In this document: in pieces, positions 1-64,000 of the stretch
Layout of the letters: every line of letters begins with the position of its first letter
How positions within the stretch are numbered: the first letter of the stretch is position 1
Origin: Yersinia intermedia
GTDB lineage: Bacteria > Pseudomonadota > Gammaproteobacteria > Enterobacterales > Enterobacteriaceae
DNA length: 64,000 bases
Direction of reading: 5' to 3'
Assembly: GCF_900635455.1 (NCBI RefSeq)
Contig: NZ_LR134116.1
Coordinates: 3,534,001-3,598,000 of the forward strand
Made by a program: the position numbers and the translations under genes
The notes under the pieces: generated by a model
What the model was told of the DNA's origin: nothing
Database searches by the model: none
What the model saw: only the letters and a program-made list of their open reading frames with translations

Positions 1-2702
1 GCCAGGAAAGTTAATGATAATAACGTCTGACTGCCTGCCCGCTTAGTATCATCGAGTAAAGAACGTAAATGGTTACTCAACCGAATATTCTGAGCCGGCC
101 ATAAGGAGAACAAAATTGGCAGAAAAGAGGGCAGCGCAACCAACATGATAACCAGCAGTACCCCAACCCACGCAGCAGGCATGGGGAGCATCCAACTGCA
201 ACCCAACAACATCAGTGCAAAGGGGGCGACCAGCGAGCGGCGCAAGTTATCCACCATTTTCCAGCGGCCTAGCAACGGAACATTCTTACTATCTTTACCG
301 TTTTTGACCACCCAACGCAGTAATTGCCAGTCACCCCGCGTCCAGCGATGCTGACGCTTAGTCACTACGTCATAACGGGCGGGTGACTCTTCAACCACTT
401 CAATATCAGAGGCTAATCCGGCCCGGGCAAAAATCCCCTCAAACAGATCATGGCTGAGTAAGGCATTTTCCGGCACCCTGCCTGCCAGCGCGGCTTCAAA
501 CGCATCAACATCATAAATACCTTTGCCGGTATAAGAGCCTTCGCCAAACATATCCTGATAAACATCTGAAACTGCGGCGGCGTAAGGGTCCATCCCCCCT
601 GGGCCGGAAAACACCCGTTGGTATAACGATCCCCCTTTCCCCATTGGTAATGCCAGCGTCACCCGTGGCTGAAGGATGCCATAACCATCAGTGATCCGCT
701 GTTTGTCAGCACTGAAACGCGGCTGATTAAGGGGATGTGCCATTTTGCCAATCAAGTGCAAGGCAGCATCGCGAGGAAGACGGGTATCGGCATCCAGCGT
801 AATGACATAGCGCACATCAGTTGGCACCTGTGGCTCACCGGCCGCGGTAGCAATAAATGAGGTGTCCGTTGCACCGCGTAACAGGCGGTTAAGCTCATGC
901 AGCTTACCGCGCTTGCGCTCCCAGCCCATCCAACAGTTTTCATTTTCATTAAACCGCCGCTGACGGTACAGCAACAGGAAACGCGGCCCCGCTGGGCCGG
1001 GACCATATTGTTGGTTAAGCCGTGCAATAGCCGCATCAGCCAATGCCAATAACGGACCATCACTTGGGGTAACTTGCTGGTCAGCATCAACCCCATCCAG
1101 TAACAGGGCAAAAGTAAGGGAACCGCTAGCCCCGGATAAATGATGGACTTCTAGCTGTTCGACTTGCTCAAGTAAATCGTCTTTACTGGTGAGTAACGTG
1201 GGTACCACCACCAATGTACGTAATGCATCAGGCACGCCACCGGCTAATTCCAGCCCAGGTAAAATAGTGGCCCCAAAACTCCAGGTAATAATACGGTTTA
1301 CCAGAGCTGTCGCTACGTCTGTCGTTGGAATAAATGCGATTAAGGTAAATAATACCAGCCAGCCCACCGCCAGTCCGGGGAAGGAGAGCGCCCACAGCGC
1401 CAATGCAAGCAATCCGGCGGTAACCAGAAAAATGGCCCCCATATAACCGCCAACACCAAAGCTGACACTCAAGCGGCTAAACCATAAACGTATTGAAGGA
1501 CTGAATCTGAGTTGATTCTCCAGTTCACGCCTTCCTGCCCCAATCAAGTGATAACCTGGGTCACGGCAACGTTCGACATTCTCTGGTTCTGCGGTTTCGG
1601 CTGTACTCTGCGCAACTTGCAGAGCAAGACCTGCAATTTCAAGTTCAGTGAAGGTGGAACCACGGCATAATTGTTCGATGGCGCTGCGATACAGATTGCG
1701 GGTTTGAAAATCCATACTGGCAAAGGTGCTGCCCTGGCGTAAGCATTCATCAACCAGACTCACGCTCTCAAACAAATCAGCCCAATCAATATCCGAGATT
1801 AACCGCATACTGGTAATCACATTGCGGACCGAAACATTAGACGAACCCTGCCGTAATTGGGCTCGTTGTACCACTTCACTAATTGATAGCCCTTGTGAGT
1901 TAAGGCGATCTTCCAGCCAGCCCAACGCTGGCGTTGTGCGCGGATCCTGATCCCGTAACCGCTTTGCCAGTTGAGAGGCAAATTGTTCAGATAATGGCTC
2001 ACTGGAGCGCACGGCCATATCGGACTCTAACGCCAATTGGCTATCTCCGGCTTCTAATAAGCGATTCGCCAGCGCCTCGGCATCCGAACGGGCTTTACGT
2101 CCTTGTGTTATCTGATCGGCCAGACGACGTAAATTCTCTATCAGCACAATACGCAGAGTAATCGCCACGGCCCAAAGTTCGCCGATAGTCAGCGGTTGAA
2201 CACGCTGATACGCCATAATAAAACGACACAAAACCTCTGGGTCCAGATGGCTGTCAGTGTGTGCCACAAAAGCCCAGGTAATGCCAAATACGCGTGGATA
2301 GCCGGCGAAGGGGCCATCGGCCAGTTTCGGTAATTGGCGGTAATAACCCGGAGGCAAATCATCACGGATCTCGCGAATTTGCTCTTCAACCAGATGATAA
2401 TTATCCAACAACCACTCAGCCGCAGGAACGACTGCTCGGCCATTCTCCAACTCTGCGGCACTGGCCCGATATGCTGCCAACAAGGTATTGGCGTTATCAT
2501 CCAGGCGGGCATGCAGAGTAGATACCCGTGGTGGGTGGGTAGTTATCGACTGGGCTTTGGCGAGGCTTTCAGCATGCTCTTCCAAACGCTCCACACTGAA
2601 TAGTTCTTCTCTTACGGGTGCAGAATCATGCCAGGGGGTCGCTGCGATAGGTGATCCAAAAATAGTTCGTGATCCAAGAATAGCCTTTAGAAATAAGTTC
2701 AT
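1..2702 (-). CDS. ndvB: Cyclic beta-1,2-glucan synthase, N-terminal part (partial)
   Basis: About 900 codons are open from an ATG at 2702 to the left edge, so the 3' part is missing; family members are around 2800 residues. The protein polymerises UDP-glucose into cyclic beta-1,2-glucans at the inner membrane and cyclises them with C-terminal GH94-like modules that lie outside this window. Visible here: a soluble N-terminal region, two hydrophobic blocks (about residues 415-460 and 810-860), and between them a glycosyltransferase 84 core with the metal-binding LDADTRLP (about 636) and an RHRW-like QHRWTRGDW box (about 787). The start MNLFLKAILGS is the only ATG consistent with the family N-terminus. 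The spacer to ycgR is 445 bp, so it is probably a separate transcript. Family assignment is firm; product length and function cannot be confirmed from a fragment. Confidence 0.85.
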   Translation of the reverse strand, partial: MNLFLKAILGSRTIFGSPIAATPWHDSAPVREELFSVERLEEHAESLAKAQSITTHPPRVSTLHARLDDNANTLLAAYRASAAELENGRAVVPAAEWLLDNYHLVEEQIREIRDDLPPGYYRQLPKLADGPFAGYPRVFGITWAFVAHTDSHLDPEVLCRFIMAYQRVQPLTIGELWAVAITLRIVLIENLRRLADQITQGRKARSDAEALANRLLEAGDSQLALESDMAVRSSEPLSEQFASQLAKRLRDQDPRTTPALGWLEDRLNSQGLSISEVVQRAQLRQGSSNVSVRNVITSMRLISDIDWADLFESVSLVDECLRQGSTFASMDFQTRNLYRSAIEQLCRGSTFTELEIAGLALQVAQSTAETAEPENVERCRDPGYHLIGAGRRELENQLRFSPSIRLWFSRLSVSFGVGGYMGAIFLVTAGLLALALWALSFPGLAVGWLVLFTLIAFIPTTDVATALVNRIITWSFGATILPGLELAGGVPDALRTLVVVPTLLTSKDDLLEQVEQLEVHHLSGASGSLTFALLLDGVDADQQVTPSDGPLLALADAAIARLNQQYGPGPAGPRFLLLYRQRRFNENENCWMGWERKRGKLHELNRLLRGATDTSFIATAAGEPQVPTDVRYVITLDADTRLPRDAALHLIGKMAHPLNQPRFSADKQRITDGYGILQPRVTLALPMGKGGSLYQRVFSGPGGMDPYAAAVSDVYQDMFGEGSYTGKGIYDVDAFEAALAGRVPENALLSHDLFEGIFARAGLASDIEVVEESPARYDVVTKRQHRWTRGDWQLLRWVVKNGKDSKNVPLLGRWKMVDNLRRSLVAPFALMLLGCSWMLPMPAAWVGVLLVIMLVALPSFLPILFSLWPAQNIRLSNHLRSLLDDTKRAGSQTLLSLTFL

Positions 2703-3147
2703 AGGTACCTTTCTGGTCGGGTGCTCATACAGACTGATGGCAATCTGCATAATGAAAAGTCGGGAATAGCCAGTAAAAGGCGTATCCAAACGGATTGCTC
2801 AGGTGAGCTTCCTGAGCCGTGCGAGCCGCGTGATATTGAGCAGAAAACAGCCTTACAGGCAGAATGCTGTCAAAAATGCCGAGTGAAGGTAGAAAGCAAA
2901 AGACTGATACGCCACAGCATCCAGTCATAAAAAAGAGGCGAGTAAAGGCTGACGATACGCCATAAACGTACGACAGCAAAAAAGCTGAATAGTATTAACT
3001 ATAGCCCAAAGGAGAAATTAAGGATCAGGGCATAAAAGGAGAGAAATAAATCAAAAGGTTACATTACTGACAGGTACTGGAATTTAAATACCTGCTGCTT
3101 TGCCACTATTACACAGACTGTCAGTAATCACCCCATACTTTTAAAAA
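2703..3147. other. 445-bp intergenic region between ndvB and ycgR
   Basis: No credible gene is present; the short open frames lack ribosome binding sites and resemble nothing. It should hold the ndvB promoter, but I cannot pick out convincing -35/-10 boxes. The only clear structure is a nested inverted repeat near the ycgR end (3063-3128), listed separately. Confidence 0.5.
3063..3128 (-). repeat. Nested inverted repeat after ycgR
   Basis: ATTACTGACAG at 3063-3073 is perfectly complementary to CTGTCAGTAAT at 3118-3128. Inside, CAGGTA (3071-3076) pairs with TACCTG (3089-3094). The two stems share bases 3071-3073, so they exclude each other. It starts 20 bp after the ycgR stop and lacks a strong U-tract. 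It could be an unusual terminator, a processing hairpin or a small palindromic repeat; I cannot choose. Confidence 0.6.
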
Positions 3148-3897
3148 CTAGAGGTTGTCTTGAAATTTTCGCGCTTTGGCTGTTTGCTGTTTCTCTAACT
3201 CAAAAATAGCGCGTTGCAGCCCTTTTTCTTGCATGGGACTTAAGCGAGGGAATTTAAAACTCAAGCGTTGAACGGTGAGGGTTTCACCCTTGTTATTTAC
3301 GACCTGTTTATCGATGGCACGGATAAATTGCAGATCCAGCTTAAAAACACCAAAGCTACCTAAATCCACTGAGACATCCTGTAAAATACCGCATTCCTGA
3401 AGGGGGAACTCACTGCCCTTCACTGCATACAACCCCATGCCACCCAGAGAAATATCACCCAACATATACGAGAATTTACTGCCATCAGAGAATTTGCCAG
3501 AACAATAATAGGGAGGCCACTGAGGAATGTTTACCCGAAAATACTCCCGCCGTTGAATGAAGTAAAGCTGCTCAGGAATGGCCGCACTAAAAGCAGGTAA
3601 TGATAAATATTTTATGCTTTTCAGTTGATTAAAGGTAAATTCAATTTTTGCGCCAGTGGGTTCTGCAATAATAGTCAATTGGTTAGCTGCAAGGGCCAGT
3701 GTGTTCTCATGTTCTACACTGCCAAAATCAAAAATAAACTGATTCGTCTCAGGTACCACATCCAGAATACGGCTGATAAATTGTCCACGGGCATGGATAA
3801 CCATCACTGCGGTATCGTTCTTCTTTAAATCTCGAAGAATTGCACAGATCGCTAATTTATTCGTTTTAACAAAATTCTCTTTAGACGTTTCGCTCAC
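3148..3897 (-). CDS. ycgR: Flagellar brake protein YcgR (PilZ, c-di-GMP effector)
   Basis: YcgR binds cyclic di-GMP and then interacts with the flagellar motor to slow swimming. The 249-residue protein has an N-terminal YcgR domain (about 1-110) and a C-terminal PilZ domain. The c-di-GMP motifs are intact: QRREYFR (residues 115-121, the RxxxR element) and DISLGG (148-153, the D/N-x-S-x-x-G element). The start is a GTG at 3897, preceded by GGGGAA six bases away; the nearby ATG is in another frame. It stands alone between ndvB and the psu operon. Length and motifs match the enterobacterial family. Confidence 0.93.
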   Translation of the reverse strand: MSETSKENFVKTNKLAICAILRDLKKNDTAVMVIHARGQFISRILDVVPETNQFIFDFGSVEHENTLALAANQLTIIAEPTGAKIEFTFNQLKSIKYLSLPAFSAAIPEQLYFIQRREYFRVNIPQWPPYYCSGKFSDGSKFSYMLGDISLGGMGLYAVKGSEFPLQECGILQDVSVDLGSFGVFKLDLQFIRAIDKQVVNNKGETLTVQRLSFKFPRLSPMQEKGLQRAIFELEKQQTAKARKFQDNL

Positions 3898-4121
3898 CGA
3901 CCATTCCCCATCATTAATTTATTGCTCTGGCTACCCAGATTATTTTTAATAAGCATATAAATATCAGGATGTTTATCGGCAGATGTTTGAATTACTTTAA
4001 TTATTTTTATATAAATATGATCATTTAAACTATATCTCATAGATTTCAAGGTGTAAGAAATCCACATAGGCTTTGAATGGTGGCTATCTCAAAGGCCATC
4101 TGCAAGATTAAATGATTGATT

Positions 4122-4158
4122 AGTGCATTAATCCTTTTGCTTGGTAGATTAATGCACC
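4122..4158 (-). terminator. Inverted repeat, probable end of psu operon
   Basis: AGTGCATTAATC (4122-4133) pairs with GATTAATGCACC (4147-4158; one G-T at the end) around a 13-base loop, 20 bp past the psuT stop. The T-tract on the minus strand is poor, so factor-independent termination is not certain; it may be a stabilising or rho-linked hairpin. Confidence 0.5.
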
Positions 4159-4177
4159 AGAAGAGATATCAATAACC

Positions 4178-5446
4178 CTAGCCCGGTAATAAACTCCCCA
4201 AACCAATAAACAGCCCGGCAATAGTAGCGCTCATCAGATTAGATAGTGTCGCCGCCAGCAGTGCACGGAATCCTAAGCGCGCAATTTCAGAGGCTCGCTC
4301 AGGTGCTACGGCACTGAAAGCACCTACCACTACAGCAATTGAGCCAAAATTGGCAAAACCACACAACGCAAAAGAGATAACGGCAATCGTTTTTACATCT
4401 AACGTCGCGATGGTTTCTTTCAGATAAGGAGAGAAACTCAGATAGGCTACAAACTCGTTAATCGCTAATTTCTGGCCGATAAAACCACCCGCCAGTGAAG
4501 CATGTTCCCAGGATACGCCCATAATATAAGCCAGAGGCGAGAACACATAGCCAAGGATACTTTCCAGACTGAGGTGTTCGAAACCAAAGATGCCGCCAAT
4601 TCCGCCAATAATGCCGTTAATTAACGCAATTAATGCAACAAATGCCATCACGACGGTGGCAACCCCAACGGCAATTTTTAACCCCAGCATGGCACCGCTG
4701 GCTGCGGCTTCGATAATACTGGCAGGGCGTTTGTCACTGAATGTCATCTCATTGAATTCAACTTTTGACTCTTCTGTCGCCGGGCTGATAATACGCGCAA
4801 ATAATATCCCGCCAGGGATAGCCATTAACGAAGCAGCCAACAAATATTCAATCGGAACCCCTAACCCTGCATAGCCTACCAACATAGAACCCGCGATGGA
4901 TGCCATACCGCTACAGATGACGGTAAACAGTTCATTGCTGTTCATCTTATTAATAAAGGGTTTAACGACTGCGGGGATCTCATTCTGACCAAGGAAGATA
5001 GTGGTGACGGCGGCAAATGACTCTACTTTACTGATACCGAGTAACTTTTGAAATATAGACCCAAGAATATTAATCAACCATCCCATAATGCCAAGATAGT
5101 AAAGAATAGAAATTAATGAAGTGATGAAAATAATGGCCGGCAAAACATGGAAAGCAAAGACAAAACCTGCACCGTCAAATAACTCATTCATTTTTGGGCT
5201 AACTAAACCGCCAAAAATAAATGCGCTACCCGCATCACTATACGAAATGACTCTATTCACTGTATTAGCAATAGAAGAGATAAACCACTTCCCAGCAGGA
5301 ACATAGAGCATGACTGCACCCAATGTTATCTGTAACAATAATGCAGCCCCGACGGTCCGTAATCTTATCTTTCTTTTATTTACTGAAAAAACATAGGCGA
5401 TAAACAATAAGATGCATATCCCCGCCAAACTACGCAATAAATCCAT
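4178..5446 (-). CDS. psuT: CNT-family nucleoside (putative pseudouridine) transporter PsuT/NupX
   Basis: A 422-residue concentrative nucleoside transporter with the NupC-type layout: an N-terminal helix bundle, the EIPAVVKPFINKMN segment and a C-terminal AlgFRALLAATLSNLMSATIAG-like stretch typical of the family. Its position as third gene after psuK and psuG matches E. coli yeiC-yeiN-yeiM, whose last gene is the proposed pseudouridine importer, so uptake of pseudouridine into the cytoplasm is the likely role. A 148-bp gap containing a strong hairpin separates it from psuG, so its expression may be uncoupled from the two enzymes. Transporter class is secure; substrate rests on context. Confidence 0.82.
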   Translation of the reverse strand: MDLLRSLAGICILLFIAYVFSVNKRKIRLRTVGAALLLQITLGAVMLYVPAGKWFISSIANTVNRVISYSDAGSAFIFGGLVSPKMNELFDGAGFVFAFHVLPAIIFITSLISILYYLGIMGWLINILGSIFQKLLGISKVESFAAVTTIFLGQNEIPAVVKPFINKMNSNELFTVICSGMASIAGSMLVGYAGLGVPIEYLLAASLMAIPGGILFARIISPATEESKVEFNEMTFSDKRPASIIEAAASGAMLGLKIAVGVATVVMAFVALIALINGIIGGIGGIFGFEHLSLESILGYVFSPLAYIMGVSWEHASLAGGFIGQKLAINEFVAYLSFSPYLKETIATLDVKTIAVISFALCGFANFGSIAVVVGAFSAVAPERASEIARLGFRALLAATLSNLMSATIAGLFIGLGSLLPG

Positions 5447-5483
5447 AAATCCCCCGAAGTACCTCGAAGTTACTATATAGATA

Positions 5484-5546
5484 GCTCATGCTCGAAAAGG
5501 TGCCCCTCGGACAACAAATGTGTCAGGGCACCTCAAAGATATGAGC
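5484..5546 (-). promoter_or_regulatory. Intercistronic hairpin between psuG and psuT
   Basis: AGGTGCCC (5498-5505) pairs perfectly with GGGCACCT (5526-5533), and outside it GCTCAT (5484-5489) pairs with ATGAGC (5541-5546). On the transcribed minus strand the inner stem is followed by TTTTCGAG. This could partially terminate, or protect the upstream mRNA from 3' exonucleases, giving less transporter than enzyme. Confidence 0.6.
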
Positions 5547-5594
5547 AAGTATTTTGTAATAAGGACAATATTTAAAGCGTGTTACTGTTCTTTA

Positions 5595-6530
5595 TTAAAT
5601 AATGCTCTGATATGAGCAGGCAATTTTGGCGGCTAATTGCGCATTATTAAATACCAACTGTATATTAGCGTTTAAACTGTCACCGCCAGTTAATTCAGCC
5701 ACCCTGGCCAACAGGAATGGTGTACTTTCTTTACCGATAACCCCCTGCTCTTCTGATTCTGTTACTGCTTGATCGATGGCAGCATTGATCATCCCTTCTG
5801 ATAATGCGTATTGTGGTGGAATGGGGTTGGCGACAACCATTCCTCCGCGCAGGCCCATACTCCATTTGGCGTTCATTGCTGCCGCAATTTGCTCAGCACT
5901 GTCTAAGGTAATACTGACCTCAAACGGGCTGGTCCGGCAGAAGAAGGCGGGCAGTGACCGGGTCTGATAACCGATAACTGGCACCCCATTAGTTTCCAGA
6001 TATTCCATGGTTAGACCTAAGTCCAAAATAGATTTAGCGCCGGCGCAAACCACAGTCACATTAGTTTTCGCCAATTCCTGTAAATCGGCTGAAATATCAA
6101 ATGTGGTGGCCGCACCACGGTGTACACCACCAATACCACCGGTCGCAAAAACCTTAATCTTCGCCATTTCTGCAATAATCATGGTGGAAGCCACTGTTGT
6201 GGCACCATGTTGCCCATTTGCTACTACAAAAGGCAAATCACGGCGACTGACTTTCATAATGCTATGGCCTTCTTTGCCCAGCAATTCTATTTCGTCACGG
6301 GATAGACCCGCTTTCATCCGGCCGTTTATAACGGCAATAGTGGCAGGAACGGCTCCATTCTCACGAATTTTCTGCTCTACCAATAACGCTGTTTCTACAT
6401 TTTGTGGATAAGGCATCCCATGAGAAATAATGGTAGATTCTAATGCGACGACGGCTTTATTTTGCGCCAAAGCCTGTGCAACCTCTGGTGATATATCTAA
6501 ATAAGATTGTGCCATTGCGTTATTTATCAT
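5595..6530 (-). CDS. psuG: Pseudouridine-5'-phosphate glycosidase
   Basis: PsuG reversibly cleaves the C-glycosidic bond of pseudouridine 5'-phosphate to give uracil and ribose 5-phosphate, following phosphorylation by PsuK. The 311-residue length and sequence (VALESTIISHGMPYPQN near residue 30, GGIGGVHRGA near 135, the C-terminal GGDSLNANIQLVFNNA) match the family throughout. The ATG at 6530 overlaps the psuK stop as ATGA, indicating translational coupling; a second in-frame ATG lies five codons later and cannot be excluded as the start. Acts in the cytoplasm in pseudouridine salvage. Confidence 0.95.
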   Translation of the reverse strand: MINNAMAQSYLDISPEVAQALAQNKAVVALESTIISHGMPYPQNVETALLVEQKIRENGAVPATIAVINGRMKAGLSRDEIELLGKEGHSIMKVSRRDLPFVVANGQHGATTVASTMIIAEMAKIKVFATGGIGGVHRGAATTFDISADLQELAKTNVTVVCAGAKSILDLGLTMEYLETNGVPVIGYQTRSLPAFFCRTSPFEVSITLDSAEQIAAAMNAKWSMGLRGGMVVANPIPPQYALSEGMINAAIDQAVTESEEQGVIGKESTPFLLARVAELTGGDSLNANIQLVFNNAQLAAKIACSYQSII

Positions 6531-7645
6531 GGTTGTAATTCCAATAGTTTTTTAACACTGCCATTTGACAGATTGGGGTTATTGGTCAGTTCCGAAGAGA
6601 GCGTTAATGCTGAACACCCTTGAGCAAAACGGATACTCTCAGCAAATTCCATATCATCCAGCCAGCAACTTGCTAACCCAGACATCATGGCGTCTCCGGC
6701 ACCGGTGACATTCACAATGTTAATATTCAGTGGTAATGACCAACCAACCTGGCCGTCAATTTCACTGAAGTAAACGCCCTCTTTGCCCATACTTAATGCC
6801 AGACGCTGGACACCTTGCTGATGAAACCATTGTGCTACCGTCGGAATATCATCATGGCTATTAATTTTTATGCCACTGAGTATTTCAGCTTCCAGGCGAT
6901 TAGGTTTTAACGTGTGAATATGGGATAACCAGTTCTTAATTCTGGGCGCTTTGAAAGCCGAGACAGTATCGACGAATACAGGCACATTACCGGCATTGGT
7001 AAATATCCATGAGAGGGCCTCTTCGGTTAAATTACAATCAACGACTAATATTCCAGCGTGTTGAATTATCTCCTTGGTGGTCGCTAATAATGACGGCGTT
7101 AGTTTTTCTAATATGCGCATATCATTAATTGCCACTAACATTTCGCCACCGTCATCAAGTAACGAGACATAAGTAGAGGTATTTTCGCCGTGTAAACTGT
7201 GGCAATTACTGACATTAACACCGGCGCGTTTAGCTTCATCAATCAGGGTCGCGCCATAAAAATCATCACCCACCACCGAGATGAGATGGCACTCCTTGCC
7301 TAATAGCGCGATATTTTCAGCAATATTTCGCCCAACACCGCCTGGGGTGCATTTTATCTTCCCCGGATTAGAATCTTCATAAATGAGCTTGCTGGCTGCA
7401 TAACCACAAACATCCATATTTACCGAGCCAACCACCACCACATAACTGTGCTCTGATAATATATATCCCTTCCCTTTGATATAACCTTTTTGCATCAGAT
7501 TCATAATGTGACCCGCAACACCCGAGCGACTAATGCCTAGAATATCGGCAATTTCTTGCTGGGGGATCAATGGATCTCGTCTCAGAAGCTGCAATATTTG
7601 TTTTTCTCGGCTGGTCATAATGGACACTTGTTTGTTTTTAAACAT
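6527..7645 (-). CDS. psuK: Pseudouridine kinase with N-terminal winged-helix domain
   Basis: PfkB-family sugar kinase that phosphorylates pseudouridine. The kinase part (about residues 68-372) has the GGVGRN substrate box (102-107) and the anion-hole/catalytic VTGAGDA motif with Asp318. Residues 10-60 form a winged helix-turn-helix (TSREKQILQLLRRDP...EIADILGISRSGVAGHI), absent from E. coli PsuK (313 aa) but present in E. coli YeiI-like kinases. The fusion suggests that the enzyme also senses its substrate and controls its own operon, which is inference. The start is uncertain: ATG at 7645 or at 7618 (before TSREK); neither has a strong ribosome binding site. First gene of psuK-psuG-psuT. Confidence 0.9.
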   Translation of the reverse strand: MFKNKQVSIMTSREKQILQLLRRDPLIPQQEIADILGISRSGVAGHIMNLMQKGYIKGKGYILSEHSYVVVVGSVNMDVCGYAASKLIYEDSNPGKIKCTPGGVGRNIAENIALLGKECHLISVVGDDFYGATLIDEAKRAGVNVSNCHSLHGENTSTYVSLLDDGGEMLVAINDMRILEKLTPSLLATTKEIIQHAGILVVDCNLTEEALSWIFTNAGNVPVFVDTVSAFKAPRIKNWLSHIHTLKPNRLEAEILSGIKINSHDDIPTVAQWFHQQGVQRLALSMGKEGVYFSEIDGQVGWSLPLNINIVNVTGAGDAMMSGLASCWLDDMEFAESIRFAQGCSALTLSSELTNNPNLSNGSVKKLLELQP

Positions 7646-7755
7646 GTGCTTGTTTTATTATTTTGCCGAAATAGAGTAAAGCGTATTTTATTACTCTATA
7701 GCAAAGTTGAGAGAACGATCGTAAGCGTGTTTTCAAGCAGTTACAGCACTTTTTC

Positions 7756-7771
7756 TGTGATGCAACTCAAG
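7756..7771 (-). promoter_or_regulatory. Possible CRP site upstream of psuK
   Basis: TGTGA-TGCAAC-TCAAG has a perfect left half and a 3/5 right half of TGTGA-N6-TCACA, about 110 bp upstream of the psuK start. Activation of a sugar/nucleoside salvage operon by CRP would be natural, but the match is weak. Confidence 0.3.
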
Positions 7772-8010
7772 TTATTCTGATGGGAAAATAAGTGTCAAAT
7801 AGTGATATTCCGATAAGAAGAATATTCCACTAAAAATAAAGATAGATAATCAAGAGGATAACAATACACGCAGAAGCAACCCAACAAGTGTTTGGTTATC
7901 TATTTTTAGGCAGGTAAATTGATGAATAGCCATAAACACGTTACATTGAATAATGATCTATTTCACAATTAAAGACGTATGCTTAACTGGGGGAATTAAC
8001 CAGAGAGAAA

Positions 8011-8045
8011 AATAAAACGACATCAGCAGCAGCCAGATGTCGCTT
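8011..8045 (-). terminator. Rho-independent terminator of proBA
   Basis: CGACATC (8018-8024) and GATGTCG (8036-8042) form a perfect stem with flanking A/T extension. On the minus strand it is followed by TTTTATTTTTCTC, 30 bp after the proA stop. Confidence 0.85.
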
Positions 8046-8073
8046 TACTGTTCATATTTCTATCAAACGTAAA

Positions 8074-9333
8074 TCAACTACGCACTAAATCGTCGCCATA
8101 GCCAATCCACTTATAGGTTGTCAACGCATCTAACCCCATCGGGCCACGTGCATGAAGTTTTTGCGTACTCACAGCGACCTCGGCCCCCAAACCAAACTGC
8201 CCACCATCGGTAAAGCGGGTACTGGCATTGACATAAACCGCCGATGAATCCACCGCGCGGACAAAATGTTCAGCACTACTGAGTGAGCGGGTCAAAATAG
8301 CGTCAGAATGGCTGGTACCATGCTCGCGAATATGGTCGATGGCAGCATCAATATCAGTAACGATATCCACGTTCAGATCCAGTGATAGCCATTCATCGTC
8401 GTAATCTGCTGCTTCAACGGCCACCACCTTGGCCTTACCTTGCGCCAGATAGGGCAGCGCCTGCGGGCTGGCATGCAGTGTCACGCCAAAGGCATGCATT
8501 CGGGTACTGAGTACTGGCAGGAAGCGCTCAGCAATGGCCTGGTGAACCAGCAAAGTTTCTAATGAGTTACATGCACTTGGCCGCTGAATTTTGGCGTTTT
8601 CAATCACCAACAACGCTTTCTCAACATCAGCACTTTCATCAACAAAGGTATGGCAAACCCCAATACCACCAGTAATGACCGGAATGGTTGATTGCTCACG
8701 GCACAGTTTATGTAAACCCGCGCCACCGCGTGGAATCAACATATCGACATAGCGGTCCATACGCAGTAACTGATTAACCAATTCCCGATCCGGGCTTTCA
8801 ATCGCCTGCACTGCCGCTGCGGGTAAACCGCATTGCTCCAGCGCCTGTTGGATAACCTTCACTGTTGCCTGATTAGTGTGATGAGTCTCTTTCCCGCCCC
8901 GCAAAATCACGGCATTGCCGGTTTTCAAGCAGAGGCTGGCGACATCAATCGTAACGTTAGGTCGGGCTTCATAAATGACACCAATCACCCCCAGAGGCAC
9001 ACGGCGGCGTTCCAGCTTTAAGCCGCTGTCAAGTAGGCTGCCATCAATAACGCGCCCCACAGGGTCATTCAGGCGGCATACCTGACGCACATCATTAGCA
9101 ATGGCGGCTAAGCGTGCCGGTGTCAATAACAACCGATCGAGCAGTGCTTCGCTCATGCCCGTATCACGTGCAGCCTGCATATCTTGCGCGTTGGCATGCA
9201 AAATAGTCTGACTTTCAGATTCCAGCAGGTTGGCTATCACTGCCAATGCCTGATTTTTCTTTGCTGTGCTCAACATCGCCAATTGCCAGGAAGCCTGTTT
9301 AGCGGCTTTCCCCATCTGTTCCAGCATGCTCAT
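8074..9333 (-). CDS. proA: Gamma-glutamyl phosphate reductase
   Basis: ProA reduces gamma-glutamyl phosphate with NADPH to glutamate semialdehyde, the second step of proline synthesis. The 419-residue sequence is aldehyde-dehydrogenase-like with the catalytic cysteine in [11 protein letters not shown] and the conserved blocks [17 protein letters not shown] and [12 protein letters not shown]. The chosen ATG (9333) follows AAGGAG by six bases; a second ATG two codons on would give the E. coli-like start. It follows proB by 9 bp and ends in a clear terminator, so proB-proA is a two-gene operon. Confidence 0.97.
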
Positions 9334-9342
9334 GCTCGCTCC

Positions 9343-10446
9343 TTAGCTGACAATCATATCGTCACGATGAACCGCCACCGGGCCATATTCGTACCCGAGG
9401 ATTTCACTGATTTGTTGCGAGTGATGCCCCGCTAACATGCGCAGCGCATCGCTGTTATAGCGTGATACACCGTGGGCCAAATCCCGCCCGCCAAGATTGC
9501 GGATACGGATCACTTCACCGCGGGAGAAATCCCCTTGAACATTGCGAATACCTTTGGGCAGCAGCGAACTCCCCCGTTCCATAATGGCGGCTACAGCCCC
9601 ATCATCGATGGTGATTTCACCCGCTGGCGGCGCACCAAAAATCCAGCGTTTGCGGTTTTCCAGCGGTGTTTCCAGCGCATGGAAGCGGGTACCGACTGGT
9701 GTGCCATCGATCACATTCGCAATGACACCGGACTGACTGCCCGCCGCAATAATCACATCAATACCGGCGCGGCAGGCAACATCCGCGGCTTGCAGTTTAG
9801 TGGCCATACCGCCAGTGCCAAGGCCTGAGACGCTATCGCCAGCAATGCCGCGCAAAGCATCATCAATACCATGCACTTCGCGAATAAGCTCAGCTTCAGG
9901 ATTGTTACGCGGATCAGCCGTGTATAGCCCAGCCTGATCAGTCAATAGCAGTAGCTTATCGGCACCGGCAAGAATGGCCGCCAGTGCAGAAAGATTATCG
10001 TTATCGCCTACTTTGATTTCAGCGGTGGCGACAGCATCATTCTCATTGATTACCGGTACGATACGGTTATCCAGCAAGGCATTCATGGTGTCACGGGCAT
10101 TGAGAAAACGCTCTCGATCCTCCAAATCAGCACGGGTCAGTAACATCTGACCGATGTGGATGCCATAGATGGAAAACAGTTGTTCCCAGAGCTGAATTAA
10201 CCGGCTTTGCCCGACTGCGGCTAGCAGTTGCTTTGAGGCAATAGTGGCAGGCAATTCTGGATAACCCAAGTGTTCACGCCCGGCAGCAATCGCCCCGGAG
10301 GTGACAATAACAATACGATGACCTTTTGCGTGTTGCTGGGCACATTGGCGCACCAGTTCAACAATATGGGCACGGTTAAGACGACGGGAACCGCCGGTCA
10401 GAACACTCGTCCCCAATTTCACAACCAATGTCTGGCTGCCACTCAT
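9343..10446 (-). CDS. proB: Glutamate 5-kinase
   Basis: ProB phosphorylates glutamate with ATP, the committed and proline-inhibited step of proline synthesis. The 367-residue protein has the amino acid kinase fold ([14 protein letters not shown] at the N-terminus, [28 protein letters not shown]) followed by a C-terminal PUA domain (about 275-367). An upstream extension of 34 codons is open, but it reads through an ERIC-like repeat and does not resemble the family, so the start is the ATG at 10446. In E. coli phoE separates crl and proB; here an ERIC-like element and a terminator fill that spot. Confidence 0.96.
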
Positions 10447-10483
10447 AATTTTTCTGCCATTGGAATGAATAAAAGAAACAATA

Positions 10484-10617
10484 TATACCCAAAGTAATTG
10501 GAGTTGCAGTATGGCTGCCAGCGAACTCATCCCGATGAGCTTATTCATGTAAGATCAAACCTGATTCGGGTGAGTGAATATAACTAACAGCCCTGCGGCG
10601 CGAAGTACGAAGGGGAT
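10484..10617. repeat. ERIC-like element upstream of proB
   Basis: It begins TATACCCAAAGTAATTGGAG and ends in CGAAGTACGAAGGGGAT, with a central CCCGATGAGCTT...ATTCGGGTGAGTG inverted repeat. This is the layout of ERIC (enterobacterial repetitive intergenic consensus) sequences common in Yersinia. It lies 38 bp upstream of the proB start and may be transcribed into its leader. Confidence 0.75.
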
Positions 10618-10666
10618 GGGTCTTTGTAGCAGGCGGGAGGCATAATGCCAACAGTCAGAATGAGAA

Positions 10667-10697
10667 ATTCCCCCTTTTATTGTGCTAAAGGGGGAAT
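10667..10697 (-). terminator. Terminator of crl
   Basis: ATTCCCCCTTT (10667-10677) pairs perfectly with AAAGGGGGAAT (10687-10697), 34 bp after the crl stop. The U-tract on the minus strand is short (TTTCTC). The stem is symmetric enough to work on both strands. Confidence 0.75.
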
Positions 10698-10730
10698 ATT
10701 CTGCTTAATTAGGTATTAACAAACTGTCTT

Positions 10731-11132
10731 TTAAGCAGACAGCTTAATCGGCTGCTCGCTAAAATTCTGTGCTGGTTCCAACCTCATTTCAATTGAAGTC
10801 AACATCTCAGCAAGGCGTTTATGGAAACCACGCAGCGTGGTCTCCAGTTTCTCTTGTATTTCAGGATCTTTAATCTTTTCCGCTTTCCAATTGCCTTCTT
10901 TATTAAACAGGCCAAACTGGTAAACGTAGGTAAAATGGTCTTCTGCCGGTACCAACTCAATCCACCAGCCCCAAAACTCACGTTTCTCGGGGGCAAGCTT
11001 CACATTGACGCAAACAGCTAAACAGTCAAAGAAAAAATGGTCACTCTGGCACTGCCCTTCACGCAGATATGGTCCTAAAGCGGCAAAACGTTTCATAAGC
11101 TTACTTTTAGGATGAGCACTGGTCGACGTCAT
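10731..11132 (-). CDS. crl: Sigma-S binding protein Crl
   Basis: Crl binds the stationary-phase sigma factor RpoS and promotes assembly of its RNA polymerase holoenzyme, boosting curli and other RpoS genes at low temperature. The 133-residue protein carries the family blocks [15 protein letters not shown] (near residue 28) and [10 protein letters not shown] (near 53) and has the usual length. The ATG at 11132 follows GGAGATTTAAGA. It is monocistronic with its own terminator. Neighbours frsA, gpt and pepD are the same as in E. coli. Confidence 0.96.
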
Positions 11133-11191
11133 TCTTAAATCTCCTTATATAGACGATCCTTTTTAGCAAACTGTTAAAAATTAGCAACTCA

Positions 11192-12439
11192 TTAACGCAT
11201 TTTATCTTCTAACCACTGACTGGCTTGCAATAATGCACGGTGGAAATTGTCGTACAGCGGCGTTGATGATATAGGTAATAGCTTGCCATCCGCCGAGGAA
11301 GAACAAATTAACTTCGCCTCTTCTTTCGGGCTGAATGGATCATTTTCCCAGTACCCCGCCAACATAGGGGTTTGGCAACGCCGCCCCAGTAACCCCTGTG
11401 TTTTCAGCGAATAACTGTTCATTTCTGTTCTAAGCGTTTCATCTGCCGCATCAGCCATTCCCAATCGGCTGGCCATAACATCCATATACATATCTGGCAC
11501 CTGGCGTTGACTGTCAGCATTACACAGAAGATGATGCACAATCGGCCCGAGACATGCCACAGCACGCACCCGCTGGGGTTCTAAATACCCCAGGCGCACC
11601 GCCACGTTGGCACCGAAACGGAAACCGAAAACACTGACCCGCTGATGATCAACCCAAGGGATACCTGGTAATGCCTGCAATACTTGCTGATGCAGATAAC
11701 TGGTATCCTGCGTTAACTTCCAACGCGATGAAGCCCCCACCGATGGCATGTCCACTGTCAACATGGCTATCCCTTTCGGGGCCAGATAGTCACGGAACAA
11801 TCGATGATAGTCACTTTGCAATGTATCCAACCCACCGCACATCAATACCGTTGGGAATGGCGCACTGCCGACTGTGGGCATATGCAGGAAACCCGCCAGC
11901 GTACCGCCATCTGAAATAGCAAAATTAAGCTCTTTTAGGTTATACGGCAGATGTTCAGCGGCGGCTTCATAAGCGCGGTTTGATAACACCTCGACTTGTT
12001 CGGCCAACTCATCGCCTTTCAAATGTGGATAACCCGCAATGCTGTATAAGTTGGCCGCATTTAACCAGTATTGACCGGCATTCAATGGGTCGGTCTCTTC
12101 CATGGCTTTTTGCTGCCACAGCATCCCCTGATGGGCCCACTCATAAATCCAGTTACCATTGCGATAGCCCACTACAGTATCTAGCAGTTCGTTATCGCTG
12201 TGTTCCGCCTTTGAACAGGCAATGCGTGACAACACTTCTTCGATTTCAAGAGGATCGACACCGCGCCAGGTCCATATCAAGCGGTTGATCATCCGATACC
12301 AATGGCTGGTGGTATCACCGTCCAAAGCAGAATGCACTGTCATAGGATGGTTGCAGTGAGCATGCCGCACGAGAGTAGAGGTTTCAGGATGTTTGAATTT
12401 TGGTTTAAACAGAATTTCAGAGAGGTTGGCTTGTGCCAT
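11192..12439 (-). CDS. frsA: Alpha/beta-hydrolase FrsA (fermentation-respiration switch protein)
   Basis: A 415-residue alpha/beta hydrolase collinear with E. coli FrsA (414 aa), including [20 protein letters not shown] at the N-terminus and VLMCGGLD...[18 protein letters not shown] in the catalytic half. FrsA was first reported to bind unphosphorylated EIIA-Glc and shift pyruvate metabolism toward fermentation; esterase and decarboxylase activities have been debated. The nucleophile position reads G-F-R-F-G rather than G-x-S-x-G, as in the family, so classical serine hydrolysis is doubtful. The start is the ATG at 12439; six upstream codons are open but not conserved. Confidence 0.92.
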
Positions 12440-12526
12440 GATAACGATAGCCTCCATAAGCCGTGATTCAGGCCCGATAAGGGCTGGTCAGATGGGGTCA
12501 AGTGTACTCATACTGCGGAGAAAATG

Positions 12527-12552
12527 AAACGCCCGGAACTGACCAGGCGTTT
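12527..12552 (-). terminator. Terminator of gpt
   Basis: AAACGCC (12527-12533) and GGCGTTT (12546-12552), extended by partially paired CGG/CC bases, form a hairpin 13 bp after the gpt stop. On the minus strand CATTTTC follows. Confidence 0.7.
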
Positions 12553-12565
12553 AAAGCCAACTAAA

Positions 12566-13024
12566 TTACTTACCGCTTAAAGGAGCAACAAATGTTACTG
12601 CCATGTCCCACGGCTGCTCAATCCAGGTACCCTGAGGGATATCAACCACATAGTCATCAACTAATGGGCGACCAGCAGGTTTGGCAAAAATAGTAACAAA
12701 GTGTGCTTTCGGATACATATCACGGATAGCTTTCGCAGTACCGCCGGTATCAACCAAATCATCAATTACAATAAAGCCTTCACCGTCGCCTTCAGCACGT
12801 TTCAGGACTTTAAGATCACGTTGATTATCATGGTCATAGCTAGAAATGCAAACGGTGTCTACATAACGAATACCCAGCTCACGCGCCAGAATACCAGCCG
12901 GAACTAACCCACCACGGCTTACCGCGATGATACCTTTCCATTGCTCGGCTGGCAGTAAACGCTTTGCCAGTTTGCGGGCGTGAATTTGCAACATATCCCA
13001 GGTAACGACGTATTTTTCGCTCAT
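12566..13024 (-). CDS. gpt: Xanthine-guanine phosphoribosyltransferase
   Basis: Gpt salvages guanine, xanthine and to a lesser extent hypoxanthine to nucleotides with PRPP, at the inner face of the membrane. The 152-residue length matches E. coli. The PRPP-binding loop is [17 protein letters not shown] (near residues 82-98), and [17 protein letters not shown] forms the first loop. It is transcribed divergently from pepD across a 307-bp spacer, as in E. coli. Confidence 0.97.
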
Positions 13025-13331
13025 AAAGTGTAATCCCAGCCAGTAAAGGAGTGGCTTGCCATGTATCAGAAGGGGAAAAAAGGTTGCGCGAGATTATAGT
13101 GAGCCAGCCGGATAAAAACCAGCAATTATCGGGCTAATTAATCGGATCGAATGCGGTAATTGTGCGGCGAAACGCGCGTAATGCCGATGAAAGTGATATT
13201 CTCAAACCATCTCGCCATTCCGATGGCGGTTTGTCATTACCCCTAAAATCTTTAGTCATCAACCCGATAGCATCTCTGACATCTTCATTCTGAGGTTGCC
13301 GATATGAGCATGCTGTTACAGGAGACTTACA
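13025..13331. other. 307-bp divergent promoter region gpt/pepD
   Basis: No gene. A hairpin CGCCAT-TCCG-ATGGCG with flanking AAACC/GGTTT lies near 13203-13232, on the pepD side. It may sit in the pepD leader; function unknown. Confidence 0.45.
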
Positions 13332-14792
13332 GTGTCTGAACTGTCTCAACTTTCGCCTCAGCCGTTGTGGGATATTTTCGCAAAAATCTGCTCCATCCCC
13401 CATCCGTCTTACCATGAAGAAGCGCTGGCGCAGCACATTATGACGTGGGCCAAAGAAAGAGGCCTGCACGCCGAGCGCGACCAGGTCGGTAATATCCTGC
13501 TGCGTAAACCTGCGACCAAAGGGATGGAAAACCGTAAGCCGGTGGCGCTGCAAGCCCATCTGGATATGGTGCCGCAGAAGAATAATGATACGGTACATGA
13601 CTTTACCAAAGATCCTATCCAGCCTTATATCGACGGTGAATGGGTTAAAGCCCGTGGCACAACATTAGGTGCGGATAACGGCATTGGTATGGCTTCTGCG
13701 CTGGCCGTATTGTCTGATGACAGCGTTGAACATGGCCCACTGGAAGTGCTACTGACCATGACCGAAGAAGCCGGTATGGACGGTGCATTCGGCCTGCAAC
13801 CTAACTGGCTGAAAGCCGATATTCTGATTAATACCGATTCCGAACAGGAAGGTGAAATCTATATGGGTTGTGCTGGTGGTATTGATTTCATCACCACTCT
13901 GGCCCTGAAGCGCGAAGCAGTCCCTGCAGGTTACCAAACCCTGAAATTGACCTTAAAAGGCCTTAAAGGCGGTCACTCAGGTGCGGATATCCATTTAGGT
14001 TTAGGCAATGCTAACAAGTTGCTGGCCCGCTTCCTGTTCGAACACGCAACAGATCTGGATCTGCGCGTATTGGATCTCAATGGCGGCACATTACGTAACG
14101 CTATCCCGCGCGAGGGGTCGGTGATCCTGGCGGTTAGTGCAGATAAAGTCGATCAATTAAAAAGCCTGAGTCAGGCGTATCTGGCAACGTTGAAAAACGA
14201 ACTGGCTGCGGTGGAAAAAAATCTGGCACTCCTGCTTGAGCCAGTATCTACTGATGTAAAAGCGCTGACTCAAGACACACAGCAACGTTTAGTGGCATTG
14301 CTGAATGCTACGCCAAACGGTGTAATTCGCATGAGCGATGCCGTTAAAGGCGTGGTTGAGACCTCACTGAATGTGGGTGTGGTTACCATGAATGAGAACG
14401 AAGCAGAAATCATCTGCCTGATTCGCTCCCTGATCGACAGTGGCAAAGATTACGTGGTGAGCATGCTGACGGCAATTGGTCAATTAGCTGGCGCACAAAC
14501 GCTACCGAAAGGCGGTTACCCTGGCTGGCAGCCGGATCCAACCTCTCCTGTCATGGCATTGGTGCGGGAAACCTACCAAAAACTGTTCAACAAAACACCG
14601 AACATCATGGTTATCCACGCCGGTCTGGAGTGTGGTTTATTCAAAAAACCTTACCCGGATATGGATATGGTGTCGATTGGGCCAACCATGACCGGCCCAC
14701 ATTCACCGGATGAACAAGTTCATATCGAAAGCGTTGGTCAATATTGGCAGTTGCTGACCGCACTGCTAAAAGCCATTCCAGAACGGGCATAA
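13332..14792 (+). CDS. pepD: Cytosolic non-specific dipeptidase (aminoacyl-histidine dipeptidase)
   Basis: PepD is a di-zinc M20 peptidase that hydrolyses a wide range of dipeptides including carnosine. The 486-residue protein shows the metal ligands in order: QAHLDMV (near residue 78), LGADNGIG (near 118), MTEEAGMDG (near 148), NTDSEQEGE (near 172) and HAGLECGLF near the C-terminus. The start is GTG at 13332 within GTGTCTGAACTG, giving the same N-terminus (MSELSQLSPQPLWDIF) as E. coli. It is monocistronic, ending at a strong terminator. Confidence 0.97.
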   Translation: MSELSQLSPQPLWDIFAKICSIPHPSYHEEALAQHIMTWAKERGLHAERDQVGNILLRKPATKGMENRKPVALQAHLDMVPQKNNDTVHDFTKDPIQPYIDGEWVKARGTTLGADNGIGMASALAVLSDDSVEHGPLEVLLTMTEEAGMDGAFGLQPNWLKADILINTDSEQEGEIYMGCAGGIDFITTLALKREAVPAGYQTLKLTLKGLKGGHSGADIHLGLGNANKLLARFLFEHATDLDLRVLDLNGGTLRNAIPREGSVILAVSADKVDQLKSLSQAYLATLKNELAAVEKNLALLLEPVSTDVKALTQDTQQRLVALLNATPNGVIRMSDAVKGVVETSLNVGVVTMNENEAEIICLIRSLIDSGKDYVVSMLTAIGQLAGAQTLPKGGYPGWQPDPTSPVMALVRETYQKLFNKTPNIMVIHAGLECGLFKKPYPDMDMVSIGPTMTGPHSPDEQVHIESVGQYWQLLTALLKAIPERA

Positions 14793-14818
14793 ACAACGCT
14801 GATTGATCTTTAGATGAT

Positions 14819-14847
14819 AACGGCGGCGCTTTGGCCCGCCGTTTTTT
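14819..14847 (+). terminator. Terminator of pepD
   Basis: CGGCGG (14821-14826) pairs with CCGCCG (14836-14841), followed by TTTTTTATT. It also separates the convergent dinB. Confidence 0.88.
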
Positions 14848-14857
14848 ATTGATCGCA

Positions 14858-15916
14858 TTATTCCCAACTAAGCAGTAATTGCCGTTCAAGTTGTGGGTCC
14901 AGTAAAGTGACATGTAGCCCAACCAAACGTACTCCCCGCCCGGTACGCCGTTCATTCCATGCCGTGCGCGCCACTTGCAGCAAATCGGCCTTATTCAGTT
15001 CTGGCCAAACATGCTCCTGTGTAGTTTGTTGAAAATCATGAAATTTCAACTTAACGCCCTGACGTGCGATATGCAGATCCGGCCTCACTTTGCGTAATCG
15101 AGTTTCCAGTTCAATATAAAGCTGATCAATCAATGCCTCACAACTTTCCCAATCATGAATATCTTCCGCCAGCGTTCTTTCAACACCGACCGATTTACGC
15201 AATCTGTCCGGGGATATTTCACGCTCATCAATACCGTGGCTACGCTCCCACAGCACATGACCGAATTTGCCAAAACGCTTTAATAATTCAGCTTGCGGAT
15301 AATTTTGCACATCACCGCAGGTAACCAACCCGAGTTCTTGTAAACGCTTAGCGGTCACTTTCCCCACGCCAGGGATCTTACTCAGCGGCAAATCATGCAA
15401 GAAAGGCTGAATCTGATTAGGGGTGATGACATATTGACCATTAGGTTTATTCAGATCTGAAGCGATTTTGGCCAGAAACTTTATCGGGGCAATACCGGCG
15501 GAAGCGGTCAGACTCAGTTCATCAAAAATGGCTTGACGGATTTCCTGAGCAATTAAAGTGGCAGAACCACTGCATGCAGTGCAATCAGAAACATCCAGAT
15601 AGGCCTCATCCAGCGAGAGCGGCTCAATCAGCGGGGTATAACGAGCGAAAATTTCACGGATATGCAGTGACGCCTCTTTATAGGCTGCCATTCTGCCAGG
15701 GATAACTTTAAGCTGTGGACAAAGTTTAAGTGCCATCGCCGTTGGCATAGCACTACGAACACCATAACGCCTGGCAGGGTAATTGGCCGTACTGATCACT
15801 CCACGCCGATCGCGACTGCCACCAATCGCGATGGGAATATCACGCAAACTGGGATCGTCGCGCATTTCCACTGCCGCGAAGAAGCAATCCATATCGACAT
15901 GAATAATCTTACGCAT
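14858..15916 (-). CDS. dinB: DNA polymerase IV (Y family)
   Basis: Pol IV is the error-prone translesion polymerase of the SOS response. The 352-residue protein has the catalytic carboxylates in [11 protein letters not shown] (residues 6-15) and [11 protein letters not shown] (near 103), tandem helix-hairpin-helix [12 protein letters not shown], the little-finger domain, and a C-terminal QLLLSW stretch corresponding to the beta-clamp motif (QLVLGL in E. coli). The start is the ATG at 15916, matching the universal [13 protein letters not shown]; five upstream codons are open but not conserved. A perfect LexA box lies 24 bp upstream. Confidence 0.97.
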
Positions 15917-15939
15917 GTTATCTTTCCCCAACCAAACTA

Positions 15940-15955
15940 CTGTATAAGAATACAG
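15940..15955 (-). promoter_or_regulatory. LexA (SOS) box of dinB
   Basis: CTGT-ATAAGAAT-ACAG matches the consensus CTGT-N8-ACAG exactly and lies 24 bp before the dinB start codon. SOS control of dinB is well established in enterobacteria. Confidence 0.93.
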
Positions 15956-16023
15956 TTAAATCAGGAAAATTCAAGATTATCCTAATCCTCAGCCACGCAG
16001 CTTTTCTTGAGAGCCGAACGCAA

Positions 16024-16043
16024 CGGCTGCCTACAGGCAACCG
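16024..16043 (-). terminator. Possible terminator hairpin of ddlA
   Basis: CGGCTGCC (16024-16031) and GGCAACCG (16036-16043) form an 8-bp stem including one G-T pair around a TACA loop, 23 bp past the ddlA stop. No T-tract follows, so factor-independent termination is doubtful. Confidence 0.4.
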
Positions 16044-16066
16044 ATGGGTTCAACCACAATATTCAT

Positions 16067-17173
16067 TTAGCGGTCGCTAAAAATAGAACTCTTCAATGAC
16101 TTATCTTGCTGATGGCGCTCTAACGCCAGCTCAATCAGTGTTGTGATCAGCTCGGTAGAACCTACGCCCGTAGCGCGCCAGAGTTTGGGGTACATATTGA
16201 TGTTGGTGAAACCAGGCAGTGTATTGATTTCATTTATAATAACTGTATTTTCTGGCGTTAAAAAGACATCTACCCGTGCCAGACCACGGCATTCAAGTGT
16301 ACGAAACGCGGCTAATGCTACTGCGCGAATATGGTCGCTGGCTGCACTGTCTATCACCGCAGGGATAACCACCTGAGCACCGGTTTCATTAATATACTTG
16401 GTATCGTAGGAGTAAAATTCATCACTGACGACCACTTCACCACACAGGCTAGCTCGAGGGTTATCATTACCCAGTACCGCACATTCAATCTCACGCCCGA
16501 CAATCGCGGATTCAACCAATACCTTATGGTCAAAATCAAACGCGAGCGTAACAGCCTGCTGGTATTCAGCCGCATTGCGTACTTTACTCACCCCAACCGA
16601 GGAGCCTTGATTTGCCGGTTTGATAAAGAGGGGTAAACCAAGTTTTGCCGTCATCTGCTCAAAACTGTAATTATCTTTATTTGCTCGCGTCAGTGTAATG
16701 AAGGGGGCGATATTCAACCCGGCATCACGCAGTAGCCGCTTGGCGATATCTTTATCCATGCTCACTGCAGACCCCACCACACCAGAGCCAACGAAGGGGA
16801 TATTTGCCATACGCAGCAAGCCTTGCAAGGAACCATCCTCCCCTAACGTACCGTGTACTATAGGGAAAATGACATCCAGTTGCGCCAATGCAGTAGCATT
16901 ATCCGCAGCGATAAGCTGCTGCTGCTCTTGACCGGGAATCAACGCTACATTTTTGTTTGAGTGGTTCAGGGAGATCAACGCCGGGTTCTCTGCATTTAAC
17001 AAATAGCTGGACGCATCGTTAACATGCCATTCCCCCTGCTTATCAATACCTAGCAGCGTGACATCAAATTTTTCTTTATCAATCGCCTCTACGATGTTTT
17101 TGGCCGACTGTAACGACACTTCATGCTCTGCCGATTTACCACCAAAAATTACACCAACTCGCAATTTCGACAC
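16067..17173 (-). CDS. ddlA: D-alanine--D-alanine ligase A
   Basis: Joins two D-alanines with ATP for the peptidoglycan precursor. The 368-residue ATP-grasp protein begins [26 protein letters not shown] and has [18 protein letters not shown] (ATP loop), VEREIE-like [11 protein letters not shown], and the Mg-binding [11 protein letters not shown] near the C-terminus. The start is assigned to a GTG at 17173, six bases after AAGGAA, which gives the family N-terminus; nine more upstream codons are open from another GTG. The sequence groups with DdlA rather than the shorter DdlB of the cell-division cluster. It is monocistronic. Confidence 0.95.
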
Positions 17174-17593
17174 ACAACATTCCTTCTTAAGACCTGGCAC
17201 TTAAAGGTGCAACAACCCAGTGAAATATCACATCACACTAATACAACTTTTACCTGCTTAACTAATGGTTTTTATGATTTATGCAGAATTTTCTCATCCC
17301 GCGATAGGTGATAAATATCCTCAATATCAGTATGCAATTCTATCGTTGAGCAATTCTGCTCTGCGCGTATTCGAATCAGATAGCCATACCGTAAAGTCAT
17401 AATTATCCTAATCAAAACACCAACTAATTACGTATATAACAGAATTGAATACTGTTATTGGCTTTTTTTAGAATTTTGTCATTTATTTTAATAAAAAATC
17501 ATTAAATTCGAAAAGGTCGAAAAAATGTTAGTGATATGATTAACTCTCACCTTATAAAATTCATTATTAGATAATGAATGGAAACTATATATT
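17174..17593. other. 420-bp AT-rich divergent spacer ddlA / GDPD-like gene
   Basis: No credible gene; the short plus-strand frame at 17123 overlaps ddlA and lacks a ribosome site. The half nearest the GDPD-like gene is very AT-rich (for example 17450-17590), typical of a promoter region under H-NS influence, which is inference. Confidence 0.5.
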
Positions 17594-18532
17594 ATGCGAA
17601 ATTATATAATGGCCACCCTACTTCTTTCCGCTACTTTTATTGTTAATGCTCAATCCGTTACGGTTTCATCACCACAGATTATTGCTCATCGTGCAGGAAC
17701 GGCAGATGCGCCAGAAAATACCTTACTGGCTATCGATAAAGCGCTATCTAATGGTGTTGATGCTATATGGATTACATTACAATTATCTAAAGATAATATC
17801 CCAGTATTATATCGCCCTTCAGACCTCAAAGAACTAACTGATAAGTCCGGGGCGGTTTCTAGTTATACAGCTCAACAACTCGCTAAAGTGGATGCGAGTG
17901 TTGCCTATAACAAGAAACATCATATCCAGCCTAAAACTGACTCACGCACCAATATTCCCACACTTGATGAGGTGCTGAAAAAATATCCTGATACGACATT
18001 CTATCTGGACATTAAGTCACCAGATGCCAACCCGTTAACCTTTGCCAAAGCCCTAAAAGAGACGCTTACCGCAAGCACTAAGGGAGAAAAAGATCGCTTC
18101 GCACGTACCCGGGTTTACTCTACAGATGATAACTATCTGAAAGCACTGGATACCGTCAATGCAGACAGCGATGCCTCGCATAAAATCAAGCGTTTTGAAA
18201 GCCGCAACTTTACCCGTACTCAATTAGCTAATATTACGATGGATCATAAATGTGAATTACCAGCAGATAATACAGAACGTTGGTATGGTTTAGAGTTACA
18301 TCGCAAAGTACAAGTGGTAGAAAAATACACGTTGGGCGAAGGGCGTTCTGACGCCGTATTAAGTTGGGATAAAGAGGCGATGGATTGCTTTAGAAAAAAT
18401 ACCAATGCACATATTATTTTCTTCGGCATTAATACTCCTGAAGATTATAAAAAAGCCAAAGAATTACAGGTAAATGGCGTCATGGTTGATTCTCCTGCAC
18501 TTTTTAAAAATATAGTGAGTAAGAATAAATAA
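17594..18532 (+). CDS. Secreted glycerophosphodiesterase-like protein with altered active site
   Basis: A 312-residue protein with a signal peptide (MRNYIMATLLLSATFIVNAQS, cleavage near residue 20) and a GDPD-type TIM barrel: IAHRAGTADAPENTLLAID (near 31-49) is the canonical first catalytic block. The next block reads AIWITLQLSKDNIPVLYRPSDL, where UgpQ has IEFDAKLSKD and LLHDD. Thus the metal-binding E-x-D became W-x-T and the second catalytic His became Arg; the later metal Glu is Asp (FYLDIK). It may be a non-canonical hydrolase or a binding protein in the periplasm. It lies alone between ddlA and the nqr cluster and is AT-rich. Fold is confident; activity is unknown. Confidence 0.8.
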   Translation: MRNYIMATLLLSATFIVNAQSVTVSSPQIIAHRAGTADAPENTLLAIDKALSNGVDAIWITLQLSKDNIPVLYRPSDLKELTDKSGAVSSYTAQQLAKVDASVAYNKKHHIQPKTDSRTNIPTLDEVLKKYPDTTFYLDIKSPDANPLTFAKALKETLTASTKGEKDRFARTRVYSTDDNYLKALDTVNADSDASHKIKRFESRNFTRTQLANITMDHKCELPADNTERWYGLELHRKVQVVEKYTLGEGRSDAVLSWDKEAMDCFRKNTNAHIIFFGINTPEDYKKAKELQVNGVMVDSPALFKNIVSKNK

Positions 18533-18633
18533 GTAAAAATCGACCACCGTGATATGGCGCTAATCAGAAAATGGAACAACAGCCTTATCACCGTAAATTG
18601 ACATACCAAAAACAGCATTAAAGTGTAAATATA

Positions 18634-18668
18634 AACCCCCCAGTCAATACTGAGTTGGCTGGGGGGTT
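18634..18668. terminator. Strong bidirectional terminator
   Basis: AACCCCCCAG (18634-18643) pairs with CTGGGGGGTT (18659-18668) between the convergent GDPD-like gene and nqrM. TTCTGTC follows on the plus strand and TATATTTACAC on the minus strand. Confidence 0.75.
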
Positions 18669-18749
18669 CTGTCTAAATTTGTGTGTCATGCCTATACAAT
18701 TTTTATACACAACTCTCTATATTGGTCGTATCGTAATCTATAACACACC

Positions 18750-18977
18750 TTATAAAATACGATATTGATCCAATTTCTTCTGCCGAGCAGCTTCCTTAGC
18801 CAAGCGTTTCTTACGTGAGTCACAAGGCTCAGGGCAGTCACATACTTTTTCCATCCCCAAAGCCCCAATTCCTCCGCAACTGCCCTGCAAGGTTTTACGC
18901 TTTACGATATAACCTAACGACATCCCGCCGATGACCAATAGAAAAAAGACAAAGGATGCGATAAAAACTGTCAACAT
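18750..18977 (-). CDS. nqrM: Na+-NQR maturation protein NqrM
   Basis: A 75-residue membrane protein (formerly DUF539): one N-terminal transmembrane helix (about residues 3-26) followed by a cysteine cluster GSCGGIGALGMEKVCDCPEPC. NqrM is needed to assemble the iron centre of Na+-NQR held between NqrD and NqrE; the cysteines probably handle iron. The ATG at 18977 follows AGGAGAGG by four bases; an upstream TTG frame overlapping apbE is unlikely. It is the last gene of the nqr operon, 11 bp after apbE. Confidence 0.93.
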   Translation of the reverse strand: MLTVFIASFVFFLLVIGGMSLGYIVKRKTLQGSCGGIGALGMEKVCDCPEPCDSRKKRLAKEAARQKKLDQYRIL

Positions 18978-18988
18978 ATCCTCTCCTA

Positions 18989-20011
18989 TCAAGGCCGTTT
19001 TTGTAGATAAGGCTTGAACGCGTCAGAATAACGCTCCTCAAAGCCCTTATCGGTTTTTACTATCATAAATACCGGAATACCCAGTAAATTAGCAAGTGCC
19101 ATACCTCGTTCTGGCCCAAGGACATCTAGCCCAGTCGACAGCCCATCTGCTGTCATACAGCTTGGATCTAAAACGGTGATTGATACAAGCCGGTGATTAA
19201 TTGGCCGCCCCGTTTCCGGGTCAATCGTGTGTGAGTAACGCACGCCATTCTGCTCAAAATAATTACGATAATCCCCAGAGGTCGCTATTGCCATACGCCC
19301 CGGTTCAATAATCTCTTGCGCGCTTTGTGCCGAGCCAGTAACAGGTTTTTCTATCGCAATGCGCCAAGGCTTATTGTCACCATTATTACCGCGCGTCCGC
19401 ACTTCACCGCCGATATCAACCATATAGTGGGTGATATTTTGCGTTTCCAGATATTCAGCTACAACATCAACCCCATATCCCTTCGCAATAGAGGAAAGAT
19501 CGACATACAGCTCAGGGATCCGTTTGATTAACGCACCTTTTTCTACTGCCAGTTTATCAATACCAGCCCATGCGCGACGTTTAGCTATTTCAGCTTCAGT
19601 AGGGACAACTTCTGGCCGCCCTTCAGGACCAAACCCCCATAAATTAACTAAAGGCCCGACAGTGACATCCAGAGCACCATCGGTCAGGCGATTAATTCGG
19701 ATAGCCTCACGCACCACTTTAGCGGTATCCGCTGATACTCGAAATGGTGTACTCACTGCGCGACTTTGATTAAAACGGCTCAATTCAGAACCAGACCGAT
19801 ATGTCGACATCCGGTCATTAACCAGTTCCAACTCGCGGTCTATTTCCTGCTGTAACTTCTTTGGGCTGGGTGTGGATGAGTCACTCACATATTTAATTGA
19901 ATATGAGGTCCCCATCGTTTTACCTTCGAGATTGACTTGCTCAGGGCCACATCCTGTGAGCAGCAAAGCCCCCACGGCGGCTATTAACCAATGCGTTATA
20001 TGTTTCTGCAC
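18989..20011 (-). CDS. apbE: FAD:protein FMN transferase ApbE
   Basis: ApbE transfers FMN from FAD to threonines of NqrB and NqrC outside the cytoplasmic membrane. The 340-residue protein has a lipoprotein signal with lipobox LTGC (Cys21) and the family motifs GTSYSIKY, SSIAKGYGVD, DIGGEVRTRG and SHTIDPETGRPI. The start is a GTG at 20011 behind GGGGATATC. It follows nqrF by 39 bp and precedes nqrM, so the complex and its two assembly factors are one operon. Confidence 0.96.
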   Translation of the reverse strand: MQKHITHWLIAAVGALLLTGCGPEQVNLEGKTMGTSYSIKYVSDSSTPSPKKLQQEIDRELELVNDRMSTYRSGSELSRFNQSRAVSTPFRVSADTAKVVREAIRINRLTDGALDVTVGPLVNLWGFGPEGRPEVVPTEAEIAKRRAWAGIDKLAVEKGALIKRIPELYVDLSSIAKGYGVDVVAEYLETQNITHYMVDIGGEVRTRGNNGDNKPWRIAIEKPVTGSAQSAQEIIEPGRMAIATSGDYRNYFEQNGVRYSHTIDPETGRPINHRLVSITVLDPSCMTADGLSTGLDVLGPERGMALANLLGIPVFMIVKTDKGFEERYSDAFKPYLQKRP

Positions 20012-20050
20012 GATATCCCCAATTGCGGTAAAAAGCCGAATAATGGCAAA

Positions 20051-21274
20051 TCAGCCGCCAAAATCATCAAGCATAATATTGTCATCTTCTACACCGAGAT
20101 CCTTCAGCATTTTGATAACTGCCGCATTCATCATCGGAGGACCACACATATAGAACTCACAATCTTCCGGTGCCGGATGATTTTTAAGGTAATTTTCTAA
20201 CAACACGTTATGAATAAAGCCGGTATATCCCGTCCAGTTATCTTCCGGTTGTGGGTCTGATAATGCAACGTGCCAACGGAAATTATCATTCTCAGCCTGT
20301 AGTTGGTCAAAATCTTCTTCATAGAACATTTCACGCCGTGAACGCGCACCATACCAAAAACTGATTTTACGCTTCGAATGTAGCCGCTTAAGCTGATCAA
20401 AAATATGCGAGCGCATCGGTGCCATACCCGCCCCACCACCAATAAAGACCATCTCGGCATCGGTATCTTTGGCAAAAAACTCACCAAATGGACCAGAGAT
20501 AACCACCTTATCACCGGGTTTTAATGACCAGATATAAGAAGACATAATGCCTGGCGGCGCATCAGGAACTGACGGTGGTGGCGTAGCAATACGCACGTTA
20601 AGCATAATAATGCCGCGCTCTTCTGGGTAGTTCGCCATGGAGTAAGCACGCACCGTTGATTCAGCGACCACTGACTCGAACCGGAACAGATTGAATTTAT
20701 CCCAATCACCGCGATATTCATCAGGTACATCAAAGTCTGTATATTTAACTGTATGCGGTTCAGCTTCTATTTGGATAAAACCACCGGCGCGGAATGGCAC
20801 CACTTCACCATCGGGAATTTTTAGCTTCAATTCTTTGATAAATGTGGCTTTATTATCATTAGAGATAACTTCACATTCCCACTTTTTCACACCAAAGATT
20901 TCTTCTGGCAATTCAATTTTCAGGTTCTGCTTCACACTAACCTGACAAGCTAACCGACAGCCTTCTTTAGCTTCACGCTTTGAGATATGTGAAAGTTCCG
21001 TCGGCAGGATATCCCCGCCACCTTCTTTAATCGTCACGCGGCACTGCCCGCAAGAACCGCCACCACCACAAGCTGAAGAAACGAATATGCCCTGGCTGGA
21101 AAGCATATTGAGCAGCTTATCCCCCGCAGGCGCGGTAAAACTTTTATCCGCATCATCATTAACATCAATCGTGATATCACCGGTATTCACCAACTTTGAT
21201 TTGGCGAATAGAATCATCACTGTCAATGCCAGTACGATAAGGGTGAACATCACTACGCCCAGAATTATTTCCAT
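20051..21274 (-). CDS. nqrF: Na+-NQR subunit F (NADH dehydrogenase, 2Fe-2S and FAD)
   Basis: Electron entry subunit of the sodium-pumping NADH:quinone reductase. One N-terminal transmembrane helix (about 3-24) is followed by a ferredoxin-like domain with 2Fe-2S ligands Cys69, Cys75, Cys78 and Cys110. The ferredoxin-reductase FAD/NADH domain comes next ([11 protein letters not shown] near 210, [22 protein letters not shown]-terminal [14 protein letters not shown] and DDFGG). Its 407 residues match the family. Confidence 0.97.
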
Positions 21275-21289
21275 GACTTATTCCTGCCT

Positions 21290-21886
21290 TTATAGATTCA
21301 CACCGGAGAAAGACATAAACCCTAAGGCCATCAATCCGGTTGTGATAAAGGTGATCCCTAACCCCTGTAAACCCGCAGGCACATTGGCATATTTCATTTT
21401 TTCGCGAATACCTGCGAGCGCCACAATTGCCAGCATCCAACCGATGCCCGAGCCAAAGCCATAAACGATAGACTCAGGGAAATTGTAATCTCGTTGTGCC
21501 ATAAAGGAGACGCCGCCGAAGATGGCGCAGTTCACAGTGATCAATGGCAGGAAGATACCCAGTGCGTTATAAAGTGCTGGGAAATAACGATCGAGGATCA
21601 TCTCCAACACCTGCACTATGGCAGCGATAACGCCAATAAAGGTGATAAAATTCAGGAAACTGAGATCAACCCCTTCAACTAATGCGCCATCTCGCAGTAT
21701 CAGATTGTAAACCAGATTATTCGCAGGTACTGAGATACCCAATACCACCGTTACCGCGATGCCAAGGCCAAAGGCGGTCGACACTTTCTTGGAAACTGCA
21801 AGGAAAGTACACATCCCCAAAAAGAATGCTAACGCCATATTTTCCACAAACACCGCGCGGACAAACAGACTGATGTAATGTTCCAT
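21290..21886 (-). CDS. nqrE: Na+-NQR subunit E
   Basis: A 198-residue integral membrane protein with six helices, paired with NqrD around an intramembrane iron centre. Family blocks [28 protein letters not shown] and the cysteine-containing [14 protein letters not shown] are intact. The ATG at 21886 follows GGAG by nine bases; a TTG two codons upstream is open but not needed. It lies between nqrD and nqrF with spacers of 6 and 15 bp. Confidence 0.96.
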
Positions 21887-21892
21887 CGTCAA

Positions 21893-22522
21893 TTACTCCT
21901 TCTCAATCTGCGCAGGTTTCAGGGTACGCAGACCCCAAATCAGCAAACCAATGATAAAGAATGCGCTAGGTGCCAACAGGAACAATCCGTTCGGCTGATA
22001 CCACCCGCCGTTCTGGACGGTTTCAAATACTGTCACACCAAATAACTTACCGGAGCCAATCAGTTCGCGAACAAAACCCACCAACACCAGCACGACGCCA
22101 TAGCCCAAACCATTACCAATACCATCCATAAAGCTTTCAATCGGCGGCGACTTCATTGCATAGGCTTCGGCACGCCCCATCACAATGCAGTTAGTAATAA
22201 TCAGGCCAACAAACACGGATAGCTGTTTGGATATCTCATAGGCAAAGGCCCGTAAGATCTGATCCACCACAATCACCAGCGAGGCAATAATCACCATCTG
22301 AACAATGATGCGCACACTGTTTGGAATATGATGGCGAATCAGTGAGATGAAGAAACTGGAGAACGCAGTTACCAAGGTGACTGCCAGTGTCATCACTAAT
22401 GCGGTTTCCAGCTTGGTGGTCACCGCCAGCGCGGAACAAACGCCAAGGATCTGTAACGCTATCGGGTTGTTATCAAATAACGGCCCGAATAAAACTCGCT
22501 TAATCTCTTTGGTATCAGCCAT
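21893..22522 (-). CDS. nqrD: Na+-NQR subunit D
   Basis: A 209-residue six-helix membrane protein homologous to NqrE, with the paired cysteine regions [22 protein letters not shown] and [18 protein letters not shown] that bind the intramembrane iron cofactor. Its ATG overlaps the end of nqrC by eight bases (ATGGCTGA), consistent with translational coupling. Confidence 0.96.
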
Positions 22523-23315
22523 TTTTTAACGCTCCTTCGCGCACTTTTTTCAGGAACGGGCCAAAGCCGTTTTCACCGAGCCAAAAATCAAAGCTGTTTT
22601 GCACCCCATTAGAGGTCAAGGTCGCACCTGACAAGCCATCGATCGCATGAGGATCATTAGCCGGTGCGCGCCCTTTAACAATCCGAATAGCCGGTTGGCC
22701 TTGCTCGTCAAATAGCCGCTTACCAATCCATTGATTACGCCAAATTGGGTTCTCAACCTCACCTCCCAGCCCTGGGGTCTCACCCTGATCGTAATAGGTG
22801 ATACCACGCACCGTTTTGCCGTCAGTGTCGATGGCAACAAAGGCATACATCATTGACCACAGACCGGAGCCATAAACAGGGAGAACTATCTTGTTGATTT
22901 GCCCGATTTCACCACGTACCAGATAAATTTCAACCACGTTAGCGCGCCGGCGGATGCCAGCAATATCCTGTGCGGGCGTCAGGGCAATGCTCATTTGGTC
23001 ACTACGCAATGCCTGAGCACGATCAAAGGTTGCCGGATCCTGTTGAATAAACGCACCACTTTGCAAATCTAGCAACCGTGGCTCAATGCGCAGCGCAAAT
23101 TCCCGCTGAACCTCTTCTGCGGGCATTCTTGGTTGCAACAAACCCGCCACCGCCAGAATATTGCGTTGTTTATCTAACAGACGTTGTTCCTGCTGCTTGG
23201 CTTTCAACCCCACAGCCGCACCAGCCACCACCACAGAACACACCAGGCATAGCACAATTACCACCAGCAACGTTTTGCCGATGCTGTCATTATTTCTTGG
23301 TTTATCACTCGCCAC
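22515..23315 (-). CDS. nqrC: Na+-NQR subunit C (covalent FMN)
   Basis: Periplasm-facing subunit carrying FMN linked to a threonine. The 266-residue protein has one N-terminal transmembrane helix (about 14-35) and the ApbE target motif [12 protein letters not shown] with the acceptor at Thr232. The start is a GTG at 23315, six bases after GGAGGA, overlapping the nqrB end by 11 bases; a longer upstream open frame inside nqrB is not conserved. Confidence 0.95.
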
Positions 23316-24546
23316 GCGCTTTCCTCCGCTTGATATTGGCCTGAACAACCACATAGTCAAATAGCGGTGCAAACAGGTTGGCAAACAAGATAGCCAACAT
23401 CATTCCTTCGGGATAAGCTGGATTAGCGACGCGGATCAACACACACATCGCGCCAATCAAGCCGCCATACCACCATTTCCCTTTATCAGTAAAGGAAGCC
23501 GAAACCGGATCGGTCGCCATAAAGATCATACCGAAAGCGAAGCCACCGAGTACCAAATGCCAATACCACGGCATAGCAAATAGTGGATTGGTGGTGGAGC
23601 CGACCCAGTTAAATAGGTAGGCCGTGGCAATCATGCCAATCATCACCCCTGCAACAATACGCCACGAGGCGATGCGCCCGAAAAGAATAATGGCGCCGCC
23701 AATCAGGATCATTAGCGTGGAAACCTCACCAATAGAGCCGGGAATATTACCGAGGAAAGCATCCATCCACGTAATAGGCTGATTGGTAATGGTGTTAACC
23801 AAACTGTGACTGCCGTTAACACTCCACTGTGACAATGGGGTTGCGCCGGAGAAACCATCTGCGGCAGTCCACACCAAATCACCGGATATCTGAGCCGGAT
23901 AAGCAAAGAATAAGAAAGCACGCCCAGCCAGTGCCGGGTTGAGGAAGTTACGCCCAGTGCCACCAAAAATCTCTTTGCCAATAACCACGCCGAAAGAGAT
24001 CCCAAGTGCTGCTTGCCATAGTGGTAACGTAGGTGGAACTATCAGGGAAAACAGAATCGAGGTAACAAAGAAACCTTCATTGATCTCATGCTTGCGGACA
24101 ATGGAGAAGACCACTTCCCAAAAACCGCCAACCACAAATACAACGGCATAGATAGGCAAGAAATAAACCGCCCCCAGCACCATTTTACTGGCCCAGCCAG
24201 CATCTGGAGCCAATGACGCCCCCAGCATTTGTGCCAACCGGTAATGCCAGTCACTGGCTATAATCTGTTGCAGTTCCGCGCCACTGTAGAGTTGGTTCAG
24301 CGCCGGAATGGCCTGTAGCCCTACGTTATACATACCCCAGAACATGGCAGGGAATACCGCCAGCCACACCAGGATCATCATCCTTTTCAGGTCGATCGCA
24401 TCTCGCACATGAGAAGCACCCGGCGTCACTTTGCCCTGTGTATAGAAAATAGTGGCAGCCGCTTCATACAGCGGATAGTACTTCTCTAATTTGCCACCCG
24501 CTTCAAAGTGGTGTTCTATTTTCTCAAGAAAACTTTTCAAGCCCAT
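23305..24546 (-). CDS. nqrB: Na+-NQR subunit B (covalent FMN, quinone site)
   Basis: Largest membrane subunit, with about ten helices, involved in quinone reduction and Na+ translocation. The flavinylation motif is [11 protein letters not shown] with Thr236, the same position as in Vibrio cholerae NqrB. The conserved [31 protein letters not shown] block and [17 protein letters not shown] are intact. Its 413 residues match the family. It starts 3 bp after nqrA. Confidence 0.97.
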
Positions 24547-24549
24547 CAG

Positions 24550-25893
24550 TTATCCTTCCTGCTCAATCTTGGTCAATATGTCGCGCAGTGCCGGACCGTA
24601 TTCGTACTTACCGGGGCAGACAAATGTACACAAAGCCAAATCTTCTTCATCCAACTCCAAACACCCTAGCGCTTGCGCGCTGTCGGTATCACCGGACAGT
24701 AGATCACGCAACAAATGGGTTGCCAGAATATCCAGTGGCATCACCCGCTCATAGTTACCAATTGGTACCATGGCGCGCTCCCCACCATGCATATCGGTAG
24801 AGAAAGCAAACAACTTGCGTTTGAAGAAATGGCCCAGCGTAGTACGGGTGATCGAGTATTTATCACGCCCTGGCATTACCCAACCGAATAGCTCTTTTTC
24901 TCGCCCTTCGCGGATAACCGAAACTTGCTGGTGGAAACGGCCCAAATAACCATGAGTTGCCGAGAAGGCCGTACCGCTGAGCACTGAGCCGGAGATAATA
25001 CGATTCTCACCCTCTTTTAACTTGCCTGCGGTCAGTTCAGATAAGCTGGCGCCCAAACGGGTGCGCACTAAAATCGGTTGATTCACCTGTGGGCCAGCCA
25101 CCGCAACGATGCGGTCAGTACAGAGTTCACCACGGGTAAACAATTTACCGATAGCAATCACATCCTGATAGCCCACATGCCACACCATTTTGCGCAAACT
25201 CACCGGCTCAAGGAAATGAATGTGTGTCCCCACCAGACCCGCAGGATGCGGGCCGGAGAACTCGTTATAAGTCACTTGCCCGTTCGAATGGTTGACCGCA
25301 ACCTGCCCCGGAGCATGACCCACATGCACTTTGCCTTCAGTTAAACGCGTGAGAACAGTTAAGCCGTGCTTAAAGGCGTCTGACTCAGTGGCAATAATGA
25401 CCTGCGGATCGGCTGCCAGCGGCTGGGTATCCATCGCACTGACAAAAATAGCGCGTGGGCTACTGCCTGGCACTGGGGTTTTACTAAACGGTCGGGTTCT
25501 GAATGCGGTCCATAAACCAGATGCCAGCAATTGGCTTTGTACCTGTTCATTGCTCAGATGATTAAGATCAGCGGCCTCATAGTGTTGGAAAGGCATTTGC
25601 TCATCCCCTTCAATCTCGATGACAACAGACTGAAGCACCCGACGTTCACCACGATTGATGGCACTGATTCTGCCACTGGCGATCGCAGTAAAGGTAACTC
25701 CTGGATTTTTTTTATCTTCAAAGAGCGCCTGCCCTTTTTTAACCCAGTCACCTTCTTGCACCAACATTGAGGGGCGCATGCCTACATACTCTTCACCGAG
25801 CAGAGCCACATGACGAATAACAGGCCCCTCCTCTATTACCTGCACAGGTACTCCAGCGATGGGAAGGTCTAGCCCTTTCTTTATTTTAATCAT
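24550..25893 (-). CDS. nqrA: Na+-NQR subunit A
   Basis: Peripheral cytoplasmic subunit; first gene of nqrABCDEF-apbE-nqrM. The 447-residue sequence shows the family start [16 protein letters not shown] and blocks [30 protein letters not shown] and [37 protein letters not shown]. The ATG at 25893 is chosen over an upstream TTG at 25905; neither has a clear ribosome site. Confidence 0.95.
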
Positions 25894-26372
25894 AGGTTTG
25901 AACAACTTTATTAGTTATATCAAATGCTGTACTTAGCCCAGAGCGTACAGCTACATAAAGATAAGATACTTTCATGGTTCAGTTAAACGACGGTTTAATA
26001 CTCAGTCAATTAGACAGACATGAACGCTGGTTGAAAGAATCGCGGCGATTATTGCTGATACCCACGTTATATGGTTTCAGGGTGAAGCGGCTGTAATAGC
26101 GATTACATGTACAGACCATCAGCAGCGGACGATTTTAGCATTTTCATTCTACACTGTCTGACAAATGCAGTGACTTGGGTCAAGCAAACACAAATAATTT
26201 ACTACTCATTTATCTATACGCTCGGTAAAATCTTGTTGATAATTCATCTTTACCGACTTTGTGGTTATTTTATACAAAACATATATTGCTAAAAATTTTC
26301 CGACTGATAATCTGCGCATATAAATCAAAGAATGCAGTGGCATAATTTACATAATATAAGTAGGAATAATAA
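25894..26372. other. 479-bp divergent spacer nqrA / dpaA
   Basis: No credible gene; a 61-codon plus-strand frame at 26107 has no ribosome site or resemblance. It should contain the promoter of the eight-gene nqr operon and that of dpaA. I see no operator I can name. Confidence 0.5.
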
Positions 26373-27128
26373 ATGGGCAAAATCGCACGGTTGTTTGCGA
26401 TGCTTACGTCTGTGGTGATAATGGGTTTGCCGGCGGTTTCCTTCACCAGCTCAGCCAGTGAGCCAGTGGCAGTTTCCAAAGAGCTAAAACAACAATTACT
26501 CGGGTCATCGGTCTATATTCAGATTTTCAAAGAAGAACGTACCTTGGAATTATACGCCAGGCTACAAGGTGAATATCGTTTAGTGCAGAGCTATCGCATC
26601 TGTGAATTCTCAGGTGGCCTTGGCCCAAAACGCCGTGAAGGGGATTTTAAAAGCCCGGAAGGTTTTTACAGTATTGATATGCGCCATTTAAAACCCGACA
26701 GTAAGTTTTATCGGGCAATTAATATTGGCTTCCCAAATGATTATGATAAGTCGCAGGGTTATTCAGGGAAATATCTGATGATCCATGGCGCTTGCAAATC
26801 AATCGGCTGTTATGCAATGACCGATGCCTATATGGACGAGATATTTAACTACGTGCAAACGGCATTTATCTTTGGTCAGGAAAAAGTGGATATCAGTATC
26901 TACCCTTTCCGTATGACTGAACAGAATATGCAACGCCACCGTAACTCGTCGGATTACAGCTTCTGGCGGCAATTACAGCCAGGGTATGCCTATTTCACCA
27001 AAAATCGGATGCCACCATCAGTTGCAGTGATCAACGGGCAGTATGTACTCAGCCGCCCGCCGGTCGCCAATGCACCGGTATCGCAGTATGCGCTGACCAA
27101 ATCAAATTCGCTCACCAAAACAGAATAA
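26373..27128 (+). CDS. dpaA: Peptidoglycan-Lpp amidase DpaA (YafK, YkuD family)
   Basis: DpaA, of the L,D-transpeptidase (YkuD) family, works in reverse: it cuts the bond joining Braun lipoprotein to meso-diaminopimelate of peptidoglycan. The 251-residue protein has a signal peptide (cleavage near residue 29, SSASEP) and the catalytic HGACKSIGC motif with His138, Ser143 and Cys146. The [21 protein letters not shown] block matches YafK. It converges on yafJ with a 27-bp 3' overlap, the same gene pair as in E. coli. Confidence 0.93.
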
Positions 27129-27866
27129 TGCAAATTCACCTGGTGCAATTTTGTGCCAGGTTTCATTACCTGTCAGAGGTTGAGTCGCGATCACCGTGAC
27201 CACATCTTTGGGTGTGGTCTGGCGTTGAAAATCTATCTCAACATCTTGATCCAGTAAGGTCGCTTTGCCAAAAGGTGCTCGGCGAGTTATCCAATACAGA
27301 TTGGTCGAACAGAACGCCATCACAAAACGCCCATCCGAAAGCAACATATTAAAGACCCCTTTTGCCCGCAACTGCTCACATAAGGTAGCGATATAGCGGA
27401 ATACCGCTGGCCAGTTACTGGGGGTTCGAGGGTAACGCTTTGCCAATTGGTTAAGTAACCAGCAGAACGCATATTCGCTGTCGGTCTGACCGATAGGCCG
27501 GAAAGTCCCGGTGTCTAATTGACGATAGCCTTTAAGTTGACCGTTATGGGCATACGTCCAGTTTCGCCCCCACATTTCGCGGGTAAAAGGGTGCGTATTC
27601 TCTAACGCCACTTCACCGCGATTTGCCTGACGGATATGAGAAATCACCGCGCAAGATTTTATCGGATAATCTTGCACCAAACGGGCTATCGGTGAATTAA
27701 AACTGGGTTGGGGATCTTTAAACGTGCGACAGCCGTTACCTTCATAAAAAGTAATACCCCAGCCATCTTTATGTGGGCCAGTCCCCCCGCCCCGTTGCAC
27801 CAGGCCGGTAAAGCTAAAGCAAATATCCGTGGGAACATTTGCGCTCATCCCGAGCAATTCGCACAT
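27102..27866 (-). CDS. yafJ: Class II glutamine amidotransferase YafJ
   Basis: A 254-residue N-terminal-nucleophile glutamine amidotransferase domain without a synthase partner. The start is placed at the ATG at 27866, so that the catalytic cysteine is residue 2 ([10 protein letters not shown]), as this family requires after Met removal; two upstream codons are open. [16 protein letters not shown] and HNGQLKGY are the substrate-binding blocks. The acceptor is unknown. It overlaps dpaA tail to tail by 27 bp. Confidence 0.92.
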
Positions 27867-27935
27867 AACCAACCTCCCGCGTATATCTTAGCTCTTGGTG
27901 TTGCAGCAGTGTTAGCTGCTCTCGCTCACCGTCAA

Positions 27936-27970
27936 GGTGATCAACGAGATTGATAATACCGTTGATCACC
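27936..27970 (-). repeat. Perfect inverted repeat downstream of gmhA
   Basis: GGTGATCAAC (27936-27945) is the exact complement of GTTGATCACC (27961-27970) around 15 bases, 8 bp past the gmhA stop. The minus-strand side lacks a U-tract. It may be a weak terminator or an mRNA-end stabiliser between gmhA and yafJ. Confidence 0.5.
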
Positions 27971-27978
27971 ACGACATA

Positions 27979-28560
27979 TCAGGCTTTAACCATCTCTTTT
28001 TCAATCAATTGAATCAAGATATGAATCACTTTGATATGAATTTCCTGAATACGATCGGCATAACCAAAATGAGGAACCCGGATTTCGATATCTGCCGTGC
28101 CCGCCATTTTACCACCGTCTTTGCCGGTCAGGGTGATCACTTTCATGCCTTTGGCACGGGCGGCTGCAATCGCCTTAATGACATTACCTGAATTACCGGA
28201 AGTAGAAATACCGAGTAGTACATCCCCTTCGCGACCTACTGCTTCAACATAACGAGAGAAAATATAGTCATAACCAAAATCATTACTGACACAAGAGATA
28301 TGGCTAACATCTGAAATAGCAATCGCCGGATAGCCGGGGCGATTTTCGCGGTAGCGGCCAGTCAACTCTTCGGCAAAATGCATGGCATCACAATGGGAGC
28401 CACCATTACCACATGACAAGACTTTGCCGCCCGCCTTAAAAGAATCAGCCAGTAATACGGCTGCGCTCGCAATAGCATTGATATTGCTATCATCTTTCAA
28501 AAAGTTTGCCAGTGTGTCTGCTGCTTCATTCAGTTCACTGCGGATTAAATCCTGATACAT
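27979..28560 (-). CDS. gmhA: Phosphoheptose isomerase
   Basis: GmhA (LpcA) converts sedoheptulose 7-phosphate to D-glycero-D-manno-heptose 7-phosphate, the first step to the ADP-heptose of the LPS inner core. The 193-residue SIS-domain protein has the family blocks [41 protein letters not shown] substrate loop (near 52-90) and [17 protein letters not shown]. The start ATG follows AAAGAGGCTCCC. It is divergent from fadE, as in E. coli. Confidence 0.97.
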
Positions 28561-28758
28561 GGGAGCCTCTTTATAGTTCTATATATAAATATTCGTCTGC
28601 CGCCAGTGTAACGGATAGCATAAACAGCGAGAAGCACTGTAATGAATAAGACATAAGACTTTTAGCTATTAATGCGGGCAGTTTGTGAGATGAGTTGTAA
28701 ATAACATGTAATGGTATTGCTAAAGATAATGAGATGGACTACAACAAATGTATCTCTC

Positions 28759-28775
28759 AACAGGTCAGACCTCCT
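28759..28775 (+). promoter_or_regulatory. FadR operator upstream of fadE
   Basis: AACAGGTCAGACCTCCT contains the palindromic AGGTCAGACCT core and closely matches the FadR site (reverse form AACAGGTCGGACCAGCT). It lies 20 bp upstream of the fadE start, where binding would block transcription or elongation until acyl-CoA releases FadR. Confidence 0.8.
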
Positions 28776-28794
28776 ACATCTCAGGAGCTTTATT

Positions 28795-31242
28795 ATGATG
28801 GTTCTTAGCATTGTTGCCTTGCTGGTTCTTATTGGTGTGCTGTTCTATCACCGGGTGAACCTCTATCTTAGTAGTTTGATTCTTGTCGTTTACACCGCCG
28901 CGATGGGGGCCTCGCAATTATGGTCATTCTGGGCATTATTGCCGCTGGTGATTGTTTTGCTGCCCCTGACGCTAACTCCGCTGCGTCAGTCACTGTTTTC
29001 TACGCCAGCATTGCGCATGTTCCGTAAAGTCATGCCAGCCATGTCACGCACCGAAAAAGAAGCGATTGATGCAGGCACCACTTGGTGGGAAGGTGATTTA
29101 TTCCAGGGCCAGCCTGACTGGAAGAAACTGCATAACTACCCAAAACCGCAGTTAACCGCCGAAGAACAAGCTTTTATTGATGGGCCGGTAGAAGAAGCCT
29201 GTCGTATGGCTAATGACTTCCAAATCACCCACGAACTGGCTGACTTGCCGCCAGAACTGTGGGCGTATCTGAAAGAACATCGCTTCTTTGCGATGATTAT
29301 CAAGAAAGAGTACGGCGGCCTTGATTTCTCAGCATATGCTCAGGCGCGTGTATTGCAAAAACTGTCTGGCGTGTCTGGCATTTTAGCCATCACTGTTGGC
29401 GTTCCTAACTCTCTCGGCCCCGGCGAATTGCTGCAACACTACGGTACTGAAGAGCAAAAAAATCATTATTTGCCTGGTTTGGCCCGTGGCGACGAGATCC
29501 CTTGTTTCGCCCTGACCAGCCCAGAAGCAGGTTCTGATGCCGGCGCAATCCCAGATACCGGCACCGTTTGTATGGGTGAATGGCAAGGCAAACAGGTACT
29601 GGGCATGCGCCTGACCTGGAATAAACGCTATATCACCCTTGCTCCGATCGCCACAGTGCTCGGACTGGCGTTCAAATTGTCTGACCCTGAACATCTGTTG
29701 GGCGATACCGTTGATTTAGGCATCACCTGTGCGCTGATCCCAACTAACACGCCTGGGGTGGAAATTGGTCGTCGTCACTTCCCACTGAATGTGCCGTTCC
29801 AAAATGGCCCGACCCGTGGCAACGATATCTTTGTGCCGATTGATTACATCATCGGCGGGCCAAAAATGGCCGGACAGGGCTGGCGCATGCTGGTGGAATG
29901 CCTGTCGGTTGGTCGCGGGATTACCTTGCCGTCCAACGCCACTGGCAGCTTGAAAAGTGTGGCGATGGGGATTGGTGCTTACGCCTATATACGTCGTCAG
30001 TTCAAAATCTCAATCGGTAAAATGGAAGGGATTGAAGAGCCGTTGGCACGAATCGCCGGTAATGCTTATGTGATGGACGCGGCGGCAACCTTAATTACCA
30101 GCGGCATTATGCTGGGTGAGAAACCGGCAGTGTTATCCGCTATCGTTAAATATCACTGTACCCACCGTGGTCAACGCGCCGTGATGGATGCGATGGACAT
30201 TGCGGGCGGTAAAGGGATCTGCCTTGGCCCAGCCAACTTCGTGGCCCGTGGCTATCAAGGTGCACCTATCGGTATCACCGTTGAAGGCGCTAACATTCTG
30301 ACCCGTAGTATGATTATCTTCGGTCAGGGGGCGATTCGCTGCCATCCGTTTGTACTGGATGAAATGGCAGCGGCACAATCCAATGATGTTGCCGCCTTCG
30401 ATAAGGCGCTGTTCGGTCATCTGGGCCATGTGGGTAGTAGCAAAGTCCGTAGCTTCTGGTTGGGGCTGACCAATGGCCGCACCAGTGCCACGCCAACCAA
30501 AGACAGCACTCGCCGTTATTACCAGCATCTGAACCGCCTGAGCGCCAATTTAGCTTTGCTCTCTGATGTCTCAATGGGGGTGTTGGGTGGCAGCCTGAAA
30601 CGTCGTGAACGTATTTCTGCCCGTTTGGGAGATATTCTCAGCCAAATGTATCTGGCGTCTGCAACACTGAAACGCTATGAAGACGAAGGCCGCCAAAAAG
30701 AAGATCTGCCACTGGTTCATTGGGGTGTGCAGGATGCCCTGCATCAGGCAGAACAGGCTCTGGATGATTTACTGCGCAACTTCCCAAATGGCATTATTGC
30801 CGGGTTAATGCGGTTAGTGGTCTTCCCGTTTGGGCGCGTGTATCAGGCACCGTCAGATCGTCTGGACCATCAATTAGCGCAGTTACTGCAAGTGCCATCA
30901 GCAACCCGCAGCCGTATTGGTCGTGGTCAATATCTGACACCGAGCGAGTTTAACCCGGTAGGTTTACTGGAAGCAGCGTTACAAGATGTGATTGCAGCAG
31001 AGCCAATTCATAAGCGCCTGAGTAAAGAAGCAGGTAAAAGCCTGCCATTTACTCGCCTGGATGTGCTGGCAAAACATGCGCTGGCTGAAGGGAAAATCAG
31101 TGCTGAAGAAGCCGCTATTTTGACTAAAGCAGAAGAGAGCCGCCTGCGTTCAATTAATGTCGATGAGTTTGCCGCGGATGCACTGGCAGCCAAACCAGTG
31201 GTAAAGCAGCCCACCAAACAACGGCAAACTGAAGCCGCGTAA
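28795..31242 (+). CDS. fadE: Acyl-CoA dehydrogenase FadE
   Basis: First oxidative step of fatty acid beta-oxidation, an 815-residue enzyme almost collinear with E. coli FadE (814). Two N-terminal membrane helices (about residues 2-65) anchor it; the dehydrogenase core includes [30 protein letters not shown] and [10 protein letters not shown]. The ATG at 28795 follows AGGAG by seven bases; the next codon is also ATG. The open frame upstream to 28711 crosses the FadR operator and is not coding. Ends with a strong terminator. Confidence 0.97.
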
Positions 31243-31274
31243 TGAATGAGTCTTATTGATGTAAGTGTCTACTC

Positions 31275-31301
31275 AAGCCTCCGCTTCAGGAGGCTTTTTT
31301 T
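31275..31301. terminator. Terminator between fadE and rscC
   Basis: AAGCCTCC (31275-31282) pairs with GGAGGCTT (31289-31296), followed by a run of seven T on the plus strand: a classical terminator for fadE. It lies 2 bp outside the convergent rscC stop. Confidence 0.9.
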
Positions 31302-31302
31302 A

Positions 31303-33153
31303 TCATCTTTCAGCCTGGCAATCATCTAACAACGCTCTGATAATCAAACCGAATTGCTCAGGTTTGCCGGAAAATAGTACATTGTCAGGCTGAATTTTTA
31401 GCAACTGGCAGCGTAAGCTATTACGCCACTCGGTATCGGTAATCAACCGTACTGTAACCGCAATGTACTCAGCCAAATCATGTGTAATCAGCTCCTCAGA
31501 CAATCCCAGCCGACGGAACAATCCTTCATCTATATGTTCGTGTACTTCAGCCCCGCTCAGACAAACACCGGGTAAGCCCTGACGCACTGTATCGACGATG
31601 CCATTAGTATTGCCGAAAGGAAAAGGATTAATAAACAGGTCACACTGATTAATGACCAATAAATAGTCCTGATAAGCCAAGTGCTCATAGATTTTAGCTT
31701 GAGGGATAACAGCATTAATTGCTTTTTCCATAACTCGATGGGTAATACCCCAGCAAAAACCCACCAGAAAATGAAATATAACCGGCGTTGATGTTCGTTG
31801 GGCTATTTCCGCGCAGGTGGCAATAAAGCGCGGGTTAATTTTCATCGCTGAGGCACAAACCGCAATATGTACCGCAGGTCGCTCATCGAAATGTTGTACC
31901 GGTTCTGGCGGGCGGATATTGGCAGGCGGCACATAGGGCAGGCAATCCTTGGGTAACGAAACCACTTTTTCGGAGAAACACCGGGGATCCCCCAGGTAAT
32001 CCTCTTCCACCAACACCGCATCAATATAGCTGGAATGGGTTGTTGCCGGATGGCCTAGTGCCATTATCTGTAAGGGCGCTAAGCGTAAATTAGTCAGTGC
32101 AATGGTGAGTGGAAACATCCCGACACTGGGGAAATAGATAACATCAGGGCGCAGTTTCTTTGCCAGCACAGCAATCGCCTCAACCGCCCCCGTCCGCTGG
32201 ACTTCGGTAAAATCATCAAAAACCTCACGGGTTGTGGCATCTGTTGCCTCAACAATAGTGGCACCATGAGTAGAAAACTGCTCACGCGCGGCGCGTAACG
32301 TGCTGGAATGGGTACGATAAATAGAATGACCGCTGTTAAACCATTCAAGAATAACCAGCATCAATGGTTTGCTACGTGATGGTGGGCGAGAGCAATTATC
32401 AGATAGCCCATTGTGAAGTAGAGTGTTACGTAGGTGAACATTAATACTGCGTTTTATGGCATGCTTTTCTGCCATATCAGCATAACTGCAATGCATATAA
32501 ACATCATGCAGGATACGTTCGGGCAAGCCCTCAAGGCTCTCCAGCGTTAACAGTTTTTCAGGTAACCACGCTAATAGCTGCTCACGTTTCGCGTGGCCTA
32601 CGGCGCTGGGTAAAATACGCGGCGACAGTAGCGCCAGAAACAGTGCTGCTGCCGCATGGGGATTAAATTGCCATAATATATCCGGCTGAAGCGGAATACC
32701 CGATTCAGGTAAATACATCAGGCAAAATTTTAGAAAATTATTGCGCTCAAAGCGCAGAGGATGAGCACATCCTTCCCCAGCTTGATTAAGGTTGGTAATC
32801 ACATGATCCGCATGACCAAACGGTGATGCGGCAAATATCAACGCGATCCAGCGATGGAAATTAATCAGTTGTAAAAAACCCTTATCTGATACCACAAAAC
32901 CAGGATCAGAAAGCAGGTTGCCAATCGCTGCGGCCAGGCGATTACAATAATGCTCCTGCTGTTGTATTGACTGTTGCTGAAGCGAAAAAACATCCCAACG
33001 ACCATATTGGGTATCCAGTTGGTCCAACATCAATACCAGTAATCGCCCCGCCGCCTCATAGCGCCGCACACAAACTAAAAACTCGAAATAAGGCAATGAA
33101 AACCCTGCCGACTTCTCCACCACTTGGGTTAATTCAACTGTTTTCTCCACCAT
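31303..33153 (-). CDS. rscC: HMW1C-family cytoplasmic protein N-glycosyltransferase
   Basis: A 616-residue GT41 enzyme of the HMW1C type, which transfers glucose or galactose from UDP-sugars onto Asn of N-X-S/T sequons in the cytoplasm before secretion. The N-terminal half is the alpha-helical domain; the C-terminal GT-B half carries the family signatures ALGHPATTHSSYIDAVLVEE (near residue 380), INPFPFGNTNGIVDTV (near 520) and a VCLSGAEVHEHIDEGLFRRLGL block. It is the third gene after rscB and rscA, 66 bp beyond rscA, so the adhesin is its obvious substrate. The start follows GGGGAG. The symbol follows the Y. enterocolitica rscBAC locus and is an inference from homology and order. Confidence 0.9.
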   Translation of the reverse strand: MVEKTVELTQVVEKSAGFSLPYFEFLVCVRRYEAAGRLLVLMLDQLDTQYGRWDVFSLQQQSIQQQEHYCNRLAAAIGNLLSDPGFVVSDKGFLQLINFHRWIALIFAASPFGHADHVITNLNQAGEGCAHPLRFERNNFLKFCLMYLPESGIPLQPDILWQFNPHAAAALFLALLSPRILPSAVGHAKREQLLAWLPEKLLTLESLEGLPERILHDVYMHCSYADMAEKHAIKRSINVHLRNTLLHNGLSDNCSRPPSRSKPLMLVILEWFNSGHSIYRTHSSTLRAAREQFSTHGATIVEATDATTREVFDDFTEVQRTGAVEAIAVLAKKLRPDVIYFPSVGMFPLTIALTNLRLAPLQIMALGHPATTHSSYIDAVLVEEDYLGDPRCFSEKVVSLPKDCLPYVPPANIRPPEPVQHFDERPAVHIAVCASAMKINPRFIATCAEIAQRTSTPVIFHFLVGFCWGITHRVMEKAINAVIPQAKIYEHLAYQDYLLVINQCDLFINPFPFGNTNGIVDTVRQGLPGVCLSGAEVHEHIDEGLFRRLGLSEELITHDLAEYIAVTVRLITDTEWRNSLRCQLLKIQPDNVLFSGKPEQFGLIIRALLDDCQAER

Positions 33154-33219
33154 TACCAGCTCCCCTTGTTACGCCGATATCACCGCTTATCTAGTAAATT
33201 TAGTGAGTTAAAAAGCCTG

Positions 33220-36200
33220 CTATTCTTGACCCGATATCTTAGGCAGAGGTTTCCACTTACCTACAATATACGTATCGCAAGGCGCCTTCTGGGAGGGGAC
33301 ACCCTCAGGGATACAAACTGCAATGCTGATATTGGCTGCGATATCATGCTCAGATTCGGTCACGATAGGTGGCGGTAAAGTTTGTGTTTCAAGGGAGTTG
33401 AGGATCTGGTTTCGTTTCATCAGCAACAAGCCAGGTTCAATCCCCTCCTCAGGCGGCGTTATCTGTTCTAAGCTCGTCCTCTCTATCGATTTACCCACAA
33501 AACTATTTTTATCAACCGGTTTGCCATTGATAGTCACATTTTCGCCAATATTCGCCGGCAAGGTTATAAACACCGGTGACCTATTTGAGCCGGTATTCCC
33601 GCTAAGCTCAATGTTAGTTACCGCTGCATCATCATCGAGGAAAATAGCGTGGTTATTAACGGAATTACCATTCACCCTACCACCACTAATTGGGCCGCCA
33701 ACATGCACGGCATGGCCATCATTAGCGGTATTACCATTAATGGTAGTATTGCCAGTGTTAGATACCGGCCCCGTTATCGCTACGCCATGCCCATCAATAG
33801 CGTTACCGGCTAAGGTGGTGTCATTCAGCGTATTGTTGCCGTCAAGCTGAACACCAGCGCCTTTATCACCGCTCGCATTGCCGGTCACCGTCAGCAGATC
33901 ATCCGGCCCCATGCCACTGAGCGAGGCGTTTTCACCAACATCAACACCGCTGCCGTTAGTGGTTTCCCCCTGTACCGCACTGCCATTGCTGCCAGTGAGG
34001 TTACCGGCGATCTCCACTCCTTTACCGTTCAGGCTGTTACCGTTGAGGATGGCGTTATCCAGATTACTGTCATTTACCACCTTGATGCCGCTGCCATTAG
34101 CTGATGTACCATTAACTGAGCCACCGCTGACCGCCCCTCCAAGCTGGACACCACTACCATTATCAGATTGACCACCAATCGTGGTATTACCTTCATTTTG
34201 CAGTAAGCCATTAATATCCACCCCGGTGCCGTTAGTGGCATTCCCTGTCAGCAAGGTGTTATCAAGGATATTGATACCGTTAAACTGCACGCCGGTACCA
34301 TTCTCTCCAGTAGCGTTGCCGGTGACATTGAGCAGATCATCCAGGCCGCCGCCCAGAATGATTTGTTTACCAATGTCCACCCCAGTACCATTAGTGGTAT
34401 CACCGTGCACGGCACTGCCATTACTGCCAGTGAGGTTACCGGCGATCTCCACCCCCTTGCCGTCAGGGCTGTTACCGTTAAGGGTGGCGTTATCCAGGTT
34501 ACTGTCATTTACCACCTTGATGCCGCTGCCATTAGCTGATGTACCAGTAACTGTGCCACCGCTGACTGCTCCTTCAAGCTGGATGCCATTGCCATTCTCA
34601 GATTGACCAGCAATCGTGGTATTACCTTCATTTTGCAGTAAGCCGTTAATATCTACCCCGGTGCCGTTAGTGGCATTCCCTGCCAGCGAGGTATTATCAA
34701 GGATATTGATACCGTCAAATTGTATCCCGGTGCCTTTTTCACCCGTCGCGTTGCCGGTGACATTGAGCAGATCGCCCAACCCGCCGCCAATGAGTCTAGT
34801 ATCACGGTTAACATCCACCCCAGTACCATTAGTGGTATCACCGTGCACTGCGCTGCCATTACTGCCAGTGAGATTACCGGCGATCTCCACCCCCTTGCCG
34901 TCAGAGCTGTTACCGTTCAGGAGAGTGGTGTTAAGTTGGGTATCACCATCCACGTTGACACCCGTACCGCTGTCTGAGGTGCCGCTGACCGTACCGCCAG
35001 CGATAGCCCCGTTCAACGCCACCCCATTGCCGCCAGTGGCAATACCCACCACGCGAGTATTGCCGTTATTCACCAGCGGACCGGTAATATCAACACCGGT
35101 GCCCTGAGTGGCGTTACCGTTCAGCATGGTGTTATCAAGGGTATTATTGCCCTCCAGTTGCACACCAGTGCCTTTCTCACCAGTGGCATTACCGCTGATA
35201 ACAAGCAGCTCGCCTGAGTCGCCACCCGTAAGAGTGGCATTTCTATCGATATACATTCCGATGCCGTTAACCACGTCACCCTGTACTGAGCTGCCGTAGC
35301 CACCTGACAGACGGCCCACGATCTCTACCCCTTTGCCATCTGTGCTATTCCCGACCAGCACAGTGTTGTTGAGCACCGTGTCGCCATTGACGCTGACCCC
35401 ACTACCAGCATCCGAAAGACCATTGATGCGGCTATTATCAAGCACACCATCTATGACTTGAACACCTGTGCCGCTGGTCGCAGCCCCATTCACCACACCG
35501 CCATCCAACAAGCCGTTGATCTGCACACCAATACCGCTACCGGAAGCGGTGCCCTTAAATACCGTATTGCCTTGGTTGGCGGATGAGCTGGTGATATCCA
35601 ATGCAATACCATCTACAGCCGAACCATTTAAACTGGTATTACTTAAGTCATTATTACCATTGAGTTTTATTCCGGTACCGATATCCGTTGTTGCCACACC
35701 GTTTAGCGTCAGCAAGTCGGTTTCACTGGTGCCAGTGACATGTAAATTCGCTGCTATCTCAATGCCATAACCGGTACCATTAGTCGTACCATTAATCACA
35801 CTCTGATGAATGCCCTTTATATCATTGGCTACTTCTACACCAATGCCATTAGTGCTACTGCCAGTGAGCGTGGCATTATCCAGTACGACATGAGTGACAA
35901 TATTAGAACCCGGCAATGGATCAATTTTCACACCACTGCCATTAATTGATGCTCCTGTCAGTGTGGCATCAGTAATAGTGGCATTGCCGCTAATGCGCAG
36001 CCCGTCAGCATGGGTTGAATTCCCGGTGACATTAATACGATTAACTTGATGCTCTGCACTGAAGAGGTGAACACCGATGTTATCGCGACTGGTTCCTTCA
36101 ATCGTGACCGGGCCAGTACCATTGTTAACTACACCTGAAATAGCAACCCCAGTATCCGCGACACTACTGCCTTTAATGAGAGTGTCACCCTCACCACTTA

Positions 36201-39200
36201 ATACCACGCTATTATTATTGGTAGAGAAGTTAATGCCGACACCGCGGGTTGAGCGCCCTTCCATTTTGAGAGAGCCATTATTATTTATCGTTAGCTGAGC
36301 CGCATCTGCATAGGTGATCCCCTCGCCACCAACGATAACTTGTGCCCCTTTATTTTGACCGAGAAAAGACAATTGGCTATCCTTGGCAATATTAAGTGTA
36401 TTGGCACCATTAAAATCAATTCCTTTGCGGGTAGCACCAGAGCCTTCTGTTTCGCCTTGAAACGCGATATTCCCTTCAACCGACAAGGTACTATTAGCTC
36501 TAAAACCAATGCCTGAGCCCTGCGTTGTATTAAATGCTTTACCGATCATCGAGCCATTTTTGGCTTTTATAGTGATATTACCGCCCAGGCTTAATGCAGT
36601 GCTTAATGAAGTAGGTAAAGCGGCCTGTGTTTCAGAATAAACAGCAACATTACCCGCGATGGCATTCAGTTCCACATCAGTAAAATAAACATTTCTCGCC
36701 CCCGCTGACAGACCATTGATATCAATATTATGCTCAGTGGCTGTCAGCGTCGTATTTGATAAATAGACTGATGGCCGAGTAGCATCCCCCGTATCAGCTT
36801 TACCGTTTAAGGTGATATTTCCTTGAGCAATAAGATTATTACGTGAAGTATTTGAATCTCCTTGAATAACAATTCCTTCCCCATCACCGGTGGCAACCCC
36901 CGTCAGATTAATATCTTTTTTAGCATTGAAAATGGTATTTGGTTTAATCAAAATACCTTCTTTTTGGGATGTTACATTGGCATTAATGTCACCTGTTGTT
37001 GCAGTAATATTAGATTCACGTATCGTCACCCCGGCAGAGCTAGTCGAGTTAGAGGCAAAGTTAACCTCATTTGCTGTGAGATCTACATTGGCCCAGGTTA
37101 TGCCTTTTGACCCATTGTTATTTATCGTGAAATTTCCGCTTTTAGCTTCAATATTAGCCCCATCAATGCCAACCCCTGCCCCTGAAGTATTGCCATGGTT
37201 ATTGGCTGTTATTGATATCTCTTTCCCCGCAGTGATATTTATTCTGTTAGATAAGGTTCCATTGATTGTTATGGCCTCCACAGAGGGTGCTGAGGTATTG
37301 GTAACTAATAATATATCTTGACCAGCCGTCATTGCGCCATTACCGCTGAACCTGAAGGCTTTATGCGTGGCAGACGTCAAATTGGTTTTAATATCTTTTT
37401 TAGCCGTAAGAACGGTATTCGTCATCAATACAGCTTCATTATTGATGATATTACCATTCATCAAAATATTATCAGCACTGATACTGACATTGTTGAATGG
37501 ACTGCCTTTGACTCCACTGATGTTTAAATTAAAATCGCCGCTCTCCGCTTTTATATTGGCAAAATCCGCAACAACAGTAGTGCCAATTTCTGTGCCTTCA
37601 TTAACCGCCACCATCGATATATTACCACCGGCAGTCATATTAACCTGAACACTACTGGAGTTACCACTTATCCTGATGGCATCAGCACCTGCATAGGTAG
37701 AGTTACTGGTCATCCCCTGCAAATTGATATCGCCACTGGCGTTTACATTAGTGTTACCTGAGATCCAAATCCCTTTATTGGTCGTAGTGGCATTCACATT
37801 AATATCACCAGCAGTTGCCGTAAGATCACCATCTCTGAATAATAAACCATCAACCCCTGTGACGTTTATTCCAAAATTAACATTACCCCCACCAACTTGT
37901 GAATCCCGTATCCGCAATCCATAATTAGCTTGTGTTAAAATGTCACCATTGACATCAAACAAAATGTTACCAGACTTAGAGGAAACATTCCCATTAACAA
38001 TATCTACCCCGCCATATGTACTGCCGTTGGCATTTGCTTGGAATGTAATATCTTTATCACCGATAATAGTTACGTTAGCGAACGTGCCCATCCAGGAAAT
38101 TTTAGAATTAGATTTAAGAGCAAATAAAATATTACCCACCCCCGTAAGGATAGAGTCCTCAGACATATCAACACCACGCCACCCTTGCCCATTAGCATTA
38201 CTGCTTTCACCGGTTATGCGCGTTTCACCTGCCACAGAAATATTAGCGGCATTACTAATACTCACCCCGATGTGGGATGCTACTGCGGCATTTCCTTCAA
38301 GAGTAAGGTTGCCAACCTCATAGCGACCTCCCTGTATAGCAATACGTGTTGCGCTTTTATCATCGGCATGTTTCGCCAGCAAGTCCCCATTATTTAATAA
38401 CACATCAACATTATTTAATGTAATAACAGAGTCTGCAGTGGAATTGCCTGCCAATAAATTAAGATTCAGTTTCGCAGCACGGGTAGAAATATTATTGTTA
38501 ATGACAATATTGCCGTCAGCATGTAATGTCAACGTGGCATCACCACCCGCTGTTTTATTGATATCAGCATCTAGCGTAATATTGCACCAGCGGCAATTCG
38601 TCAAACTGTTATTATTGGTCGTCACCGTCACATTTGTGCCGAGATCGAGTTGAGTATTGATACTGCTATTCAATATTTGCGCGACGTTAGCCGTTGGCAT
38701 GAAAACCTGTGCATTGACCCCATATCCGGCAGGGATATCCCCTGCCTGAACGGATGAACCACTCTGTGCACCACTACCAACAATGTTGACTTCTGCCGGA
38801 TCGAGTAACCAACTGCCATTGCTACCCGCAGTCGCACTTGCATCAACGTGACCAAAAGCCTGTAAATTACGCTTACTGGATGTTTCTACTTGCCCGCCAT
38901 TGCCTGACTGTAGCCCACCACGGGCATGAATATCGCCATAGAAGCCGGTGTAACTTTCAGACCATAGCACGGCGATACCACCAGTCCCCTGCCCCAAAGC
39001 CGACACATCAATAACTGCGCCTTTATCCATGACGACTGAGCGTGAATTTTTTATCGCATTATTTTTACCCTGCCAACCACCACCAACCAGTACTTTGCCA
39101 CCGCCCTCAGCACCATGTGCATCAATCTTGCTTCCGGCGGCCAAGTGCACATTTTCGCCTTGCAGGATAACACTCCCGCCACGACCATACTGACTACTGG

Positions 39201-40188
39201 CATCTACAATGCCTTGCTGGCGTACCACGCCTTCACTACCACCATCGAGATAAATAACGCCATTTTTTTCAGACAAACCGCGCGCCTGCAAAATACCGGT
39301 GTTATCAATCACGGTATTCATTAACATCTCCTTGCCACGCGCGGTCAGTTGGATAACGCCACCATCAGCCTGAATCAGCCCACCGTTTTGCAGCAAAGCA
39401 CTGACTTGCTCACCCTGAACTTGCACGCCCAACAAACTACCGTGATCCAGATGAAGGGTGACGCGACTCCCGCTGGCAAACGCCACTTTCCCTTGTGGGG
39501 TGTTGATAACACCGGAAGACTGATTATCAACCTGCTGACCAATCAGTGCGATATAACCGCCTTTGGTGGTATGTAAATTGGCCTGATTAACCAACTTACC
39601 TTCATGTCTTCGGCTGGTCAGCGTATAAGTTCCAGAAATAAAGTCATTATTAGACATGGCCTTAGTACTGGCGACTAAACCACCGACATCAACTTGTGCA
39701 CCGCGACCAAACAGAATGCCATTCGGGTTAAGCAAAAAGACCTGACCATTTGCTTTTAGATTGCCATATATCTGCGATGCATCGCGGCCAAGTACCCGAT
39801 TTAGGGCAATACTCTGCTGCCCTGGCTGGTTATAAATAACACTGTTCCCCTGGGCGATATCAAAACTCCCCCAATTGATCGCCAGCTTATTGCTTTGCTG
39901 AGTCACAGTAAGGGTGGTGTTATGGACCTCCAACCGGCCTTGGCCGATAACAATATTACCGTTAACGGGCAGCGAGGGATGGGCAAATACCAGTAGCGGT
40001 AATGTACCAAGAGCTAATCCCGTCATTATTGCCAGATGGCTGAGTATTCCCGCTTTCGTATTACTATCATTAATGACCTTTTTGCCGATAGACGAAAATG
40101 ATCGTCCGTAAGCTCGGGTAAATTCTCCCACCGCAATTAAGCATCCCAACCGACGGCAGAAAATAAGTTTGTATAATTTACTGTTCAT
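33220..40188 (-). CDS. rscA: Large two-partner-secretion adhesin (TpsA, HMW1/EtpA/RscA type)
   Basis: A 2322-residue secreted beta-helix protein. Residues 1-68 are an extended signal peptide (MNSKLYKLIFCRRLGCLIAV...GRSFSSIGKK, then a hydrophobic core ending LLVFAHPSLP). The TPS secretion domain follows, with NPNGILFGRGAQVDVGGLVAST near residue 155. The middle is a Thr/Asn-rich haemagglutinin-type helix. The last third has tandem repeats of about 146 residues (VEIAGNLTGSNGSAVHG...), each loaded with N-X-S/T sequons. The C-terminus contains CIPEGVPSQKAPC, a cysteine pair placed like the HMW1 pair that tethers the adhesin to its transporter. It lies between its TpsB (40 bp) and its glycosyltransferase (66 bp). 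Receptor unknown. Confidence 0.92.
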   Translation of the reverse strand: MNSKLYKLIFCRRLGCLIAVGEFTRAYGRSFSSIGKKVINDSNTKAGILSHLAIMTGLALGTLPLLVFAHPSLPVNGNIVIGQGRLEVHNTTLTVTQQSNKLAINWGSFDIAQGNSVIYNQPGQQSIALNRVLGRDASQIYGNLKANGQVFLLNPNGILFGRGAQVDVGGLVASTKAMSNNDFISGTYTLTSRRHEGKLVNQANLHTTKGGYIALIGQQVDNQSSGVINTPQGKVAFASGSRVTLHLDHGSLLGVQVQGEQVSALLQNGGLIQADGGVIQLTARGKEMLMNTVIDNTGILQARGLSEKNGVIYLDGGSEGVVRQQGIVDASSQYGRGGSVILQGENVHLAAGSKIDAHGAEGGGKVLVGGGWQGKNNAIKNSRSVVMDKGAVIDVSALGQGTGGIAVLWSESYTGFYGDIHARGGLQSGNGGQVETSSKRNLQAFGHVDASATAGSNGSWLLDPAEVNIVGSGAQSGSSVQAGDIPAGYGVNAQVFMPTANVAQILNSSINTQLDLGTNVTVTTNNNSLTNCRWCNITLDADINKTAGGDATLTLHADGNIVINNNISTRAAKLNLNLLAGNSTADSVITLNNVDVLLNNGDLLAKHADDKSATRIAIQGGRYEVGNLTLEGNAAVASHIGVSISNAANISVAGETRITGESSNANGQGWRGVDMSEDSILTGVGNILFALKSNSKISWMGTFANVTIIGDKDITFQANANGSTYGGVDIVNGNVSSKSGNILFDVNGDILTQANYGLRIRDSQVGGGNVNFGINVTGVDGLLFRDGDLTATAGDINVNATTTNKGIWISGNTNVNASGDINLQGMTSNSTYAGADAIRISGNSSSVQVNMTAGGNISMVAVNEGTEIGTTVVADFANIKAESGDFNLNISGVKGSPFNNVSISADNILMNGNIINNEAVLMTNTVLTAKKDIKTNLTSATHKAFRFSGNGAMTAGQDILLVTNTSAPSVEAITINGTLSNRINITAGKEISITANNHGNTSGAGVGIDGANIEAKSGNFTINNNGSKGITWANVDLTANEVNFASNSTSSAGVTIRESNITATTGDINANVTSQKEGILIKPNTIFNAKKDINLTGVATGDGEGIVIQGDSNTSRNNLIAQGNITLNGKADTGDATRPSVYLSNTTLTATEHNIDINGLSAGARNVYFTDVELNAIAGNVAVYSETQAALPTSLSTALSLGGNITIKAKNGSMIGKAFNTTQGSGIGFRANSTLSVEGNIAFQGETEGSGATRKGIDFNGANTLNIAKDSQLSFLGQNKGAQVIVGGEGITYADAAQLTINNNGSLKMEGRSTRGVGINFSTNNNSVVLSGEGDTLIKGSSVADTGVAISGVVNNGTGPVTIEGTSRDNIGVHLFSAEHQVNRINVTGNSTHADGLRISGNATITDATLTGASINGSGVKIDPLPGSNIVTHVVLDNATLTGSSTNGIGVEVANDIKGIHQSVINGTTNGTGYGIEIAANLHVTGTSETDLLTLNGVATTDIGTGIKLNGNNDLSNTSLNGSAVDGIALDITSSSANQGNTVFKGTASGSGIGVQINGLLDGGVVNGAATSGTGVQVIDGVLDNSRINGLSDAGSGVSVNGDTVLNNTVLVGNSTDGKGVEIVGRLSGGYGSSVQGDVVNGIGMYIDRNATLTGGDSGELLVISGNATGEKGTGVQLEGNNTLDNTMLNGNATQGTGVDITGPLVNNGNTRVVGIATGGNGVALNGAIAGGTVSGTSDSGTGVNVDGDTQLNTTLLNGNSSDGKGVEIAGNLTGSNGSAVHGDTTNGTGVDVNRDTRLIGGGLGDLLNVTGNATGEKGTGIQFDGINILDNTSLAGNATNGTGVDINGLLQNEGNTTIAGQSENGNGIQLEGAVSGGTVTGTSANGSGIKVVNDSNLDNATLNGNSPDGKGVEIAGNLTGSNGSAVHGDTTNGTGVDIGKQIILGGGLDDLLNVTGNATGENGTGVQFNGINILDNTLLTGNATNGTGVDINGLLQNEGNTTIGGQSDNGSGVQLGGAVSGGSVNGTSANGSGIKVVNDSNLDNAILNGNSLNGKGVEIAGNLTGSNGSAVQGETTNGSGVDVGENASLSGMGPDDLLTVTGNASGDKGAGVQLDGNNTLNDTTLAGNAIDGHGVAITGPVSNTGNTTINGNTANDGHAVHVGGPISGGRVNGNSVNNHAIFLDDDAAVTNIELSGNTGSNRSPVFITLPANIGENVTINGKPVDKNSFVGKSIERTSLEQITPPEEGIEPGLLLMKRNQILNSLETQTLPPPIVTESEHDIAANISIAVCIPEGVPSQKAPCDTYIVGKWKPLPKISGQE
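33600..35838 (-). repeat. Tandem 435-510 bp repeats within rscA
   Basis: Homologous units each begin with the codons for V-E-(I/V)-(A/V): at 35838, 35328, 34890, 34452 and 34017 (minus strand). The spacings are 510, 438, 438 and 435 bp, i.e. 170, 146, 146 and 145 residues. The units starting at 34890 and 34452 are nearly identical; the first is longer and the last decays toward the C-terminus. Such near-identical DNA repeats invite copy-number change by recombination. Confidence 0.9.
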
Positions 40189-40228
40189 TATTCACGTCCA
40201 TTAAATCTGACAAATATGCCGATAAGCG

Positions 40229-42022
40229 CTAAAACATCTTGTAAGCACTAAGCCAGAATTGGTCATTATCCGGTTGAGGAGTTGCAGCCTGGCCGGTTCG
40301 ATGTGCCCAAGTCAGATTCAAGGAATAATCTGCCGGACGAGAGAGAGTGATATAGGCACCAAAGCCAGACAGGTTGATATTATTCCCCGCCATGCCTGCG
40401 ATAGGTTGGCGATAATAAGACCCCCACCCTTGGTCAAAGAATGCAGCAAAAGTGATTTGGTTCCCCATACCAGTCCAAGCCGGGAATGGGGGTTGCCAGT
40501 GGGTACGTAATTCAGTGGTGAAAAGTGTGCCTTTATCCACCGCCCCTTCACCAATACCGTAAGCCCTAACCGCCAATGGCCCACCCAACAACAGCTTTTG
40601 TGAGCTATCAAGATTTTTACTGGCTATTTGGCCGGTAAATTGATTGAAGAAAGAAAAATAAGAGCCAAAACCCTGATCATGACCGGCATGATAATTAAAA
40701 CGGGCAAAAGCGCCGCCAATACCAGTCAAGGAATTCATACTCTGACTGAATTCATCATCTAATGACAGATGGCCTGCGGTACCCAGTAAATTAAAATTAC
40801 TTAGCCCACGAGGTACTGCGGTAAACGTGCCATAAATGCCCAATTCACCCGCATCCAGATTGCGTTTTTGTTCCGGTAGCATAATGAGTGAGTCACGCAT
40901 TTTGCTCTGATAATACCCGGTACTCACATCAATTCTGGCCGCCGAATTGCGGATCCACGGATGGCGTAAATTAACCCCCCAGCTATTAGAATGACCACGC
41001 GCATCCAATACCTCGAAAGGCCCCTTAAGGGTATAATCCAAATAGCTATAATTTAGCGCAGCACGGGTACCATACGTATTAATTGGGAAGTTATAATCCA
41101 ACAAGCCATTGAATACATCTGCCGAGCTGGATAAAATAAAATTAGCTCGTAACTGATCCCCCCAACCCATCATATTATTCAGCGCGCCACCTACTAATAA
41201 CCGATTATGACCAGAGTAATCATTGCCCTGATTATCTACGCCGAGGTACCCCATCGCGGTTTGACTGGAGGTAATATCAGCATAGACCCTTGTCATTCCA
41301 GATTGGGTTCCTGGTTTTAATGCCAAAGCAGCATCAACCCCTGGGATATCATTAAGAATAAGGTTGGTTCGTTCAAGGCGAGATAATTCAGCCGGAGAAG
41401 CAGCACAATCTTTATTGCCAAAAAAACCCACTTCTTTGCTACAACTATTACTTTCAATCACCGCAGTAACAAAATCAGTATTCAACCGACTCTGATTATT
41501 GACCTCCGGTTTATCTAATCTGCCAGCAATAATACGAACGATGACAACACCGTCACGGATAGCTTGTGGTGGCAATATTGCCTGAGTGGCAACAAATCCT
41601 TGTTGTCGATAAAAGCGAGTTACCGCTAATGTCATGGCTTGTAAATCATTAAAGGTTAATTGCTGCCCCAACCAAGGCGTAATTACGGCACGTAGTGCTT
41701 TATTATTTCCGTTACTGTGCCGCAATAACTGGGTATCCCCCTCGAATCTAACCTCACGCAACATGATACTTCCCGCCGAGTTAGAACCGCCGAACGATGC
41801 AGGAGGGAGCAAAGGTGGAAGCTTGATTTCAGCTTCCTGTGGCGCACGCAATGGCACCGGTGTTGTTTGCCGTATTTCGTTACTAATTACACCTGCATTC
41901 GGTACATTTATGACCTGAGGAGCAGCAACGACCTGTGAGCAAAAAAAAAGGATAAACATTAGTGCGTTGGAACTCAATTTAGTCTGAAACCGTGATTTTT
42001 CTGGATAATAAAAATATCGCAT
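40229..42022 (-). CDS. rscB: Two-partner-secretion outer membrane transporter (TpsB, HMW1B/EtpB type)
   Basis: A 597-residue FhaC/ShlB-family pore that exports the RscA adhesin. It has a signal peptide (to about residue 34, VVAAPQV), a proline-rich linker, POTRA domains (about 85-240; IMLREVRFEGDTQLL, VIVRIIAGRLDKPEV) and a C-terminal beta-barrel ending in aromatic ...WLSAYKMF. The barrel-lid motif reads LAVRAYGIGEG, the VRGY-type signature of the superfamily. The order B-A-C matches the etpBAC and rscBAC loci rather than Haemophilus hmwABC. First gene of the operon, behind a long AT-rich leader. Confidence 0.92.
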   Translation of the reverse strand: MRYFYYPEKSRFQTKLSSNALMFILFFCSQVVAAPQVINVPNAGVISNEIRQTTPVPLRAPQEAEIKLPPLLPPASFGGSNSAGSIMLREVRFEGDTQLLRHSNGNNKALRAVITPWLGQQLTFNDLQAMTLAVTRFYRQQGFVATQAILPPQAIRDGVVIVRIIAGRLDKPEVNNQSRLNTDFVTAVIESNSCSKEVGFFGNKDCAASPAELSRLERTNLILNDIPGVDAALALKPGTQSGMTRVYADITSSQTAMGYLGVDNQGNDYSGHNRLLVGGALNNMMGWGDQLRANFILSSSADVFNGLLDYNFPINTYGTRAALNYSYLDYTLKGPFEVLDARGHSNSWGVNLRHPWIRNSAARIDVSTGYYQSKMRDSLIMLPEQKRNLDAGELGIYGTFTAVPRGLSNFNLLGTAGHLSLDDEFSQSMNSLTGIGGAFARFNYHAGHDQGFGSYFSFFNQFTGQIASKNLDSSQKLLLGGPLAVRAYGIGEGAVDKGTLFTTELRTHWQPPFPAWTGMGNQITFAAFFDQGWGSYYRQPIAGMAGNNINLSGFGAYITLSRPADYSLNLTWAHRTGQAATPQPDNDQFWLSAYKMF

Positions 42023-42576
42023 AAAATACGCCTGCTTAGCATTATGATAACACCAGTTTAAATAATAAAACCCTCCGTTATTTAATACTGGCCCGCATGA
42101 TTATTTTTTAATTATCAAGTTAATTATTTCATTAAACCCAATATAGGATAAAATTAGAATGGTGTGGAAATTGAATAAATACAAACACCAAAAAGAGTAA
42201 TCTCTGTTGTTTCAGACTAATAGCCAGTTCATATTTATAACAAATAGTTATTTATGGTAGATATACCATTATTGACATGAAATAATAATAATCTGCCCTT
42301 ACCTATACAACCTTAAATTGATTTTATTTTATATAGATAGGGTGGTAACAATACAACCAAATGAAAACACACTTTATAATTAACACTCATCAACCTAATT
42401 ACACTAATTGCAACTAAATAAAGTAAAATAATAAGCCATAAAGAACGCCAATAATGACAACAAAAAAATCAATATTTTTTAATCTAGCCTAAACAGAAGC
42501 AACTTACTTAAATATGAATAATGCTATTCCACATATTTATAATCACAGCAAGTGATAGTGATTTAAATAATAAAAA
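42023..42576. other. AT-rich upstream region of the rscBAC operon
   Basis: About 550 bp without a gene and, by eye, well below 35% GC (stretches such as 42080-42520 are almost all A/T). It should hold the rscB promoter. I looked for tandem heptamers like those driving phase variation of Haemophilus hmw genes and saw none, and no LysR-type regulator gene is adjacent. Composition suggests H-NS silencing, which is inference. Confidence 0.6.
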
Positions 42577-42604
42577 AACCCCGTATTTCTTAACGGGGTT
42601 ACTA
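42571..42604 (-). terminator. Terminator of mtnK
   Basis: AACCCCGT (42577-42584) pairs with ACGGGGTT (42593-42600). On the minus strand it is followed by TTTTTTATTATTT, 39 bp after the mtnK stop. Confidence 0.9.
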
Positions 42605-42638
42605 TATTTATCATCTCGCTGTAGCATAATGATTATTG

Positions 42639-43838
42639 CTATCCATTCTGGCGAATACGAGCAATCAAATCATTTATATTACTTATGGATGGTGCCGCCA
42701 ATATCAAGGTTCGCCCTAAACTCAGAGCATGGCGCTGGCATGCTTGGCGCATCTCTTCATCAGCGATACTATCCAGATCAGCAACATGTGCCAGACCAAT
42801 AGTGCGCCGAATTAACTCAGTGCCGCAATACCCTATCGCGTCCTGCCAAACCTGTTGCAGGAACTGCTGTACATATCCTTCGGTCGCTAAAGCCAAATCC
42901 TGCGCCTTTTGCTGGCTTAATGCCACGAAGCGGCTGGCAAATGTTTGCCAGAGAATATGCACATCTTTCAGCCGTTGTTCACGGCCGGCTGCGGCATCGC
43001 GCGGGCCTGCCAAACCGGGCAATCCACAGTAATTGAGCAGTAAATTTCCCAGCGCGGTACCCACATCAAAGCCGATTGGGCCATAAAAACCAAATTCGGC
43101 ATCAATAGCTTTCAAACGCCCCTCAGCAACGAAAATTGAACCGCTATGAATATCCCCGTGCAACAATGCCTCGGCTTTACTCAAGAAGCGATGTTTGAGC
43201 GAGGCCACTGCCACCTTGAGCGTATTATCCTGGCGCAAGGCCAGCACATCAGCTAAGAGTGCCGGATCAAAATTATTACGTTCGTGGTCAATATAAGGGT
43301 CAGTAAAGAATAAATCCTCAGTAATCTGGCACAACTCTGGGTTGGTATAGCAGCTCACCGCTGCTTTTTTGGCTTGTGCCGACTGATAAAAATCTGAGGT
43401 ATGGAATAAGGTTTGCGCCAAATACTCTGCCAGTTGTCCTGCCGCCTGCGGATAGTGTTTACCGGCCAGCAGTTCACTGCGCCAGATATGGTGATCAGAT
43501 AAGTCCTCTTGCACCATAACCGCCAATTCAGCATCGTGATGCAGTACATTGACCGTGTGTTGCGGGCAAAATTGGCTGTGTGTCAGCAGGGTTTGCGCTT
43601 CAATTCTGGCGCGATCCAAGGTCAACGGCCAAGACTCCCCGACACAGCGCACATAAGGCAGTGCTTGTTTGACAATCACCCGGCTGATGCCGGCCGCATC
43701 ACGGATTTTAAACACCAGATTGAGATTGCCATCCCCAATTTCATCGGCCGTCACTAAAGTCAGTGGATCAGCAACCTGACCAAATTGGCGAGCATATTCA
43801 ACAGCATCCGCAGCAGTAAATGTATAGTAGCGCGACAT
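42639..43838 (-). CDS. mtnK: 5-methylthioribose kinase
   Basis: Phosphorylates 5-methylthioribose to the 1-phosphate, feeding the methionine salvage pathway. The 399-residue protein has the kinase-like fold of aminoglycoside phosphotransferases: [13 protein letters not shown] (nucleotide loop, near residue 36), the catalytic [12 protein letters not shown] (near 230) and [16 protein letters not shown] (metal, near 248). The ATG at 43838 follows AGAGG by six bases; an upstream TTG two codons earlier is not needed. Divergent from mtnA across a spacer with a candidate MetJ operator. Confidence 0.95.
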
Positions 43839-43953
43839 CTTCAACCTCTTTGTTCTTTACCTGATTCTAATTCACTCACCGCCAACCATTTGCTTAGCCG
43901 TGAAATTATTCCCTGTAGAGCAAAAAAATCCGCATTTAGGCGTAAAACCATAT

Positions 43954-43969
43954 AGACGTCTACACATCC
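43954..43969. promoter_or_regulatory. Candidate MetJ operator between mtnK and mtnA
   Basis: AGACGTCT at 43954-43961 is a perfect met box, followed directly by ACACATCC (5/8). MetJ binds two or more adjacent 8-mers. It lies 115 bp from the mtnK start and 62 bp from the mtnA start, so it could repress both. Confidence 0.65.
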
Positions 43970-44030
43970 GTAAGATATGTTGGCAGAATAAGAAACCAGA
44001 TGCAATAACGCAACATGGATTTAACTCACT

Positions 44031-45071
44031 ATGCAGACGCTTAACAGGCTCGATTTACAGACCACCAGCTTAAGAATTATCGATAACCAGCTCTGGATAC
44101 TCGATCAGCAGGCATTACCACAGCGTCAGGAGTGGCTATTAGCTGATACGGTAGAGTTACTGATTGGTCATATCCAAACATTGCGAGTCCGTGGTGCACC
44201 GCTCATTGGACTGTCAGCAAGTTTATTATTGGCTTTACTGGCAGAACGTGGTTTGCCGCAAGCTCAACTTGAGCAGGCATTGATTGCGCTGCGTGAATCC
44301 CGCCCGACGGCGGTTAATTTGATGAACAATCTGGCACGGATGCAGCAAGCTTTACTACAAGCGAACTGGGTCGATACGTTGGTCCGCGAAGCGCTACACT
44401 TGGTGGATGAAGACCGCGAATTGTGCGAGCGCATTGCCCGGCATGGGGCGGCACTGGTTAAACCGGGTAGTAACTTGCTAACCCACTGCAATACCGGTGG
44501 CCTCGCTACGGCAGGCATTGGTACGGCTATCGGCGTATTATTGAAAGCCCATCAGCAAGGTAATATTCAGCAGGTGTGGGTCGATGAAACCCGTCCTTTA
44601 CTGCAAGGCGGCCGCTTAACTGCCTGGGAGTTAGGTGAGTTAGGTATTCCATATCAATTGATTTGTGATTCGATGGCTGCCAGCCTGATGGCTCAGGGCA
44701 AAGTGGATGCTATCTGGGTTGGCGCAGATCGCATTGCCGCCAACGGCGATGTGGCAAATAAAATAGGCACCTACAGTTTGGCGGTGTTGGCCCACTATCA
44801 CCATATTCCGTTCTATGTTGCCGCCCCACACACCACCCATGATCCAAACTGCCCGAATGGTGCAGCGATCCCAATCGAGCAGCGTGCCGCCAGTGAAGTG
44901 ACCGGTGTCTCAGGCAGCTTTGGCAGTTGCCATTGGGCACCACAAGATGCCGCGGTGTATAATCCGGCATTTGATGTCACACCGGCGGCATTGATCAGTG
45001 GTTGGGTATTAGACAGCGGCGTCATTAGCCCAGAACAAGTGGCGGCAGGCTTCTTCCAACCAAAGAATTAG
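44031..45071 (+). CDS. mtnA: Methylthioribose-1-phosphate isomerase
   Basis: Converts 5-methylthioribose 1-phosphate to methylthioribulose 1-phosphate. The 346-residue protein is of the eIF2B-alpha-like isomerase family: [17 protein letters not shown] (near 53), [20 protein letters not shown] with the catalytic Cys (near 155), [22 protein letters not shown] with the catalytic Asp (near 233), and [12 protein letters not shown]. Together with divergent mtnK it forms one arm of the salvage cluster; an ERIC-like remnant lies just downstream. Confidence 0.96.
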
Positions 45072-45086
45072 CAATGTTTGCAATTT

Positions 45087-45158
45087 TATCCCCAAAGTAA
45101 TTGGAGTCGCAGATAAGCAAGCCTGGCTAACACCGCTGCGGCTTCAAGTGCGAAGGGG
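45087..45158. repeat. Short ERIC-like element between mtnA and mtnD
   Basis: The ends resemble the 10.5-kb element (TTATCCCCAAAGTAATTGGAG at one end, CTTCAAGTGCGAAGGGG at the other) but the central inverted repeat is missing, leaving about 72 bp. One end lies a base or two from the mtnD stop codon (45160-45162). Sits between convergent genes. Confidence 0.65.
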
Positions 45159-45159
45159 C

Positions 45160-45702
45160 TCAATCCAAACGTGGATAAGCATCGGCTATCTTATCGCCAG
45201 TAAAATGCGCCACCCACCCCTCAGGATTATCAAATACCCGAATAGCCGTGAAATTCGGTGCAGACCCCATATCAAACCAGTGGCGAGTATTGGCAGGCAC
45301 AGAGAGTAAATCATTCTTTTCGCACAAAATTTGATAAATTTTACCGTTCAGATGCAAACAGAACAGCCCTGACCCTGCAACGAAAAAGCGCACTTCATCT
45401 TCACCGTGAGTATGTTCCGATAAAAACTTCTCGCGTAACACGTCTCGCTGGGCGTTATCGGGCCGCATGCTGATCACATCCCAGCTCTGATAACCCTTCT
45501 CTGCCACCAGCCGGTCAATCTCATGTTGATAAGCTGCAATCACCGCCTCTGGTTGTGGGTTTTCACCCAGTTCACGATCTGCCTGCCAGCGCTCAAAGCG
45601 CACACCAATGGCGGTCAGTTGCTGTTGAATTTCTTCAGCATCACGGCTTTGCCACAGCGCTTGTTCCGGCTGCTTATCACTAAAAATCGTTAATCCGCTC
45701 AT
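45160..45702 (-). CDS. mtnD: Acireductone dioxygenase
   Basis: Oxidises 1,2-dihydroxy-5-methylthiopentene to the keto acid precursor of methionine (Fe form) or to CO-releasing products (Ni form). The 180-residue cupin has the metal ligands in [12 protein letters not shown] (near residues 95-106) and [10 protein letters not shown] (near 139). It overlaps mtnC by four bases (ATGA), and its 3' end touches an ERIC-like repeat. Confidence 0.96.
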
Positions 45703-46388
45703 GCTGTAAAATCCTCTAAAATGATTTGATCAAAACGACTCACCTGTGGGTGGTGGCTTTCGTTATCAGGTAAGTCGCGAATCAGTTGGCAAGTATGCCA
45801 GCCCGCCAGTTGAGCGGCGTCCAGCTCTTGACGGATATCAGATAAAAACAGCAGTGCTGGCGGTGCGATAGCTAATTGATGCGCAATATTCTGATAAGAA
45901 CTCACCTCACGTTTCCCACCGACATGGGTATCAAAATAGCCGCTGAATAACGGGCGTAAATCCCCTGCATCGCTGTAACCAAACAGCAATTTCTGCGCAG
46001 CAACCGAGCCAGAAGAGTAGACATATAACCCCACCCCCTGTTGCTGCCAGTCAGCCAATTGCTGGGCCACTTCTGGGTAAAGATGGCCGAGAAAATCCCC
46101 TTGCAGATAACCGGTGCGCCAGATAATGCCCTGAATCGCTTTCAATGCTGTGGATTTACGATCTTCATCCATAAAACCATGTAACGCGGTAATCAAGGTT
46201 TCTATATCAGCATCCGGCAGTGCAAGTTCATGGCGCAAACTGGCTAGCGCAGTGGCAATCTCTTCATCCTGCTGGTGTGCGTGTAAATAAGGCGTCAGTC
46301 GCTCGCGGGCATAGGGGAACAGCACCTGATGGACAAAGCGAATGTCACTGGTGGTGCCTTCAATATCGGTAACAATAGCCTGGATCAT
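45699..46388 (-). CDS. mtnC: Enolase-phosphatase E1
   Basis: HAD-superfamily enzyme that enolises and dephosphorylates diketo-methylthiopentyl phosphate. The 229 residues carry motif I as [12 protein letters not shown] (residues 5-16), the [15 protein letters not shown] motif II block, and the acidic [12 protein letters not shown] motif IV. It overlaps mtnB at ATGA (46385-46388) and mtnD at 45699-45702, so mtnB-mtnC-mtnD are translationally coupled. Confidence 0.96.
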
Positions 46389-47017
46389 TTAGCCCCCACA
46401 TTAAAATTTACGTCAACTAATCGACGTTGCAGTTCACACTGGAACAAGAATTCCAGCCCTTCCAGATGACGACGGGCTTGTGCCACGCTATTTCCCCAGC
46501 AATACAGGCCATGACCGCGCACCAAAAATCCGTAGCGAAGCGGGTTATTATCTGCCAGTGCGGCAACCCGTTGGGCCAGCGCGGAAATATCCTGATCATT
46601 GTCAAAAATAGGGATGACAACCGCATCTAAATGGCTGTGCTGACCTGATAGCGATTTCTGCATTTCATAGCCTTGCAAGACTAATTCATGGCTACGCTCA
46701 ACCCGCGATAACACAGTGGCATTCACTGAATGAGTATGTAACACCGCATTGATCTCTGGATACCGACGATAAAGCAAGGTATGCAAGCCGGTCTCCGCTG
46801 ACGGTGTACGCCCACTGGGAACATGGTTGTTGGCAGTTTCTACCAGTAGAAAATCGTCAGCGGTGAGGCTGCCTTTATCTTTACCTGATTCGGTAACCAG
46901 ACAGTGAGCCGAGTCCAGCCGCAGGGACATATTACCACCGGTCGCCGGGCACCAGCCCTTCTCTCCGATCCAATGGCAGGCGGCTAACAGTGCCTCCAGT
47001 TGTACATTTTCTGTCAT
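46385..47017 (-). CDS. mtnB: Methylthioribulose-1-phosphate dehydratase
   Basis: Class II aldolase-like zinc enzyme, the third step of salvage. The 210-residue protein has [21 protein letters not shown] and the later RGHGLYCWG zinc/substrate blocks. The start is the ATG at 47017 ([22 protein letters not shown]) behind CAGGGATATGCA; 32 further upstream codons are open but run through the promoter region and a MetJ-like operator flank. First gene of mtnBCD, divergent from mtnE. Confidence 0.94.
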
Positions 47018-47125
47018 TGCATATCCCTGTTGTGGTGTAGGTGTGTCATCACATTTGGCAACCGCTATCTGCCCGACGATTACCCTTAGTACATTTTTAT
47101 CTATGCTTAGCAAATTACGTCATTT

Positions 47126-47149
47126 AGCCGTTTAAACATCTAAGCGTCT
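47126..47149. promoter_or_regulatory. Candidate triple MetJ operator between mtnB and mtnE
   Basis: Three adjacent 8-mers, AGCCGTTT, AAACATCT and AAGCGTCT, each match the met box AGACGTCT at 6 of 8 positions. They lie about 110 bp before mtnB and 67 bp before mtnE, able to control both directions. Confidence 0.65.
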
Positions 47150-47215
47150 TGATTGCCAAATCTTAACATCGTGTTATATTGACGGCAACATACCGCGCCA
47201 GGAGTATTCATCTGC

Positions 47216-48376
47216 ATGAGCACTTTATCCTTTATTCCAGACAGTAAATTGCCGGCACAAGGCACCACAATCTTTACGCAAATGAGTGCATTGGCGCAAA
47301 AATACCAAGCGATAAACTTATCGCAAGGGTTCCCCGATTTTGATGGCCCAGACTATTTGAAACAGCAATTGGCCTATCACGTCAGCCAAGGTGCGAACCA
47401 ATATGCCCCAATGACCGGCGTGGCACCGCTGCGAAAGGCAATTGCGGAGAAAACGGCTAAAATCTACGGTTGGCAGCCCGATGCCGATGGCGAAGTCACT
47501 ATCACTACCGGTGCCAGCGAAGCCTTGTTCGCCGCCATTACCGCTTTGGTACGCCCAGGCGACGAAGTTATTTGCTTTGACCCCAGCTACGACAGCTATG
47601 CACCGGTGGTTAAATTGGCGGGCGGTATACTCAAGCGCGTGGCACTAAAACCCCCAACATTCGCCACCGACTGGTCTGAATTCGCTGATCTGGTTTCTGA
47701 ACGCACCCGTCTGGTTATCGTCAATACGCCGCATAACCCTTCAGCGACCGTTTGGCGGGCGGCAGACTTTGAACAACTGTGGCAAGTGATTGCTGAACGT
47801 AATATCTATGTGCTGAGCGATGAGGTGTACGAACACATCTGCTTTAGCGCCGCAGGCCATGCCAGTGTGCTGGCTCATCCGCAACTGCGCCAGCGCGCCA
47901 TTGCCGTGTCCTCTTTCGGCAAAACCTTTCATATGACTGGCTGGAAAGTGGGCTATTGCATCGCCCCTGCCGCTATCAGTGCCGAAGTGCGAAAAATTCA
48001 TCAATATCTGACCTTTTCGGTTTGCACGCCGGTTCAGCTCGCATTGGCGGATATGCTCAATGCTGAACCTGAGCACTGGCAGCAACTGTCAGAATTTTAT
48101 CGTGCTCGTCGCGATCGCTTCGTCAATGCTCTGTCCACCAGCCGCCTGAAAATCCTACCGAGCGCAGGCACCTATTTCCTGTTGGCTGATTACAGTGCGG
48201 TTTCTGATCTTGATGATGTTGAATTTTGCCAATGGTTAACCGAACATATCGGCGTGGCCGCAATACCGTTATCGGTATTCTGTGAAGGCCCGTTCCCCCA
48301 TAAACTGATCCGGTTGTGCTTCGCCAAGCAGGATGCCACGCTGGACGCCGCTGCGGAGCGATTGTGTCAACTTTAA
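47216..48376 (+). CDS. mtnE: Methionine aminotransferase (YbdL/MtnE type)
   Basis: PLP-dependent aminotransferase of fold type I that converts 4-methylthio-2-oxobutyrate to methionine, usually with glutamine as amino donor. The 386-residue protein has LSQGFPDFDGP at the N-terminus, NTPHNPSATVW (near 172), LSDEVYEHICF and the PLP lysine in SSFGKTFHMTGWKVGY (near 233). The ATG follows AGGAG. Its 3' end overlaps yafV by 13 bases. It closes the methionine salvage cycle in this cluster. Confidence 0.93.
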   Translation: MSTLSFIPDSKLPAQGTTIFTQMSALAQKYQAINLSQGFPDFDGPDYLKQQLAYHVSQGANQYAPMTGVAPLRKAIAEKTAKIYGWQPDADGEVTITTGASEALFAAITALVRPGDEVICFDPSYDSYAPVVKLAGGILKRVALKPPTFATDWSEFADLVSERTRLVIVNTPHNPSATVWRAADFEQLWQVIAERNIYVLSDEVYEHICFSAAGHASVLAHPQLRQRAIAVSSFGKTFHMTGWKVGYCIAPAAISAEVRKIHQYLTFSVCTPVQLALADMLNAEPEHWQQLSEFYRARRDRFVNALSTSRLKILPSAGTYFLLADYSAVSDLDDVEFCQWLTEHIGVAAIPLSVFCEGPFPHKLIRLCFAKQDATLDAAAERLCQL

Positions 48377-49134
48377 AACTGACCCTGCTGCAACAGCCAT
48401 TGGTATGGTTGGATGCACAGGCTAATCTGCGCCATTTTGACATGCTGTTGGAGCCACTCCGGCAGCGTGATGTAATTGTGTTGCCAGAGATGTTTACCAC
48501 CGGCTTTGCCATGAATGCGGCTGAAAATGCCTTGCCAGAGCAAGAGGTCATTAACTGGTTGCGCCATTGGGCCACCGTTACTGACGCTCTGATTGGCGGC
48601 AGTGTGGCGCTGAAAACCGCGCAGGGTGCCGTGAACCGCTTCCTGCTGGTTGAACCGAGTGGGCGGGTTCATCACTACGATAAACGCCACTTATTCCGCA
48701 TGGCCGGTGAGCACCATCACTATCAAGCGGGCAAAGAGCGCAAGGTGGTGGAATGGCGTGGCTGGCGAATCTTGATGCAAGTTTGCTATGACCTGCGTTT
48801 TCCGGTGTGGTCACGTAATTTGCAAGATTATGATTTGGCTCTGTATGTGGCTAACTGGCCTGCTCCCCGTGCCAAACACTGGCAAAGTTTACTGACAGCG
48901 CGCGCGATAGAAAATCAGGCTTACGTCGCCGGATGTAACCGGGTCGGCGATGATGATAACGGCCATCACTATCAGGGCGACAGTGTGATTCTGGATGCTC
49001 AAGGCGAGGTGTTGGCGCAAGCAGAACCGGGACTGGCTGCGCAACTGGATGCTGAGTTGTCTTTAGACGCATTGCAGCACTATCGCGCAGCGTTTCCGGC
49101 GTGGCGCGATGTTGATGATTTTTTATTATTGTAA
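48364..49134 (+). CDS. yafV: Omega-amidase YafV (Nit2-like)
   Basis: A 256-residue carbon-nitrogen hydrolase, the same length as E. coli YafV. The triad is Glu in LPEMFTTGFAMN (near 40), Lys in HHYDKRHLF (near 105) and Cys in QVCYDLRFPVWSR (near 140). Omega-amidase hydrolyses alpha-ketoglutaramate, the by-product of glutamine-dependent transamination, pulling the MtnE reaction forward. The start is a GTG at 48364 overlapping the mtnE end, with GGAG eight bases upstream; this tight coupling supports a joint role. Confidence 0.93.
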   Translation: MSTLKLTLLQQPLVWLDAQANLRHFDMLLEPLRQRDVIVLPEMFTTGFAMNAAENALPEQEVINWLRHWATVTDALIGGSVALKTAQGAVNRFLLVEPSGRVHHYDKRHLFRMAGEHHHYQAGKERKVVEWRGWRILMQVCYDLRFPVWSRNLQDYDLALYVANWPAPRAKHWQSLLTARAIENQAYVAGCNRVGDDDNGHHYQGDSVILDAQGEVLAQAEPGLAAQLDAELSLDALQHYRAAFPAWRDVDDFLLL

Positions 49135-49145
49135 AGGTAAAACGA

Positions 49146-49172
49146 GGGGGAGCATGGCGCAAAAGTGCCCCC
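49146..49172. terminator. Possible hairpin between convergent yafV and hpxK
   Basis: GGGGGAGCA (49146-49154) can pair with TGCCCCC (49166-49172) with one bulged A. No U-tract follows on either strand, so it is only a possible terminator. Confidence 0.35.
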
Positions 49173-49180
49173 CAAGGGTG

Positions 49181-50437
49181 TTAAACCCGCCGCCAAGCTA
49201 GCACTGTTTCCAGATAAGCCTGAATAGCCATCGCAATATCACGGCGCGTGACGGATTCATCAGGATGATGACTGACTCCCCCTTTGCAGCGCACAAACAA
49301 CATCCCTACCGGCCAGCACTCGGCAACGGCAGTGGCATCATGCCCCGCACCGCTGGGTAGTGCTAACGAGCTACCCTGCACCCGATCAATACTGGCGTTG
49401 ATTCGCTGGCGCAAAACCGCATCACATTCGGTAGCACTGATACGGTAAAACTCTTCCGATGAAAAAATCAGGCCGCGGCGTGCGGCAATGACTTGCGCCT
49501 GCGCCAACAAACTGACCAGTAACTGGTCCACGTGACTGTCCTGCGGGCCACGAATATCCAGCGTCAGAACCACCTCTCCGGCAATCACATTCACAGCACC
49601 TGGCGAACAACTGAGTGTTCCAACTGTCGCCACTAAATGTTCACCATAGCAAGTGGTCAACCGTTCAACGGCACCAATCCATTGTGCCGCGCCGGCTAAT
49701 GCATCTTGCCGCTGCCCCATCGGCACCGTACCGGCATGGCCCGCAGAGCCGATGAATCGGCAATTCAGGCGGCGTGCACCATTAATTGCCGTCACCACGC
49801 CCAATGCCAAATCGGCCTTTTCTAAACACGGCCCCTGTTCAATATGCAGCTCCAGATAAGCGCAAAAATCACTCACCTCACGCCGCGCACTGGCTATCGC
49901 CGTGGGGTCAAAATCAAGGTTTTCCATTGCCTGCGCCACACTGATACCTTCAGTATCGGTTTTACTCAGCCAATCGGCTGACCAGCGCCCAGTGATCCCC
50001 TTACTCCCCAGCAGCGTAATACCAAAGCGCGTTCCCTCTTCATCGGCAAAACCAATCACCTCAATGGCCACCGGCAACCGCTGTTGCTGACGGTGCAAAT
50101 ACCCCACCACTTCTAATGCACTTAATACGCCTAACATGCCATCGTAACGGCCTGCGTTACGCACCGTATCAAGATGAGAGCCTAACAATATGGCTGGCGC
50201 ATCGGATTGCAGCCCTTCATAACGGCCACAAATATTACCAACTGCATCTTGCCAGACGCGCATCCCGACCGCCTGCATCCATTCGCCCACCTGCTGATTT
50301 GCCCGCAAATGTTCAGGAGATAGATACACCCGCGTCAACGCATCCGCTGATTCACTGATGGTCGCCAGCACATCACAACGGGCCAATACCCGTAATGCAG
50401 CTTGCTCTGCCTCGGCATCCGGCAGGGTAACGGCCAT
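49181..50437 (-). CDS. hpxK: Allantoate amidohydrolase (M20 family, HpxK/AllC type)
   Basis: A 418-residue M20/hydantoinase-carbamoylase-family enzyme. Metal-site blocks: ILLGSHLDTVRNAGRYDGMLGVLSALE-type (near residue 82), VIGFADEEGTRFG with the catalytic Glu (near 128), LELHIEQGPCLE (near 190) and a C-terminal SGAGHDATAV. Family members cleave allantoate to ureidoglycine, or N-carbamoyl amino acids; the hpxJ partner favours allantoate. Its ATG overlaps the hpxJ stop (TAATG) behind GGAGCG, so the two are coupled. Symbol by analogy with the Klebsiella hpxJK pair. Confidence 0.85.
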   Translation of the reverse strand: MAVTLPDAEAEQAALRVLARCDVLATISESADALTRVYLSPEHLRANQQVGEWMQAVGMRVWQDAVGNICGRYEGLQSDAPAILLGSHLDTVRNAGRYDGMLGVLSALEVVGYLHRQQQRLPVAIEVIGFADEEGTRFGITLLGSKGITGRWSADWLSKTDTEGISVAQAMENLDFDPTAIASARREVSDFCAYLELHIEQGPCLEKADLALGVVTAINGARRLNCRFIGSAGHAGTVPMGQRQDALAGAAQWIGAVERLTTCYGEHLVATVGTLSCSPGAVNVIAGEVVLTLDIRGPQDSHVDQLLVSLLAQAQVIAARRGLIFSSEEFYRISATECDAVLRQRINASIDRVQGSSLALPSGAGHDATAVAECWPVGMLFVRCKGGVSHHPDESVTRRDIAMAIQAYLETVLAWRRV

Positions 50438-51720
50438 TATTTCGCTCCGTTTACTGTATCAATAGCCTGTTTGTCACTCTCAGCCTGATAAACATTCCAC
50501 GCGCTTTGCAAGCCGTTGCCCTGAACCGTGGCAAAACCTAAACGGTTTAATACCGCCTCCAATGCCACCAGTGTTTGCAGCACACAATCTTTGCGCGCGT
50601 TGTAGCCCATGGTGCCGATACGCCAAATCTTGCCATTTAACGGCCCGAATGAGGTACCAATCTCGATACCAAAATCATTTAACATCAGTTGCCGTACTTG
50701 TTCACCGTGAATACCTGCCGGGATAACCACCCCCAACACATTGTTCATCCGGTGCCCTATATCACCAAAGACTGCCAGCCCCATACCTTGAATACCAGCC
50801 AACAACGCCGAACCATGCAAAGCATGACGGGCAATCCCGTTGTCCAATCCCTCTTCCAGCATTACTCGTGCGCATTCTCGGGCCGCAAACAACATACTGG
50901 TGGCTTCGGTATGATGATTCAGGCGCTCCGGCCCCCAATAATCCATGATCATGCCCAAATCAAAGTAATTGGAATAGATCATCTCTTCGTCACCATCAGC
51001 ATGATCCTGAGTACGGATCCCCTGCTCAATACACTTGCGCCGCCGTACTTGCTCAGCGAATTGTGGGCTAAGGGTTACCGGAGCACTGCCTGATGGCCCG
51101 CCAAGGCACTTTTGCAACCCGGCCGATACCGCGTCCAGCCCCCAGGCATCGGTTTCTAATACGTTTCCGCCCAGTGATGCAGTCGCATCGGTATAAAACA
51201 GCACGTGATGGCGGCGACAGATCTCGCCCAACTCAGCCAGCGGCTGCAACATGGTGGTTGACGTATCACCCTGCACCGTCAATAACAGTCGTGGGCGCAC
51301 TTTCTTGATAGCATCTTCAATCCTCTGCGGGCTGAAGACCTCGCCCCACGGCACTTCGATGGTGTGCACTTCAGCCCGGCAACGGCGCGCTATTTCACAC
51401 AATAAATGACCAAAACGGCCAAAAACTGGCACCAGAACTTTATCTCCAGGGCGGATAGCCGACAGTAAAACCGCCTCGATACCCGCACGAGAGGTGCCAT
51501 CGATCAACATAGTCCAGCGGTTCTCGGTACGGAAAACCCCGCGATACAGCGCCATCACCTGATTCATATACTCCGTCATCACCGGATCGTACTGCCCGAT
51601 CAACTGACTGGCCATCGCCCGCAATACTCGGGGATCGGCATTGATCGGCCCCGGTCCCATAAGTAACCGCGCCGGTGGATTAATTTGACAAAACAGTGGG
51701 TTAGGGTTCATTGCCGACAT
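50437..51720 (-). CDS. hpxJ: Ureidoglycine--glyoxylate aminotransferase (HpxJ/PucG type)
   Basis: A 427-residue class V PLP aminotransferase of the alanine/serine-glyoxylate group: MGPGPINADPRVLRA (near 21), IDGTSRAGIEAVLLS (near 73), YTDATASLGGN, and the PLP lysine in SAGLQKCLGGPSG (near 203). With an allantoate hydrolase downstream, the likely reaction is transfer of the ureidoglycine amino group to glyoxylate, giving oxalurate, as in Klebsiella and Bacillus purine degradation. A serine/alanine-glyoxylate role is possible. The start follows GGAGATTTTCT. Two operator-like palindromes lie 90-135 bp upstream. Confidence 0.85.
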   Translation of the reverse strand: MSAMNPNPLFCQINPPARLLMGPGPINADPRVLRAMASQLIGQYDPVMTEYMNQVMALYRGVFRTENRWTMLIDGTSRAGIEAVLLSAIRPGDKVLVPVFGRFGHLLCEIARRCRAEVHTIEVPWGEVFSPQRIEDAIKKVRPRLLLTVQGDTSTTMLQPLAELGEICRRHHVLFYTDATASLGGNVLETDAWGLDAVSAGLQKCLGGPSGSAPVTLSPQFAEQVRRRKCIEQGIRTQDHADGDEEMIYSNYFDLGMIMDYWGPERLNHHTEATSMLFAARECARVMLEEGLDNGIARHALHGSALLAGIQGMGLAVFGDIGHRMNNVLGVVIPAGIHGEQVRQLMLNDFGIEIGTSFGPLNGKIWRIGTMGYNARKDCVLQTLVALEAVLNRLGFATVQGNGLQSAWNVYQAESDKQAIDTVNGAK

Positions 51721-51809
51721 AGAAAATCTCCGTCCTTAAAAAATCAGTAACATGCAAGAGCAACATCCGCTTTTTTCATGTTCATAGCATATATCCGATA
51801 GTTCAATAA

Positions 51810-51825
51810 TGAAACGATAGATTCT
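51810..51825. promoter_or_regulatory. RpiR-type operator copy 1 (hpxJ promoter)
   Basis: TGAAACGATAGATTCT matches the palindrome TGAAACGATAGTTTCA at 14 of 16 positions. It is exactly 30 bp (about three helical turns) from copy 2. Confidence 0.7.
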
Positions 51826-51839
51826 TAAAATCATAAAAA

Positions 51840-51855
51840 TGAAACTATAGTTGCA
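51840..51855. promoter_or_regulatory. RpiR-type operator copy 2 (hpxJ promoter)
   Basis: TGAAACTATAGTTGCA matches the perfect palindrome TGAAACTATAGTTTCA at 15 of 16 positions, 120 bp upstream of the hpxJ start. Confidence 0.7.
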
Positions 51856-52095
51856 AATATCATGCCAATGATGATTTATGCAAATAGCCCATCTTTAGGT
51901 CATTTAAACGCAATGTGGGGCATAAACTGGGGAGATAGTCTCACAACGAGAGTGCGGAAAAACAGTTAGAGCGCACCATAAAGGTGCGTAAATTGATGAA
52001 AATAACAACAAAGCGCTAATGGGAAGCGAATACGGCGTAAGCCGCTGGGACTAAACAAAACCATCGCCTTTTCACCGACTGAACGAGCGAACAAC

Positions 52096-52935
52096 CTACC
52101 GCTGTTCCAGTTCGCCCAAAGAATCATACAAATCAGCAATTTGATGAATTCGCTGGCGGCCCTGCGCTAGCGTCTCATGCAACAAGGCATTACTCAGTAG
52201 ACTCGCCAAACTCATGGCCGAAGAGTAGCTATCAAAGGCCGATACACTGTCGAGCGGTGTAGTTAACCGCCAACGCGCTAACGGCAGTATTGACTGGGCC
52301 TGTGGCTCACAAATCAACAGTGTCGGCACGCCTTGTATCTGCATTTGTAGCAGGATCTCACGGATAACCTTCGGGCGGCGACGAAATGCCACCACAATAA
52401 CTAAATCGCGCTGCGTGACATCTACTAGCTCCTCCGCTAACGTCTGCCCCGTTTGCGGCACCAACTGCACTTGCTGGCGCACCTGCAACAACTGTTGACG
52501 TAAATGCAGCGCGACCGGGTAACTGTTTCGTAGCCCCAACAACAAAATACGCGGTGCACGCACCATCGCATTGATAACCTCGCCTAACTGAAGGCTATCC
52601 AACTGACTCACCCAATGCGTCAAATTCGCCATTTCTTGCTTGTAGTGGCGAGACAATAAAGTGTTCCCTTGCACCGCATCACGGTTATCGGTCAATGGCA
52701 TACCGCTTTGACGCAAGGTGCGGACCTCTTCACGCATCTCCCGATAACTGGCGTACCCCAGGCGCTTAAACAGTCTACTAACCGTGGCCTTAGATACCCC
52801 ACTCAAACGCGCCAACTCGGCACTGTTATAACTAATCAGGTCATCAAAATGATCAAAAATAAAATCGGTAACGCGCTGTTCCTGCGGGGTTAATTGCGCG
52901 TAATGCGCCCGCAAACGCTCATCAATCTGTTTCAT
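52096..52935 (-). CDS. MurR/RpiR-family regulator, likely of hpxJK
   Basis: A 279-residue regulator: an N-terminal helix-turn-helix of the RpiR type (about residues 1-77; NSAELARLSGVSKATVSRLFKRLGY near 38-62) and a C-terminal SIS sugar-phosphate-binding-like domain (about 120-250; ILLLGLRNSYPVALHLR, VIVVAFRRRPKVI). RpiR proteins with purine genes respond to pathway intermediates rather than sugar phosphates. It is upstream of hpxJK in the same orientation, and the same 16-bp palindrome occurs in both promoters. The ATG follows GGAGAAGGGT. The inducer is unknown. Confidence 0.88.
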   Translation of the reverse strand: MKQIDERLRAHYAQLTPQEQRVTDFIFDHFDDLISYNSAELARLSGVSKATVSRLFKRLGYASYREMREEVRTLRQSGMPLTDNRDAVQGNTLLSRHYKQEMANLTHWVSQLDSLQLGEVINAMVRAPRILLLGLRNSYPVALHLRQQLLQVRQQVQLVPQTGQTLAEELVDVTQRDLVIVVAFRRRPKVIREILLQMQIQGVPTLLICEPQAQSILPLARWRLTTPLDSVSAFDSYSSAMSLASLLSNALLHETLAQGRQRIHQIADLYDSLGELEQR

Positions 52936-53241
52936 ACCCTTCTCCGGCCAATGAAACTATCGTTTCAGCATAGGCATTTTTGCGGAACATAGCATACAAG
53001 CCCACCGCAGTAATAAGAGAATTTTCATGCTGAGTGCTAACTCTGTCATTCGGGAGCCAGCCGGCCCCGGTTCGATTAGCCTGCTCGGTTGAAGAAACTG
53101 AAGCCAAGTGCTCACCAAGCGAAGATCAACTTGATCCAAACTGAACTAACAGCGAGATTCATCAGATAAAATTTATCCCTTGGTTTATCATTCCTAATTA
53201 TCTAATACTGTTCTTCTTCGCCAATAAGAATCATTCCTCCC
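52936..53241. other. 306-bp divergent spacer (RpiR gene / MFS gene)
   Basis: It contains operator copy 3 next to the regulator start. The side near the MFS gene is AT-rich with no operator copy that I can find, so the MFS gene may be outside this regulon. Confidence 0.5.
52952..52967. promoter_or_regulatory. RpiR-type operator copy 3 (regulator promoter)
   Basis: TGAAACTATCGTTTCA is an inverted repeat (TGAAAC/GTTTCA) 17 bp upstream of the regulator's start codon, a position for autoregulation. Confidence 0.75.
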
Positions 53242-54444
53242 ATGAAACAAAAAGCTGAAAACTCCGGTTTAAGTCCAGCATTAATCGTGTTGATGTCGGT
53301 CGCCACCGGACTGGCTGTTGCCAGCAACTACTATGCCCAACCACTGCTGGAAACCATCGCGCAAGCCTTTAATCTCTCGGTCAATCAGGCTGGGTTTATT
53401 GTCACCGCCGCCCAGTTAGGTTATGCCGTCGGCTTAATGTTCCTGGTCCCGCTAGGGGATATGTTTGAACGCCGTGGGTTGATTGTAGGTATGACGTTGC
53501 TGGCTGCTGGCGGTATGCTAATTACCGCGATGTCACAAAACCTCACCATGATGATTGTCGGCACCGCGCTCACTGGCCTGTTCTCGGTCGTGGCACAATT
53601 ACTGGTGCCGCTGGCGGCCACACTGGCTGCGCCAGAAAAACGCGGCAAAGTGGTCGGCATTATTATGAGCGGGCTGCTATTGGGGATTTTGCTGGCACGA
53701 ACTGTGGCCGGAGCACTGGCCTCCATTGGCGGTTGGCGGACTATTTATTGGGTTGCCAGTGCACTGATGTTCGTCATGGCATTGGTGTTGTGGCGCTACC
53801 TACCGCGCTATAAACAACATACCGGTTTAAATTACGGTCAACTGCTCGGATCGATATTCTCACTGTTTATTCACACGCCGGTGCTGCGCACCCGTGCCTT
53901 GCTCGGCGCGCTATCGTTTGCCAACTTTAGTGTGTTGTGGACGTCAATGGCCTTCTTACTGGCGTCCCCGCCGTTCGGTTACTCCGAAGCCACCATCGGG
54001 TTATTTGGTTTAGTCGGTGCCGCAGGTGCGCTGATGGCAACCAAAGCAGGCCAATTGGCGGATAAAGGTAAAGCCCGCATCACCACCAGCGTCGGTTTGG
54101 GATTACTGCTGTTGTCATGGATACCTATCGCTCTGGGGCAACATTCAATCATCGCCCTGATTATCGGTATTGTCGTGTTGGATCTGGCGGTACAAGGGGT
54201 GCATGTTACCAATCAGAGCGTGATATATCGCATGATGCCGGAAGCCAGAAATCGCTTAACCGCCGGTTATATGACTACTTACTTTATCGGTGGTGCATTA
54301 GGCTCGCTGATTTCAGCGGCAGCATATCAACATGCAGGCTGGTATGGCGTGGCAGCCGCCGGGTTGGTGCTGTGTATCCTAAATATTACTACGTGGCTGG
54401 CCGGTAAACGTTTCGATCCTCCTGCAAATCAACCTGTTGAGTGA
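53242..54444 (+). CDS. MFS transporter, drug/metabolite exporter type
   Basis: A 400-residue, twelve-helix major facilitator. MFS motif A appears as PLGDMFERRGLIV (near residue 70) and a degenerate copy GQLADKGKARI (near 272) in the second half. The overall pattern is that of 12-TM proton antiporters such as the YgaY/AraJ-like group. Substrate cannot be read from the sequence; proximity to hpx genes is suggestive only. The start has no strong ribosome site (AAGAATC far upstream). Confidence 0.8.
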   Translation: MKQKAENSGLSPALIVLMSVATGLAVASNYYAQPLLETIAQAFNLSVNQAGFIVTAAQLGYAVGLMFLVPLGDMFERRGLIVGMTLLAAGGMLITAMSQNLTMMIVGTALTGLFSVVAQLLVPLAATLAAPEKRGKVVGIIMSGLLLGILLARTVAGALASIGGWRTIYWVASALMFVMALVLWRYLPRYKQHTGLNYGQLLGSIFSLFIHTPVLRTRALLGALSFANFSVLWTSMAFLLASPPFGYSEATIGLFGLVGAAGALMATKAGQLADKGKARITTSVGLGLLLLSWIPIALGQHSIIALIIGIVVLDLAVQGVHVTNQSVIYRMMPEARNRLTAGYMTTYFIGGALGSLISAAAYQHAGWYGVAAAGLVLCILNITTWLAGKRFDPPANQPVE

Positions 54445-54486
54445 TCCCAGTTGATTAGCTAACTAATAATCAATATAGCTATAAAT

Positions 54487-54560
54487 TTGGGTTATAGGGT
54501 ATTAAGACCATTACCTCTCTGGTAATGTTATCTAACATATTATTTTGCCCTGTAACCCAA
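54487..54560 (+). promoter_or_regulatory. Cruciform-like leader structure before ygaZ
   Basis: TTGGGTTATAGGG (54487-54499) pairs along all 13 bases (one U-G) with CCCTGTAACCCAA (54548-54560). Inside it CATTACC-TCTCT-GGTAATG (54509-54527) forms a perfect 7-bp hairpin. The outer stem ends seven bases before the ygaZ start codon, and no Shine-Dalgarno sequence is visible. Confidence 0.65.
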
Positions 54561-54567
54561 CGATCTT

Positions 54568-55341
54568 ATGCAAAGCCAAATTACCGAGTCTCCGCCAGCT
54601 ACCCGGCCAATAGCCACCTTTATCGAGGGCATTACCGATAGCTTGCCTATCGTTATCGGCTATTTACCGGTGGCTTTCGCCTTTGGTCTGAGTTCGGTAA
54701 AACTGGGTTTTACGCCGCTGGAAGCTATCTTCTTTTCTTGCATTATTTATGCCGGTGCCAGCCAATTCGTTATCACCGCCCTGCTCAGCGCGGGGATGTC
54801 GCTATGGGTTTCCGCCTTGACCGTGATGGCAATGGATATCCGCCATATCTTGTATGGCCCAGCACTTAAACACCGTATTTTGACCAAACTATCAGGTAAC
54901 AAAACTGCCCTGTGGGCATTTGGTTTGACCGATGAAGTGTTTGCTGCCGCTACCGCCAAGTTAATGAAAGATCAGCGGCGTTGGAGCGAAAACTGGATGC
55001 TGGGTATCGCGTTTACCTCTTGGTTATCTTGGGTGTCGGGTACCGCTATCGGCGCAATGTTTGGCAATGGCCCGCTGGAGAATTACCCCGCTATTGAGGC
55101 CTCCCTCTCCTTTATGCTACCGGCGTTGTTCTTAAGTTTTCTGCTGGCCTCATTTAAACGCCAATACAGCCTAACTGTTATCGCCTCGCTGAGTGGCGCA
55201 TTGCTTGGCGCTGTGTTGTTCTCTATTCCGGTGGCGATTTTGGCTGGAATTAGCGCTGGATGCCTGGCCGCCCTGCTGCAACCCACCCCCGCAGTGGTGA
55301 CTGAACACAGTGAAAATAACGAGCAGGAGCCGACACCATGA
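54568..55341 (+). CDS. ygaZ: Branched-chain amino acid exporter subunit YgaZ (AzlC family)
   Basis: A 257-residue AzlC-family membrane protein, with ygaH making the L-valine (and methionine) exporter. Family blocks: IVIGYLPVAFAFGLSSVKLGFTPLEAIFFSCIIYAGASQFV-type N-terminal region (near 30-70), MDIRHILYGPALK and ALWAFGLTDEVFAAATAKL. Identity to E. coli YgaZ is high across the length. Overlaps ygaH by four bases. The leader contains a large hairpin and lacks an obvious ribosome site. Confidence 0.95.
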   Translation: MQSQITESPPATRPIATFIEGITDSLPIVIGYLPVAFAFGLSSVKLGFTPLEAIFFSCIIYAGASQFVITALLSAGMSLWVSALTVMAMDIRHILYGPALKHRILTKLSGNKTALWAFGLTDEVFAAATAKLMKDQRRWSENWMLGIAFTSWLSWVSGTAIGAMFGNGPLENYPAIEASLSFMLPALFLSFLLASFKRQYSLTVIASLSGALLGAVLFSIPVAILAGISAGCLAALLQPTPAVVTEHSENNEQEPTP

Positions 55342-55679
55342 ATTCGGATGTCCTGGTTATTGGTTTAGTGGTGGGGATGGTAAATTACCTGTTTCGTTAT
55401 TTACCATTGCGCCTTGGGCCAGCACGTAAACAAACCAGTCTGCAACGGAGCAGAGTGTCACTGCTGTTGGACAGCATTGGGATTGCTTCTATCTGTGCAT
55501 TATTGGTGGTTTCCAGCACACCAGAAATTATGCATAACCCACAGAAGCTCATCCCTACATTGGTTGGCTTTTTGGTTATCTGCGGCGGCTTTTATAAAAC
55601 CAACAGTATTATCTTCGCCACATTATTCGGCGCACTCAGCTACGGACTGACATTCAAATTACTTATGATTTTGGGGTGA
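55338..55679 (+). CDS. ygaH: Branched-chain amino acid exporter subunit YgaH (AzlD-like)
   Basis: A 113-residue, four-helix membrane protein (VLVIGLVVGMVNYLFRYLPLRLG at the N-terminus, ends LTFKLLMILG), the small partner of YgaZ. Its ATG overlaps the ygaZ stop (ATGA), ensuring equal translation. It is followed by mprA, as in E. coli. Confidence 0.94.
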   Translation: MNSDVLVIGLVVGMVNYLFRYLPLRLGPARKQTSLQRSRVSLLLDSIGIASICALLVVSSTPEIMHNPQKLIPTLVGFLVICGGFYKTNSIIFATLFGALSYGLTFKLLMILG

Positions 55680-55850
55680 ATGATTGCCTAAATTGTGAGC
55701 TAAAACACAATACCCTTACAATTAATGACACTCATTATTCACATATAGTGACTGAATAACACGAATTGCTAAATTTTTCTCGAATTATACCGTTTACATT
55801 ATTAATCACTATCGTTACTGTACCATTTGAAATTAATGAGGCTCCTTATA

Positions 55851-56363
55851 ATGGAAAGTTCGTTTAGTCCTATAGAACAGATGCTTAATTTTCGTGCCAA
55901 ACGCCAGAAGGATTTCCCTTATCAGGAGATTTTGCTGACGCGCTTGTGTATGCATATGCACAGTAAATTGCTAGAAAATCGCAACAAAATGCTGAAAGCG
56001 CAAGGGATTAACGAAACCTTGTTTATGGCGTTAATTACCCTGGATGCACAAGAAAGTCATAGCATCCAACCGTCTGAACTGAGTGCTGCACTGGGGTCTT
56101 CGCGCACTAATGCCACCCGCATTGCTGACGAGTTGGAAAAGAAAGGCTGGATTGAGCGCCGCGAAAGCCACAATGACCGCCGTTGTTTGCATTTGCATCT
56201 GACCGAAGCGGGTGTTGAGTTTTTAAATCAACTTCTGCCCCCACAGCATAAGTGCCTGCATTTTCTTTGGTCAACCCTCGACGCCGACGAACAGCAACAG
56301 CTTGAAACGCTGACGCGCAAGTTACTGACTCGTTTAGATCAAATGGAAGTACCGGAGCCGTAA
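55851..56363 (+). CDS. mprA: MarR-family repressor MprA (EmrR)
   Basis: Repressor of the emrAB efflux genes, released by uncouplers and phenolic drugs. The 170-residue protein has the MarR winged helix ([44 protein letters not shown] near 68-112). The start is the ATG at 55851 ([14 protein letters not shown]) with GAGG 11 bases upstream; eight further upstream codons are open but not conserved. A decayed gene separates it from emrA, so whether emrAB are read from the mprA promoter is uncertain. Confidence 0.95.
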
Positions 56364-56429
56364 TTCCAACATATCTACCCAGGTGCATGACTTGATCCAG
56401 CTAAACAACTATGCGATCCCCACATAGCT

Positions 56430-56816
56430 GGAGACTGACGCCTTTGTGCGCCGCATTTTTCCGGCGGGCTGCGCCTCAAGCGATAACATTGCGCCTCAGT
56501 CTCAAGTACTGGATAACCAACAAAACGCCAATTAGCACAGCCTAAAGTCAGTTCGTTAGCACTCAGTCATCAGTGGTGGCGGGTTCTGGAAGATCCCCAA
56601 CTTGATGCGTTGATGCCGCGCGGGTACGAGAGGCTCAAAGCCAGGATTATTGGTGGCGATAAATTGTTAGCAAGCGAATCATAATATCTACAACAGCAAC
56701 AATCAGCACTTACCGCCAGCAACTATTGATTGCAGGCCAAGATTAATTTGATCCGTTCATTGAGTGGTGGCTATCAGGCACCGGTCAGTGGTGGTTCACA
56801 AAATAAAACAATATAA
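56430..56816 (+). pseudogene. Remnant of outer-membrane efflux lipoprotein (NodT/TolC-like)
   Basis: Three fragments in different frames recall an outer membrane factor. A lipobox-like PAGCASSDNIAPQSQVLDN (from 56461, ending in a stop at 56533), preceded in another frame by LTPLCAAFF. Then HQWWRVLEDPQLDALM (near 56568-56616), the usual W-W-x-x-F-x-D-P-x-L-D block. Last, the C-terminal LIRSLSGGYQAP (from 56748). A full gene would be about 1.4 kb, so most is deleted and the rest frameshifted. It sits between mprA and emrA, where it would have supplied a dedicated outer membrane channel. Confidence 0.75.
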
Positions 56817-56831
56817 AATGTGGGGAAGACC

Positions 56832-58007
56832 ATGAGTACAAGCGCGGAAGCTCAAATCCCGCAACAACCGCAGAACAACAAAAAGAAGCAACGTAAGCAT
56901 GTGCTTCTTCTTCTGACGGTTATTTTTATCATCATTGGCGTGGCCTATCTTATTTATTGGTTCTTGGTGCTGCGTCATCACCAAGAGACTGATAATGCCT
57001 ATATTTCAGGCAATCAGGTACAGATCATGTCGCAAGTTTCTGGCAGCGTGATCAGTGTTAATGTCGAAAATACCGATTTGGTTAAAAGCGGTGATGTGCT
57101 GCTGGCCCTTGACCCAACTGATGCTGAACAGGCGTTTGAGCAGGCAAAAACCGCACTGGCTAACAGTGTGCGTCAAACCCACCAACTCATGATTAACAGT
57201 AAGCAGTATCAGGCAAATATTGCCCTGAAAAAAACGGAGCTAAGTAAATCACAAAATGACTTAAGCCGTCGTGTGGTACTGGGTTCTGCTAATGCAATTG
57301 GTCGTGAAGAAGTGCAACACGCCCGTGATGCTGTCGATGCAGCACAAGCTTCACTGGATGTTGCGATTGCACAATATAATGCCAATCAGGCGCTGGTTTT
57401 GAATACCCCACTGGAAAAACAACCGGCGGTTGAGCAGGCTGCGGCCAAGCTGCGTGATGCCTGGCTCTCTGTGCAACGGACCAAAGTTGTCAGCCCGGTA
57501 GACGGTTTTGTTTCACGCCGCAGTGTGCAAGTGGGTGCTGAAATTGCCAATGGCGCGCCATTGATGGCAGTTATCCCAGCGAACCAAATGTGGGTTGACG
57601 CTAACTTTAAAGAGACACAGTTAGCGAATATGCGCATTGGCCAAAGTGCCACCGTTATCACTGATTTCTATGGTGACAACGTGGTTTATCAGGGGAAAGT
57701 GGTTGGCCTGGATATGGGTACGGGTAGCGCCTTCTCATTGTTACCTGCGCAGAATGCCACCGGTAACTGGATTAAAGTGGTTCAGCGCCTACCGGTCCGT
57801 ATCGAATTGGATAACAAACAACTGGCTGAACATCCGCTGCGTATTGGCCTGTCAACAACGGTTAAAGTGGACACCACCAATACCGACGGCCAAGTGCTGG
57901 CACAAAATGTGCGGAAAGAACCGGCATTTGTAACTAACGCGTTGTCACTGGATTTAGCACCGGTTAATCAAATGATCAGCGACATTGTTCATGCGAATGC
58001 GGGTTAA
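56832..58007 (+). CDS. emrA: Multidrug efflux membrane fusion protein EmrA
   Basis: Periplasmic adaptor of the EmrAB-TolC pump, which exports uncouplers and nalidixic acid. The 391-residue protein has a cytoplasmic Lys-rich tail, one transmembrane helix (about 24-46), a lipoyl/barrel-sandwich half (SGSVISVNVENTDLVKSGDVLLALDP near 72), a coiled coil (95-200) and the returning half (VDGFVSRRSVQVGAEI near 225). The ATG at 56832 follows GGGGAAG by five bases; an upstream GTG is open but less likely. It begins just 16 bp after the decayed outer membrane gene. Confidence 0.95.
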   Translation: MSTSAEAQIPQQPQNNKKKQRKHVLLLLTVIFIIIGVAYLIYWFLVLRHHQETDNAYISGNQVQIMSQVSGSVISVNVENTDLVKSGDVLLALDPTDAEQAFEQAKTALANSVRQTHQLMINSKQYQANIALKKTELSKSQNDLSRRVVLGSANAIGREEVQHARDAVDAAQASLDVAIAQYNANQALVLNTPLEKQPAVEQAAAKLRDAWLSVQRTKVVSPVDGFVSRRSVQVGAEIANGAPLMAVIPANQMWVDANFKETQLANMRIGQSATVITDFYGDNVVYQGKVVGLDMGTGSAFSLLPAQNATGNWIKVVQRLPVRIELDNKQLAEHPLRIGLSTTVKVDTTNTDGQVLAQNVRKEPAFVTNALSLDLAPVNQMISDIVHANAG

Positions 58008-58046
58008 TGTTGATGCAAATGCAAGTTAAGCGCGCCGGAGGCCTCT

Positions 58047-59579
58047 GTGGCACAAAAACCGCTTGAGGGTGCCCAACTCGCCTGGATGACGGTCGCGCTA
58101 TCATTAGCGACTTTCATGCAGGTGTTGGACTCCACCATTGCAAACGTGGCTATTCCTACTATTGCCGGTGATTTAGGTTCATCCAACTCGCAAGGCACTT
58201 GGGTGATTACTTCGTTCGGGGTGGCGAATGCCATTTCAATCCCCATCACCGGCTGGCTGGCAAAGCGCATTGGTGAAGTGCGTCTGTTCCTGTGGGCGAC
58301 GGGGTTATTTGCTCTGGCCTCATGGTTGTGTGGTATTTCCAACAGCCTGGGGATGCTTATCTTCTTCCGGGTGATTCAGGGATTGGTCGCAGGGCCATTG
58401 ATTCCGCTGTCACAAAGCCTGTTACTCAATAACTATCCGCCAGCGAAGCGAAGTATGGCCCTGGCATTGTGGTCGATGACAATTGTCGTGGCCCCGATAT
58501 TTGGGCCGATCCTCGGCGGTTATATCAGCGATAACTATCACTGGGGCTGGATCTTCTTTATCAACATCCCTATCGGGCTGGTGGTTATTCTGGTCGCAGG
58601 CAGTACCTTAAAAGGGCGCGAGACCAAAACTGAAATCAAACCCATTGATACGGTGGGGCTGGTGCTATTGGTGGTGGGGATCGGTGCCTTACAAATCATG
58701 CTCGACCAAGGCAAGGAGCTGGATTGGTTTAACTCGACCGAAATTATCGTCCTGACGGTTATTGCCGTGATTGCCATTACCTTCTTGATAGTTTGGGAGC
58801 TAACTGACGACCATCCAGTGATTGATCTCTCGTTATTTAAATCGAGAAACTTTACCATTGGTTGCTTGTGTATCAGCCTGGCCTATATGTTGTACTTTGG
58901 CGCGATTGTCTTGCTGCCACAGCTACTACAGGAGGTATATGGCTACACCGCCACCTGGGCCGGTTTGGCATCTGCGCCGGTAGGCATATTGCCAGTGCTG
59001 CTATCGCCTATTATTGGCCGCTTCTCCCATCGAATTGATATGCGGCAGTTAGTCACATTCAGCTTCATTATGTATGCGGTATGTTTCTACTGGCGGGCTT
59101 ACACATTCGAACCGGGCATGGATTTTGGGGCGTCGGCGTGGCCGCAGTTTGTGCAAGGTTTTGCGATTGCCTGCTTCTTTATGCCACTGACCGCGATTAC
59201 GTTATCCGGTTTACCACCGGAGCGAATAGCCGCAGCATCCAGTTTGTCTAACTTCCTGCGAACACTGGCAGGGTCGATTGGTACGTCCATCACCACCACG
59301 CTGTGGACGCAAAGAGAATCGATGCATCATTCGCAACTGACTGAGTTTGTTAACCCGTACAATCCGAATGCGACACTGATGTATCAGGAGTTGGAAAAAC
59401 TGGGGATGAACAAGCAACAAGCCTCGGCTTATCTGGCACGGGAGATTACCAATCAGGGGCTGATTATCTCAGCAAATGAGATCTTCTGGCTTTCGGCGGG
59501 GGTGTTCCTGGTACTGCTGGCATTGGTGTGGTTTGCTAAGCCACCCTTTACCTCCGGTGGCGGCGGTGGCGCGCACTAA
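58047..59579 (+). CDS. emrB: Multidrug efflux MFS transporter EmrB (DHA2)
   Basis: A 510-residue, fourteen-helix proton antiporter, collinear with E. coli EmrB from QKPLEGAQL to a glycine-rich C-terminal tail (FTSGGGGGAH). Motifs: FMQVLDSTIANVAIPTIAGDLG (motif D1, near 22-43), GWLAKRIGEVRLF (motif A) and ALWSMTIVVAPIFGPILGGYI (motif C). The start is a GTG at 58047, six bases after GGAGG. Follows emrA by 39 bp and ends in a strong terminator. Confidence 0.97.
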   Translation: MAQKPLEGAQLAWMTVALSLATFMQVLDSTIANVAIPTIAGDLGSSNSQGTWVITSFGVANAISIPITGWLAKRIGEVRLFLWATGLFALASWLCGISNSLGMLIFFRVIQGLVAGPLIPLSQSLLLNNYPPAKRSMALALWSMTIVVAPIFGPILGGYISDNYHWGWIFFINIPIGLVVILVAGSTLKGRETKTEIKPIDTVGLVLLVVGIGALQIMLDQGKELDWFNSTEIIVLTVIAVIAITFLIVWELTDDHPVIDLSLFKSRNFTIGCLCISLAYMLYFGAIVLLPQLLQEVYGYTATWAGLASAPVGILPVLLSPIIGRFSHRIDMRQLVTFSFIMYAVCFYWRAYTFEPGMDFGASAWPQFVQGFAIACFFMPLTAITLSGLPPERIAAASSLSNFLRTLAGSIGTSITTTLWTQRESMHHSQLTEFVNPYNPNATLMYQELEKLGMNKQQASAYLAREITNQGLIISANEIFWLSAGVFLVLLALVWFAKPPFTSGGGGGAH

Positions 59580-59597
59580 CGGCTAACACCGAGCAAC

Positions 59598-59632
59598 AAA
59601 AAGGGCGCTGACTTATCATCAGCGCCCTTTTT
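59598..59632 (+). terminator. Terminator of emrB
   Basis: AAAAAGGGCGCTGA pairs with TCAGCGCCCTTTTT around CTTATCA; a long GC-rich stem with A/T flanks active on both strands. Confidence 0.92.
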
Positions 59633-59649
59633 ACTTTATAGCTCAGTCA

Positions 59650-59729
59650 TATAGACCCAACGTCATTGGCGTTGCAGGTAGGCAGCAAGCAACGCTGCTC
59701 ACCCTGCAGTTTCAACGATACAGGGTATT
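59650..59729. repeat. Short ERIC-like element at the yfiF 3' end
   Basis: It runs from ATAGACCCAACGTCATTGGCG to CAACGATACAGGGTATTA, with ERIC-type ends and a shortened centre (GGCAGCAAGCAACGCTGC). The final TTA contributes the yfiF stop codon (TAA at 59730-59728). Confidence 0.6.
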
Positions 59730-60822
59730 ATTGGGCGCTATTCTGACGCCACCATTCTGCTAGCAGAATACCGGTTGCCACTGATACGTTCAGGCTTTCT
59801 ACCCGGCCAGTACCGCCGATAGACACACTCATATCGCCCTGCTGCCAAGCGCTATCGGTCAGGCCGTCACTCTCTTGCCCTAATACCAGCACCATTTTGG
59901 CAGGCAGTTCAGCTTTTGACAGACTGACACCTTTATGGCTCGATGTGGTCACAATGGTGTAACCGGCTTTACGGAAGGTATCCAACACTGAGAGGAAATC
60001 GTCTGCATTGATAGCCTTGATATGTTCCGCACCACCTTCAGCCGTACGCACCGCCGCACCCGACTCCAGCATCGCCGGATCTTGCAACAATACGCCGTTA
60101 ATACCGAAATGCGCGCAGGTCCGCATAATGCCGCCGAGGTTATGTGGGTTACCCACATCTTCCAGCGCCAGTACACAATCTTTAGCCTGAGTCTGCTGTT
60201 GCAGATAGGTTTCTGCATCCAGTCCCTGGCGTTTCTTGATAAGGAAGCACACGCCACCATGGTGTTCAGTGCCAGAAGCCTTCGCCAGCTCTTCTTCCTC
60301 AACCACATGATAAGCCTTGCGGTTAGCCGCCATCCATTTCAGCGCTTCGCGAAAACGTGGGGTAACAGATTGCACAAACCAGGCACGGACGATAGCGTCC
60401 GGGCGGCTTTCAAATAACGCCTTACAAGCGTTCTCGCCATAAACACGCGTTTCTTCAGCCCGCTGACGGCGCAATTGTGCCGGATCTACATGACTTTTAC
60501 CGCTGATACCACCATGATCAAACTCTGGCTCTTCTGATGGCGCACGAGATACTGTTTTCCACGGTGAATCGTAAGGTCCATTGCCTTCAGAACGTGCCGG
60601 GCGGCTAGGACTCACGCGTTCATTACGGCCGGAATCGTTACGACGTGAATCATTACTACGCGGTGAGCTGCCCCGACCTGCATTATCACCTGGACGACCT
60701 TTGCTTGCCGGACGCTGGTTTTTACTACGGTTATTGTTGTTACGGTCGTCGCTGCTGCTTTCGTCACTGCGGACGTACATCACTTTGACTTTGCCGTTTT
60801 TGCCACTAAATGAATCGTTCAT
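59728..60822 (-). CDS. yfiF: SpoU/TrmH-family RNA methyltransferase YfiF
   Basis: A 364-residue predicted RNA 2'-O-methyltransferase. An N-terminal Ser/Arg/Asn-rich, probably disordered region (about 1-90) precedes an RNA-binding domain and a SPOUT catalytic domain. The latter has the three family motifs [12 protein letters not shown] (near 232), [12 protein letters not shown] (near 313) and [15 protein letters not shown] (C-terminal). The ATG at 60822 follows GGAGAAG by five bases; the upstream open codons are not conserved. Target RNA not established. The stop codon lies in an ERIC-like repeat. Confidence 0.92.
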
Positions 60823-61031
60823 TGTCTTCTCCACCAACGCGCAGGGCGCGAAGATTACCTGATGTCCGCCCGGTTAGCCATAACCAAGCGCTAAAAGCTA
60901 GCAACTATCGTATTCATCGAATAAACCTTTTTGGCACTTATCTCATTTATCTCCATAATAGATAACAACAAGGAAACAAGTCAGCGATGTTTTCTCTTCT
61001 ATCTATTGAGACACTAAATAAAGGCTAATCT

Positions 61032-61472
61032 ATGAATACGGTATGTGCAGCTTGTATGGCGACTAACCGCCTACCGGAAGAACGTATTGATGACGGCGCT
61101 AAATGTGGGCGCTGCGGCCACTCTTTATTTGATGGCGAGGTGATTAACGCCACCACTGAAACGCTGGATAAATTGCTGCAAGATGACTTGCCGGTGGTCA
61201 TCGACTTCTGGGCTCCGTGGTGCGGCCCTTGCCGCAGCTTCGCGCCTATCTTTGAAGACGTGGCCGCAGAACGTGCCGGAAAAGTCCGCTTCGTCAAAGT
61301 TAACACCGAAGCCGAACCTGAACTCAGTACCCGTTTCCGTATCCGCAGCATTCCAACTATTATGCTGTATCGCAACGGTAAAATGATCGACATGCTCAGC
61401 GGCGCATTGCCAAAAGCACCTTTTGATCATTGGTTAGATGAGCAATTATCAGTAGCGTCAGCCGCCCGATAA
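61032..61472 (+). CDS. trxC: Thioredoxin 2
   Basis: Cytoplasmic disulfide reductase induced by oxidative stress. The 146-residue protein has an N-terminal zinc-binding extension with Cys5, Cys8, Cys25 and Cys28, then the thioredoxin fold with active site WCGPC (63-67). In E. coli trxC is in the OxyR regulon; I cannot see a convincing OxyR site in the 209-bp upstream region. Divergent from yfiF and followed by its own terminator. Confidence 0.96.
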
Positions 61473-61527
61473 GCTAGTTTAACCCATTTATCGCGTTTCG
61501 GCGCAACGTAGTCACCCGGTGAAATTG

Positions 61528-61565
61528 ATGCCCTGACAGTTTTTTGTCGGGGCATTGTTTTTTTG
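61528..61565 (+). terminator. Terminator of trxC
   Basis: ATGCCCTGACA (61528-61538) pairs with TGTCGGGGCAT (61545-61555; one T-G), followed by TGTTTTTTTG. Confidence 0.9.
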
Positions 61566-61627
61566 TTTTATGGTATGACTAAGCACAAGGGTTGATTAGA
61601 ATAGCGCTATTTCATCAGGAGTCCGTC

Positions 61628-62383
61628 GTGACTGAAATATTCATCACCGACCATGCGTTAAGTTTAGATACGGTCCTCACGACGGAAAATGCCGTACTGC
61701 GTTTACGCCAGCAGCGTTTAGCGGCATCCACGCGCGCCTATCGTGCCCGTGGTTGTCGGGCAATACGTTGTCAGGGCTGCCTGTTGGCAGAGCGTTTTTG
61801 TTTGTGCGATACCATAAAACCGCAGCCAGCCGCCAGCCGCTTTTGCCTGATTATGTTTGATACCGAACCTCTAAAACCCAGCAATACCGGTCGCTTAATC
61901 GCTGATATTCTACCCGATACCCAGGCCTTTCTCTGGGCACGCACTGAGGTTGCCCCTGAGTTGCTCGCAGCCATTAGCGACCCGACGCGCCAGCCATATG
62001 TCGTATTCCCAGAAAAATACGCTGAACCGCCACGGCAGATACTCAATCACTTGCCCATCAGCGATAAGCCTCCGCTATTTATACTGCTGGACGGCACCTG
62101 GAACGAAGCCAAAAAGATGTTCCGCAAAAGTCCCTATCTGGCTGACCTGCCGATGCTGTCACTCAATGTCACTAATAGCTCGGATTATCTGTTACGTGAA
62201 GCCCCGCGCCCAGAGCAACACTGCACGGTCGAAGTCGCCGCCGCCCTGCTACAACAAGCAGGTGATATCCGGGCCGCAGACCAATTAACGGCCCATTTCC
62301 ACTATTTCCGCCAGCAATATTTAGCGGGAAAACCTCACCACCCAGTGGGGCGAGTCACAGCAACTGTCGAAGAAAGCACATAA
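61628..62383 (+). CDS. tapT: tRNA-uridine aminocarboxypropyltransferase (YfiP/TapT, DTW family)
   Basis: Transfers the 3-amino-3-carboxypropyl group of SAM to U47 of tRNAs (acp3U). The 251-residue protein has a CxxC-type zinc cluster RCQGCLLAERFCLC (near 48-61) and the DTW signature as LLDGTWNEAKKMF (near 155). The start is the GTG at 61628, six bases after AGGAG; twelve upstream codons from an ATG are open but lie in the trxC terminator flank. E. coli order yfiF-trxC-yfiP-patZ is kept. Confidence 0.92.
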   Translation: MTEIFITDHALSLDTVLTTENAVLRLRQQRLAASTRAYRARGCRAIRCQGCLLAERFCLCDTIKPQPAASRFCLIMFDTEPLKPSNTGRLIADILPDTQAFLWARTEVAPELLAAISDPTRQPYVVFPEKYAEPPRQILNHLPISDKPPLFILLDGTWNEAKKMFRKSPYLADLPMLSLNVTNSSDYLLREAPRPEQHCTVEVAAALLQQAGDIRAADQLTAHFHYFRQQYLAGKPHHPVGRVTATVEEST

Positions 62384-62406
62384 AATCAGATAAGCTGTCT
62401 TTAATT

Positions 62407-62536
62407 TATACCCAATAGATTTCAGGGGCAGGAAGGCAGCGAATCGTTCTGGAACCAGTTTGAACAGTATTGATGCGAGCCCGCAGGCTGAGTAAGCGCA
62501 GCCAACACACCTGTAATGTCAAAGATGACGGGGATA
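62407..62536. repeat. ERIC-like element between tapT and patZ
   Basis: It starts TATACCCAATAGATTTCAGG and ends CAAAGATGACGGGGATA, with GAGTAAGCGCAGCCAACACACCTG, a clear ERIC right half. The left-centre is diverged. The right end lies four bases from the patZ start codon, and its GGGGATA is the only purine-rich tract at ribosome-binding distance. Confidence 0.75.
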
Positions 62537-62540
62537 AACG

Positions 62541-64000
62541 ATGAGCCAACGTGGATTAGAAGCATTACTACGCCCGAAGTCTATTGCGGTTATCGGCGCT
62601 TCTGAAAAGCCGGAGCGCGCCGGTTTTCTGATGATGCGTAATTTGCTGGATGGTGGCTTCAATGGCCCTATTCTACCGGTGACCCCAACCCATAAAGCAG
62701 TATGTGGCGTGTTGGCTTACGCAAATATCGCTAACCTGCCGATCACGCCCGATCTGGCGATTCTGTGTACTCATGACAGCCGCAATCTGGCACTGTTGGA
62801 AGATCTCGGTATCCGTGGCTGCAAAGCGGTCATCATTTTGTCTGCCGCAACTGAACAGTTCCCAGAGCTGAAAGCCTGCGCGCAACGCCATCATATGCGC
62901 CTACTTGGCCCCAACAGTCTGGGTTTGCTGGCCCCATGGCAAGGGTTAAATGCCAGTTTCTCACCCGTTCCCATCAAGAAAGGGCGCCTGGCATTTATCT
63001 CTCAATCTGCCGCGGTAGCCAACACCATTCTCGATTGGGCGCAGCAGCGGGAAGTTGGTTTCTCGTATTTTATTGCGCTAGGTGACAGTCTGGATATTGA
63101 TGTCGATGACTTACTCGATTTCCTGGCCAGAGATGGCAAAACCAGTGCCATTATGCTGTATATCGAACACATCAGTGATGCGCGCCGGTTTTTATCCGCC
63201 TCACGTAGTGCTTCGCGCAATAAACCGATTCTGGTGGTCAAAAGTGGCCGCACACAACGTGCTCAACAGTTGCTCAATGGTCAGCAAGGGCTGGACGCGG
63301 CTTATGATGCCGCGATTCAGCGGGCTGGCTTGCTGCGGGTGCAGGATACTCACGAGCTATTCTCCGCCGTTGAAACACTCAGCCATATGCACCCGCTACG
63401 GGGTGAGCGGTTATTGATTGTCAGCAATGGTTCCGCCCCGGCGGCCATGGCGTTGGATGAGTTGATCAGCCGTAATGGCAAGTTGGCGACCCTGTCTGAT
63501 ACCACCCAATCCGCGTTGAGTGCCGTACTGCCCTCTTTTGTCTCCTTACGTAACCCCATAGACTTGCGCGATGATGCCAGCGCTGAGCGCTATCTGGCGG
63601 CGCTTAAACCGCTACTGGACAGTACCGACTACGATGCACTATTGCTGATTCATTCTCCGAGCGCTGCTGCGCCAGGAAGCAAAACGGCGGAATTACTGAT
63701 TTCAGCTATCCGCCAGCACCCACGCGGCAAGCGCCTTACCCTGCTCACTAACTGGTGCGGTGAATATTCATCGCAAGATGCACGCCGACTGTTCACCGAA
63801 GCCGGGATCCCAACCTATCGTACCCCGGAGGGGGCGATTACTGCCTTTATGCATATGGTGGAATATCGCCGTAACCAGAAGCAATTGAAAGAAACACCTG
63901 CGCTGCCTGTCGGCCTCACCGCCAACACCGCCCATGTGCATCAGTTGATCCGCCAGGCGCTGGCAGAAGGTGCTACCCAGCTTGATACCCATGAAGTACA
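62541..64000 (+). CDS. patZ: Protein lysine acetyltransferase PatZ (Pka, YfiQ), partial
   Basis: The first 486 codons of an enzyme normally near 890 residues, running off the right edge. PatZ acetylates lysines (for example of acetyl-CoA synthetase, inactivating it) and has an inactive ADP-forming acyl-CoA synthetase-like region followed by a C-terminal GNAT domain, which is outside the window. Seen here: the CoA-binding Rossmann domain (MSQRGLEALLRPKSIAVIGAS), LLGPNSLGLLAPWQGLNASF, SQSAAVANTILDWAQQ and LTNWCGEYSSQDARRLF. Near-collinear with E. coli. Start ATG at 62541 directly after an ERIC-like element. Confidence 0.95.
   Translation, partial: MSQRGLEALLRPKSIAVIGASEKPERAGFLMMRNLLDGGFNGPILPVTPTHKAVCGVLAYANIANLPITPDLAILCTHDSRNLALLEDLGIRGCKAVIILSAATEQFPELKACAQRHHMRLLGPNSLGLLAPWQGLNASFSPVPIKKGRLAFISQSAAVANTILDWAQQREVGFSYFIALGDSLDIDVDDLLDFLARDGKTSAIMLYIEHISDARRFLSASRSASRNKPILVVKSGRTQRAQQLLNGQQGLDAAYDAAIQRAGLLRVQDTHELFSAVETLSHMHPLRGERLLIVSNGSAPAAMALDELISRNGKLATLSDTTQSALSAVLPSFVSLRNPIDLRDDASAERYLAALKPLLDSTDYDALLLIHSPSAAAPGSKTAELLISAIRQHPRGKRLTLLTNWCGEYSSQDARRLFTEAGIPTYRTPEGAITAFMHMVEYRRNQKQLKETPALPVGLTANTAHVHQLIRQALAEGATQLDTHEV

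What the first reader, a model, noticed from the sequence alone, without database searches (positions are those of the whole stretch)
31303..42022. HMW1-type glycosylated adhesin system (rscB-rscA-rscC) with a very large TpsA
A TpsB pore, a 2322-residue TpsA and an HMW1C-family N-glycosyltransferase form one minus-strand operon with 40- and 66-bp gaps. The order B-A-C is that of etpBAC (enterotoxigenic E. coli) and of rscBAC described in Y. enterocolitica, not that of Haemophilus hmwABC. It is a self-contained cytoplasmic glycosylation plus secretion module. The LysR-type regulator RscR linked to rscBAC in the literature (recalled, not checked) is not adjacent here.
Basis: partly seen in the sequence, partly recalled or inferred. 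Interest (0 to 1): 0.72.

Follow-up and report, generated by a model that had tools for sequence, protein, structure and literature searches.

The report
Yersinia glycosylated giant surface adhesin operon
This is the known rscBAC operon of Yersinia, which makes a long surface protein, the pore that exports it and an enzyme expected to coat it with single sugars; the new part is that the protein carries a sugar-site-rich repeat block whose copy number differs between species and strains.

Summary
A minus-strand operon in a Yersinia chromosome (closest named RscA: Y. intermedia) encodes RscB (597 aa), RscA (2322 aa) and RscC (616 aa), with gaps of 40 and 66 bp. It is the rscBAC locus between fadE and mtnK. 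RscC is found in 21 of 25 Yersinia species; three of the other four have an empty fadE-mtnK site. RscC belongs to the HMW1C/GT41 family, on an enterobacterial (EtpC-like) branch, and keeps the pocket residues compared. The size of RscA is ordinary for the genus (1630-3952 aa). Its passenger has 97 of 237 Asn in N-X-S/T sequons, against 3 of 31 in residues 1-450 and 11 of 68 in pieces of other TpsA proteins of this genome. A C-terminal cysteine pair like HMW1's anchor is in 18 of 18 orthologues examined. New here: a 145-146-residue, six-coil beta-helix module carrying 6-13 sequons. One relative has 14 tandem copies (3952 aa, 245 sequons), and two near-identical protein pairs differ by one module. 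Glycosylation is inferred, not shown. Verdict: new member of a known kind, with module-number variation that I did not find described.

The parts
40229..42022 (-). rscB: TpsB outer-membrane pore (POTRA_2 + ShlB barrel), 597 aa
33220..40188 (-). rscA: TpsA exoprotein, 2322 aa (ESPR, TPS domain, beta-helix passenger)
39229..40188 (-). RscA residues 1-320: extended signal peptide and TPS secretion domain, poor in sequons
33883..35193 (-). RscA residues 1666-2102: three 145-146-residue six-coil modules with 9, 12 and 13 sequons
33277..33315 (-). RscA residues 2292-2304: C-terminal cysteine pair, candidate surface anchor
31303..33153 (-). rscC: HMW1C-like cytoplasmic N-glycosyltransferase (GT41), 616 aa
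42023..42638 (.). AT-rich (26.9% GC) intergenic region upstream of rscB, presumed promoter region (no promoter shown)
42237..42251 (-). ATAAC-N5-GTTAT palindrome (T-N11-A form) in a block conserved among 11 aligned Yersinia upstream regions; strict pattern at that place in 7 of 11; candidate regulator site (inference)
31275..31296 (.). terminator-like hairpin between convergent rscC and fadE (consensus match only)
42577..42600 (.). terminator-like hairpin after mtnK, separating it from rscB (consensus match only)

Best explanation
This is the chromosomal rscBAC operon of Yersinia, a three-part glycosylated two-partner secretion system. Inferred sequence of events: RscC uses a UDP-hexose in the cytoplasm to put single hexoses on many Asn-X-Ser/Thr sites of RscA. 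The extended signal peptide takes RscA through Sec, and its TPS domain engages the RscB POTRA domain. The passenger then threads through the RscB barrel and folds outside as a long three-sided beta-helix. The C-terminal cysteine pair forms a small loop that holds RscA at the pore. The 145-146-residue six-coil module lets the protein lengthen or shorten, and gain or lose about ten acceptor sites, one module at a time by recombination. Shown here: domains, order, residue conservation, sequon excess, cysteine pairs, module number, predicted fold. Inferred: glycosylation, anchoring, adhesion, recombination.
For: Domains. RscC is 42% identical to the ApNGT sequence and matches PDB 3q3e at E=4e-144. 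Residues equivalent to AaNGT R177, H214, D215 and to ApNGT K441, H277, R281 are kept in all 22 Yersinia rows; N521 and D525 in 20 of 22, the two exceptions fitting the broken gene of G001. RscA residues 4-625 match EtpA of known structure, E=1e-137. Sequons: 100 found against 46.5 (sd 5.3) in shuffles. S/T at N+2 is 40.9% against 18.8% background; D as centre is flat (17.5%), Q gives 11.4%. 97 of 237 passenger Asn in sequons against 11 of 68 in pieces of three other TpsA proteins of the same genome, Fisher p=1.5e-4. Residues 1-450: 3 of 31, as the HMW1 pro-piece is unglycosylated (PMC3983070). C-terminal Cys pair in 18 of 18 orthologues examined. AlphaFold2 of RscA 1497-2322: beta-helix with pLDDT mostly above 90 from about fragment residue 50 to 710. 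In it sequon Asn lie outside strands in 25 of 39 cases against 12 of 42 for other Asn, p=0.002.
Against: No direct evidence of any glycan. Within the module, sequon columns are no better conserved than other S/T or N columns (p=0.62 and 0.48; 41 modules, L143 left out). One control TpsA piece alone has 9 of 31 Asn in sequons, and the comparison over the same stretch of RscA is weak (16 of 49 against 11 of 68, p=0.046). RscC misses the NCBIfam equivalog cut-off. The C-terminal anchor region is modelled with low confidence. Related enzymes in other genera often lie without TPS genes nearby.
Confidence: 0.86

Rival explanations
1. RscC is a general cytoplasmic N-glycosyltransferase that modifies many proteins; RscA is only one of its acceptors.
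For: Orphan HMW1C-like enzymes modify other surface proteins (PMC3983070). Of 80 loci with an RscC relative, 41 showed neither TpsA nor TpsB in the DNA held, some of it short. A paper on Y. enterocolitica reports Schiff-positive Yops and cites an NGT homologue (PMC8615707, passages). One other TpsA piece here has 9 of 31 Asn in sequons.
Against: Within Yersinia RscC goes with RscA: B-A-C read in 18 of 21 RscC-bearing species, and in the 4 species without RscC a close RscB is missing too. RscA is strongly enriched in sequons.
Confidence: 0.2
2. RscA is released like EtpA and works as a bridge away from the cell, not as an anchored adhesin.
For: The best match among solved structures is EtpA, described as an extracellular, secreted adhesin (PMC11463764, passages). 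RscC falls on the enterobacterial EtpC-like side of the tree.
Against: C-terminal Cys pair 9-20 residues apart in 18 of 18 orthologues, like HMW1 C1518/C1528, which is needed to tether HMW1 (PMC3983070). Whether EtpA has such a pair was not examined.
Confidence: 0.25
3. Sequon richness is a by-product of Gly/Asn/Thr-rich beta-helix turns, and RscC acts mainly as a chaperone.
For: No extra conservation at sequon columns; sequon Asn sit in turns.
Against: The S/T excess is specific to N+2 and absent around D or Q. Pocket residues are conserved.
Confidence: 0.1
4. RscA is a contact-dependent inhibition or haemolysin-type TpsA.
For: Same TPS/ShlB families.
Against: Only 66 bp between rscA and rscC, no room for an immunity gene there; the C-terminus is a conserved Cys-pair tail and not a variable toxin domain.
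Confidence: 0.03

Closest known systems
RscBAC of Yersinia enterocolitica (named in PMC3983070 and PMC5422565; original 2001 paper not held)
   Same: Order B-A-C; RscC of Y. enterocolitica 87% identical; RscA 80-81% over residues 1-640 for four of the six Y. enterocolitica-named or close entries. That these database entries are the published RscC/RscA is inferred from each genome having one RscC locus.
   Different: This allele has its own module number (3 near-full modules); a Y. enterocolitica-named protein of 2065 aa has 1.
EtpBAC of enterotoxigenic E. coli
   Same: Order B-A-C by name; EtpA-like secretion domain and a beta-helix with similar coil-turn sequences; related NGT.
   Different: EtpA has 228-residue repeats (PMC11463764), RscA 145-146. 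RscC relatives were found in 109 plasmid records (64 Escherichia, 20 Salmonella), all under 60% identity; rscBAC here is chromosomal.
HMW1ABC of Haemophilus influenzae
   Same: Three-part system, sequon-poor secretion domain, C-terminal Cys pair.
   Different: hmw1C lies downstream of hmw1B (PMC3983070), i.e. order A-B-C. ApNGT and 26 of 30 order-search rows carry Q where RscC has F466; the H. influenzae enzyme itself was not aligned.
ApNGT / AaNGT (PDB 3q3e, 8p0o)
   Same: Fold family and substrate-pocket residues.
   Different: ApNGT is an orphan enzyme (PMC3983070); Q469 is replaced by F in RscC.

Membership tests
HMW1C-like N-glycosyltransferases (GT41) | HMW1C_N + HMW1_D2 + GT41 domains | tested here: met
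   all above Pfam cut-offs
HMW1C-like N-glycosyltransferases (GT41) | Sequon-recognising Arg/Asp dyad and sugar-nucleotide residues | tested here: met
   R179, D217, H216, K438, N517, D521; role of Arg/Asp/His from PMC10507012 section 9; the roles of the others are recalled
HMW1C-like N-glycosyltransferases (GT41) | Transfers hexose from UDP-hexose to Asn of N-X-S/T | not testable with these tools
   needs enzyme assay or mass spectrometry
NCBIfam NF049992 UDP-glucose:protein N-beta-glucosyltransferase (narrow equivalog) | score of 1000 bits or more | tested here: not met
   592.8 bits; not filed under this equivalog
Two-partner secretion (type Vb) | TpsA with ESPR/TPS domain next to TpsB with POTRA and ShlB barrel | tested here: met
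rscBAC locus of Yersinia | Orthologous genes in order B-A-C at the fadE-mtnK site | tested here: met
rscBAC locus of Yersinia | Control by the LysR-type regulator RscR | not testable with these tools
   RscR sequence not at hand; no LysR gene found in the window
HMW1-type anchored TpsA | C-terminal disulfide loop holding the protein at TpsB | tested here: inconclusive
   Cys pair in 18 of 18; bond and anchoring not shown

The most novel reading that the evidence does not exclude
RscA is a length- and glycan-dose-variable surface protein. A 438-bp, six-coil module with about 6-13 N-glycosylation sites is gained and lost one unit at a time, so that strains of one species differ by single modules and one lineage has expanded to 14 copies (3952 aa, 245 sequons). 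The NGT in the same operon would make this one of the most heavily N-glycosylated bacterial proteins known, with reach and sugar load set by recombination.
Probability: 0.5. Interest if true: 0.6.

Novelty: new member of a known kind. Interest (0 to 1): 0.42.

Why it matters
It places a little-studied glycosylated adhesin system as a widespread chromosomal locus of Yersinia (21 of 25 species). It also offers a natural series of proteins with 0 to 14 near-full acceptor modules plus the matching enzyme. That series would make an open question testable: how NGTs choose and process many sites in one acceptor, and what the sugars do for folding, anchoring and adhesion.

Tried and rejected
Extra conservation at sequon columns: not found. 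F466 as a peculiarity of this genome: rejected; F is in all 22 Yersinia rows, 19 of 25 sampled homologue rows and 23 of 80 genome-contig rows, 12 of those 80 being Yersinia. RscA as an outsize protein: rejected. Concerted evolution of modules: within-protein identity is 84% against 63% between proteins, but only 68.8% against 60.1% once the 14-module protein is left out, so the effect is modest. A regulator next door: none. Promoter scan: 29 promoter-like sites against 25.4 expected, so nothing usable. The palindrome upstream of rscB is not rare as such: three 5-5-5 inverted repeats in the region against 1.3 expected. Structure library search: never accepted. The original rscBAC paper and the ApNGT (2011), NGT-specificity (2014) and etpBAC (2006) papers were not held. 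In one search one of four control TpsA loci was dropped because the script found no anchor motif. From the tree I left out all Yersinia rows, L041, L122, L139, L132-L134 and rows under 560 aa, and of the 100 homologues P0021-P0120 I used 25.
Full report
What is there. The three ORFs are at the stated coordinates with gaps of 66 and 40 bp. Pfam gives POTRA_2+ShlB for RscB, ESPR+TPS for RscA and HMW1C_N+HMW1_D2+GT41 for RscC. Terminator-like hairpins lie between rscC and fadE (31275-31296) and after mtnK (42577-42600); they are consensus matches, 17 found in the region against 10.4 in shuffles. The window is part of a one-contig, 4.757-Mb genome. The closest named RscA is from Y. intermedia, 95% over residues 1-640 and 92.9% over the full 2322 residues when compared with an entry that matches the window 100% over 1-640. 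So the genome is a Yersinia, Y. intermedia or a near relative.

The locus in the genus. RscC has a match in 21 of 25 Yersinia species searched; in two (G001, G005) it is broken. A close RscB (69% identity or more) occurs in the same 21 genomes; of the other four, two have only distant matches of 27-29% identity and two have none. fadE is in 25 of 25 and mtnK in 24 of 25. In G019, G009 and G016 the fadE and mtnK matches lie only 120-136 bp apart, an empty site; G021 lacks mtnK. BLAST of the window's two flanks finds both in G019 and G016 and the fadE side alone in G009. Order B-A-C was read from DNA in the window, in ten named loci (L031-L040; L039 has a run of undetermined bases inside rscA) and in seven stretches (L143-L149): 18 of 21 RscC-bearing species. 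L041 has the order with broken A and C, L030 is cut by its contig end, and G005 was not read through. Outside Yersinia the linkage is looser: of all 80 loci, 28 had both a TpsA and a TpsB (11 of them Yersinia), 11 had one of them and 41 neither, some with short DNA.

Upstream region. Upstream of rscB lie 616 bp of 26.9% GC. Eleven of twelve upstream regions were aligned (L033 was too short). A block there, with an ATAAC-N5-GTTAT palindrome of the T-N11-A form in the window, is well kept; the strict pattern was found at that place in 7 of 11. Inverted repeats of that form are not rare in this AT-rich DNA (3 against 1.3 expected), so the argument rests on conservation. That it binds RscR is a guess; the T-N11-A rule for LysR-type proteins is recalled.

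RscC. It matches ApNGT (3q3e, E=4e-144) and AaNGT (8p0o). The AaNGT residues R177 and D215, which recognise Thr(+2) and whose change to Ala inactivates (PMC10507012 section 9), are R179 and D217 here. They and H216, H276, R280 and K438 are kept in all 22 Yersinia rows; N517 and D521 in 20 of 22, the two exceptions fitting the broken gene of G001 (the 22 rows come from 20 genomes, G001 and G005 twice each). ApNGT Q469, near the +1 residue, whose change to Ala raised activity (same section), is F466, in a GFCWG motif in 20 of 22 rows. Counts for that column elsewhere: F in 19 of 25 sampled homologue rows, F in 23 and Q in 52 of 80 genome-contig rows (12 of them Yersinia), Q in 26 of 30 order-search rows (3 of them Yersinia, with F). 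In a quick tree of 131 rows, RscC lies with 24 of the 25 sampled homologue rows in a starred branch of 37 rows, with a Cedecea protein as sister, on the other side from ApNGT. The deep split itself is weak (74), the root is a midpoint, and long branches are flagged. RscC scores 592.8 bits against the narrow NCBIfam NGT equivalog, whose cut-off is 1000.

RscA. It has 100 sequons against 46.5 expected from shuffles (sd 5.3). Shuffles do not allow for the repeats, so I used other controls. S/T at N+2 is 40.9% (36.8% in the non-modular part, residues 451-1350) against 18.8% overall; around D it is 17.5% and around Q 11.4%. 97 of 237 Asn after residue 450 are in sequons against 3 of 31 before it (p=6e-4). 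Pieces of three of the four other TPS-domain proteins of this genome give 11 of 68, but one alone has 9 of 31. In the ten orthologues the counts in residues 1-450 are 1-5 and in the passenger 52-94. This mirrors HMW1, whose pro-piece is not glycosylated (PMC3983070, parts 1 and 2 of 3 read). A C-terminal Cys pair is in 18 of 18 orthologues, 9-20 residues apart, and an internal CxxC near residue 532 in 17 of 18 by the pattern used. In the database set 27 of 28 have the C-terminal pair; the exception, P0126, ends without it and may be cut short. Of 16 linked TpsA proteins from other genera printed, 15 have no such pair; L082 has one.

The module. Residues 1412-2128 fall into 27 segments that begin with a G-rich turn motif; 23 of 27 carry at least one sequon (two segments are about two coils long). 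Six coils make a unit of 145-146 residues (435-438 bp). AlphaFold2 on residues 1497-2322, with an alignment of 10 sequences including the query, gives a continuous beta-helix, mean pLDDT 86.7, with about three strands per coil in my reading of the DSSP string, followed by a low-confidence tail with a helix and two short strands next to the cysteines. Sequon Asn are outside strands in 25 of 39 cases, other Asn in 12 of 42 (fragment residues 161-720, p=0.002). EtpA's solved structure is likewise a three-sided beta-helix, with 228-residue repeats (PMC11463764, passages). I could not run the structure-library comparison.

Module number varies. Of 20 proteins given to, 18 have at least one near-full module, 1 to 14 per protein, with 6-13 sequons per module; L149 and P0144 have none at that threshold, though partial matches remain, and some entries may be the same protein twice. 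L143 (G012) has 14 tandem modules (438 bp x 14.2, 90% matches), 3952 aa and 245 sequons. Twelve pairs were compared. P0146 (unnamed) and P0147 (named Y. pseudotuberculosis) are 99.2% identical and differ by exactly one 146-residue block. P0131 and P0130 (both named Y. enterocolitica) are 97.7% identical and differ by 146 net. P0133 and P0130 (89.7%) differ mainly by 147. Two close pairs (P0121/P0122, P0149/P0150) have equal length, and the rest are too divergent or have other gaps as well. Among 28 proteins of 26 distinct lengths, length follows sequon number (r=0.89) and module cover (r=0.78), and lengths cluster at steps near 145 (mean resultant 0.73 at 145-146, 0.69 at 140 and 150, 0.19-0.25 at 100, 120 and 180), without correction for relatedness. 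Short-read assemblies may collapse such arrays. Sequon columns in the module are not better conserved than others, so selection acts, if at all, on the number of sites and not on single sites.

Literature. rscBAC is listed, with RscR as its regulator, in PMC5422565 (passages); PMC3983070 lists RscC of Y. enterocolitica as HMW1C-like in a TPS locus. PMC2877744 noted the Yersinia homologues next to TPS genes in 2010 (passages). PMC8615707 says Y. enterocolitica has an NGT homologue that transfers glucose and galactose, citing a paper I could not read (passages), so activity of the Yersinia enzyme may already be in print. In my searches (open-licence papers, mostly seen as listings) I saw no description of the 146-residue module or its copy-number change in Yersinia; subscription papers are not covered.

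Verdict. An ordinary, well-supported member of a known kind of system, with an extra feature, modular length and acceptor-site variation, that deserves a direct test.

Noticed in passing
L143:1932-13790: RscA orthologue of 3952 aa with 14 tandem 146-residue modules and 245 N-X-S/T sequons in a three-contig Yersinia assembly.
   Followed up: yes
window 42237-42251: Palindrome ATAAC-N5-GTTAT in a conserved block about 215-230 bp upstream of rscB; candidate regulator site.
   Followed up: partly
RscA residues 532-535 (window 38584-38595): Internal CxxC motif at the start of the passenger in 17 of 18 orthologues by one pattern; role unknown.
   Followed up: partly
window 28711-31242: fadE as listed starts upstream of the NCBIfam FadE model (which begins at residue 31), and 19 of 25 genomes have a TGA within the matched span, so the true start is probably a later Met; the place of the TGA was not checked.
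   Followed up: no
L135-L138: Four small genomes (2.2-2.5 Mb, one genus of the same order) carry a divergent HMW1C-like enzyme on a long branch.
   Followed up: no
plasmid records: RscC/EtpC-like proteins on several E. coli and Salmonella plasmids are annotated 'cobalt ABC transporter permease', which looks like a misannotation.
   Followed up: no
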